From positions 1 through 36,695 of the IMG/VR virus record IMGVR_UViG_3300020000_000044: a stretch of 36,695 nt of DNA; one strand, written 5' to 3'. The position numbers and the translations under genes were made by a program. This DNA comes from a virus. The notes under the pieces are model-generated. The model ran no database searches. It saw only the letters and a program-made list of their open reading frames with translations, and was not told the DNA's origin. Shown here in pieces: positions 1 through 36,695 of this stretch. Every line of letters begins with the position of its first letter. Position 1 is the first letter of the stretch.

Positions 1-133
1 GACCAAATATTTGATTTAACGGACTGGGATTTCTCGGCATTTCCCGCTCGGCAAACCATATTCTTTGATCATAAGACACTATTCATTAGTTGGAAGGACG
101 GGCAGATATTCGAGCTAAGCGCGAATCTAACGC
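1..133. repeat. Left copy of 133-bp terminal overlap
   Basis: Bases 1-133 match 36563-36695 at 131 of 133 positions; the differences are at base 4 (c here, a at the right end) and base 130 (a here, c at the right end). Both copies read in the same frame of the gp10-like gene. The simplest reading is a circular or circularly permuted genome whose contig was not trimmed. Mismatches only 3-4 bases from each edge look like read-end errors rather than biology. Confidence 0.93.
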
Positions 134-615
134 AATATGATATCTTCGCGAATGATCCAATAGGGACAGATATTGATCAAATCTATGATATCCCACGTGT
201 TAGAGTGTGTGGAACGTATCGGCCTAAGGATAGACCAGAGAAATTTAAGATCAACCTATTCACTTTTGTCATTGAATCAGGTACGACCTTGCAGGCTTAT
301 GATACACCCGTTTGTTTTGGTTATATATTGGACGAAGTTACCAATCAGCCCATTTACACTGAGGATGATTTGCCTATTCTGGTTGAGGGCGGTTACTGCT
401 ATTTGAACAAGCCTCGCGTTGATCTGACCATATCCAAAAATGGTGGCATCACTTTCAGCAATACGGTTGCCTATAATCTTAAAGCCACGGGACAGTTTAA
501 AAATCAACCAAGATTTATTAATCTCGGTTATGCGCAACAGATTACTTTCCAATTGCGCTTCTGGGGTCATGGTCGATTTGTAGTTAAAAATGGTACAATG
601 GAAATAGGTAACTAA
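1..615 (+). CDS. P22 gp10-like packaged-DNA stabilisation protein, C-terminal part
   Basis: This is the 3' part of the gene that starts at 35549 and is cut by the right edge. Reading in frame 1 from base 1 continues the right-end protein exactly after the 133-bp overlap is removed, giving about 542 aa in all (P22 gp10 is 472 aa). In P22, gp10 closes the portal channel under the tail needle and helps retain packaged DNA. The assignment rests on synteny (coat, gp4-like, gp10-like, ejection proteins) and on a beta-rich sequence with many aromatic residues. It ends TAA at 613-615, and the next ATG lies one base downstream at 617, so translation is probably coupled. The internal ATG at 205 is not the real start. 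Confidence 0.8.
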   Translation, partial: DQIFDLTDWDFSAFPARQTIFFDHKTLFISWKDGQIFELSANLTQYDIFANDPIGTDIDQIYDIPRVRVCGTYRPKDRPEKFKINLFTFVIESGTTLQAYDTPVCFGYILDEVTNQPIYTEDDLPILVEGGYCYLNKPRVDLTISKNGGITFSNTVAYNLKATGQFKNQPRFINLGYAQQITFQLRFWGHGRFVVKNGTMEIGN

Positions 616-616
616 G

Positions 617-889
617 ATGAATTTCCCCACGTTTAATGTGATTAAATTTGTTGATGATGAAGGTTATTTAACTCCGTCGATGCAAGATTATCACGACGAT
701 ATGAATCAAACCTTGCGCGGTGGATTAAGTGATAACGGATGGACTGTACCCAATATTACGGGTACTGATCTTGTTGCTATAGCGCCAAGTATGCCCGATG
801 GTACAATGTGGTATGAATCAGACGCTAAGGTTATAGTATTTAAAATTAACGGTGCACTACGGAAAGTGACGACTACACCATATCCATAG
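617..889 (+). CDS. Small hypothetical virion-block protein (90 aa)
   Basis: A 90-residue acidic protein, one base after the gp10-like stop, transcribed with the tail and ejection genes. It begins MNFPTFNVIKFVDDEG and contains a DGTMWYESD segment of a kind often seen in small phage structural proteins. P22 has gp26 (tail needle) and gp14 (assembly factor) at this point; at 90 aa this protein is far shorter than the 233-aa needle and has no obvious trimeric coiled coil. A minor tail or assembly role is inferred from position only. Confidence 0.7.
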   Translation: MNFPTFNVIKFVDDEGYLTPSMQDYHDDMNQTLRGGLSDNGWTVPNITGTDLVAIAPSMPDGTMWYESDAKVIVFKINGALRKVTTTPYP

Positions 890-902
890 AAGGAAGTTTT
901 AT

Positions 903-1571
903 ATGTCAATTTGGGATGCTTTTAAAAATTATTCACCCACTAACGCAATCGGTGGCGGCCTTTTGAGCGGCTTTTTCGGAGGCGGCGGGGCGAAAAATGC
1001 CAATAAATATCTCAATAAAATACCAGGTGTTGGTCATGAAGCTTATGATCCATTTATCAATCAAGGCCGTGAAGCCGGTGGCATTTTAAAAGATCAATAC
1101 GGTCGTATGCTTGACCCTACCAAGTATATGGACGATATCATGAAAAATTATCAGATGTCGCAAGGCGCTACTTATAAGCGTGACCAGCTTGGTAAAGGCA
1201 TAGGCAACACAGCGGCGGCGGGTGGTATCGCGGGAACGCCTGAGCATCAGCGTGAATACGGTCAGATGTCGAATGATATTATGTCACAAGATATGGATCA
1301 ATATTTGCAAAATGCATTAGGCATTAATGACCGTGGCATCCGGGGTGAGGAAGGTTTTTATGACAAAGGCTTTCAAGCGTCCGGTTCCCTCGCTGATATG
1401 CTGGCAAACATGTTTGGATCTAAAGCAGGACTTGCCTATAAATCAGGCCAAGATAAAAACGCTCTCATGCAATCTTTAATGAAAATGTTAGCAACAGGTG
1501 CCGGTGCTGCAATGGGTGGGCCAGCAGGGGGCGCGGCGGGTGCGGGTATTGGTCAAAGTTTGTTTGGTTAA
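903..1571 (+). CDS. P22 gp7-like DNA ejection (internal virion) protein
   Basis: A 222-aa protein rich in Gly and Ala, with an N-terminal glycine stretch (residues about 17-30, GGGLLSGFFGGGG) and a hydrophobic Gly/Ala C-terminus (about 195-222). This layout is typical of podovirus ejection proteins such as P22 gp7 (229 aa), which leave the virion with DNA and help form the conduit through the cell envelope. A Shine-Dalgarno GAAGG lies just upstream of the ATG. It is the first of three consecutive genes at the places of P22 genes 7, 20 and 16. Sequence similarity to gp7 cannot be proved by eye; size, composition and synteny support the call. Confidence 0.7.
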   Translation: MSIWDAFKNYSPTNAIGGGLLSGFFGGGGAKNANKYLNKIPGVGHEAYDPFINQGREAGGILKDQYGRMLDPTKYMDDIMKNYQMSQGATYKRDQLGKGIGNTAAAGGIAGTPEHQREYGQMSNDIMSQDMDQYLQNALGINDRGIRGEEGFYDKGFQASGSLADMLANMFGSKAGLAYKSGQDKNALMQSLMKMLATGAGAAMGGPAGGAAGAGIGQSLFG

Positions 1572-1583
1572 AGGATTAATTTT

Positions 1584-3017
1584 ATGGCTATACAATTACC
1601 TAATTTTTTAAATGCTCCGGCTGCGGATTATTCTGGTCTGTCTGATATATTCCAAAATTACTATGCTGGTAAGAATTTGCCGCGCCAAGATACTATTAAT
1701 GAATATCAAGCGAAGGGTGCTCCACTTGATTTTCTTATGAAACAAATTCAATCACAATTTGCCAAGCCCAATGCTGAGGCTGCTTTGCAAGGTGCTAGGT
1801 TAGGCAATCAAGGTAAATCGTTATCCAATCGACAAGCGCAAATGGCTATTCAAAAACTTCAACAAGAACTCGCTAATGAAGCTAAGTTTAATGCTGCCAT
1901 GAAAGCCGCACAATCGGGTCAAGGCGGCGGTGCTCCTCCTCCTGATATGGATATGGGCGGCGGCATGGGAATGGGTGGAGGTCAAGGCGGCATGATGCCT
2001 AGAGGCGTTAATCCGAACATGATGCCTATGGGTGATAGCTCGCCAAGTATGGGCGCTCAAGATCCTAGTATGATGCCTGAAGCACCTAATATGATGCCAA
2101 ATGCTCCACCACAGCTAGGTGGTGCTGAAGGTGTGCGTCAACAACAAAACGGCACAGCTTTGCAAAAAGGCTTAATGGAAGTGATGCAACATCAAGCAAT
2201 GAAAAATCAGGCTATGCCTACTCAATCGCCATTGATGCAGGATCATCCACAAGAAAGTGCGCATGATGCTGAAATGCAAAATCAACCCTTCTCGGATCAT
2301 CAGCCACAAAGACAAATGCAAGAATTGAACGCCGGTAATCCAGCGGAATATTTTGTTGATAAAATGTGGAATGATCAACCTAATATGCGTCCTTATCTTA
2401 TAAAAAGAGGTTATAAAGAACCGGATGTTAAGGAAGTTTATGATAAGGCTACCGGTGCAACTAGAGTCACTACAACATGGCCTAGTAAGCGAAAAACAGT
2501 AACTATTATACCTCCTATCATTAGTAAAGAAGCATTAGAGGGTGATATTCCTTTAACCAAATCAGTCTTAAATGATGCGGTGAAACAAGTCCGTGGTACG
2601 GATGCTGTCATGCCATATATTGATAAGTTAATAGATATGGCAACACCTAGGAAAAGCGCGGGCGGCGTCGTAAATGAAACCCAATTGCCGTACTTTTACC
2701 TCCATCCTACTGATGCGGGCGCAGTTTATGAGGGAACTATTGCTGAAGCTAAAGATAAATATCTAAAAGCTACAGGTATCACTTCAACAACTGATAAAGT
2801 TCTGGACACAATGGAAAAAGTTTTGTCTCGACATTTTGGAGAAAGCGACAAAGTTTATTTAAACCGATTAAAAACTTTGAGAAAGGAAAAAGAAGAAGAG
2901 AGAAAACAAAATGTAAGAATGATTACCAAAGGCTTAAAAAGATATTCTGATTTTGATCAATCACCTTCGGGGCAATCTTATTCATCGAATGAGTGGGAGG
3001 TAACCGGTGAAAAATAG
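1584..3017 (+). CDS. DNA ejection / internal virion protein (gp20 position)
   Basis: A 477-aa protein, close to P22 gp20 (471 aa) in length and identical in gene order. Residues about 110-200 form a low-complexity tract dominated by Met, Gly, Pro, Gln and Asn; the N-terminal region is Gln/Ala-rich and helical, and the last 60 residues are charged and Lys/Glu-rich. Podovirus internal proteins are often of this Gln-rich helical kind. SD AAAGGATT precedes the ATG. The end overlaps the next gene by 11 bases, pointing to coupled translation of the two partners. Confidence 0.65.
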   Translation: MAIQLPNFLNAPAADYSGLSDIFQNYYAGKNLPRQDTINEYQAKGAPLDFLMKQIQSQFAKPNAEAALQGARLGNQGKSLSNRQAQMAIQKLQQELANEAKFNAAMKAAQSGQGGGAPPPDMDMGGGMGMGGGQGGMMPRGVNPNMMPMGDSSPSMGAQDPSMMPEAPNMMPNAPPQLGGAEGVRQQQNGTALQKGLMEVMQHQAMKNQAMPTQSPLMQDHPQESAHDAEMQNQPFSDHQPQRQMQELNAGNPAEYFVDKMWNDQPNMRPYLIKRGYKEPDVKEVYDKATGATRVTTTWPSKRKTVTIIPPIISKEALEGDIPLTKSVLNDAVKQVRGTDAVMPYIDKLIDMATPRKSAGGVVNETQLPYFYLHPTDAGAVYEGTIAEAKDKYLKATGITSTTDKVLDTMEKVLSRHFGESDKVYLNRLKTLRKEKEEERKQNVRMITKGLKRYSDFDQSPSGQSYSSNEWEVTGEK

Positions 3018-4905
3018 AGATACGATTACCATTAGGAATAAAAGAACAGGCGAAGTTAAAACTGTTCCTCGTTCTCAATATGTTGAAGATGAACCAAAAC
3101 AAGGTTTTGCCGGTATTGGTGAAGATATTAATCAATCGTTACAAAATTTACCTGATGCGGCTGCTGAATTAGTTGCATCCATTCCGGGCGGTATTAATAA
3201 CGTGGGCAACTATGTAACCCAAAATAACCCACTTAAAACGGCCGGTAACCTGGGCGCGGGCGCTGTTGAAGCCGGTGCTGGACTTGCAAGCTCGCCTCAA
3301 GTTTTGGCGCGATATCTCGCTGATAAATTCCCTATGATGGGCAACGCAATGGAACGCGGCAAGTTTCAAGGGAAAGGCATTAACGACCCCACGATTTTTG
3401 AGGATTTAATGCGTCTTGAAAAAGAGCATGGACTCGAAGGTAATGAACAAGAAAAAAGCGTTAGAAATGCAGGCGGTTTATTGAGTGGTGCAGGTGTGCT
3501 TAAAAAAATTCCTAGCATGCTAGGTCGCACCGGAACATTAGCCGCTGAGCAAGGTGGCCGTGGTGGTGATCCATTACATGCTGCTATTCTAGGTCTATTG
3601 GGCGAAGGCTCTACAAAAATTCCGTACGGTAAGGCTCGTGATTTACCGGAAGCTTTAAAAGATGTCATTAAATCGGTTCCTGAAAAAGTCAAACAAATAC
3701 CTGAAATGACCGCGAACATAGGTCAAGCGATTGGTGAACCGATGAATGCAGCATTCAAAAATGTACCTCAAAAGATGGCTAAAGCTACCGATCATGCAGC
3801 CATTCAAGCGCTTGAATCGGCGGCTGAAGCGGCAGAAAAATATCACGTTCCTATTCTTCCTAGGAAGTTGTTAACAAAAGCGGCTGAACTTAAATACGGC
3901 ACTGATCCCGTGAAGGCTGCAAAAGAAAATTTATTTAGAGATATAGAATCTGAAGATTTGGCAGGCATGACGGATAGGCACGCAGCGTTTAAGTTATTAG
4001 GCTTAGACTACGGAACTATTGGCGAATTATTGGGTTCACCTTTCGAAAGCTCCAAACAAGGAAATATTGGTAGAACGCCTAAAGGTAAAAAATTACTTCT
4101 AAAGTTGGGCAAAGGACGAATGGAAAGCGAACAAGCTTCTATTAATAAAACCTTAGATGATATCTATAACGACAAAATGCTATCTCCTGAAAAAGATGCA
4201 GCATATAGAAATACGATGAATGCGAGAGTGCCAGACGATTTTATTCAAAAATGGTCGGGTGATCCTGTCGTAAAAAAAGCCATGAAAGAATTAGAACATG
4301 AATCGGCCTATGAAAAATCATTAGGTAAAAACCCCGATAAAAGCAGTTTTAGATATTGGGATCATATCAAAAAAATTATCGGTGATATGGAAGCAGGAAC
4401 AGAAAAAGTTAAAGGCACGAAGAAATTTAAAAAATCTGTTTATACTGGCACGCGTAAAGATATGGTTAGAGAAATGGATTTAATTCACCCTCCTTATGCA
4501 GGCGCTCGACGAATATCAGAGAGAGAACATATAAGAGATGATATTCAACGATATTTTAATAATAGAGATAAAACGGGCAATAACTTTTATAAATTTTTAA
4601 ATGATACACAAAAATTTGATACTTTAATGGAAAGATTGGAAGGATTACCACAAGCGCAAGCTAAACTTAAAGCTTGGAAATTAATTGGTAAAGATCTTAT
4701 ACCTGAACATATGACGAATCGAACCGCTTCGGCATTAGAAAAAACTTCCATGACAAGAGCTAGAAACGAAGTCGATGCTATACAAAGAGAGCTAGCAAAG
4801 GTACACGGACAAAAGCACGATGTAGCGGAAGTCAAACTTATAACTGACCCTAATTTAATGTATTTAATAGCGGAACATTTGAATAGTAAAAAAGGAACTG
4901 AGTAA
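3007..4905 (+). CDS. DNA ejection / internal virion protein (gp16 position)
   Basis: A 632-aa protein at the place of P22 gene 16 (609 aa), whose product enters the host envelope with the genome. It starts with GTG at 3007, preceded by a strong GGGAGGT ribosome site inside the previous gene. Residues about 70-100 are rich in Gly and Ala and could be membrane-active; the rest is mostly charged and helical, with no lytic-transglycosylase signature that I can recognise. The stop at 4903-4905 overlaps by one base the ATG at 4905 of the truncated original start of the tail-fibre gene, so the two were translationally coupled before the HNH cassette inserted. Confidence 0.65.
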   Translation: MKNRDTITIRNKRTGEVKTVPRSQYVEDEPKQGFAGIGEDINQSLQNLPDAAAELVASIPGGINNVGNYVTQNNPLKTAGNLGAGAVEAGAGLASSPQVLARYLADKFPMMGNAMERGKFQGKGINDPTIFEDLMRLEKEHGLEGNEQEKSVRNAGGLLSGAGVLKKIPSMLGRTGTLAAEQGGRGGDPLHAAILGLLGEGSTKIPYGKARDLPEALKDVIKSVPEKVKQIPEMTANIGQAIGEPMNAAFKNVPQKMAKATDHAAIQALESAAEAAEKYHVPILPRKLLTKAAELKYGTDPVKAAKENLFRDIESEDLAGMTDRHAAFKLLGLDYGTIGELLGSPFESSKQGNIGRTPKGKKLLLKLGKGRMESEQASINKTLDDIYNDKMLSPEKDAAYRNTMNARVPDDFIQKWSGDPVVKKAMKELEHESAYEKSLGKNPDKSSFRYWDHIKKIIGDMEAGTEKVKGTKKFKKSVYTGTRKDMVREMDLIHPPYAGARRISEREHIRDDIQRYFNNRDKTGNNFYKFLNDTQKFDTLMERLEGLPQAQAKLKAWKLIGKDLIPEHMTNRTASALEKTSMTRARNEVDAIQRELAKVHGQKHDVAEVKLITDPNLMYLIAEHLNSKKGTE

Positions 4906-4955
4906 TGCCAACCATTAGCCCGTTATTTATACCATTATTTACGATAAATAAATAA
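4905..4955 (+). pseudogene. Orphaned 5' end of the tail-fibre gene
   Basis: This 16-codon ORF reads MPTISPLFIPLFTINK then stop. Its first 14 residues match the start of the intact tail-fibre protein at 5718 (MPIISPLFIPLFTI) except for one residue. Its ATG overlaps the stop of the preceding ejection gene (TAATG), the expected native junction. All 13 non-Met codons differ from the downstream copy at the third base. The last bases (4939-4955) overlap the 3' end of the opposite-strand HNH gene. It is therefore the stub left when the HNH cassette split the gene. Confidence 0.88.
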
Positions 4956-5574
4956 TGGCTAATTGTAGCTTTTTAATATCATCGTTAAAATGGCCTATGC
5001 CAGCATTACAGCCGTGACATAATAGGCCTCTGACAATATTAGTTTTATGACAATGATCTACACATAGATCTTTTAATTCCTTTCCGTTGGGTTGCAATGA
5101 AGTTTCTGTATTTCCACAAATTTTGCATAATCCATTTTGTGAATCATGCATTAATTGATATTGTTCTAGATTAATTCCATATTTTTTAATCATAGAATTT
5201 TCACGTGATTTTAAGCGGGTTTTTATTTTATATTTTTCGTATGTTTGTCGATTTTTTATTTTACTGATTCTATTTGCTTTGGATCGACATGATCTGCAAT
5301 ATGGGTGTCTATCAGTTCTTACAGCTTCAGTGAAATTATCTAAGGGTAAACGCTGTTGACATTTCGAACATTTACGATGTGTTATATCGGCTGTAATATC
5401 TATTTTTCGATAAAATTTTCCATGAACTTGATATTTTTCAGGATTATTTTTTCTATCTTTTTTAGCGTATTGAAGAGAGCAGTATTTGCAATCAATGCCT
5501 TTTCTAGTCTTTCTTATATATACATCACTATAGGTTAAAGCCCCATGTTTTTTGCATATTTTGAATATTTTCAT
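4939..5574 (-). CDS. HNH homing endonuclease, endonuclease VII-like
   Basis: A 211-aa protein with three cysteine-based zinc motifs followed by a nuclease domain. Residues about 8-35 hold a C-x3-H...C-x2-C finger, residues about 69-96 a C-x2-C...C-x2-C finger, and the C-terminal 70 residues contain CKICGN, then DHCHKTNIVRGLLCHGCN. That last pattern (DHCH, RGLLC, C-x2-CN) is typical of the recombination endonuclease VII type (Pfam Endonuclease_7). The gene opposes its neighbours and sits between a 14-codon stub and a restored copy of the tail-fibre start, so it is the effector of a homing insertion. An AGAGGGG ribosome site lies upstream and a 53-nt stem-loop sits in its leader. Confidence 0.9.
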   Translation of the reverse strand: MKIFKICKKHGALTYSDVYIRKTRKGIDCKYCSLQYAKKDRKNNPEKYQVHGKFYRKIDITADITHRKCSKCQQRLPLDNFTEAVRTDRHPYCRSCRSKANRISKIKNRQTYEKYKIKTRLKSRENSMIKKYGINLEQYQLMHDSQNGLCKICGNTETSLQPNGKELKDLCVDHCHKTNIVRGLLCHGCNAGIGHFNDDIKKLQLAIIYLS

Positions 5575-5605
5575 AACATACCCCTCTAGTATTTCTCAAT
5601 TAGTA

Positions 5606-5658
5606 ACAAAGCCAAACCAGTGAGATTCTGATAGTTCGGGAGCTACCCTAGGCTTTGT
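5606..5658 (-). promoter_or_regulatory. Stem-loop in HNH gene leader
   Basis: A perfect 8-bp inverted repeat (ACAAAGCC at 5606-5613, GGCTTTGT at 5651-5658) encloses a smaller GGG-AGCTA-CCC hairpin (5638-5648), giving a branched 53-nt structure about 30 bases upstream of the HNH ATG. It may limit HNH translation or end transcripts, as hairpins do before T4 homing endonuclease genes; there is no T-tract. Confidence 0.55.
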
Positions 5659-5680
5659 AGTGAAACATTTTACATTATAG

Positions 5681-5686
5681 TATAAT
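5681..5686 (+). promoter_or_regulatory. Probable promoter -10 box for the repaired tail-fibre gene
   Basis: A consensus TATAAT lies 32 bases before the ATG at 5718, in an AT-rich stretch inside the cassette. No good -35 hexamer is present at 17 bp, so strength is uncertain. If active, it separates the tail-fibre gene from the upstream ejection operon. Confidence 0.4.
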
Positions 5687-5717
5687 CTTTATAAACATTT
5701 TTGCTTAAGGAAAAGCG

Positions 5718-7871
5718 ATGCCTATTATCAGTCCTTTGTTCATTCCTTTGTTCACAATTGAAGAGGTGGTGTTAAATAAAGATACAGGCTTGCCATTATC
5801 GGGTGGTGTTGTTCGATTCTTTCGAGACGCTCAACGTGTGACACCTAAAGACGTATTCACCATTTCAGGTACTTACCCGTTTTATACGTTTACTGATGTC
5901 GGAGCAGTCTTTACGCTTGGGATAGCAGGTGACTTTGTGGACGGATCGGGTAATCCTTTCGTCCCGTATGCCTACCCCTATGATGCGGCGGGTGCTGTCG
6001 ATCTTTATTATGTCACAGTCGAGAGTGAGGGCGGCATAGCACAATTTACGCGCCAAGCTGTACCTTATATTCCATCCGGTGATATACCACCTGAAGATCG
6101 TATAAACACAGAAAACGAATTGAGCAACCCACAATTTGTAGAGGTTAATTTTGCACCCGGCATTACAACACTTAGCTTAACGGGCACTAACACCGTGACA
6201 CAAGTCGCACCGGGCTGGGATATCATCACAAGCGGCACCGATACGTTGACACTTGAAAGGCTTGAACCAACGGCGGCAAATGTGCCTACTAACCCACCAT
6301 TCACACTACGTATACAAGCAGGTGCGGGCTTTGGGGCTAGCGTGACACTGCGTCAAAGGCTGCTTAATACAGTTAGCTTACTTCGTGGGGAATTCATTAG
6401 TGGCACGTTAACCGCTGCCATACTCGGTGGTGGTGGTAGTGCATTTAGCATGGTCTATGCACCGTCAACAGGCACACCGACAACGATCATTACATCAACT
6501 TCTATATCGACCGATGGCGCCTATCACACAATTGTAGGCAATGCAGCTATTCCACAACAGGCCAATCCTGCGGCTAGCACTGGTTACACGGATATTAATA
6601 TTGTCATCCCTACGTCACGCAATATAGCTATTACCAGCATTCAAATCGTAGGTGTTGCAACAAGTGTGGATGTGCCATTCGATCAACAAACAGCGGATCG
6701 ACAAAAAGATCATTTATTTCACTATTATGAAAATTCTATACTTACCCAGTCAAAAGAGACTTTATTAACTGGCTGGAATTTCGGTTTAAACCCTTGGCAG
6801 TTTAGATCAACTGTTCAATCAAATGTTGCTAATAATACTTATACGGCTGACCAAACTATTTTGGTACAACAAAATTATGTAGCTACGGCGACAGGTAATA
6901 ATGTTAGCATCGGTCAGGGTCTTCCTTCTGATGAAAATAAAGGTTTAAAAGTCGCAGCAGTCACGGCGGCAAATAAATTTGCAATCATCCAATACATTGA
7001 TCCAAAGACGATAGCACCCTACTGGGATGAAAATTTATCTTCACTGGTTAAGCAAGTGGCTGTATCAAGTCCAACGCATAATACGTCTGTTAAATTTAAG
7101 ATGCGCCTTATTTATAGAACTTCATTACCACCCACCATTTCACAAACCGAACCGATTGCATCTTGGACTAACATAGATGGAAGCGATCCAGTCTTTGCGG
7201 GTGGATGGACTGCGATAAAACCGTTAAATGATCCTACTTATACAGCTTCACCGAATGTCGAAAATACTTTTTCATTTGATCAATTTCAGATACCGTCAGC
7301 GGATGCAGCCGGTAATTCTACCCTCGGCATCGTTTTATATACGACAACAAACATGGTGCAAACTGCGACAGCGGATCAAATTATTTTTAATTCTATTTCA
7401 TTAGTCCATAATGATTTTGCAATTGAATCATCGGTTGAAACATGGGATGAATCATTACGTAAGTGTCAATTTTATTATGAGAAGTCTTACGATAATGCAA
7501 CTTTGCCAGGCACAAGCACTGTTACCGGTGATTTAGATAGAGTTATGGGGTCATCGATAACGACAGGGAATGCTTACGCAGCACCTTTTCAGTTTGAATA
7601 TAATTCGGTTAAACGCGCCATTCCAACGACCACTTTCTATTCAACCGTAGGAACTATCAATAGAGTTTCAGCACAGCTTTGGACAGCCGGTGTGGGTTCG
7701 CTCTTAGTGGACACACTCGTTTCAACCTTTTGGGTACTAGCAGAAAGCGGCACAAAAAGCATTGGTTACCTTCCCATATCTGCGGCCGCCATTGCTACCT
7801 CCGCACCGAACGATAATGTATCTTCTGTGATACGCTTCCAATTTGTGGCTGACGCAAGACTCGGCATTTAA
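5718..7871 (+). CDS. Tail fibre / tailspike-like protein (gp9 position)
   Basis: A 717-aa protein following the three ejection genes, as the tailspike does in P22. The N-terminal 100 residues look like a virion-attachment domain; the remainder is beta-rich, Thr/Asn/Ser-rich and almost free of Cys, as expected for a receptor-binding fibre. No catalytic signature was recognised. The start at 5718 follows AAGGAAAAGCG and belongs to a restored copy of the first 14 codons (see 4905-4955). The original gene was coupled to the upstream stop through TAATG; now it has its own leader. Adhesin rather than polysaccharide lyase or hydrolase is only a guess. Confidence 0.78.
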   Translation: MPIISPLFIPLFTIEEVVLNKDTGLPLSGGVVRFFRDAQRVTPKDVFTISGTYPFYTFTDVGAVFTLGIAGDFVDGSGNPFVPYAYPYDAAGAVDLYYVTVESEGGIAQFTRQAVPYIPSGDIPPEDRINTENELSNPQFVEVNFAPGITTLSLTGTNTVTQVAPGWDIITSGTDTLTLERLEPTAANVPTNPPFTLRIQAGAGFGASVTLRQRLLNTVSLLRGEFISGTLTAAILGGGGSAFSMVYAPSTGTPTTIITSTSISTDGAYHTIVGNAAIPQQANPAASTGYTDINIVIPTSRNIAITSIQIVGVATSVDVPFDQQTADRQKDHLFHYYENSILTQSKETLLTGWNFGLNPWQFRSTVQSNVANNTYTADQTILVQQNYVATATGNNVSIGQGLPSDENKGLKVAAVTAANKFAIIQYIDPKTIAPYWDENLSSLVKQVAVSSPTHNTSVKFKMRLIYRTSLPPTISQTEPIASWTNIDGSDPVFAGGWTAIKPLNDPTYTASPNVENTFSFDQFQIPSADAAGNSTLGIVLYTTTNMVQTATADQIIFNSISLVHNDFAIESSVETWDESLRKCQFYYEKSYDNATLPGTSTVTGDLDRVMGSSITTGNAYAAPFQFEYNSVKRAIPTTTFYSTVGTINRVSAQLWTAGVGSLLVDTLVSTFWVLAESGTKSIGYLPISAAAIATSAPNDNVSSVIRFQFVADARLGI

Positions 7872-7895
7872 AAGTTTACTTAAAAGGAATTTAAT

Positions 7896-8294
7896 ATGAC
7901 AAGACAATTTAGAACCGACCAAGAAGTTAAAGGCTTTAATGATTTTGGGCAAATCTATTCTGACCAAATTTACAATGCTACATTGACCGCCGCCACTAAC
8001 ACTACTTTAACAGTGCCAGGCGGTGGCATTATGGGTGCTATGTCTTCCTACAATGGCGCTAATACTAAAAATAAGGTAAGGGCTGTCATTCGCACAAGCG
8101 GTGATGTGTGGGTCGCGGTCAATGCAACGGCGGCTGTCCCAGTAGGCGCATCATTTGCCAAGGCTACTTCTGAACTTGTGACCAATGTGCTCGATAAAGC
8201 CTATGATGTGAATGTCGGGGATGTTTTGAATTTCTTTTCAAAAGCAGGTACAACCCCAAGCATCAGCGTAGCGTTTTATGCAATGCCTAGCTAA
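7896..8294 (+). CDS. Small virion/tail-associated protein (132 aa)
   Basis: A 132-aa, Ala/Thr/Val-rich, beta-predicted protein between two large fibre genes, with SD AAAGGAATTT before the ATG. Its composition and its Thr/Asn-rich segments (NATLTAATNTTLTVPGGG) resemble small decoration or fibre-accessory proteins. No catalytic motif is seen. It probably belongs to the receptor-binding apparatus, inferred from position only. Confidence 0.65.
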   Translation: MTRQFRTDQEVKGFNDFGQIYSDQIYNATLTAATNTTLTVPGGGIMGAMSSYNGANTKNKVRAVIRTSGDVWVAVNATAAVPVGASFAKATSELVTNVLDKAYDVNVGDVLNFFSKAGTTPSISVAFYAMPS

Positions 8295-8333
8295 TGACTA
8301 GCTAGTTTTATTAAGTGAATAAAGGGATTTAAC

Positions 8334-10676
8334 ATGGCTGCTTTAGATTCTCATTTTAGTACGTTCATTAATGGTGGCGACCTTATACCCGGTGATACCG
8401 TTGTAGGTCTGCGTAATGGTTTAAATACAAAGTTTAATAATACGGGTGGTGTAGGTACTTTCTTACCTCTCGCCGGTGGTACGATGTCCGGCACCATTGA
8501 TATGGATGGAAACGCCATAATCAATTTGCCAGCACCCAGTAACCCTTTAGACGCAAGTAACAAAGCCTATGTCGATAGTGCAATTAGCGGCGTTAATCCG
8601 TTAACAACCAAAGGCGATTTATTCACTTTTTCAACGGCTAATGCTCGCCTGGCTGTTGGCACCGTGAATGGTCAGATGTTACAAGTTAACTCCGCTACAG
8701 CTACGGGTTTAGCTTGGTCAACGGCCAGTTATCCAACGGTTGCAACAAGTACAGGTAGTTTCATCTATGCAAACGGCACGAATTTTGTGGCATCTACTTC
8801 GCTATGGCCTAACACGGTGGGCAGTGCTGGAAAAATGATACGTTCAGATGGAACGATAAATGCCTACAGCACAGCAACTTTTGCTGATACCTATGCAATT
8901 AATACACTACTCTATAATGCATCGGCCAATACTGTTACAGGACTTGCTAGCGCCGCTGATAGTGTCCTCATTACATCGGCTGGTTCAGTGCCAAGCCTTT
9001 CGCAGACTTTGCCAACGGCAGTTCAAGACAATATCACACGCTTAGGCGCTCAAGCTGAAGCGTTGAATATGAATACGCAGCTTATTAATAACGTAGTTGA
9101 CCCTGTAAGTGCGCAAGATGCGGCCACAAAGCGGTATGTAGATCAAACTGCGCTCAATGGAACGAGCGTTTACGCGGCCTCTGCTGCTTCTTTGGGCACT
9201 GTCACACAGTCAGGCGCGGGTGTTGGAGCAACCCTTACTAATGCGGGTGTACAAGCCACTTTTGCGCTCGATGGGGTAACCCCACCGGTTGGCGCGGATG
9301 TTCTTATTAAAGATACTGCGGTAGGAATGGTGGCCGCAAATGAGGGAATTTATACCATTTCAAATGCGGGTAGTGGTGCAACAAATTGGGTGCTAACCCG
9401 CGCAACGACTTATGATACGCCTACTGAAATCAATCAAACTGGCCTAATACTTATTCGAAATGGCTCAACGTTAGCCGGACAAGCTTGGTATAACGCAGCT
9501 ACGATTGTCACTGTTGACACGACAGCGTTCAGCTATTCGCAATTCGGAAACATTATATTTCCTCTGACCTTATCACAGGGTGGCACAAATGCATCACTCG
9601 TCGCATCTAACGGCGGCATAGTCTATTCGACAGCGACAGCAATGGCGATTCTTGCGGGTACAGCAACGGCAGGGCAAATGCTACGCTCTGGCGCAAGTTC
9701 CGCACCTAGTTGGTCAACAGCTACATTCCCTGCAACAGCTACAGGCACAGGAACAATATTAAGGGCAGATGGAACTAATTGGGTCGCTACAACTGCTACC
9801 TTTGCAAATACCTATGGCGCAAGTGAATTGCTTTATAGTAATGGCGCTAATACGGTAGCAGGTCTTACGGTCGGCATTGATTCTGTCTTAATTTCAAGCC
9901 ATACCGGTGTTCCTTCCTGGTTAGCTAATCCGGCGGCTACAGGTAGATATTTACAGTCGAACTCGGGCGCACCTTGTACATGGTCTAGCTTTGTTCCGGC
10001 TTCAAGCGGTGCAAACTCTGACATTACATCCATGACGGGATTAACAGGAACTCTTCGAGCTCCTACAGGTGTTACAAGCAGCGCAGGATTGCCATTATTA
10101 GGATTTACCTACACCGCGAGTGCAGTTAATTATTTCCAATTTTTAAATAATACGACTGGTAGCAATCCAGCGATAACCGCGCAAGGTTCAGATTCTGACA
10201 TCACCATGCAGATTAACGGCAAAGGAACAGGTGGCGTTTATCTGATGGGCGTAAGCACAAATAGCAGCGCTGTTGCGGGTCAAGTTGGAGAATACAAATC
10301 AACTACGGTTGCAACTGGCAGCGCTGTTTCAGTAACAACAGATACAGCAACTAATGTCGCCACGCTATCATTAGAGGCCGGTGATTGGGATGTGCGCGGC
10401 GTGGTCGTCACGAAACCAGCGGCAGGAACAACAACAACGGCTTATTTATCTTGGATTAGTACCACTTCGGCGGCTTTACCGGCAACATTAGAAAATCAGG
10501 GTTCTATGTCCATTCTCAATGCGACTGTTCCAGCGAATGCGCCGATAGCCTTACCTTGTGGAATGATTAGAATATCACTAGCTGCTACTACAACCGTTTA
10601 TTTATCTACCTATTTAACATTCGCAGTATCGACAATGGGTGCTTATGGATTTATAGGCGCAAGACGCGTCAGGTAA
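8334..10676 (+). CDS. Long tail fibre protein with internal repeats
   Basis: A 780-aa fibre. Residues about 43-83 carry a classic tail-fibre repeat (LPLAGGTMSGTIDMDGN, then NLPAPSNPLDASNKAYVD), and a second version (NMNTQLINN, then VDPVSAQDAATKRYVD) lies near 245-272. Two long segments (about 95-230 and 425-560) are related copies: both contain GQMLqvnSa/GQMLrSGAS, a Ser/Trp-Ser-Thr-Ala motif, ANGTNfVA/ADGTNWVA, FAdTYa/FANTYGA and LLYnasANTVtGL/LLYSNGANTVAGL. This is internal duplication, common in trimeric fibres. The C-terminal 120 residues probably form the compact receptor-binding tip. SD AAAGGGA precedes the ATG. Confidence 0.8.
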   Translation: MAALDSHFSTFINGGDLIPGDTVVGLRNGLNTKFNNTGGVGTFLPLAGGTMSGTIDMDGNAIINLPAPSNPLDASNKAYVDSAISGVNPLTTKGDLFTFSTANARLAVGTVNGQMLQVNSATATGLAWSTASYPTVATSTGSFIYANGTNFVASTSLWPNTVGSAGKMIRSDGTINAYSTATFADTYAINTLLYNASANTVTGLASAADSVLITSAGSVPSLSQTLPTAVQDNITRLGAQAEALNMNTQLINNVVDPVSAQDAATKRYVDQTALNGTSVYAASAASLGTVTQSGAGVGATLTNAGVQATFALDGVTPPVGADVLIKDTAVGMVAANEGIYTISNAGSGATNWVLTRATTYDTPTEINQTGLILIRNGSTLAGQAWYNAATIVTVDTTAFSYSQFGNIIFPLTLSQGGTNASLVASNGGIVYSTATAMAILAGTATAGQMLRSGASSAPSWSTATFPATATGTGTILRADGTNWVATTATFANTYGASELLYSNGANTVAGLTVGIDSVLISSHTGVPSWLANPAATGRYLQSNSGAPCTWSSFVPASSGANSDITSMTGLTGTLRAPTGVTSSAGLPLLGFTYTASAVNYFQFLNNTTGSNPAITAQGSDSDITMQINGKGTGGVYLMGVSTNSSAVAGQVGEYKSTTVATGSAVSVTTDTATNVATLSLEAGDWDVRGVVVTKPAAGTTTTAYLSWISTTSAALPATLENQGSMSILNATVPANAPIALPCGMIRISLAATTTVYLSTYLTFAVSTMGAYGFIGARRVR

Positions 10677-10680
10677 AAAA

Positions 10681-10700
10681 AAGCCCGCTTTCACGGGCTT
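10681..10700 (-). terminator. Rho-independent terminator for leftward transcripts
   Basis: AAGCCCG (10681-10687), loop CTTTCA, CGGGCTT (10694-10700). Read leftward, the stem is followed by eight T residues, so it ends the two small - strand genes at 10707-11158. Read rightward it has a poor T-tract but may still slow transcripts from the fibre gene. Confidence 0.85.
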
Positions 10701-10706
10701 CATTTA

Positions 10707-10991
10707 CTATTCTAATGGCGGTGACTCGATAGGTTCACATTTTAATTCTGGTTCGGTAGGTTCAGGCGGCGTTTCGACTGGTGGTGCTACAAATTGAATA
10801 TGCGAGATAGCCTCTCTAATCCAAAAATAAAACTCATCAGCCCGAGTGAATCCATTCATTTTCATTTGAGTAGCTAAAGGCATGGATTGAACGAATCTTA
10901 CTAATTGAGTGTATTTGAGTTGGAACTCTTCAAATAATTCTTGTTTCATAAGATTGTGTTTATCGAGATCCGCTTTTTTTACTTCAGTCAT
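10707..10991 (-). CDS. Small acidic hypothetical protein, possible helical-hairpin fold
   Basis: A 94-aa protein with a helical first half and a Pro/Glu-rich acidic tail (last 25 residues). The segment FVQSMPLATQMKMNGFTRAD then EFYFWIREAI has the shape 'P, polar turn, aliphatic helix with E and W, then AI' that recalls Acb2-type helical hairpins, but the Arg-Glu-x-Ser/Ala-Leu core is missing. It is adjacent to another small - strand gene and ends at a strong terminator. Function unknown. Confidence 0.65.
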   Translation of the reverse strand: MTEVKKADLDKHNLMKQELFEEFQLKYTQLVRFVQSMPLATQMKMNGFTRADEFYFWIREAISHIQFVAPPVETPPEPTEPELKCEPIESPPLE

Positions 10992-10999
10992 ATATCATC

Positions 11000-11158
11000 C
11001 TAATATTGAGGTTTTTTGGAGGGTTTAGATTTTTTGGAGGCTTTGCGTTTTTCGGAGTAACTTGCTGCTAATGCTTGTTTAATGGGATGGCCACTTTTGA
11101 CCATTTCAGAGACATTTGTTTCGAAAACTTGCTTTGATTTACCTTTTTTTAACGGCAT
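11000..11158 (-). CDS. Small basic phage protein (MPLKKGKS family)
   Basis: A 52-aa basic protein beginning MPLKKGKSK and containing a KSGHPIKQALAASYSEKRK segment. This resembles a widespread family of small phage proteins with the pattern P-L-K-x-G-K-S...G-x-P-x-K-Q-A-x-A-x-A, of unknown function, often coded near virion genes. The start at 11158 is chosen because AAAGGA lies nine bases upstream; the ORF extends further in frame without a ribosome site. Confidence 0.7.
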   Translation of the reverse strand: MPLKKGKSKQVFETNVSEMVKSGHPIKQALAASYSEKRKASKKSKPSKKPQY

Positions 11159-11185
11159 ACGATTTTCCTTTATCGCAGACAAATT

Positions 11186-11194
11186 TGCTATAAT
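11186..11194 (+). promoter_or_regulatory. Extended -10 promoter for the 483-aa virion gene
   Basis: TGCTATAAT at 11186-11194 is a perfect extended -10 element (TGn plus TATAAT), 43 bases before the ATG at 11237. The -35 region is poor, as extended -10 promoters allow. It explains how this + strand gene is expressed while isolated between leftward genes. Confidence 0.65.
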
Positions 11195-11236
11195 ATAGCT
11201 TTACATTCATGGATTTTATTAATAAGGAATATTAAC

Positions 11237-12688
11237 ATGGCAGTTTTAGAATTAGTACGAATTAATGTGGGTCAGGTAGGTATTAAACCTGGTTCCGTTA
11301 AAATGGTGACTACAGATAACTTAGCGACTATCACGGCGGCAGGTTATCTCAACGGCGTAGGACTTCAGATCACCCCGCAACTTCAATTAGCCCCCTCCGA
11401 TGTTATCGAATGTTTATATAGCTATAACAGCATAACCGACGTTGGTACTCTCGCTTATTTCATGCCTAGCATCAGTAACGGTGTCATTACGCTTGATATA
11501 TGGGAAAATCCAGGCAACGTATTGCTACCTGTCATTGCAAATCATATCGCAGTTTTCAATGGTACATCTGGACAGATTACCGACGATGCGGCGACCGCAA
11601 TCAACGGTGGAAATATACAGGCTGGATTATCTGGTACAGCGGGTTATTTTGCATCCTTCCCCGCAACGGCAGCACGCGGAAGTTTACGATTAGTCGCGGC
11701 TAATAGTGTTGGCGATACCGTGACACAAATCACTAATGCATCCCAAGCGGCTGCACGCATATATACGATTCCTGATGGCGGCCAATCGGCTAGCAGCTTC
11801 TTATTAACAGACAGTGCAGGAACTCAAACCATTGCAACGGGTTCACTCGCTTTAACATTAGGAAGCTTGACCGTAGCTGCTGGTAACATTGCCGCAACTC
11901 TCGGTTCTGTAGCGGCTGGTACAACTGTCACAGGTGGTACAGGCGTCGTTGCTACAACGGGTAACGTTGTCGCTTCAGCGGGTAACGTTATAGCGGGTGC
12001 GGCTGCTGCTGCGGGTAGCGTAACTTCTTTTGCAGGCACAGGCGCTAATGAATTCATTAGACTTGCTGCGATTAATAACGCCGGTGGTGACTTTAGCGTA
12101 ACCATTAGCAACGCCTCATCGATCGGTCAAAGTCAAACAGTAAGCGTGCCTGATGCAGGTGCGGCGGCTGCTAACTTCCTGTTAGATGCGGGTGCAGCTA
12201 ATATTCTTGCTAAACAGCAATTCGTGGGCATTCAAAGTGTTCTATTATTTGGAACAGGAACATGGACAACGACACGTGTTGCTCAAGGCAATTATGTTAA
12301 GCGACACACCCCAGGTGATGAAACCAGTATCATAGGTATTGATATCACCCCAGCGATTCGTGTAGCTGCTTCAAAGGGCTTTAGATTAGACAGCTTTGAT
12401 GTGATCTATGCCATTGCTGCCAATGCTCTCGATGCTCATTCTGTAACATTAGATCGAATTGCCTACGCGAATAACGTAGCAGTAAGCGTCACATCCATAG
12501 CAATCACCGCAACACTTGCAACAGCGACCCAAGCAAATCCTTACGTTACAAATGCGACTGTCAATACACCTGCTTTTGACATTACCGCTGACAGTAAATA
12601 CATCATTGAAGTGACAGTTAATAATGCCGCTGCTTCAGAATATGATTACTACGGTATTATGCTGCGATTTTCAGAAACCATCGGTTAA
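11237..12688 (+). CDS. Repeat-rich tail/virion protein (483 aa)
   Basis: A 483-aa Ala/Thr/Gly/Val-rich protein. The first 110 residues look like a compact capsid- or tail-binding domain (VRINVGQVGIKPGSVKM). Residues about 195-275 are a degenerate short repeat of the type A-G-N-(V/I)-x-A-T-x-G (GSLALTLGSLTVAAGNIAATL, GNVVASAGNVIAGAA), which suggests a beta-helix or rod. The C-terminal 140 residues probably form a globular beta domain. It has its own promoter (11186-11194), SD AAGGAAT and a terminator (12702-12730), so it is an autonomous gene facing leftward neighbours: a probable fibre or moron-like appendage gene. Confidence 0.7.
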   Translation: MAVLELVRINVGQVGIKPGSVKMVTTDNLATITAAGYLNGVGLQITPQLQLAPSDVIECLYSYNSITDVGTLAYFMPSISNGVITLDIWENPGNVLLPVIANHIAVFNGTSGQITDDAATAINGGNIQAGLSGTAGYFASFPATAARGSLRLVAANSVGDTVTQITNASQAAARIYTIPDGGQSASSFLLTDSAGTQTIATGSLALTLGSLTVAAGNIAATLGSVAAGTTVTGGTGVVATTGNVVASAGNVIAGAAAAAGSVTSFAGTGANEFIRLAAINNAGGDFSVTISNASSIGQSQTVSVPDAGAAAANFLLDAGAANILAKQQFVGIQSVLLFGTGTWTTTRVAQGNYVKRHTPGDETSIIGIDITPAIRVAASKGFRLDSFDVIYAIAANALDAHSVTLDRIAYANNVAVSVTSIAITATLATATQANPYVTNATVNTPAFDITADSKYIIEVTVNNAAASEYDYYGIMLRFSETIG

Positions 12689-12701
12689 TCTTTATAGATG
12701 C

Positions 12702-12730
12702 ACGCCTGGAGAAATTCAGGCGTTTTTTTT
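12702..12730 (+). terminator. Rho-independent terminator
   Basis: ACGCCTG (12702-12708), loop of eight, CAGGCGT (12717-12723), followed by T8 (12723-12730). It directly follows the 483-aa virion gene and separates it from the convergent leftward operon. Confidence 0.93.
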
Positions 12731-12872
12731 AAAAATGCGATCTATCTCTAGTCAATACATGCATACCACTTTCACTTACAACTATTCCCTCGTAAGTATA
12801 ATAGGCTTGTTTTAACCATCTTAAGTATGAACGATATGCGTTTAGGTTTTTCTTGAGTAATTCTTTTTTCAT
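12729..12872 (-). CDS. Small basic protein (47 aa)
   Basis: A 47-codon ORF, MKKELLKKNLNAYRSYLRWL and onward, starting directly after the TAA of the 72-aa gene upstream (TAAATG), with AAGGCGATAGG as ribosome site. The N-terminal half is an amphipathic basic helix. It is the last gene of its leftward operon and its stop lies in the T-tract of the convergent terminator. Function unknown. Confidence 0.6.
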   Translation of the reverse strand: MKKELLKKNLNAYRSYLRWLKQAYYTYEGIVVSESGMHVLTRDRSHF

Positions 12873-13091
12873 TTAGCCTATCGCCTTAAATTCTTCATTC
12901 GGAATTTTGCAATGATAGGAATCACCTTCTTGTAATACGTAGCCTTTGGAATGCAGTATTAATAATCCATTATGAATATCATAGTGATAATCGTTCGATT
13001 CAACATTAAGGTCTTTCAATACTTCTTTTGCACTTTCTACTGAACCATCATAAGTTTTTACTCGAACTCGTTCTATTTCTATATCATCCAT
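12873..13091 (-). CDS. Small acidic hypothetical protein (72 aa)
   Basis: A 72-aa acidic protein starting MDDIEIERVRVKTYDG, with AGGAAT eight bases before the ATG. It lies directly downstream of the structured RNA region 13115-13459, which forms its leader. No family recognised. Coupled with the 47-aa gene that follows. Confidence 0.68.
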   Translation of the reverse strand: MDDIEIERVRVKTYDGSVESAKEVLKDLNVESNDYHYDIHNGLLILHSKGYVLQEGDSYHCKIPNEEFKAIG

Positions 13092-13114
13092 GTGTATTCC
13101 TCATATAATAAGGT

Positions 13115-13380
13115 GGCAGTAGGTGGGATTTGTACCCACTGTGAGCTTGGCCACATCCCTACCCTATAGTAGAATCAGATAGGGCAGATTATGCTTTCTA
13201 CGGAAGCATATTACATCTGTTGCCAGTGATAGAAGCTAATTACTCCCGTGGGCTCTTGATCTATATAAACCTCACCACTAGGTAATTTTATATCACCCTT
13301 TTGCCATACTCCATTTGTATGGGTTTGTTCTCACAACTTAAGATGCCTACATTTGCATGTCTAACCACGCGGCTACTGCC
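13115..13380 (-). ncRNA. Structured RNA-like unit B with tRNA-like ends (266 nt)
   Basis: No protein gene fits here. Read on the - strand, the ends form an 8-bp stem, GGCAGTAG (13380-13373) with CTACTGCC (13122-13115). Stacked on its 3' arm is a T-arm-like hairpin, GTGGG-TACAAAT-CCCAC (13139-13123), and near the 5' arm a D-arm-like hairpin, GCGTG-GTTAGA-CATGC. Between them are several more hairpins (TTGT-GAGA-ACAA; CCATAC...GTATGG; TATGCTT...AAGCATA; CCCTAT...ATAGGG). This is far too long for a tRNA and lacks tmRNA signatures I know. It shares its junction with unit A and with the units at 26629-26916. It may be an RNA or the leader of the 72-aa gene. Confidence 0.5.
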
Positions 13381-13386
13381 ATAAAC

Positions 13387-13459
13387 TGGCGGCCTAATAT
13401 CTCTATACACAGCCTACCCTCGGTAACAAACCGAGCGGGACGTATAAAGACAATAGGCC
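13387..13459 (-). ncRNA. Structured RNA-like unit A (73 nt)
   Basis: On the - strand this unit starts GGCCTA (13459-13454) and ends TAGGCC followed by GCCA (13396-13387). Inside is a CTCGG-TTTGTTA-CCGAG hairpin with a seven-base loop. It is preceded by TTTAT and followed by G-TTTAT plus the next unit, the same joint as between the units near 26.7 kb. Its size and GCCA end are tRNA-like but no cloverleaf can be drawn. Confidence 0.42.
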
Positions 13460-13464
13460 ATAAA

Positions 13465-13635
13465 CTAAAAATACTTTTTAAAGAAATCATCATACATTAA
13501 AAACAATTGTTCGTCGTCAAAACTCATACCTTCACCGGTTTCGCTTTTCATGAACCAACCGCCGCTATGCGGATCTCTTAATACTTGTACTTCGTAGAAT
13601 TTATTTTCTGTCGGATGTTTTATAGTTATTATCAT
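13465..13635 (-). CDS. Small hypothetical protein (56 aa)
   Basis: A 56-codon ORF starting MIITIKHPTENKFYEVQVL, followed by a GGWFMKSETGEGM segment and an acidic/aromatic end. AAGGATT lies about 12 bases before the ATG. It sits in line with the other leftward genes and fills the gap between the secreted-protein gene and the structured RNA region, whose first unit abuts its stop. Resembles small phage early proteins; function unknown. Confidence 0.62.
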   Translation of the reverse strand: MIITIKHPTENKFYEVQVLRDPHSGGWFMKSETGEGMSFDDEQLFLMYDDFFKKYF

Positions 13636-13683
13636 TTATTGTTTTTAATCCTTTTTGCATGTCCATTTGAATGGATTATATTT

Positions 13684-14154
13684 TTATACTATATCTATAC
13701 TGTTAAAGTGAACGCACTGGTCAAGTAAATGGCCTTGATACATAATTGTGGTGAGACTTTTTGTTTTGTAATGGCCGCGCTTTGGAAATCCAGCAAGTTT
13801 TTCTATGGTCACTTCACCATAATGTAAGGTTTGTCCAGGCGCTATGCTGAAATGGTGTTCTTGATGGGCATTAGGCGTATATGGGGCTTCGCTGTAATCA
13901 AGCGGCATTTCGCGCATTCTTGGATACTGGATCTGGTTATCAAAGTACACATCGTAAGTTAGCGTTTGCTGGCTTTTATTGATAATCGTCACACCATGCG
14001 TAGATGAAACGCTAGTCCATCCAGGTGTCGATTGTTTCCAAACATCACTACAATAAGCTTTAACTAGAGGATCTTTTGCCTGAGCTAACGGTGTTAATCC
14101 TAATACTAATGCGCCCATTGCTGAGATGAGCATAATATTTTTAATTCTACGCAC
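13684..14154 (-). CDS. Secreted (periplasmic) protein with signal peptide, 156 aa
   Basis: The N-terminus MRRIKNIMLISAMGALVLGL ends TPLAQA-K, a textbook Sec signal peptide with likely cleavage after residue 26. The mature part is about 130 aa, beta-predicted, with two Cys (about 35 and 147) that could form a disulphide. The start is GTG at 14154, preceded by AAGGGA. A virion role is unlikely because it lies among leftward accessory genes. Exported phage proteins of this kind can alter the host envelope or exclude other phages; that is inference. The origin may be bacterial. Confidence 0.78.
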   Translation of the reverse strand: MRRIKNIMLISAMGALVLGLTPLAQAKDPLVKAYCSDVWKQSTPGWTSVSSTHGVTIINKSQQTLTYDVYFDNQIQYPRMREMPLDYSEAPYTPNAHQEHHFSIAPGQTLHYGEVTIEKLAGFPKRGHYKTKSLTTIMYQGHLLDQCVHFNSIDIV

Positions 14155-14229
14155 TTAATAATTCCCTTGATCTTGTGAAGATTCGCGGAAGGATAGTTTA
14201 TAACATACCGGCTTTGCAAGTGATTTTAT

Positions 14230-14478
14230 TCATAATAAGAGTTTTTTTATATTAGTAACTTCTAGTGGCGCACCATTTGTTTCGCCAAAAAATTCTATTT
14301 TTGGTTGTTTATTACACAAAATAGCATATTGCAATTCTGTTTTTAATCCTGCAATAATTGTTTCACTTGCTTTAGATAAAGCGTGTAGATGATTATAATC
14401 TATTTTACCATTGTCAAAGCTTTCGAAAGCATCAAGCATTCTTTCTCTTAACATTTTTATACTATTAATCTTGGTCAT
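14230..14478 (-). CDS. Small hypothetical protein (82 aa)
   Basis: An 82-aa helical protein (INSIKMLRERMLDAFESF, later ALSKASETIIAGLKTELQYA). It has the look of a common small phage early protein near recombination genes: 'xLRxxLFxxLExL...' then 'AKAxxxxGxxIIxxAKxExxxx'. The ATG overlaps the end of the zinc-finger gene by 14 bases, so the two are coupled. Function unknown. Confidence 0.7.
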   Translation of the reverse strand: MTKINSIKMLRERMLDAFESFDNGKIDYNHLHALSKASETIIAGLKTELQYAILCNKQPKIEFFGETNGAPLEVTNIKKLLL

Positions 14479-14935
14479 TAAATATCCTTCCCAAACGTTT
14501 AACTTTTATTAATATTCTTTTAATATCGACCATTTCTTGCGGGATATCTGTTGGTTTTAATCCCTGATTTTCCGTTAAGATTCGTCTTATATAAGTGTCA
14601 TTCAATTCTTGACGGTATATTTTTTGTTTATTATTGCACTGTAATCTAAAATGTTCTGGATTATTCGCATATGTTTGTCGTCTCTTAGCTAGTTTTTCAG
14701 GCTGCTTTCTCTTCTCGGTTATTCTATCTTTATTTTCAAGCCAGAAAATACGATCCTTTTCTTTCCTATTTTTAATCCATTCAGAATCTTGACTTTTTCT
14801 AGCTTGATATCGTGCGTTTTTTTCTTTGATACACATCTTACACCGGCGTAATATCTTATTTTTGTACGGCCAAACTTTTATATCATTTTCGGTTAAATTT
14901 CCATGATGTTTGCAAAATTTTACAACATCTATCAT
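14465..14935 (-). CDS. Zinc-finger protein related to the HNH element (no nuclease domain)
   Basis: A 156-aa protein whose first 40 residues (FCKHHGNLTENDI, RRCKMCIKEKNARY) match the N-terminal zinc finger of the HNH protein at 4939-5574 (ICKKHGALTYSDV, IDCKYCSLQYAKK). The HNH motif itself is absent. The C-terminus (DTYIRRILTENQGLKPTDIP, then VDIKRILIKVKRL) is a small helical module found in phage endonuclease-like proteins and probably binds DNA. The start 14935 is supported by the ATGA overlap with the 57-aa gene upstream. It could be a homing-endonuclease relative that lost catalysis or a domesticated regulator. Confidence 0.72.
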   Translation of the reverse strand: MIDVVKFCKHHGNLTENDIKVWPYKNKILRRCKMCIKEKNARYQARKSQDSEWIKNRKEKDRIFWLENKDRITEKRKQPEKLAKRRQTYANNPEHFRLQCNNKQKIYRQELNDTYIRRILTENQGLKPTDIPQEMVDIKRILIKVKRLGRIFNDQD

Positions 14936-15105
14936 GATGTCGCCTTTTCCCACAGTTTGTCTAAAGTTTCTTTTTGTGCGTCGGTAAGCGATCCTTTTTT
15001 TCGATATCTATGCTCAATATCGCCTAAAAAATCCACTTCCCAATCATTAAGTTTTTTGTATCTATTTTGACAATCGTTTATTAATGTTAAAATTTCGTCA
15101 TCCAT
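14932..15105 (-). CDS. Small phage protein (57 aa)
   Basis: A 57-codon ORF starting MDDEILTLINDCQNRYKKL, with NDWEVDFLGDIEHRYRKKG and SLTDAQKETLDKLWEKAT. The pattern 'W-E-x-x-F-L...R...L-x-x-x-Q-x-x-x-L-x-x-I/L-W/Y-E-K' is a familiar small phage protein of unknown function often near recombinase genes. It overlaps the next gene by ATGA and starts directly after the upstream 99-aa gene. Confidence 0.7.
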   Translation of the reverse strand: MDDEILTLINDCQNRYKKLNDWEVDFLGDIEHRYRKKGSLTDAQKETLDKLWEKATS

Positions 15106-15405
15106 TTATAACAGTTCCCTTTCAAGTGTTTCCATATAAGCATCAAATATTTTTCGTGCTGTTGTTAAGAAGGGTATTACTTGTTCTTTTTCAGCTAATA
15201 ATTTGCCTAAATCCCGAACCATTGATCCGGCATACCCTATTGAAGCATCTCTTAAGATAACAAATTGATCATGGGTTATATTCCCCTTGAAATTTCCGCG
15301 AGCAAAATAATCGGTTGTAGAATTCAATTGCTGTATTAATTCTACAATTAACTTTTCTTCTTTGGTGGTAGGATTTTTTACATGGAATTTGGGTAAATCT
15401 GTCAT
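15106..15405 (-). CDS. Hypothetical helical protein (99 aa)
   Basis: A 99-aa mostly helical protein, MTDLPKFHVKNPTTKEEKLI and onward, sharing one base with the DUF3310 gene upstream and abutting the 57-aa gene downstream. No motif recognised. Its place inside a tightly packed leftward cluster suggests early expression. Confidence 0.72.
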   Translation of the reverse strand: MTDLPKFHVKNPTTKEEKLIVELIQQLNSTTDYFARGNFKGNITHDQFVILRDASIGYAGSMVRDLGKLLAEKEQVIPFLTTARKIFDAYMETLERELL

Positions 15406-15743
15406 TATTCAACCTCTGGCTTTCTAAAAGTTAATGTATGCTCATCAATATGGTAATGCTCAACAAGTTGAACAAAGCATGTCGAATAATTACAAAATGT
15501 AGGCGTATCTTTTATAGGTTCTAATTGTTTAATTGTATCCTCTAAATACCAACGTGCTTTTTTAAGCCCTTCTAAACCATCTTTGTCTTTGTAACGCCAT
15601 AAATATTTAATAATATTACCGATGTTAAATGACATATAACGAGTAACATCTATACATTCAATTCTTCGGCCACAGGCACAATGTGCTGGTGAATTGTTAT
15701 AATGAGGTGGAGAATTAACCATATCTATTTCTTTTTTTTCCAT
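15405..15743 (-). CDS. DUF3310 protein (T7 gp1.7-like nucleotide kinase family)
   Basis: A 112-aa protein with the DUF3310 signature: VNSPPHY at residues 9-15, then IECIDVTRYMSFNIGNIIKYLWRYKDKDGLE in two stretches and LKKARWYLED near residue 75. This family includes T7 gp1.7, an unusual nucleoside-monophosphate kinase, and is widespread in phages. Two extra Cys pairs (HCACGRR; CNYSTC) are unusual for the core domain. It is in a co-directional cluster of small genes expected to be early. Family membership is clear; kinase activity is inferred from the family. Confidence 0.88.
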   Translation of the reverse strand: MEKKEIDMVNSPPHYNNSPAHCACGRRIECIDVTRYMSFNIGNIIKYLWRYKDKDGLEGLKKARWYLEDTIKQLEPIKDTPTFCNYSTCFVQLVEHYHIDEHTLTFRKPEVE

Positions 15744-15759
15744 ACCTTGTATTTATTCC

Positions 15760-15951
15760 TTACATCACGGGTGGTTCTTCTATATAGATGCCTAATGCTT
15801 CTAGTTTTTTACGTTCAATATTTGCTAATTTTCGGTATTGATTAACCTTATACATTAAATAGGTTATCTGAATCAACAAAATGATAACTGTTAGCATTAA
15901 GCCTATAAATATGAGGGTTTTAAATATCATCATGCTTTTATATCTCGGCAT
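15760..15951 (-). CDS. Small single-pass membrane protein (63 aa)
   Basis: Residues about 8-34 (MMIFKTLIFIGLMLTVIILL, then IQITYLMY) form one strong transmembrane helix; the rest, KVNQYRKLANIERKKLEALG, is a basic helical cytoplasmic or periplasmic tail. Its start overlaps by 22 bases another small membrane protein gene. An i-spanin or holin role is possible because no other lysis gene is visible, but nothing in the sequence proves it. Confidence 0.65.
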   Translation of the reverse strand: MPRYKSMMIFKTLIFIGLMLTVIILLIQITYLMYKVNQYRKLANIERKKLEALGIYIEEPPVM

Positions 15952-16094
15952 AATTGTTCAATATGTTTTAAAGAATCATTCTGTATTTTCGTAAGAGTAC
16001 CTAAATAAATTACACAACCCGTTAAAATAATACAATTAATGATCATGCAGATACCGGCGACAAGTAGATTTCTAGATGTGTAAAATTCTTTCAT
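15930..16094 (-). CDS. Small membrane protein (54 aa) overlapping the next membrane gene
   Basis: A 54-codon ORF, MKEFYTSRNLLVAGICMIIN, then CIILTGCVIYLG: one transmembrane helix followed by a short polar helix. AAGGAAT precedes the ATG. The C-terminus overlaps the 63-aa membrane gene in another frame. An LTGC motif resembles a lipobox but lies inside the membrane helix, so lipidation is doubtful. Two adjacent overlapping small membrane genes invite comparison with holin or spanin pairs; unproven. Confidence 0.58.
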   Translation of the reverse strand: MKEFYTSRNLLVAGICMIINCIILTGCVIYLGTLTKIQNDSLKHIEQLCRDIKA

Positions 16095-16251
16095 CTAAGG
16101 ATTCCTTTTTTCGTTTAACAAATTTTGCATAGCACTCAGAGCTACAAAAGTGATTCTTTTTTCTTTTGTATTGTGATCTTTTTTGATGGGTGACTTGATC
16201 ACAAAAATCGCAATTAAATTTTACACGTCCTTTTGGTAGATTATTATTCAT
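16072..16251 (-). CDS. Small treble-clef zinc-finger protein (59 aa)
   Basis: A 59-aa protein with C-D-F-C ... K-R-x-x-Y-K-R-K-K-N-H-F-C-S-S-E-C, a treble-clef finger of the sort often found at the front of phage HNH endonucleases, here with no nuclease behind it. The start 16251 overlaps the stop of the 396-aa zinc-finger gene (ATGAATAA), which fits coupled translation better than the longer in-frame start at 16290, which has no ribosome site. Confidence 0.68.
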   Translation of the reverse strand: MNNNLPKGRVKFNCDFCDQVTHQKRSQYKRKKNHFCSSECYAKFVKRKKESLDERILHI

Positions 16252-17434
16252 TTTTATTGCCGTTGAATTGCTTGATTTTGTTTTTTTCATAATTAATTTT
16301 TGCCATTTTTTTTCTCTTTTCTAAATTATTTACCCTATATTTTTCTTGAGAAGCAATGTAAGCATCTCTTTTGCAATTCTCACAAAAGGGGCGTCCTAGT
16401 TTTTTTGCTAATACTTCTTTCCCGCATTTAAAACAATTTTTAATAACTTCAGTAATTCTAGCTATTTCACGTGGTAAACTATTGAATCTTTTACGCTGAT
16501 GATTAGTATTACAAATCTGGCATCGTCTCAAACCATTAATGTAAGGATGCCCATTGATACAGTGAGTTTTAAAAGGTTTTTTCAATCCATGTTTTTTCAC
16601 ATATTTTTCGATTGTTACTTCATGCAGATTAAATAATGCTCCGATTTCTTTATGTGTTTTATTTAATCCTTTTAATCTAGCAATCTCATCAACAAAAAAT
16701 TTATTCTTAGGTAAAAAACTATGTTTTGCTTGTACTTCATAAGGTAAAGCACAAACTAAATCATATTCTTTCAAAGCAAAATCAACATTCTCTTTTCTGA
16801 ATATTCTATATTGGCTTATCGATGGAATCTGATGATGATATTTGTCTATTATGTCATAAGGATGCAATTGTTCTTTTTTCGCTAATTCTAAAATGTTGAA
16901 ATAATCATCATTAGTCCAATATTCATAAGTAGATTTTTCTCTATTAAATTTTAAATTTCTTTTGCTAATAAGTTTAGTTTTTGAAACATTTGTGATAGAT
17001 ACTGATTTTCTAAACGGCTGAAATCTTTGGTTTTTAGCTTTACTTTGCATGTATTTAAGTTGTTCTTCGTTTGGTGGTTGCCATATACCTGTTTCTAACA
17101 TTTTTAGAGCATTCTCTCTTATCAGTCTACTTGTATTTTCTCCAGATAATCCTCTTAGATAAGGTAAGCCATATTGTTCTTTATATGCTTCAACGTTTGT
17201 TCCATGTATCCCAAGATGCGAACATAAAGACTTAAAACTTCTACCGCATAATAAACATATAATTTTGTCTCCAGACAAATATAAATCTATTTCTTCTTTT
17301 GTTTGAAAAACTTTTTCTATTGGGTAACCAGGCATCACCTTGCGTCTATTGCGATTCTTCCATTCATTAATTTTTTGTTGTTTGCTCATCAACCCACTAT
17401 TATGAGGAATTTTACCTGTTAATTCATAACTCAT
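16244..17434 (-). CDS. MucR-like zinc-finger / HTH protein, homing-endonuclease-like
   Basis: A 396-aa protein built from DNA- and zinc-binding modules. Residues about 58-112 (ICLLCGRSFKSLCSHLGIHG, then YKEQYGLP, LRGLS) are a MucR/Ros-type C2H2 finger. Residues about 225-290 hold a helix-turn-helix (GLNKTHKEIGALFNLHEVTI). Then comes a C-x3-GHPYI-x2-LRRCQIC knuckle (about 293-315), and last C-F-K-C...C-E-N-C (about 343-365). No HNH, GIY-YIG or LAGLIDADG core is evident. Proteins with this knuckle set are often annotated as HNH-like homing proteins in phages. It shares four bases with the gene upstream. Role: DNA-binding mobile or regulatory protein, unresolved. Confidence 0.72.
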   Translation of the reverse strand: MSYELTGKIPHNSGLMSKQQKINEWKNRNRRKVMPGYPIEKVFQTKEEIDLYLSGDKIICLLCGRSFKSLCSHLGIHGTNVEAYKEQYGLPYLRGLSGENTSRLIRENALKMLETGIWQPPNEEQLKYMQSKAKNQRFQPFRKSVSITNVSKTKLISKRNLKFNREKSTYEYWTNDDYFNILELAKKEQLHPYDIIDKYHHQIPSISQYRIFRKENVDFALKEYDLVCALPYEVQAKHSFLPKNKFFVDEIARLKGLNKTHKEIGALFNLHEVTIEKYVKKHGLKKPFKTHCINGHPYINGLRRCQICNTNHQRKRFNSLPREIARITEVIKNCFKCGKEVLAKKLGRPFCENCKRDAYIASQEKYRVNNLEKRKKMAKINYEKNKIKQFNGNKNE

Positions 17435-17622
17435 AAGTGCCTCTTTGATGATTTGAATATTTTCGATCTTTTTTGAGCAACATGATTACCATTAATTTTA
17501 TGAGTTTCATATTCATAATTTAAACGTTGATATTCTTTATCATATACTGGTTTTATGCCAGTCAATTGAGTAGCTAAATCTTGTAATTCCTTTATTTTCT
17601 CAAGTTTCACAAAATCCTCCAT
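17431..17622 (-). CDS. Small hypothetical protein (63 aa)
   Basis: A 63-aa charged protein (MEDFVKLEKIKELQDLATQL and onward), overlapping the start of the MucR-like gene by four bases. Its leader contains two inverted repeats (17659-17710). It heads the cluster running down to about 12.7 kb. Function unknown. Confidence 0.65.
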   Translation of the reverse strand: MEDFVKLEKIKELQDLATQLTGIKPVYDKEYQRLNYEYETHKINGNHVAQKRSKIFKSSKRHL

Positions 17623-17658
17623 GATAACTATTCTATGTATAAATACTGTAGTTTATTA

Positions 17659-17710
17659 CGTAATATGGAATATTACGGTATTTTCAGTTATTCGGGATTA
17701 CCGAATAACT
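17659..17710 (-). promoter_or_regulatory. Tandem inverted repeats in operon leader
   Basis: CGTAATA-TGGAA-TATTACG (17659-17677) and AGTTATTCGG-GATTA-CCGAATAACT (17686-17710), both perfect, 8 bases apart, in the gap between 17622 and 17789. No T-tract follows on either strand, so they look like operators or leader hairpins rather than simple terminators. Confidence 0.55.
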
Positions 17711-17788
17711 CATTTCTGACTAGCGATAATGTTTCTTATGTATAGTTAGAAACAATTCGTCACAATTCAATTTCATAGTGATACCATT

Positions 17789-18199
17789 TTAATCTTCCCT
17801 AACATTTGGTTTCCTTTTGTCGATATTCTGAAACGGTTTCCCAGCGATTTTCTTTATGCCGCCTTTATGTTCATCATGATTCAATGCTGGCATGTCGAGA
17901 TATAATCTCAATCCGTGGTGAACTTCTTCGAATAAGTCTCTGCCTGAATGTTCAGCATCAGGAAATTTTTTGCCGACTATGCAACTAAAATTAAATAGAT
18001 GACAAAATAAATGAGATGATATTGTATTTAAAAAAGTCATAGCACCTGAGTAGCCAAGATCGCCAACTTTTTCATCTTCATGAAACAATTTTTTACATTG
18101 TTCGATGATATCATTGGCTTGTGTTTGTGCTATTTTTTTAGCTAAGCCTTGGATGTATATATATAAATGGGGCAAATCATTATCGTGAACTACTTTCAT
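17789..18199 (-). CDS. Hypothetical protein (136 aa)
   Basis: A 136-aa protein starting MKVVHDNDLPHLYIYIQGLA, with several His and Cys (HLFCHLFNFSC) and an acidic/histidine-rich C-terminal half. No family recognised. It is the last gene of the cluster running down from about 19.4 kb, and the inverted-repeat region follows it. Confidence 0.68.
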   Translation of the reverse strand: MKVVHDNDLPHLYIYIQGLAKKIAQTQANDIIEQCKKLFHEDEKVGDLGYSGAMTFLNTISSHLFCHLFNFSCIVGKKFPDAEHSGRDLFEEVHHGLRLYLDMPALNHDEHKGGIKKIAGKPFQNIDKRKPNVRED

Positions 18200-18204
18200 T
18201 TTTG

Positions 18205-18378
18205 TTATTCCATTTGTAGCATTTTATTATGATAAGCTTCATTAAATAAATCGAATAATTCGACGGTTGTAACAAAACGTACACCATATTTACTGTTCAG
18301 TACGATTTGATTATTTTCAGCTATTAGGCAAAAATATTCGGTTTCTTGCTCATTATAAAATTTTAAAGTTATTTTCAT
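18205..18378 (-). CDS. Small hypothetical protein (57 aa)
   Basis: A 57-codon ORF, MKITLKFYNEQETEYFCLIA and onward, whose ATG overlaps the stop of the upstream 82-aa gene as TAATG. Predicted alpha/beta, acidic. Coupling and codon pattern support it as a real gene; function unknown. Confidence 0.6.
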   Translation of the reverse strand: MKITLKFYNEQETEYFCLIAENNQIVLNSKYGVRFVTTVELFDLFNEAYHNKMLQME

Positions 18379-18626
18379 TAATGTTCCGTATTATGATCGC
18401 AGGAAGTTTTTTTAAAGCTATCAGCATGATTAATAATCTCTGTAAAATTATCTTTTGCTAGAGAAATGCATTCAATGAGTTTATGGATTTGCTGTGTAAT
18501 GCTTTCGATAGCGTCACACTGGCCTTTAAAATAGTCTTTGACTGAAGCACGCGAATGCTCACAGTCAAAAGCACCATCGTTTTTAAGGTTATCAAGTAAG
18601 TGTTCAATTTCACATTCTGTTGTCAT
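18378..18626 (-). CDS. Hypothetical helical protein (82 aa)
   Basis: An 82-aa acidic, helical protein with five Cys (CEIEHLL, FDCEHS, GQCDAI, ECISLA, SCDHN). ATGA overlap with the 41-aa gene upstream and TAATG overlap with the 57-aa gene downstream place it in a coupled chain. Function unknown. Confidence 0.66.
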   Translation of the reverse strand: MTTECEIEHLLDNLKNDGAFDCEHSRASVKDYFKGQCDAIESITQQIHKLIECISLAKDNFTEIINHADSFKKTSCDHNTEH

Positions 18627-18748
18627 AGTGTTCGCTCTCTGTTCCTTCGTCTTAAATCATCGTCATACCATTCTTGGTATTCTGATACCGGTTCTATGGG
18701 TTCAGGGTTTTCATAATAATCATTATCTTCGATGGCTCTCGTGTTCAT
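18623..18748 (-). CDS. Very small acidic protein (41 aa)
   Basis: A 41-codon ORF, MNTRAIEDNDYYENPEPIEP, then VSEYQEWYDDD and an Arg-rich end. It is joined on both sides by ATGA overlaps (18745-18748 and 18623-18626), the main evidence that it is translated. Function unknown. Confidence 0.55.
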   Translation of the reverse strand: MNTRAIEDNDYYENPEPIEPVSEYQEWYDDDLRRRNRERTL

Positions 18749-18942
18749 AAGGGGTCATCTCCGGCATAAAATTTACCCGCACTTTCATAGCCTAGATTGC
18801 ATTCGTGAATGTAAGCGCCTTTAAATTGGCTTGCAAATTTTCTGGCATCGTCTAGGCTTTTAAAAGCATGTTTTAAATATGGTTTTTTTTTGTCGTTAGG
18901 ATTCATTCCATAAACGACAAAAACAATTTGTTTTTCTTCCAT
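18745..18942 (-). CDS. Small hypothetical protein (65 aa)
   Basis: Predicted alpha/beta protein starting MEEKQIVFVVYGMNPNDKKK, with KSLDDARKFASQFKGAYIHE. The start 18942 has AGGA six bases upstream; the ORF can be extended in frame to 18987 but without a ribosome site. Overlaps the 41-aa gene by ATGA. Function unknown. Confidence 0.62.
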   Translation of the reverse strand: MEEKQIVFVVYGMNPNDKKKPYLKHAFKSLDDARKFASQFKGAYIHECNLGYESAGKFYAGDDPL

Positions 18943-18953
18943 GTGCATTCCTG

Positions 18954-19217
18954 TTAAATCTGTGTCGGCTTCATGACAGTTTCCCATATTGCCTCATTCC
19001 TTTTTTGCAACTCTATAATCTGAAAAGATTGAAAGTTGACTTGTAATTGAAAATCACTTTTCATGCGTTCCATGCTTTCTTCTATTTTACGCTGTCTCAC
19101 TCTAAGATCGGTCATAAGTTCATAAGTAGACTTAGCGTGATCTTTCAAAATAACAATTTGATTACAAATTTCTTCTATAGCTTCAGAAATTGTTTTTGCT
19201 AATTTCTCTACTGACAT
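18954..19217 (-). CDS. Coiled-coil protein (87 aa)
   Basis: An 87-aa protein starting MSVEKLAKTISEAIEEI, almost wholly helical with heptad-like spacing (RQRKIEESMERMKSDFQLQV). AAGGATTTCA precedes the ATG at 19217, eleven bases below the stop of the secreted Cys-rich peptide gene. Function unknown; oligomerisation is likely. Confidence 0.66.
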   Translation of the reverse strand: MSVEKLAKTISEAIEEICNQIVILKDHAKSTYELMTDLRVRQRKIEESMERMKSDFQLQVNFQSFQIIELQKRNEAIWETVMKPTQI

Positions 19218-19228
19218 TGAAATCCTTA

Positions 19229-19378
19229 TTATTGTGTGCAAACCGTGTTACACGTATTTGATCCGGCAATTTCTGTACAGTAAGTGTTGCAATTTTGTTG
19301 AGTTTGCTTCGTATAATCTGTATATGCGAAAGCGGATGTTGAAGCGATTAATAATACTATTGATAATAGTTTTTTCAT
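19229..19378 (-). CDS. Secreted cysteine-rich peptide (49 aa)
   Basis: MKKLLSIVLLIASTSAFA-Y is a clear Sec signal peptide with cleavage after residue 18. The mature 31-residue peptide has four Cys (NCNTYC, NTC, TVC) that could form two disulphides, and many Thr, Asn and Gln. A strong GAGGAG site lies seven bases before the ATG. It would act in the periplasm or outside the cell. No family recognised; envelope modification or exclusion is a guess. Confidence 0.72.
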   Translation of the reverse strand: MKKLLSIVLLIASTSAFAYTDYTKQTQQNCNTYCTEIAGSNTCNTVCTQ

Positions 19379-19401
19379 TGTGTTACTCCTCGTTGGTTGT
19401 G

Positions 19402-19596
19402 TTAAATCTCATTTTCTTTTAAAGCATATTCTCTGACTATATAATATAAATTTTTAGCTATCATTTCTTCGGATATATTTTTATTAACAATTGCTGTAGC
19501 TGTTAATTCGTTATTGTTGCAATGAGGTGGTAGTTCAAATCGTTTTTCTAACCAACGAATATCTTTTATTATTTGATTCAATTGTTCTATGATCAT
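19402..19596 (-). CDS. Small hypothetical protein (64 aa)
   Basis: A helical protein starting MIIEQLNQIIKDIRWLEKRF, then ELPPHCNNNEL. The start 19596 has GGAAT about eight bases upstream; the in-frame extension to 19665 has no ribosome site. The following gene is the Cys-rich secreted peptide. Function unknown. Confidence 0.58.
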   Translation of the reverse strand: MIIEQLNQIIKDIRWLEKRFELPPHCNNNELTATAIVNKNISEEMIAKNLYYIVREYALKENEI

Positions 19597-19689
19597 TTTT
19601 AATTCCGACACATTAATATAAAAAACAGTATTAAAGACACCCAAGGCGGCGCGATAAATAGACATACTATAAATATCAAGAACATCATT

Positions 19690-19875
19690 TTATTTAACTT
19701 CGTCTATCAATTTTTTTAATAATTGTAAGTTTTTAGTGTTATATACAAAACTTAACATTTTTCGCATAGTATCTTCATCACTGCCATAATTAATAAAACT
19801 CGCAAATGCTTTTATTTTATTAGTGTGATATTTAATCATTTGGTTAACTTCTTTTTCTGTAATCTCGATATTCAT
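19690..19875 (-). CDS. Small hypothetical protein (61 aa)
   Basis: A 61-aa helical protein (MNIEITEKEVNQMIKYHTNK and onward). The ATG at 19875 has GAGGAC upstream and lies about 28 bases below the -10 box of a promoter that overlaps operator copy 1 (19903-19936). It is thus the first gene of a separately controlled leftward unit. Function unknown. Confidence 0.66.
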   Translation of the reverse strand: MNIEITEKEVNQMIKYHTNKIKAFASFINYGSDEDTMRKMLSFVYNTKNLQLLKKLIDEVK

Positions 19876-19902
19876 ATTTATGTCCTCGTTTCTAATAAGG
19901 AC

Positions 19903-19936
19903 AATATACAATTAATAACGCTCTCTAGCAAGCGTT
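19903..19936 (-). promoter_or_regulatory. Leftward promoter with operator-like motif, copy 1
   Basis: On the - strand: -35 TTGCTA (19931-19926), 17-bp spacer, -10 TATATT (19908-19903). The -35 is embedded in AACGCTTGCTAGAGAGCGTT (19936-19917), a palindromic 20-mer repeated at 20667 and 23331. A regulator bound here would cover the -35. Confidence 0.65.
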
Positions 19937-19950
19937 ATTTAACAATTATT

Positions 19951-20103
19951 TTAGCTCTCATTTTGACCATAGTTTTTATCACACCTGACGCTTTCAAAAG
20001 TTACAGCATTCAACCGCTGTATATCTTCTGTCACGTAATGTAACCAACATAAACAAAAAACAACCATCACAAAAACGATAAAATCCAATATTGTCCTAGC
20101 CAT
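19951..20103 (-). CDS. Small membrane protein (50 aa)
   Basis: A 50-codon ORF starting MARTILDFIVFVMVVFCLCW: one N-terminal transmembrane helix and a short polar tail. AAGG lies just before the ATG, nine bases after the stop of the SpeD-like gene, so the two are co-transcribed. Function unknown; a holin or toxin-like role cannot be excluded. Confidence 0.57.
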   Translation of the reverse strand: MARTILDFIVFVMVVFCLCWLHYVTEDIQRLNAVTFESVRCDKNYGQNES

Positions 20104-20112
20104 TCCTTAGCC

Positions 20113-20469
20113 TCACTCAATAAATTTAGTGTTCCGATCGACTGATGTTTCATCCGTGTCAAAAAATTGTTGTGTAAAATCCAATAGGGTGGTGATATCA
20201 AAAGGGCATTCTGAGAAGATAGCAATATGACCCACGCAATGATCGACTATAAAATAACCGGCTATTAATGCGAACTGCCCCATTTGATGCATTTGTATGG
20301 TGTTACGCTCATGATTATTAAATTGTGCAATGGCACAATCGCCATGCCGTTCTATGTTAAGTTTCTTGCATAGCTGGATAACGTATTCTTGGATCTTCTC
20401 TTTGCTTTTGATAACGGTTGCATCACAATGTTTTAGATCAACACTTACATCAATTGCCCATATCTTCAT
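20113..20469 (-). CDS. S-adenosylmethionine decarboxylase-like protein (SpeD fold), lacking the usual serine
   Basis: A 118-aa protein matching the compact SpeD-like family seen in phages: K-I-W-A-I-D-V-S-V-D-L-K-H-C at the start, LCKKLNIERHGD near 33-44, and HIAIFSECPFD (81-91) followed by a FTQQFF helix. In true AdoMet decarboxylases a Ser in an E-S-H motif makes the pyruvoyl cofactor; here the matching region reads FALIAGYFIVDH, with no Ser. It may be catalytically altered or a non-enzymatic homologue. The start 20469 follows AGGTGAATATC and overlaps the HTH gene. Assigned by pattern recognition, not alignment. Confidence 0.6.
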   Translation of the reverse strand: MKIWAIDVSVDLKHCDATVIKSKEKIQEYVIQLCKKLNIERHGDCAIAQFNNHERNTIQMHQMGQFALIAGYFIVDHCVGHIAIFSECPFDITTLLDFTQQFFDTDETSVDRNTKFIE

Positions 20470-20474
20470 GATAT

Positions 20475-20663
20475 TCACCTATCCGTTTTTCGTGTTCCGT
20501 TAATACTACGTCTACGTTTAAAACTTTTAAGATCTTTTTCATCAATCACATAACAGCGACCAATTTTTTTACATTTTATTAAACCCTCGCGTATCAATCG
20601 TCTTATATGCGTGTGATGGAATCCGTATTTTTTTGCAACTTCTTTCGGACTTATTAGAGCCAT
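20475..20663 (-). CDS. Small MerR/excisionase-type HTH protein (62 aa)
   Basis: MALISPKEVAKKYGFHHTHI, then RRLIREGLIKCKKIGRCYVI and DEKDLKSFKRRR: the standard helix-turn-helix 17/excisionase layout (recognition helix, wing, final basic helix). In phages such proteins act as excisionases or transcription regulators. No integrase is visible, so regulation is more likely. Its ribosome site AGAGGTG lies inside operator copy 2, which suggests it is itself regulated and may autoregulate. The SpeD-like gene follows with an overlap. Confidence 0.78.
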   Translation of the reverse strand: MALISPKEVAKKYGFHHTHIRRLIREGLIKCKKIGRCYVIDEKDLKSFKRRRSINGTRKTDR

Positions 20664-20666
20664 TTT

Positions 20667-20686
20667 TACACCTCTTAGCAAGCGTT
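20667..20686 (-). promoter_or_regulatory. Operator-like motif, copy 2, over the HTH gene ribosome site
   Basis: AACGCTTGCTAAGAGGTGTA on the - strand, matching copies 1 and 3 over the first 11 bases and covering the SD (AGAGGTG) just before the HTH gene. Unlike the other copies, the position 17 bp downstream of TTGCTA falls inside the coding region (TCTAAT), so here the motif probably acts as an operator or RNA site below an upstream promoter. Confidence 0.5.
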
Positions 20687-20771
20687 AAATAATATCATAG
20701 CATCATGATACAAAGTATGATTAAATGACATAATCCTTACGGATGGGTGATCAATAGCTTGGTAACCTAGA

Positions 20772-20799
20772 AACCCGCCTTTACACGGGGCGGGTTTTT
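20772..20799. terminator. Rho-independent terminator after the recombination operon
   Basis: AACCCGCC (20772-20779), nine-base loop, GGCGGGTT (20789-20796) with T5 on the + strand and three T on the - strand. It lies directly below the Bet gene stop, so it likely ends the leftward 20.8-23.3 kb operon; the better T-tract on + may also block antisense transcription. Confidence 0.8.
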
Positions 20800-20809
20800 A
20801 AATTCGGTG

Positions 20810-21739
20810 TTAACCTTCAGACTTTTTAATCTCTATAACTCTTTTTCGATAAATTCCAGATAATTGACTATGTTCTTCTTTGCTTATAGGCAAACTTGAA
20901 ATAAGTGATGCTACATCATTAAGCGCGTCAATAGTTTGTGAATCTTGCATCTTATTTTTAATATCATCAAATGTATATTGAGGAGCGCTAGATGGAGCAA
21001 TAGATACAGGATCAACAGGCACATTGCCAGGCGGTGTTTGTGTCGCAATTTCAGTAGTAGCGCTAGCACTATAAGTTACCTCACCGGTTTCGTTGTCTAC
21101 AGTTTCACCCTCATAAACATTTAACGATTCATTCAATTGTTTGGACTTTGGTTTATGATCTCCAATTCTATCATCCGGCATTTCTTCGGGCGAATAGGTG
21201 TGAGAGCATGTTTGATCAGCCATGCGGATTGCTTGCGCTTCGGCAACCTTTTTAATCATGGTGGCCTTTTTGCCTTTCCAGACGGATTGATTTGTATCGT
21301 ATTCGTTTAGCTCTGTAAACACGTAATGGGGTATACGTGAGCTTTTCATATAGACAATGCAATAAGCTCCTATGAGCGTTCCCCGATTTTTAAAGTTTGG
21401 TATATGCTTAACATGACCTGCGATAAGATCTACATTAAATTCGTCATTTGAAAAGACAGCATCAACGATATGTCCCTCATAATTAGGATTACCAGAAATA
21501 ATTTTTCTGTACCCATCACGGCCTACGAAAATTTGAGCAGCTGCGCTTTTGTCATATTTAACTAGCCATATCTCACGCATGAACGGATTTAAACCGGTGG
21601 CTATACCTAGTTGAACAAAAATTTCAAACTCTTCCTGAGTCGCAAGTTTTGCGAACATGTCCTTGATAGTCTTAAGTTGCTTTTCATCTTTCCACATGCA
21701 CAAAACTTTGCTTTCGTTTAGCGCTAGTTCATTCGTCAT
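20810..21739 (-). CDS. bet: Bet/RecT-family single-strand annealing recombinase
   Basis: A 309-aa protein of the lambda Bet type. Residues about 30-75 (LATQEEFEIFVQLGIATGLN, PFMREIWLVKYD) and 80-100 (IFVGRDGYRKIISGNPNYEG) are diagnostic for the Bet family, followed by KKATMIKKVAEAQAIRMADQ near 175. The C-terminal third (from about 200) is Thr/Pro/Ser-rich and variable, as usual. It anneals complementary strands and works with the exonuclease encoded two genes upstream; together they form a Red/RecET-like module used for recombination-dependent replication and end repair. Overlaps the 65-aa gene by 11 bases. Confidence 0.93.
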   Translation of the reverse strand: MTNELALNESKVLCMWKDEKQLKTIKDMFAKLATQEEFEIFVQLGIATGLNPFMREIWLVKYDKSAAAQIFVGRDGYRKIISGNPNYEGHIVDAVFSNDEFNVDLIAGHVKHIPNFKNRGTLIGAYCIVYMKSSRIPHYVFTELNEYDTNQSVWKGKKATMIKKVAEAQAIRMADQTCSHTYSPEEMPDDRIGDHKPKSKQLNESLNVYEGETVDNETGEVTYSASATTEIATQTPPGNVPVDPVSIAPSSAPQYTFDDIKNKMQDSQTIDALNDVASLISSLPISKEEHSQLSGIYRKRVIEIKKSEG

Positions 21740-21926
21740 TCTTCACCTCATTTTTATAGTAAATTACGTTAACATATAAAGCGGCTGCTTTTGTAATATC
21801 AAAAAGGCTCCGATATATTTGATCATTAGTTAAAGGAACAGTTTTAATATTATTTAACAATTCTGATAATTGCCCTAATGTCTGTCCATAAGCTAATGAT
21901 AATTTTTCATTCCTTACGTCACTCAT
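21729..21926 (-). CDS. Small hypothetical protein between exonuclease and Bet (65 aa)
   Basis: A helical 65-aa protein starting MSDVRNEKLSLAYGQTLGQL, overlapping the exonuclease gene by eight bases and Bet by eleven. The position suggests an accessory of the recombination module (a nuclease-inhibitor or single-strand-binding partner is common here), but no motif proves it. The start 21926 is preferred over the longer in-frame ORF for its coupled overlap. Confidence 0.65.
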   Translation of the reverse strand: MSDVRNEKLSLAYGQTLGQLSELLNNIKTVPLTNDQIYRSLFDITKAAALYVNVIYYKNEVKNDE

Positions 21927-22773
21927 TGTCAAAAGTCCTATAGGCATAATTGGGAATGTCTAAATCTTCAACCACTTCAGGATATGACGGCCATTCGTTT
22001 GTACGAATACATTCGGCATAAACCTCTGCGGCTTTCTTGTACTCTAAAACACCTTGCATGATGGCTGATTGATTAAGTACATAACATCGTACAAAGTGCG
22101 GGGGGTTCTTATCGACAACGAATAAGATAACTTGGTTGTAATCTCTGCCAGTCAGCGCCTTTAAACCAGCACATGCAAGCGCCGCTTGTCGATGATACCC
22201 ATATTCAGCAACCGCCCTTGAAAATGCTTGAAGCGTACTATCTTTGGTGGTCTTAAGATCGATGATAAGATCATGGGTGTAGAAATCCGGTCGGGATCTT
22301 AGTAAAACGTTATGATCTTCGTCGATCCATGCTAATGAATGCTCAATGTGAATGGGTGAGTTTTCTTTGTTCACCTTAGCCATTAAGTTTTTCCAGACCT
22401 GATGACCTGTTACGGCCTTTGACATATCTTGTACAATTTTAAACTCATCTTTGTCTAAAATCATCTTGCTACCGGCTTGCTTTAACATTCCTTCATGGGC
22501 TGCCTTTCCTAGATTGCTATTACGTTTAGGAATTTCCTGCACCATGAAAAATCGCTTACTAAATTCGAGCGGTTCAAAGCATGCAGTATGAACGGCAGTG
22601 CCTAGATTAAAGGCGTCTGTATCTTTATGCTCCACATTATCTTCATGATAACGAAAGTTCGCAGGGCAAGACGGGGGTAGCAATAGACTCATCTTCGAAT
22701 TGCTTAAACCTTCTGACTTGTGGTAATCCTCGTTAGAGAGATCGGGGTATATACCTGGTTTAGTGATTAACAT
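21919..22773 (-). CDS. RecE-like 5'-3' exonuclease (PD-(D/E)XK, DUF3799 type)
   Basis: A 284-aa protein. The N-terminus (IYPDLSNEDYHKSEGLSNSK) and FNLGTAVHTACFEP are typical of the DUF3799/RecE C-terminal exonuclease family. Catalytic residues are visible as RSRPDFY, then LIIDLKTTKD (D-x-K) about residues 160-180, and the YHRQAALA helix (Q-x-x-x-A/Y motif) about 197. It degrades the 5' strand of duplex ends to give 3' tails for the Bet protein encoded next. The gene overlaps its neighbours on both sides. Confidence 0.92.
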   Translation of the reverse strand: MLITKPGIYPDLSNEDYHKSEGLSNSKMSLLLPPSCPANFRYHEDNVEHKDTDAFNLGTAVHTACFEPLEFSKRFFMVQEIPKRNSNLGKAAHEGMLKQAGSKMILDKDEFKIVQDMSKAVTGHQVWKNLMAKVNKENSPIHIEHSLAWIDEDHNVLLRSRPDFYTHDLIIDLKTTKDSTLQAFSRAVAEYGYHRQAALACAGLKALTGRDYNQVILFVVDKNPPHFVRCYVLNQSAIMQGVLEYKKAAEVYAECIRTNEWPSYPEVVEDLDIPNYAYRTFDNE

Positions 22774-23125
22774 TGGGTTCTACTTCCTCGGGTTTCGGAT
22801 CATATTTTTGTTCAAGATGTGTAAATGCTATGCGTAATAACTCAAAAGCATTGTCTTTGGCTTGCTCTAATGTCATCCCATCAGCTTGCAACATTTTGAA
22901 AACTTGATAATGGGAAATCGCATTAACATAGGCACAAGTCATTTGTTCTAAAAAGTGGGGCTGTTTTTCTCCACGGTTTTTCCATATCTTGCATTGCCTT
23001 TGAACTTCTTTGAGTGATCTTTGTGCAATATCAACTGACCTATCGACGCGGTTCTGAATTTCCACTTCTTCTTTGGTTAGCTCTTTCTTGCCGATGTCTG
23101 CTTTGCGTCCAATATCAATGAGCAT
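22760..23125 (-). CDS. Hypothetical helical protein in the recombination operon (121 aa)
   Basis: A charged, mostly helical protein (MLIDIGRKADIGKKELTKEE and onward, later YVNAISHYQVFKMLQADGM). The start 23125 has GAGGATAAAC upstream and lies within the preceding gene; the in-frame extension to 23167 is unlikely. It is coupled to the exonuclease by a 14-base overlap. Function unknown. Confidence 0.68.
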   Translation of the reverse strand: MLIDIGRKADIGKKELTKEEVEIQNRVDRSVDIAQRSLKEVQRQCKIWKNRGEKQPHFLEQMTCAYVNAISHYQVFKMLQADGMTLEQAKDNAFELLRIAFTHLEQKYDPKPEEVEPNVNH

Positions 23126-23285
23126 TTCGTTTATCCTCAATTTCTTTAACATTTGCCAAAAGGTCATGCGCTAATGTGGTCGCTTGATCGATATCAAACG
23201 AAATCCACGTGACGGCGACACTAAAACCTATTAGCACTCTTTCATCTTTATTCACGATCTTGATGGCGAGACTATTTGTATCCAT
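23115..23285 (-). CDS. First gene of the leftward recombination operon (56 aa)
   Basis: A 56-aa alpha/beta protein, MDTNSLAIKIVNKDERVLIG, then FSVAVTWISFDIDQATTLAH. The ATG at 23285 is 32 bases below a TATAAT box (23322-23317). The ORF runs further upstream to a TTG inside the operator, but that start would lie before the expected transcription start. The ribosome site is weak. Function unknown. Confidence 0.6.
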   Translation of the reverse strand: MDTNSLAIKIVNKDERVLIGFSVAVTWISFDIDQATTLAHDLLANVKEIEDKRNAH

Positions 23286-23316
23286 TCTGCTATTCCATTG
23301 TGTTGAACAGGCAAGA

Positions 23317-23350
23317 ATTATAGTTGATATTACGCTTCTTAGCAAGCGTT
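23317..23350 (-). promoter_or_regulatory. Leftward early promoter with operator-like motif, copy 3
   Basis: On the - strand: -35 TTGCTA (23345-23340), 17-bp spacer, consensus -10 TATAAT (23322-23317). The -35 lies inside AACGCTTGCTAAGAAGCGTA (23350-23331), whose ACGCTT/AAGCGT arms are a perfect palindrome. It drives the exonuclease/Bet operon and is the best-defined promoter in the window. Confidence 0.8.
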
Positions 23351-23396
23351 AAAATTTAAGGCAATAGAATTATTTTGGGTGAAAAATACGGGGGGA

Positions 23397-23425
23397 TTGT
23401 AGAAAAAGAGAATATAAAATATGAT
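23397..23425 (+). promoter_or_regulatory. Rightward promoter for the replication gene
   Basis: -35 TTGTAG (23397-23402), 17-bp spacer, -10 TATGAT (23420-23425), in an AT-rich stretch after a G-run. It points to the initiator gene at 23551 and is back to back with the leftward promoter. A large perfect hairpin (23439-23469) starts just below the expected start point. Confidence 0.55.
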
Positions 23426-23438
23426 GTACATCCATGCT

Positions 23439-23469
23439 GCTAGCTTGTGCTTCAGACACACAAGCTAGC
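23439..23469 (+). promoter_or_regulatory. Perfect 11-bp inverted repeat in the initiator leader
   Basis: GCTAGCTTGTG (23439-23449), nine-base loop, CACAAGCTAGC (23459-23469). It lies between the rightward promoter and the initiator ATG. No T-tract follows, so an operator or a leader hairpin controlling initiator expression is more likely than a terminator. Confidence 0.6.
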
Positions 23470-23550
23470 GGAATCCATTTATCAACCTGTGCTGTTAGTT
23501 TAACGACATATGCAAAGATGTCAATAATATGCAGCGCTGAGGATTTAAAA

Positions 23551-24396
23551 ATGTCTATAGCTGTCGATTTAGGTTTATTTCTGCGGAACTCATTAAGCAA
23601 GCTAGGTTTAAGTTTAACTCAACGTGGTGTCCTTTTTACATTAGCTATTCGTGTCGGCAATAACGCATCAACTTGGATTAGCCAAGAAACGCTAGCTATT
23701 GAATTGGGTATTATCGAAAGAAATGTTAGGCTAAATATGTCTAAAATAAAACCAACTAAATTAATTTTAGTGGAACAACAGAAAGGCGACAAACGCAAAA
23801 ATCAGTATTCTTTTAATCCGCTATTGTTCAATTATCATCAGCTTAACGATAAAGAAAAAGCCGCCGTCCACAAAAAATTAGGTGATGTTTACTTACCTAT
23901 TGGGCAATCAAATACACCTGGGGATAAACATAAATACCGGTCGAAATCAGCCGGTAATAATCTAAATAGCGGTCGAAATCGACCGGTAGATAGAGGTCGA
24001 AATCGACCTATAGTTGATGTAACCAAAACCTCGGAAGCCCTTGATACGCCTGCGTTTTCGGGTGATGCAAATTCTCCGAAAGAGACAGCTTATAGCAACA
24101 CTTATAATCAAAACAACAGAGCTACGCGCTGCTCTGTTAATTTAGTTTCATATCCTGATGATTTTTTTCCAGAGAATCAGGCAAGGGAAGCTTTGACCTA
24201 TCATGCGCAAAGAACAAACAACTCTGAGAATTATTTATTGGCGCGTTTCGAATTTATTATGAAGAAGTACAAAGCTAAGTCGAAAGACTGGCAAGAAAAG
24301 TTTATAGAGTTTTTGAAGGAGGAAATGCCAAAGCGTACTTATGAAGATGACAAAGGCCAGAAAAGACGTTATGACAACCAATCAATGAATCATTAG
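23551..24396 (+). CDS. Phage replication initiator (O-like, winged helix plus DnaT-like tail)
   Basis: A 281-aa protein. Residues about 12-75 are a winged helix-turn-helix (LSLTQRGVLFTLAIRV, then WISQETLAIELGIIERNVRL), typical of phage replication initiators. The middle (about 110-200) is a hydrophilic linker containing repeated GRNRP words, because the DNA below it carries iterons (23939-24008). The C-terminus (YLLARFEFIMKKYKAKSKDW, then QEKFIEFLKEEM) resembles the DnaT/helicase-loader type motif F-x(4)-Y...DW-x2-x-F-x2-x-L. The start is set at 23551 by GAGGATTTAAAAATG; the ORF extends upstream through the leader but without a ribosome site. Lambda O has the same plan, with the origin in its own gene. 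Confidence 0.78.
   Translation: MSIAVDLGLFLRNSLSKLGLSLTQRGVLFTLAIRVGNNASTWISQETLAIELGIIERNVRLNMSKIKPTKLILVEQQKGDKRKNQYSFNPLLFNYHQLNDKEKAAVHKKLGDVYLPIGQSNTPGDKHKYRSKSAGNNLNSGRNRPVDRGRNRPIVDVTKTSEALDTPAFSGDANSPKETAYSNTYNQNNRATRCSVNLVSYPDDFFPENQAREALTYHAQRTNNSENYLLARFEFIMKKYKAKSKDWQEKFIEFLKEEMPKRTYEDDKGQKRRYDNQSMNH
23939..24008. repeat. Iteron cluster inside the initiator gene (candidate origin)
   Basis: Three copies of GGTCGAAATCGACC, itself an inverted repeat: 23939-23952 (GGTCGAAATCAGCC, imperfect), 23971-23984 (perfect) and 23995-24008 (perfect), spaced 32 and 24 bases apart. They code for the repeated GRNRP words. Iterons within the middle of an initiator gene are the layout of the lambda-type origin. 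Confidence 0.7.
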
Positions 24397-24404
24397 GAAT
24401 AATT

Positions 24405-24722
24405 ATGGTTAAAAAGATTAAAAAAGAATCAGAATATGTACCCATTGAGCAAGTATCACCACAACAAATCATAGCCGGTGCTTTTGTTTGGGCGAATAGA
24501 GTCATTCAGAGCAAAGTTCAGCAGAATCCTTTTTGGATAAAGCTATCTTCAATCACAACTATCGTCCCTCAATTCAAGAAAGGCGAAACGACTAATGAGT
24601 GCGTTTTTTACACATATAAAGATTGCTGTTATTTTGTTCCTATTAGCGACCAAGATTTACGGCATGCAGTAAATTCATTTTTGTTTTTACCAGAAGAGCA
24701 TTTGGATGTGTTTGGATGTTGA
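24405..24722 (+). CDS. Hypothetical protein (105 aa)
   Basis: A 105-aa protein starting MVKKIKKESEYVPIEQVSPQ, with a YTYKDCCYFVPIS segment. AGGAATAATT precedes the ATG, nine bases below the initiator stop, so it is co-transcribed with it. No family recognised; position suggests a replication accessory. Confidence 0.68.
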   Translation: MVKKIKKESEYVPIEQVSPQQIIAGAFVWANRVIQSKVQQNPFWIKLSSITTIVPQFKKGETTNECVFYTYKDCCYFVPISDQDLRHAVNSFLFLPEEHLDVFGC

Positions 24723-24834
24723 TTTAAAAGTCTTATAAGCGATTTTATTTTTAGGATATGCTGGGCGTTTGTCAAGGTAAAAAATTCGACCTACCCACCT
24801 AGGATTTTGTTTAAATGGATTTTGAGAGGTAATC

Positions 24835-25056
24835 ATGGCTTATGATGACGAACCATACTGGTTTCAGAATAAAACGGATGTTAAAAAATATCCTAAACCT
24901 AAGCAAAAGGATAAAACGGAATCTATTCAGTCTCGCCATATTCCTGATGCTCATGAAGTCATGGCCAGAATTGAAGCAGAACCACGGCAAGCACAGCCTG
25001 ATCCCCTTCTGGTCGAGTGGCTTGCAAAAAAGAACAAAGAATTACCAAAGGACTAG
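24835..25056 (+). CDS. Small hypothetical protein (73 aa)
   Basis: A 73-aa polar protein starting MAYDDEPYWFQNKTDVKKYP, with GAGAGGTAATC before the ATG. Likely natively flexible in the first half. It lies between the initiator unit and the nuclease gene; the 112 bases before it hold no gene. Function unknown. The overlapping ORF in the next frame is a shadow. Confidence 0.64.
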   Translation: MAYDDEPYWFQNKTDVKKYPKPKQKDKTESIQSRHIPDAHEVMARIEAEPRQAQPDPLLVEWLAKKNKELPKD

Positions 25057-25140
25057 CCAAACTTTAGTAATTGACATAGAGTACGTTATGGATGAAACAT
25101 GAACAAGGAAGTTTACCCCAATGATTGCGGTAAACGCGTA

Positions 25141-25175
25141 TTATCAACAGGGTTACCCACAGAATTTGTGGATAA
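25141..25175. repeat. DnaA-box cluster (candidate second origin element)
   Basis: TTATCAACA (25141-25149, one mismatch), TTACCCACA (25153-25161, one mismatch) and TGTGGATAA (25167-25175, a perfect box TTATCCACA on the - strand) within 35 bases, in a gap between genes. Clusters like this bind host DnaA at bacterial origins. Confidence 0.65.
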
Positions 25176-25196
25176 CTTGCACAGGAAGTTTGTTAA

Positions 25197-25514
25197 ATGC
25201 CTAGAGGCGCTTATGCATGCAGGATTGACGAAAATCAAAACGAAATTGTTAAGGTTTTACGAAAACTTGGGGCTAGTGTTCTTATTCTTTCCACAGTCGG
25301 TAAGGGGTGTCCTGATCTTCTTATTGGGTTATCTGATCATAAAGGTTATAAACATAATCTATTAGTAGAAATTAAAGACGGTAAAAAGTCACCAAGTCAG
25401 CGATTGTTAACAAAACCTGAGCAAAAATTTTTCGATGAATGGAATGGCAATGCTTTCATCGTATCCAGTGTTGAGGATGCAATCTATTTGATCGAAGCTG
25501 TTAAATTAGGCTAA
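25197..25514 (+). CDS. VRR-NUC family nuclease (PD-(D/E)XK)
   Basis: A 105-aa protein. GCPDLLIGL (D40) and LLVEIKDGKKSPSQ (E58, K60) are the catalytic PD...ExK residues, followed by LTKPEQKFFDEW, the standard VRR-NUC ending with Glu in the helix. Stand-alone VRR-NUC proteins in phages are structure-specific nucleases, probably acting on branched DNA such as Holliday junctions. The start at 25197 has AGGAAG about ten bases upstream; a longer ORF in another frame (25099-25365) is rejected. Placed in the replication segment, so a role in resolving replication intermediates is likely. Confidence 0.9.
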   Translation: MPRGAYACRIDENQNEIVKVLRKLGASVLILSTVGKGCPDLLIGLSDHKGYKHNLLVEIKDGKKSPSQRLLTKPEQKFFDEWNGNAFIVSSVEDAIYLIEAVKLG

Positions 25515-25593
25515 TCGCGTTAAGGGTTTATACTGTCTTAAAATGTAACAATTTGTATGCTATGCTTCCACTGTAGATCTGTGGAGGTGCACC

Positions 25594-25707
25594 ATGACAC
25601 TAGCATCCTTTTTGATCGATCAAGCAAGCCAAATGTTTTTATTCCCCATAACTGTTTCAATCACCAAACAGATTTTGATAATGGTAATCATGCCCCTATT
25701 GTATTAA
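25594..25707 (+). CDS. Tiny hydrophobic protein (37 aa)
   Basis: MTLASFLIDQASQMFLFPIT, then VSITKQILIMVIMPLLY: hydrophobic along most of its length, probably membrane-associated. The ribosome site is nearly perfect (GGAGGTGCACC before ATG), much better than in most neighbours, and a strong terminator follows at 25758. It stands alone in the 357-base gap between the nuclease and the terminase block. It could be a small toxin-like, holin-like or regulatory membrane peptide; unproven. Confidence 0.52.
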   Translation: MTLASFLIDQASQMFLFPITVSITKQILIMVIMPLLY

Positions 25708-25757
25708 ACTAACGTTGTTTACATTGAAGATTAATTCCCTTAAATGAAGAGCAGATA

Positions 25758-25786
25758 AAGGCCAGCTTATCCTTCTGGCCTTTTTT
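25758..25786 (+). terminator. Strong rho-independent terminator
   Basis: AAGGCCAG (25758-25765), nine-base loop, CTGGCCTT (25775-25782), T6 through 25786. It separates the early rightward genes from the late terminase-to-tail block. Confidence 0.93.
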
Positions 25787-25871
25787 CTTGCAAGACACTT
25801 CTAATTTGACCCAATTTGTGTAAAAATGATGCCTTATTATGTTCCACGAAGAACATTAGAGGGTATTTTTC

Positions 25872-26111
25872 ATGAAAAAGTGTCAAAAATGTAAAGGTCA
25901 TAAAACCGTTACGGACATGGGCGGTATTCGATTAAAATGCGAAGATTGCAAAGGGCTTGGATTTTTGGTTGAAGCGAAACCGGTTGAGCCAAAAGTCACG
26001 ACCGAATATATCGATATTGAAAAAATGCCTACTGTCATTGTCACAGATAAAATTAAACCCAATTCAAAAAAAGTTAAAGTCACTTCCGTGAAAGTGGAAC
26101 AGCCCATTTAA
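25872..26111 (+). CDS. Small zinc-knuckle protein (DnaJ-type CxxCxG)
   Basis: A 79-aa protein. Residues 4-33 contain two CxxCxG motifs (CQKCKGHK; CEDCKGLG), as in the DnaJ zinc-binding domain; the remaining 45 residues are Lys/Val/Pro-rich and flexible. Small proteins with this knuckle often precede phage terminase genes. AGAGGGT lies about nine bases upstream of the ATG. Probably the first gene of the late operon; function unknown. Confidence 0.75.
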   Translation: MKKCQKCKGHKTVTDMGGIRLKCEDCKGLGFLVEAKPVEPKVTTEYIDIEKMPTVIVTDKIKPNSKKVKVTSVKVEQPI

Positions 26112-26122
26112 AAGGATTTTTT

Positions 26123-26620
26123 ATGGATAGGAAGCCTAAAAAGATTGGTCGCCCCACCTCGTATCGTCTTAAACTTGCTCACCGTATTTGTGATTTAATA
26201 GCTACTCATGCGATAGGTCTGCGAACTTTAACGGCAACTCATGACTGGATGCCTACGCAGAGTACAATTAATAAATGGTTATGGAAGCATGAGGAGTTTT
26301 CATTGCTCTACGCGCGAGCAAAACTAGCACAGGCAGCAATTTTGCCAGATGAATGTTTGGACATCTCGGATGATACAAGTCGAGATACTTTGTACAAAAC
26401 TAATAAAGATGGCGAAGAACACGAAGTTGCGAACAATGAATGGATCAATCGTTCTAGGCTTCGCGTGGATACCCGAAAATGGCTCTCAGCTAAGCTATTG
26501 CCACGCATATGGGGTGATGCTAAGCGTGTAGAAGATCTCGAAGGACAGAATGATATCTTGCGTCAAGAATTAAGGACTCTTCGCGCTGAACTTGATGCGA
26601 AGAGCCAGAAGGAGTTTTAA
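26123..26620 (+). CDS. Terminase small subunit (Sf6-type)
   Basis: A 165-aa protein of the Sf6-like small terminase family: GRPTSYRLKLAHRICDLIA and W-x-P-x-x-S-T-I-N-K-W-L helix-turn-helix at residues about 10-55, EEFSLLYARAKLAQAAILPD (55-75), then VDTRKWLSAKLLPRIWGDAK (about 118-137) and a final helix for oligomerisation. It selects the packaging site (pac) and feeds DNA to the large subunit. The AAAGGATTTTTT site precedes the ATG. Unusually, the large subunit does not follow directly: a 311-base structured region and a 63-aa gene lie between. Confidence 0.9.
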   Translation: MDRKPKKIGRPTSYRLKLAHRICDLIATHAIGLRTLTATHDWMPTQSTINKWLWKHEEFSLLYARAKLAQAAILPDECLDISDDTSRDTLYKTNKDGEEHEVANNEWINRSRLRVDTRKWLSAKLLPRIWGDAKRVEDLEGQNDILRQELRTLRAELDAKSQKEF

Positions 26621-26628
26621 AAGTTTAT

Positions 26629-26727
26629 GGTAATCGCGGCGTGAAAAACGTCTCTCTTGGTAACTAGGGGATTCAATGGAATCAGCCATAGACCGTTAAG
26701 CCGTGTAATCCGGCACGATTACCGCCA
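26629..26727 (+). ncRNA. Structured RNA-like unit 1 (99 nt)
   Basis: Closed by GGTAATCG (26629-26636) and CGATTACC (26716-26723), followed by GCCA (26724-26727). Inside: GATTC-AATG-GAATC (26670-26683) and GCCG-TGTAATC-CGGC (26700-26714), the latter next to the closing stem like a T-arm. The closing stem matches that of unit B (GGCAGTAG/CTACTGCC) with paired changes at three positions, evidence for a real stem. Alternatively the DNA could be part of a packaging site. Confidence 0.5.
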
Positions 26728-26732
26728 TTTAT

Positions 26733-26916
26733 GGCCTACGTGATGTTGATCCTAGGAGCGTGTGCGCGTCTCAAGGGGGAATCAGTGATAACGCGCCAAA
26801 TATGGTAGTCGGAGCCAAATAGACCGACAGTCACAGGCCGCCAATTTATGGCCGACGATACTTTACATATGAAGTGGGTTTCGACCTGAGAAAAGTAAGG
26901 AAAAATAGGCCGCCCA
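26733..26916 (+). ncRNA. Structured RNA-like units 2 and 3
   Basis: Unit 2 runs 26733-26843: GGCCT-AC-GTGA at the start pairs with TCAC-AGGCC (26831-26839), then GCCA. Unit 3 runs 26850-26916: GGCC start, AGGCC-GCCCA end, with ACTT...AAGT and GGT-TTCG-ACC hairpins inside. Each is preceded by TTTAT like unit 1, and the words 'agccatagaccg' and 'agccaaatagaccg' recur in units 1 and 2. No protein gene fits here. Confidence 0.42.
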
Positions 26917-26931
26917 TTAAAAGGATATGTT

Positions 26932-27123
26932 ATGGAAGATGTGTTTAAGAAAACTTATAGAACATTAACGTTATCTGAAGCTACGTTATGCGAAGATATC
27001 AAAGAGCAAGCGCAAGAACTTTATAATTTATTTGATCAATCTATCGCTAATAGAGAAATGGCGCTTGCTAAAACAAACCTAGAACAATCTGTTATGTGGG
27101 CAATCAAAGCTATCACAAAATGA
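26932..27123 (+). CDS. Acb2/Tad1-type helical hairpin protein, probable anti-defence sponge
   Basis: A 63-aa protein whose C-terminal half, NREMALAKTNLEQSVMWAIK-AI, matches the core of the Acb2/Tad1 hairpin family (R-E-x-(S/A)-L-A-x-T-x-L-E-x-(A/S)-x-M-W-A-x-x-A-I). Acb2 proteins bind cyclic oligonucleotides and block CBASS, and some also Thoeris, by soaking up the signal. AAAGGATATGTT precedes the ATG. Its stop overlaps the ATG of the large terminase (AAATGA), so it is made with late proteins. Function is inferred from the family; binding residues were not mapped. Confidence 0.75.
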   Translation: MEDVFKKTYRTLTLSEATLCEDIKEQAQELYNLFDQSIANREMALAKTNLEQSVMWAIKAITK

Positions 27124-28670
27124 AGATAGACCTAGAGAAGGAACTCGAAGCATCTAAACTTAGAGGCTCATTGCATGAGTTCATTAAGTTTTTTGTGAAG
27201 CACATCACCAATCGGGATTATATACAATCAAATCCATTGGGGCGTGAATCACATCAGATTACGATTTGTCGTGAGCTTTCAAGCTTTGCTCGAATGGAAC
27301 ATCCCGACGAAAACTTAATGATTAACGTCGAGCCAGGTTCGGGTAAGTCATTGCATATTTGTATGTGGATTGCGTGGTGCTATGCGCGTAATCCTCAATG
27401 CAATTTTATTTACACATCCTATTCACAAACACTTGCCGCTGAACAAACAGCATTTATCAAACAGATCATGCAATCACAAATGTATGGTTATCTGTTTGAT
27501 GTATTTGTATCGCGTGACACTAAAGCAAAAGATCACTTTGCAACGACTGCGGGCGGTCATTGTGCGGCTTTCGGAACCGCTGGCGCTATCACAGGTCGTA
27601 ACGCGGGATTACCTGGACAAGATATATTTAGTGGCGCTGTCATCATCGATGATGCCCACAAGCCTGATGAAGCGCATTCTGACACGATGCGTGAGCAAGT
27701 CATAAAGAACTACGAAGAAACAATTAGGCAACGGCCTCGCGGTGAAAACGTTCCCATTGTTTTTATTGGCCAGCGTGTTCATGAAAAGGATTTAGCGGCT
27801 TTCTTTTTAGAAGATAAAGACACGAAACCCATTCGTAAAATTATTATTAAATCATTGGATGAAGCGGGTAACGCGCTCTATCCAGAGGTACATTCAAAAG
27901 AGTATTTGTTAGCCCTTCAAGAAAAGTCACCTTATGTGTTTTCAAGTCAGTTTCAACAACGACCCACACCGGCGGGTGGTTCATTGTTTAGACCTGAGTG
28001 GATGTTGGAGCTAGATAAAGAACCGGATATGCTTTGCACTTTCATCACAGGCGATACAGCGGAAACAGACAAAACATATAATGATCCCACTGTATTAAGT
28101 TTCTTTGGGTTGTATGAAATTAAAATTCTTGGTAAGCCTACCGGTGAACTTGGCTTGCATTGGCTTGATTGCGTTGAAGAATGGGTGGAACCGTTAGAGC
28201 TTGAACAAATGTTTATGGATTTCTTGGTCGAGTGTAATCGTCATCCTGTGCCTCCTCGTGTGGCTGCTATTGAAAAGAAGTCAACGGGTGTAACCCTGAT
28301 ACCAGTATTGAATAAAATTCAAGGCATCAAGATTCGTGAGGTTAAGCGCACCAAAGCATCAGGTAGTAAAACCGTTCGTTATATTGAGATGCAACCCTAT
28401 GTTGCTAGCAAGTGTGTGACCTTCAGTATAGGCGCCAAGCACGTTAAAAAGTGTAAAGACCATATGGAAAAAATCACGGCGAACGACACTCATAGGCATG
28501 ACGATATTTGTGATACACTTTATGACGGAGTAAAAATTGGACTAATTGACAAATCATTGCATGTCCCAATGTCGAATAAACCCGACCCTGGTAATGATGT
28601 CATGAACTCACTCGCGGCACAGATGCGGCGACAACACATTTTAAGAACGCAAAGGAATGCAAATGATTAA
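27120..28670 (+). CDS. Terminase large subunit (packaging ATPase/nuclease)
   Basis: A 516-aa protein. Walker A EPGSGKS at residues 71-77, Walker B AVIIDDAHKP about 178-187, then a C-terminal nuclease with FITGDTAETD (Asp about 308), AAIEKKSTGV (Glu about 382) and HDDICDTLYDG (Asp about 462). It cuts concatemeric DNA and pumps it into the prohead through the portal. The start 27120 is chosen because it overlaps the Acb2-like stop (ATGA); an in-frame upstream ATG at 27096 lies inside that gene. The type (headful) is inferred from P22-like context. Confidence 0.95.
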   Translation: MKIDLEKELEASKLRGSLHEFIKFFVKHITNRDYIQSNPLGRESHQITICRELSSFARMEHPDENLMINVEPGSGKSLHICMWIAWCYARNPQCNFIYTSYSQTLAAEQTAFIKQIMQSQMYGYLFDVFVSRDTKAKDHFATTAGGHCAAFGTAGAITGRNAGLPGQDIFSGAVIIDDAHKPDEAHSDTMREQVIKNYEETIRQRPRGENVPIVFIGQRVHEKDLAAFFLEDKDTKPIRKIIIKSLDEAGNALYPEVHSKEYLLALQEKSPYVFSSQFQQRPTPAGGSLFRPEWMLELDKEPDMLCTFITGDTAETDKTYNDPTVLSFFGLYEIKILGKPTGELGLHWLDCVEEWVEPLELEQMFMDFLVECNRHPVPPRVAAIEKKSTGVTLIPVLNKIQGIKIREVKRTKASGSKTVRYIEMQPYVASKCVTFSIGAKHVKKCKDHMEKITANDTHRHDDICDTLYDGVKIGLIDKSLHVPMSNKPDPGNDVMNSLAAQMRRQHILRTQRNAND

Positions 28671-30798
28671 GCAATCAGCGCTTGACCAGTTTAACGGTAT
28701 TAAAAAAGACATTGAGAAAGGTTATAGTTACTTCCAAAATAACTTTAAAATGTACAATGATTTCATCCGATTTGTATTCAAATCATCCATTTCACCGGCG
28801 GCACAATCAGCAAATCAAGAACTTGAGATTCCTAATATGGAGTTCAATATCTGTGAGGCTTACATAAGTCGATTGTGTGGTGAGTTTAGCAAAATGGATC
28901 CAGCGTTTAGTATACGCGCCAAAGAAGGGGTTAAGCTGATTGATCCGCGTGTTATTGATGTGGTTGAAGCCCATACCAAAGCGGCATTCATTGGCGGTGA
29001 CAAGCGTTCGCTATCCTATCATTTGTACAGAGATTTGCTAAGTGGTGGCTATAGTGTGGCTAAAATATATACGGATTACGCTGATGAGATGGCATTTGAT
29101 CAAAAGATATTCGTAGAGCGCGTTTTCGATCCGACATTAACCGTGTTCGATCCGTTAGCACGTAAATCACATAAAGGTGATGGGCGGTTCTGCTGTGAAC
29201 TATTTCCCAAAACAGAAGATGAAGCGATTGCCATGTATGGCTCCGACATTGTGAAAGAAGTCAGCTTCACACGTGATTCGAGTATTCAGCAATTCAATTG
29301 GTCGTATGTTAATCAACAAGAAAAGATTCTGTTATTCGCTGAGTTCTATAAAAAGAAATCGAAGCGCACCAAGATATTAAAACTTGCCAATGGTCATAGT
29401 GTGACCGAAAAATCCTATGAAGAGTTTATGCAAAAGTGGGAAAATGCGGGCATCTTGGAGCAGGCGCCGATCGTTTTGAAATCACGCATGACAGATATTG
29501 AAACAATTGATAAATATACGATCACTGGCAGTAAGATAATTGACCACAAAGAAACAAACTTCTCTATGCTACCGCTGGTTTTCTTTGATGGAAATTCTGT
29601 CATTGTGCGGGATGATATGAACGCGCAATCTGAGCAAGTGGTGCGCCCATATGTCTATCAAGCCCGTGATACGCAGAAGATGAAAAACTTTGCCGGTCAA
29701 TCATTATGCAATGAACTGGAAAATACCGTTCAACATAAGTGGATCGCACCGGTGGAAGGTATACCGGACAACAAAGATTATCAGCTTGCGTACATCAGTC
29801 CACAAAAAGCGCAAGTTGTGCTCTACAATCAATTCAAAGACGGTGACCCGAATCAGCCACTCAATCCACCGCGTGAAATTGTGCGAACACCGATACCGCC
29901 GGAAATATCAGCCACGTTTCAGATGGCCGACAATACCATGCAAGTTATTTTAGGCAGCTATGACGCGGCGCAAGGTAATAACGAAGGTGACCTATCAGGG
30001 ATTGCCATTATGCAGGGCGCTATGCACTCCAATGCGGCGGCAATGCCGTACACAATGGGTTTCATTGAGGGCTGGGGAAGATGTGGCGAGATTTATCTAA
30101 ACTTGCTGCCTAAATATTTCGTAACACCTCGAACGATTCCCGTCATATTGCCTAACGGCAAGCGTGACTTCTATGAAATCAATAAAGGCGACAATGTTAA
30201 ATTTGACTATGATGTGTCAGCACTTGAATTGACCATTGAACCGGGTGTTAACTTTGCAGTGCAAAAACAGATTGCATTAAAAACCATTGAACATCTCATG
30301 TCAGTTAGTGAAAGCTTCAAAGCGTTTATGGATGAGAACGGCTTGGAGGTATTACTCGATAATATCGACATACGCGGCATTGATAAGCTTAGAGCGGCAT
30401 CGGGTGAATGGATGGCGCAACAGAAAGAAAAAGCAGCTCAAGCGGCTGAAGCACAGAAAAATGCTATTACACCTGAGAAGCTTATGGAAGAGCAGGTTAA
30501 TATTGAGAAGATGAAAGTACAAATGGAAGCGGAATCGAGTCAACGCAAAGCCGAAGTTGAAATGGCTAAAGTTACTACAACTTCCGCTGTTCAAAATAAA
30601 GAAGCCGATATAAAATTCCTTGAGGTAATGAGTGAAATACAAGGAGCTGATCTTGATCGGGCGCTTGAGCAAGAACATTTAGACAGTCAAAACGCAAGGG
30701 CTGCTATTGAGCTTGCAACTTCAGTCAGCAAACACATTAATGAAGTCGAAATGGAGAAATTGAAACATGAAAAAGAAAGCAATGAAAAAACTGAGTAA
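28663..30798 (+). CDS. Portal protein (P22 gp1-like)
   Basis: About 711 aa, close to P22 gp1 (725 aa). It follows the large terminase and overlaps it by eight bases. The N-terminal half contains FNICEAYISRLCGEFSKMDP (about 65-85) and RVFDPTLTVFDPLARKS (about 155-170), as in P22-type portals; the last 120 residues are a long charged coiled coil (KEKAAQAAEAQKNAI and onward), corresponding to the barrel/helical tail of P22. Two ATGs are possible (28657, 28663); the second has better spacing from AAAGGA. It forms the dodecameric DNA channel. Confidence 0.92.
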   Translation: MIKQSALDQFNGIKKDIEKGYSYFQNNFKMYNDFIRFVFKSSISPAAQSANQELEIPNMEFNICEAYISRLCGEFSKMDPAFSIRAKEGVKLIDPRVIDVVEAHTKAAFIGGDKRSLSYHLYRDLLSGGYSVAKIYTDYADEMAFDQKIFVERVFDPTLTVFDPLARKSHKGDGRFCCELFPKTEDEAIAMYGSDIVKEVSFTRDSSIQQFNWSYVNQQEKILLFAEFYKKKSKRTKILKLANGHSVTEKSYEEFMQKWENAGILEQAPIVLKSRMTDIETIDKYTITGSKIIDHKETNFSMLPLVFFDGNSVIVRDDMNAQSEQVVRPYVYQARDTQKMKNFAGQSLCNELENTVQHKWIAPVEGIPDNKDYQLAYISPQKAQVVLYNQFKDGDPNQPLNPPREIVRTPIPPEISATFQMADNTMQVILGSYDAAQGNNEGDLSGIAIMQGAMHSNAAAMPYTMGFIEGWGRCGEIYLNLLPKYFVTPRTIPVILPNGKRDFYEINKGDNVKFDYDVSALELTIEPGVNFAVQKQIALKTIEHLMSVSESFKAFMDENGLEVLLDNIDIRGIDKLRAASGEWMAQQKEKAAQAAEAQKNAITPEKLMEEQVNIEKMKVQMEAESSQRKAEVEMAKVTTTSAVQNKEADIKFLEVMSEIQGADLDRALEQEHLDSQNARAAIELATSVSKHINEVEMEKLKHEKESNEKTE

Positions 30799-30907
30799 TG
30801 ACAGTGTAAATAAAAACCTGAAAGCTTCCCCAGCGCCCAAGGCTGATAACTTAAAGAGCAAAGGATTAAGCAAAGCTAATCCGAAAGCAAAAGGTAATGG
30901 TCGATGA
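30767..30907 (+). CDS. Tiny lysine-rich protein (46 aa)
   Basis: A 46-codon ORF, MKKKAMKKLSNDSVNKNLKA, then SPAPKADNLKSKGLSKANPK, starting inside the portal gene's end after GGAG and overlapping the next gene as ATGA. Highly basic (about one residue in four is Lys), probably unfolded, nucleic-acid-binding. Small basic genes between portal and scaffold recur in related phages. Function unknown. Confidence 0.6.
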   Translation: MKKKAMKKLSNDSVNKNLKASPAPKADNLKSKGLSKANPKAKGNGR

Positions 30908-31113
30908 AAAAGAAAACCGATAAACCTAAAAAGTTTATACAGAAGATGGATTTAAAAAAAGGTGCGCTGCGTGAAGAGCTACACGTGCCAGCGGGCAAAG
31001 ACATTCCCGCTAAAAAGTTAGCAAAAGCGGCTAAAAGTTCTAATCCTACTTTAAAGAAGCGTGCCGTATTAGCTGAGACTTTCAAGAAAATGAATAAGAA
31101 AAAAGCAAAATAG
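30904..31113 (+). CDS. Small basic phage protein (69 aa)
   Basis: A 69-aa basic protein with KKGALREELHVPAGKDIPAK and KLAKAAKSSNPTLKKRAVLA. This matches a common small phage protein (G-A-L-x-x-x-L-x-(I/V)-x-x-G-x-x-I-P-x-x-K-L-x-x-A) of unknown function, often near portal or capsid genes. Overlaps the 46-aa gene. Confidence 0.75.
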   Translation: MKKKTDKPKKFIQKMDLKKGALREELHVPAGKDIPAKKLAKAAKSSNPTLKKRAVLAETFKKMNKKKAK

Positions 31114-31262
31114 TTGCATAAATCGTTTATTGAATGTACGATAGGCTTAATTATCAGGATACGGAATCCTTATAACCCGGCACTTACGCAGCTATGCGGT
31201 AAAATAGTAGATCATAGTACTTAAACTATGCCAACACGTTCACAACGGCAACAGTGAGATGA
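31114..31262 (+). promoter_or_regulatory. Hairpin-rich leader before the scaffold gene
   Basis: Five perfect short hairpins in 127 bases: ATCGT/ACGAT (31122-31142), AGGAT/ATCCT (31156-31170), CGCA/TGCG (31187-31198), CATAGT/ACTATG (31213-31230), CGTT/AACG (31237-31247). No gene fits here. It could be a translational leader, an RNA processing site raising scaffold/coat expression, or a small RNA. No T-tract follows any stem. Confidence 0.5.
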
Positions 31263-31268
31263 TTGAAG

Positions 31269-32003
31269 ATGGATGAAAAGGAATTAGCACAAGATACGGA
31301 AATTGCTTCTACTCCTGTTGAAACGACTGTTGATGATCACGCTAGTGAAGCTGAGGAAATGATCCCTAAATCTCGCGCTGAACTGCTAATCAAAAAAGCC
31401 AAACTCAAAGGAAGAGATCAAATGCAATCTGAAATGGACGCTTTAAAAGCTGAAAACGAAAACTTGAGATCCAACAACGCAGGCAATATGGGCGGTATGG
31501 CAGCCCCAGTCAGTGTTGAAGAAGTTGAGCAGAGAGTCATGGCTAAGCTTCGGCAATCATTTCAAGAAAACGCAGAGGCTCGCGCCCAGGAAGAATTGCA
31601 AAAGCAGGCTGAGCAGATATCTAACTCTTACAAGGCTAAAATGGCGGCTGGTAAAGCTTCCTATGACGACTTTGATAGTGTTATTGCGGATTTTAAGCCC
31701 GAAAATTTCCCGAATCTCGTTTGGTTAGTGGATAAGATGGACAACGCGCACGATATTATGTACGAGTTGATGAGTAATCCTAACAAGTTAGCAACGGTTG
31801 TGGTGATGTCTGAAAGAGATCCCCATGCAGCGCTCAACATGTTAACGAAAATCTCGACATCGATCAAAACTAATCAGGCAGCTAAGGCAGCCGATAAAGA
31901 CGTTGCCCCCCCATTAGGACGCCTCCAATCTTCTTCGCAGACGACAGGACAAGATACCGGCGAACTAAGCATGAATGATATGAAGCGCATGTTTAGGGGA
32001 TAA
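31269..32003 (+). CDS. Scaffolding protein (P22 gp8 position)
   Basis: A 244-aa acidic, helical protein directly before the coat gene. Residues about 30-115 are charged, coiled-coil-like (KKAKLKGRDQMQSEMDALKA); a conserved-looking block at about 135-190 (YDDFDSVIADFKPENFPNLV, then NAHDIMYELMSNPNKLATVV) is typical of scaffolds of P22-like siblings; the C-terminus is short and basic (MKRMFRG), suited to coat binding. P22 gp8 is 303 aa. The ATG at 31269 is preferred over a TTG six bases upstream. Confidence 0.82.
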   Translation: MDEKELAQDTEIASTPVETTVDDHASEAEEMIPKSRAELLIKKAKLKGRDQMQSEMDALKAENENLRSNNAGNMGGMAAPVSVEEVEQRVMAKLRQSFQENAEARAQEELQKQAEQISNSYKAKMAAGKASYDDFDSVIADFKPENFPNLVWLVDKMDNAHDIMYELMSNPNKLATVVVMSERDPHAALNMLTKISTSIKTNQAAKAADKDVAPPLGRLQSSSQTTGQDTGELSMNDMKRMFRG

Positions 32004-32031
32004 ACAAACCTATCTTTTAAGCCGTGTAATT

Positions 32032-32055
32032 TTGTCTCCACGTAAATCTATGGAG
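32032..32055 (+). promoter_or_regulatory. Hairpin over the coat gene ribosome site
   Basis: GTCTCC (about 32034-32039) can pair with the GGAGA(GA)C just before the coat ATG, so the SD GGAGAG may be partly sequestered. The bases before it (32018-32030) repeat a 13-mer found in structured unit 1. Confidence 0.4.
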
Positions 32056-32063
32056 AGACTTAT

Positions 32064-33314
32064 ATGGCTTTGCCAAATAACATTGTGCAGAATGTCCAAA
32101 CTTACAACAAAGCGGACTTAGCATATTTACAAAATTCGAACTGTTTTATCTTTACTGCAAATAAAAAATACCGTGACTTCGAAAAGGCGAATCCAGCCAA
32201 TTTGGGCGATACGATTACCTTTGATAAGCCACCACGTTTCATCTCTTCCGATGGCTTGGTTGTAACATTCCAGGGCGTAGAGCAAAGAGTTCAAACATTG
32301 ACCGTTGATAAGGCTAAAAACGTTGGCCTCAACATCTCCGCTCAACAATTAATCTTTAACTTAAAAGATTACATGGATCGCTTTGGTAAGTCCTCGATTG
32401 AAGAATTAGGGGCAGAAGTTGAATCAGATATCGCAGGATTGTGCGAATCTTCACCATATCGGTTCTACGGTAACGGCGTTACCCCCATAGCAAGTTTTAA
32501 CCAGCTTGGTCAAATGTTGGCCTTCTTCCGGAACTTTGGTGCGGCAAAGGATATGACAAAAGCATATCTATCTGACGTGGCAATTCCTGATATCGTTGCA
32601 TCCGGCCTTAACCAATTCGTACCACAAGGTAACGAAGAGCTTCGTAATAGCTGGGAACTCGGCGCATTTTCTAAGTGCGAATGGTACTCCTCAAATTTGT
32701 TGCCTGAGCATATTTCAGGTTCCGAAGGTGAAGCAGGCGTTACTTTAACCGTTGTCTCTACCGTCATGAACTCTGAAGGTGGCGTAATTTCCATCACATT
32801 GAGTGGAACATCGGCGGCTTCCGATGCTGATTCTGTTAAGTTATATGACAGATTCCAGTTTCAAGATAACGTGGCTGGCTTCCCTAACATCCGCTTTAGA
32901 ACATTCATTGGTCACAAGCCAAGTGCATCCCCAGTGCAATTTATTGCTACTTCTGATGCAGGTTCAACCGGCGGCTCTCAAGTTACCGTCACCATACGTC
33001 CAGCACTTCAAGCGGCTAGTGGCAAGAACCAAAATATTACGCAAGCGATTGTTGCGGGGATGCAAGTTAAGGTTCTACCTTCTCACCGTGTTGGCATGGT
33101 TCAATCCGGCAATCAATTCTACGCTGCGATTCCTCCATTACCTGACTGCGACCCATTCACCACAAGCGTTGTGACTGACATGGAAACCGGCGCAAGCTTA
33201 CGTATGTATACCGGTGCGCAATTTGGACAAAATTTATACGGGACTGTTCACGACGTGATTTGGGGAAAAACACAGGTTGACGATAACGCGATGGCAATTA
33301 TATTCCCGCTGTAA
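32064..33314 (+). CDS. Major capsid protein (P22 coat gp5-like)
   Basis: A 416-aa protein (P22 gp5 is 430 aa) after the scaffold. N-terminus MALPNNIVQNVQTYNKADLA; residues about 35-110 (FEKANPANLGDTITFDKPPR) form the N-arm/E-loop-like part; about 225-330 (EAGVTLTVVSTVMNSEGGVI and onward) is a beta-rich insertion comparable to the I-domain of P22 coat; the C-terminus is a typical HK97-fold P-domain end (TQVDDNAMAIIFPL). It forms the icosahedral shell with the scaffold. An HNH gene is inserted directly downstream. Confidence 0.9.
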   Translation: MALPNNIVQNVQTYNKADLAYLQNSNCFIFTANKKYRDFEKANPANLGDTITFDKPPRFISSDGLVVTFQGVEQRVQTLTVDKAKNVGLNISAQQLIFNLKDYMDRFGKSSIEELGAEVESDIAGLCESSPYRFYGNGVTPIASFNQLGQMLAFFRNFGAAKDMTKAYLSDVAIPDIVASGLNQFVPQGNEELRNSWELGAFSKCEWYSSNLLPEHISGSEGEAGVTLTVVSTVMNSEGGVISITLSGTSAASDADSVKLYDRFQFQDNVAGFPNIRFRTFIGHKPSASPVQFIATSDAGSTGGSQVTVTIRPALQAASGKNQNITQAIVAGMQVKVLPSHRVGMVQSGNQFYAAIPPLPDCDPFTTSVVTDMETGASLRMYTGAQFGQNLYGTVHDVIWGKTQVDDNAMAIIFPL

Positions 33315-33328
33315 TTTGTCCTAGGTAC

Positions 33329-33356
33329 AGTCCTATTTTTATTATATAATAGGGCT
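33329..33356 (+). terminator. Hairpin after the coat gene
   Basis: AGTCCTATT (33329-33337) and AATAGGGCT (33348-33356) form a 9-bp stem (one G-T pair), followed by only three T. Possibly an attenuator that lowers HNH expression relative to coat, or an RNA-stability hairpin. Confidence 0.5.
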
Positions 33357-33372
33357 TTATCTGGGGTGGAAA

Positions 33373-34035
33373 ATGGCAAAGCTTTATTGTAATACATGTG
33401 GTGCTTTAAAAACTGGATCTTATATTAAGGAAACAAATTGTGCGAAATGTACTGGTGAAAAAAGAAAAGCTAGGCGTAAAAAACGTCGAAAAGATCTTGA
33501 TCTTCCAGTCTTTGGTACGGGCCGTGATCCGAAATGTAAGAAATGTAGAACAGTTAAAGAAGTACCTTATATCAATGGTAGTCTTTGTCGAAAATGCAAA
33601 CTCGAAAGGGCTAAAATTGATTACAACAAAAAAGCTAGAGCTAATGATGTACCTTTGCGAAATAAAGGAAGAAATCCATTATGCTCTAAATGTAATGTCA
33701 TTAAAGAGAATATAAATGATCAATATTGCAACTGTTGCAGGGCTTTAATGAAACGCGAGCGATATGCTCGAAAAAAATTAGATCCTGAATTTATGAGACT
33801 GGAGCGTGAAAAGACGATAGAAAAACTTCAGAATGATTATTCAAGACTGAAGAAAAACTGTCGGGAGAAAACGCACAGACTTATAAAAAGTAGTAAATTG
33901 ATTAAAATGAATTGTGAAATTTGCAATGATACAGAAGTTGAGGCGCACCATGATGATTACACAAATCCTTATGATGTTAGATGGCTATGTAAAGCTCATC
34001 ATTCTCAGCATCACACTAATTTAAAGGAGAAATAG
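33373..34035 (+). CDS. HNH endonuclease next to the coat gene
   Basis: A 220-aa basic protein. Three CxxC pairs in the first half (LYCNTCGAL...CAKCTGE; DPKCKKCRT...CRKCKLER; NPLCSKCNV...CNCCRAL) are repeated zinc knuckles. The C-terminal 45 residues carry the nuclease core: NCEICNDTEVEAHHDDYTNP, then VRWLCKAHHSQHH (C-x2-C, the HH-D-Y catalytic pair, C-x2-H-H), a typical phage HNH. Free-standing endonuclease genes between structural genes are usual homing elements. It is on the same strand as the coat gene, and its last codons hold the SD (AAAGGAG) of the next gene, so it is integrated in the operon. It is not closely alike in the middle to the HNH at 4939. Confidence 0.9.
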   Translation: MAKLYCNTCGALKTGSYIKETNCAKCTGEKRKARRKKRRKDLDLPVFGTGRDPKCKKCRTVKEVPYINGSLCRKCKLERAKIDYNKKARANDVPLRNKGRNPLCSKCNVIKENINDQYCNCCRALMKRERYARKKLDPEFMRLEREKTIEKLQNDYSRLKKNCREKTHRLIKSSKLIKMNCEICNDTEVEAHHDDYTNPYDVRWLCKAHHSQHHTNLKEK

Positions 34036-34038
34036 ACA

Positions 34039-34782
34039 ATGGATATCAATTTACCCGTAGTGAACGCCCCTTACTTGGATGTAAGCGGGCTTCAACTTGC
34101 ATGGGCTTCAAATACCACTCTAACTATGTTAGCGGGCAGTGCTAGAAATAGCACTAACCAAGCTGACATCATTCTTCCGTTAGCTGTCACTATCAATGGT
34201 GCAACGAATGGAATTAATGGGTTAGATACCGGTGTTCTCGTGTTATCGACTCTGTATACAATCTATGCAGTAGGTGATTCCACCAATAACAACGTGCCGG
34301 GCGCTGTTTTGTCAGCGAGTGCCGTTTCCCCTACTTTACCAGTAGGTTATGACATGTGGCGTGCGATCGGTTATATCCGCACTGATGCCTCTGTACATTT
34401 CTTACTTGGCTATTGGTTCGGCTCTGCTAATGACAGATTGTTCACATACGATGTGCCAATCGCAACAGCAGTGACGGCGGGTGCTTCGGCAACATATGCG
34501 GCTGTGACATTAGCCACCTTTGTTCCAGCGGTGGGAAATCTTCCTGTATTGATTGAATGTAATTGGACTGCCAATGCTGCTAACGACACCTTAGCATTGC
34601 AAGGTTTTGCATCCACTGGTGACACTGTGAAATACATTGCCCCAGTCGCAGGTGCAACAGCGCATACGATCGTACGTGATTATGTCAGCGCTCAATTAGA
34701 TTCGGGCGTATCTAAGATTAATTACAAAGTGAGTGCCGCTGCTGTTGCGATCAACGTAGCTGGTTATCAGTATTGTATCTAA
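34039..34782 (+). CDS. Putative virion structural / decoration protein (247 aa)
   Basis: A 247-aa Ala/Thr/Val-rich, beta-predicted protein starting MDINLPVVNAPYLDVSGLQL. It is placed between the coat and the gp4-like connector, a position used by head decoration or vertex proteins in relatives of P22. The tail part repeats simple Ala/Val/Thr stretches (IATAVTAGASATYAAVTLAT). No motif defines it. Its ribosome site lies in the end of the HNH gene. Confidence 0.66.
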   Translation: MDINLPVVNAPYLDVSGLQLAWASNTTLTMLAGSARNSTNQADIILPLAVTINGATNGINGLDTGVLVLSTLYTIYAVGDSTNNNVPGAVLSASAVSPTLPVGYDMWRAIGYIRTDASVHFLLGYWFGSANDRLFTYDVPIATAVTAGASATYAAVTLATFVPAVGNLPVLIECNWTANAANDTLALQGFASTGDTVKYIAPVAGATAHTIVRDYVSAQLDSGVSKINYKVSAAAVAINVAGYQYCI

Positions 34783-34800
34783 TCTAAAAGGAATTAGGCC

Positions 34801-35508
34801 ATGACGTACTTGACTAGCAATTTGATCACAGATTCCTATTATCTGAGTAGCATTGTTAGTCGAGACTTTGAAACGCCGACCGGCGGACAAATGAGTGATG
34901 GCCTAAGACTATTGAATGATGTGCTAGCTGATCGCACCATTGATAACGGTACGATTCCGTACACTCGACATCAATTAATTACGGCAACGCCTGGCTTATC
35001 AATCTATCCGATTGCGGATTTAATTAATCTGGAAATATTTGTTTTCTATATTCAATCGATTCGATATGAAACACGTAATCAACAACGTCATGAATTTTTT
35101 GGTAGTTTTAGAGCCACAGCCATTCAAAGTTTGCCGTTCAATTGGCATTTTGAAAGGAATTTAGGTGGTGGAACACTCTACTTATATTTTATTCCTGATA
35201 TTGCCTACCCATTAGAAATATGGGGCACCTATCGATTAAGTTCGGTAACTGAGTTTCAAGATCTGTCATTGCTACTTGATCAATTCTATACCAATTTTTT
35301 AAAATACTTATTGGCGCAACGACTCTGCGAATACAACTCATGGGCGGTGCCACAATCGATCATGATCCAGCTAGAAAAATATTATCAGTGGATTAATAAA
35401 AGCACTAACGTCATGGATTTAAGACAGCGCAAGGTTAGTAGTTTGGCAAACAACATGGCCATTAATTATGCAATTGTAAATTTATCGAACGGATGGGTGC
35501 CAAATTAA
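34801..35508 (+). CDS. P22 gp4-like head-tail connector (tail accessory factor)
   Basis: A 235-aa protein immediately before the gp10-like gene and after head genes, as gene 4 is in P22 (gp4 is 166 aa). The N-terminal half (DSYYLSSIVSRDFETPTGGQ, LRLLNDVLADRTID) and the LSLLLDQFYTNFLKYLLAQR helix near 160-180 fit the helical connector fold of that family. It would extend the portal and bind gp10. AAAGGAATTAGGCC precedes the ATG. P22 gp4 also has a peptidoglycan-hydrolase activity; no sign of that can be read here. Confidence 0.7.
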   Translation: MTYLTSNLITDSYYLSSIVSRDFETPTGGQMSDGLRLLNDVLADRTIDNGTIPYTRHQLITATPGLSIYPIADLINLEIFVFYIQSIRYETRNQQRHEFFGSFRATAIQSLPFNWHFERNLGGGTLYLYFIPDIAYPLEIWGTYRLSSVTEFQDLSLLLDQFYTNFLKYLLAQRLCEYNSWAVPQSIMIQLEKYYQWINKSTNVMDLRQRKVSSLANNMAINYAIVNLSNGWVPN

Positions 35509-35548
35509 TATACAAGACATCTAATATAGATTAATTAATGGACTAATA

Positions 35549-36695
35549 ATGCCTTTAACTACTGGATCTACAGAGATACCCGTGAACATCGTAGGCAGTT
35601 CGATATTCGGCGTATATCCCACAATCAGCGTCGAACGTACCTACAATATGTACGTTACTTACAATGGCGATAAAACCGAAGAATCGCTGGTTAACTTCCC
35701 TGGTTATCAAGCATTGCTCGCCCTATTTGATGAAAAGCTTGAAGGTCGCGGCATATTCTATTCGGTCAGGGGTGGATTTTTTCTAGCAGTCGTTGAAGCG
35801 TCAGTATGGCGTGTCAATTTACTTTCTGAGATACCGACACAGCTCGGCACCATTGGCACTAACAGCGGTGAAGTATTCTTTGATGAAAATCTTTCAGGCC
35901 AAATTTGTTTTGTCGATGGGCAAGTCGCCTATATTTACAATTACCCACAGGCGCCCACGGCGATTGCTGCTGCTGTTTTTGATTCTCACGCATCAGACTT
36001 TCAGCCAAATTATGTCACTTATCAAAATACCTATTTTATCTTTGGTAATGGCTTAACGACGAATGATGGCTCACAGTGGGTGATATACCAACAAAACATT
36101 GCTAGCACACCTTATTCTCTGGCATGGGTGCAAACGCTTGCACTTCAAACGAAACCTGATTTTGCAAAGGCGGTTATTCGTATACCAGGTAAAGGCAATA
36201 ACATTCTTGTTTTTGGTTCTACTGTTGCTGAGCTATGGACAAACATTGGCGGCCTTCAAGTCTATCAACGAAATTCCTCGCTCAATAGCGATTTCGGTGC
36301 GGCTTCAGTCTCAACCATTGCGGCAAATGATGAAGTGGTGGCATGGCTTGGCATTAATGAAAAATCATCCGTAGCACTGATGGCAAGTAAAGGAGGCGCC
36401 CCTGGTCGTATTTCAACTGACGGTTTAGATCATTTGCTAGAAAGCGTTAAGGTTCCACAATCCTCAACAGCATTTTTGTATCGACAAGGTGGGCATTTAT
36501 TCTATGTGTTAACGTTTCTCGATCCGCTCGATAACTTTAGCATCATGTATGATTTTACGAATGACAAAATATTTGATTTAACGGACTGGGATTTCTCGGC
36601 ATTTCCCGCTCGGCAAACCATATTCTTTGATCATAAGACACTATTCATTAGTTGGAAGGACGGGCAGATATTCGAGCTAAGCGCGAATCTACCGC
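35549..36695 (+). CDS. P22 gp10-like packaged-DNA stabilisation protein, N-terminal part (runs off edge)
   Basis: The ORF starts at ATG 35549 (MPLTTGSTEIPVNIVGSSIF) and is open to the right edge; the in-frame continuation is 1-615, and the total is about 542 aa once the 133-bp overlap is removed. The SERTYNMYV segment near residue 35, the repeated beta strands and the FVDGQ/FIFGNG pattern fit the beta-propeller-like gp10 family, which closes the tail tube beneath gp4. It stands in the right place in the P22 order. The ribosome site is weak (TTAATGG region). Confidence 0.82.
   Translation, partial: MPLTTGSTEIPVNIVGSSIFGVYPTISVERTYNMYVTYNGDKTEESLVNFPGYQALLALFDEKLEGRGIFYSVRGGFFLAVVEASVWRVNLLSEIPTQLGTIGTNSGEVFFDENLSGQICFVDGQVAYIYNYPQAPTAIAAAVFDSHASDFQPNYVTYQNTYFIFGNGLTTNDGSQWVIYQQNIASTPYSLAWVQTLALQTKPDFAKAVIRIPGKGNNILVFGSTVAELWTNIGGLQVYQRNSSLNSDFGAASVSTIAANDEVVAWLGINEKSSVALMASKGGAPGRISTDGLDHLLESVKVPQSSTAFLYRQGGHLFYVLTFLDPLDNFSIMYDFTNDKIFDLTDWDFSAFPARQTIFFDHKTLFISWKDGQIFELSANLP
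36563..36695. repeat. Right copy of 133-bp terminal overlap
   Basis: Same sequence as 1-133 except two bases (36566 a, 36692 c). See the left copy. With one copy removed the circle is 36,562 bp. Confidence 0.93.

Follow-up and report, generated by a model that had tools for sequence, protein, structure and literature searches.

The window, by which we mean the whole 36,695-nucleotide stretch of viral DNA analysed here, carries two arrays of short structured RNA units. Judged by comparison with other viruses, all but one of the units belong to structured-RNA families that are new and that occur in some 50 loci of uncultured viruses. The best explanation we can offer, to which we give a probability of roughly 0.6, is that these RNAs mature as tRNAs do and then act in trans, with counter-defence as their most probable use. 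As far as our searches reach, the RNA families and their cassette organisation are new, a claim that includes no function. An initial annotation had likened the region between the terminase genes to a run of tRNA-like modules. This likeness has held up, as the arms of one class (class A) covary, genuine tRNAs occur in arrays, and most units of another (class K) end in [A/G]CCA.

The features needed below are given here. R1, for class A, and R2, for class K, are covariance models that were built without any window sequence and searched against the whole window, on both strands.

13112 to 13380, minus strand: unit 5, a tRNA-like RNA of class A with a long domain inserted in its middle (R1 E 5.9e-4)
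13387 to 13459, minus strand: unit 4, a long rod-like hairpin, bordered by TTTAT and GG at one end and GCCA at the other (fold z -6.1)
26123 to 26620, plus strand: terminase small subunit gene (terS; phrog_1482), the upstream neighbour of the array
26624 to 26628, plus strand: TTTAT leader of unit 1, just past the terS stop
26629 to 26727, plus strand: unit 1, a class A tRNA-like RNA (R1 E 6.7e-5, fold z -2.85)
26733 to 26843, plus strand: unit 2, a class D structured RNA, homologous to units of five other phages
26850 to 26916, plus strand: unit 3, a class K RNA (R2 E 3.1e-9; family covariation)
26932 to 27123, plus strand: Acb2/Tad1 hairpin-domain gene (PF24729, E 3e-15, above cut-off), directly downstream of the array
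27120 to 28670, plus strand: terminase large subunit gene (terL), which abuts the terS stop in relatives L002-L004

The gap between terS and the Acb2 gene (26621-26931, 311 nt) is non-coding, with no ORF of at least 50 aa, and the three units lie in it where they had originally been placed. They are spaced by TTTAT plus 0-1 nt only and are oriented the same way as the neighbouring genes. A second array, made of units 4 and 5 on the minus strand (13112-13459), completes the five units of which the initial annotation spoke. Unit 1 does have the 8-bp closing stem and T-arm-like hairpin ascribed to it: the closing, or acceptor, stem GGTAATCG/CGATTACC is followed by a discriminator G and an encoded CCA, and the hairpin reads GCCG-TGTAATC-CGGC. 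Unit 5 is built alike, with an 8-bp stem GGCAGTAG/CTACTGCC, a T-arm-like hairpin GTGGG-TACAAAT-CCCAC and a 3′ A-CC. In unit 3 a P1 helix (GGCC/GGCC) and a conserved 7x7 internal loop (GACGAUA/(G)AAAAUA) are combined with a P2 and apical region that are variable and covary, and the 3′ end is GCCCA. A closing stem is present in five of five units, and the acceptor-like stem, discriminator and CCA-type end were all found; the encoded 3′ end is CCA in units 1, 2 and 4, CCCA in unit 3 and CC only in unit 5. A canonical cloverleaf is absent from unit 1, and the early remark that none can be drawn agrees with the tRNA searches. ARAGORN reported no tRNA and no tmRNA in the window, and none of the Rfam 15 covariance models (tRNA RF00005, tmRNA, GOLLD, ROOL and all others) matched the units.

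Folding energy tells only part of this. The fold of the whole gap is ordinary (z -0.44), hence the energy of the region as a whole was rejected as uninformative. Taken one by one, units 1 (z -2.85), 4 (-6.1) and 5 (-3.7, for 13110-13383) fold significantly, and units 2 (-0.86) and 3 (about -0.5 to -1.3) do not; comparative data were therefore needed. It is comparative evidence that establishes the units; energy by itself is insufficient.

The two best matches of R1 in the window are units 1 and 5, each with its exact 5′ end, and the third (E 0.13) is the antisense of unit 1. The best match of R2 is unit 3, with the next at E 1.1. In a pooled search with a larger search space unit 1 was found at E 0.0017 and unit 5 at E 0.016. 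Their bit scores are 25 and 22, compared with mostly 70-110 for the class A core, and in unit 1 the D-arm pairs of R1 are mostly unaligned. On these alignments, units 1 and 5 are to be regarded as distant members of class A. No relatives of unit 4 were found in a scan with its 5′ 15-mer, and it gave no full-length match to R2. Unit 4 is an orphan rod, which has the same borders and fits no family.

The initial annotation had proposed covariation in homologues as a check on the units, and it is seen in classes A, K and D. Class A, to which units 1 and 5 are assigned, has a tRNA-like elbow in which a variable domain replaces the anticodon arm. An 8-bp acceptor (GGCAATCG/CGATTGCC) is stacked on a 5-bp T-like stem, the D-like hairpin has the loop GACAGTGA and the T-like hairpin the loop TGCAATT, and the middle of some 40-150 nt is freely variable. 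In the alignment 99.4% of cells are paired, and there are double changes in 14 of the 18 pairs. The covariation score is 0.452 compared with 0.153 for shuffled alignments, none of 500 shuffles scored as high and slid versions were all far lower. The acceptor, the D-like arm and the T-like arm all covary.

Class K, which includes unit 3, runs GGCCGACGAUAC...GGGAAAAUAGGCC[A/G]CCA, with the layout GGCC GACGAUA C(U), a variable helix and apex, and then GG GAAAAUA GGCC [A/G]CCA. Among 61 distinct sequences double changes occur in 8 of the 10 pairs, a result that none of 500 shuffles reached; this alignment was fitted to the model, and the original alignment agrees with it. Class D has six members, unit 2 and units of L029, L120, L129, L133 and L134, which have common sequence and a covarying structure. 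Their alignment (A3) holds compensatory changes in 12 of 27 pairs, again with a covariation score matched by 0 of 500 shuffles. The arrays host further unit types, e.g. those that begin GGGGAGAGAAGGG, GGCTCTCGA and GGGAATCAGGTACAG. The first of these, conserved as GGGGAGAGAAGGG...AGTAAGCGTACGATGAAATG...GGCCTCTTCCC in L077, L149 and L154, is probably another new RNA family. A different type, starting GGCT[C/T]TCGA with a conserved core CGCGCGA..AGT and closing with AGAGAGCC or AGAAAGCC, was seen in L145, L175, L208 and L218.

Arrays in other viruses were located with a pattern for the junction between units combined with a filter for the closing stem. This returned true arrays in L029, L077 and L120, and later scans added more. 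The 14-base border pattern used alone on viral contigs gave mostly chance matches and was set aside; true arrays needed the stem filter. At E of 0.05 or below there were 69 matches to R2 and 48 to R1, from 100 sources, some duplicates included, and as a negative control R2 found no class K match in 881 kb of other viral DNA. Of 30 virus records searched whole, most of them 33-40 kb, 17 have class K units and 21 have class A units. In L003 (= G001), the closest TerL relative to have been checked as a whole record (37 kb), neither class was found, so the RNAs are not essential. A second negative control used an 18-mer of class K, TTTATGGCCGACGATACT, which 30 fetched viral loci contain. Bacterial and archaeal genomes totalling 257 Gb have it once, inside coding DNA and without the rest of the unit, an occurrence that we discounted as a chance coding match. 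When the window region, L161 and L204 were compared with isolated phages by blastn, none found a match, and the L120 array matched only through its genuine tRNA-Gln. The nearest TerL of an isolated phage is about 33% identical to that of the window. An Rfam search of 13 array-bearing loci recovered tRNAs only, and the literature we searched, which took in few subscription papers and no preprints, describes no such arrays.

Near-identical units of different phages were compared together with 400 nt of flank. Homology starts at the unit or a few bases before it and stops within about 15 bases of its end, and the flanks differ. This border-limited homology is seen in the pairs L145/L192, L169/L207, L140/L215, L175/L204 and L120/L204, and two units of identical type stand in opposite order in L161 and L169. 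Because homology stops at the unit borders and the order is permuted, the units behave as exchangeable cassettes. Among uncharacterised segments that directly adjoin known units, 19 of 33 have a closing stem (at least 6 of 7 pairs) and NCC, against 11.7% in a control with swapped 5′ ends. The swap would probably proceed by homologous annealing at the common ends, a step that is plausible since the window encodes a RecT (PF03837). In the window itself the array and the Acb2 gene occupy the 499 bases from the terS stop to the TerL ATG at 27120. In the three closest IMG/VR relatives by TerL (72-76% identity) terS abuts terL with no intervening sequence; the array and Acb2 are thus an insertion, because the start of terL abuts the terS stop in L002-L004.

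The setting of the arrays is that of ordinary genes in operons. ORFs flanking 55 arrays are co-directional in 92 cases and opposed in 13, and units often lie 2-16 nt past a stop codon and 16-30 nt ahead of the next start. Of 53 class K units, 40 have TTTA[T/C] as their leader at positions -5 to -1, as do 22 of the 35 units of class A. After the closing stem, 38 of the 53 class K units have [A/G]CCA; CCA is encoded in few class A units. Genuine tRNAs (Gln, Leu, His, Phe, Asn, Asp, Tyr and Pro) are found within or beside arrays, as is a weak tRNA (38 bits) in the array of L149. The L208 array (L208:3050-3800) combines a class K unit with a genuine tRNA-Met and with units of several further types; lying directly upstream of a TerL-like ORF, it is a second terminase-adjacent case. 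A hidden coding sequence, named at the outset as something that would speak against RNA, was looked for and not found. The reading TTT-ATG-GCC was rejected, since 41 of 53 class K units have a stop in the frame of the ATG in TTTATGG, and the other frames have stops about as often.

We propose that the window holds two RNA-cassette arrays in which each unit would be a separate structured non-coding RNA gene of 67-270 nt, carried inside an ordinary operon transcript. The ends of the units mimic tRNA: TTTAT forms a U-rich leader, position +1 is a G, an acceptor-like stem closes the unit, and behind it come a discriminator, which is unpaired, and in most cases an encoded CCA. RNase P and the host machinery for tRNA 3′ ends may then excise them, as for the genuine tRNAs in the arrays, and the released units would be stable small RNAs acting in trans. 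Whole units are traded among phages as cassettes. Processing of the units by RNase P is likely, and that they work in trans is similarly probable. If the units mature as tRNAs do and act in trans, their ends, their place in operons, the presence of tRNAs in arrays and the exchange of units as modules all have an explanation.

What the units might do is a more tentative matter. Counter-defence or host takeover is their most likely purpose, in which they could act on host enzymes that read tRNAs or structured RNA, either as decoys or as inhibitors, and we tentatively favour such a role in counter-defence. Anti-defence genes adjoin or lie near only 7 of 55 arrays (a raw count). Acb2-like genes adjoin arrays in the window, L136, L163 and L167, and Tad2-like genes lie near those of L142, L145 and L216. 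In the window the gene between the array and terL encodes a 63-aa product of the Acb2/Tad1 anti-CBASS sponge family. Given such neighbours, Acb2 and Tad2, the initial suggestion of a decoy or defence-related RNA looks plausible.

The main rival is that the units are antisense guides, their conserved ends serving as scaffold and their variable middles pairing with transcripts of the host or of competing phages. We consider this unlikely, even though constant ends, very variable middles and several different middles per phage are what a guide would look like. Unit 1 also has, in its variable part, an 18-nt perfect antisense match (26680-26697) to a lar-like restriction-alleviation gene of another phage (L204:6119-6136; E 0.002 in about 2 Mb), but this is the sole such match among 87 unit queries and possibly due to chance. 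Antisense to the own phage can be rejected, as complementarity is not in excess (mean longest match 9.07 compared with 9.17 for shuffled sequences, 87 units). Moreover, the middles are themselves base-paired and are conserved in subfamilies common to different phages.

The tight fit of units between co-directional genes is also what one would expect if they were processing punctuation, i.e. tRNA-like inserts that let RNase P split a polycistronic mRNA into separately controlled messages. Such a role would not need long variable domains, two to four different units in tandem or conserved internal loops, however, and most gene junctions of these phages have no unit, which leaves the idea quite doubtful. 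It is improbable that the units are relics of phage tRNA genes that are degenerating within tRNA arrays. Class A does retain acceptor, D-like and T-like arms, and both genuine tRNAs and weak ones such as that of L149 lie in the same arrays, but decay would not keep stems that covary and loops that stay invariant (GACAGTGA, TGCAA) across 20 diverged sequences, and classes K and D are not tRNA-shaped. The covariation counts already contradict this reading.

The array of the window is directly upstream of Acb2, as would suit a cis-regulatory RNA (a riboswitch, attenuator or thermosensor) for that gene or for terL. The same classes precede or follow many unrelated genes, however, the ends of the units are defined and there is no excess of terminator- or promoter-like sequences in the array region, so we regard such regulation as very improbable. 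Scarcely credible is the pac site or packaging RNA (a DNA structure or a pRNA-like molecule) of the initial annotation: the window array does lie between terS and terL and the L208 array just upstream of a TerL-like ORF, but units 4 and 5, like nearly all the other homologous arrays, are away from the terminase genes, the three relatives with a 72-76% identical TerL do without such a sequence, and the record has 133-bp terminal direct repeats.

Returning to tRNA-like maturation and action in trans, several known systems are worth comparing. The tRNAs of phage T5 neutralise PARIS (PMC11455837). With phage tRNA islands the arrays have in common a polycistronic arrangement, tRNA-type ends, genuine tRNAs in some arrays and a possible role in counter-defence. 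They differ in that neither ARAGORN nor Rfam takes the units for tRNAs, that class A is without a normal anticodon arm and that classes K and D are not shaped like tRNA. GOLLD and ROOL are structured RNAs of phages and prophages, often near tRNA islands and of unknown function; they are single large RNAs, GOLLD often exceeding 800 nt (PMC12286853). The units here are many, short and interchangeable, fall into several classes and have tRNA-like ends, and, unlike GOLLD and ROOL, they match no Rfam model.

Bacterial tRNA-Sec has an 8/5 fold, and class A likewise stacks an 8-bp acceptor on a 5-bp T-like stem. It is set apart by its T-loop (TGCAATT), its D-loop (GACAGTGA), a highly variable middle and the lack of a canonical anticodon arm. 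Integron gene cassettes are exchangeable modules in arrays, with common borders and permuted order, and in these respects resemble the arrays by analogy only, whereas the modules described here are RNA genes and the route proposed for them is homologous annealing. In type III toxin-antitoxin systems the ToxI units, each about 36 nt long and with a pseudoknot, repeat almost without change. They and the pseudo-ToxI arrays of phages are similar to our arrays as tandem short structured phage RNAs linked with defence; our units differ in being 67-270 nt long and belonging to different families.

Regions left empty by annotation pipelines have thus yielded at least three strongly covarying RNA families that are new, and several more unit types besides. 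Should the units act in trans, phages would own an RNA counterpart to their small anti-defence proteins. We tentatively suggest that uncultured phages may possess an RNA arsenal that has so far gone unrecognised, exchangeable libraries of short structured RNAs with tRNA-type ends, which would move from genome to genome as cassettes and serve as RNA-based counter-defence in islands with Acb2 and Tad2. The conserved ends make arrays easy to find and open the way to direct tests of which host enzymes recognise tRNA-like ends.

Two further observations concern the window itself. The direct repeats at its termini (1-133 and 36563-36695) are 133 bp long and 98% identical, suggesting that the genome is complete or circularly redundant. 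Inside a 320-aa ORF, a 26-nt sequence with an inner inverted repeat (TAAATA.CGGTCGAAATCGACCGGTA) is present in three near-tandem copies (23931-24012).
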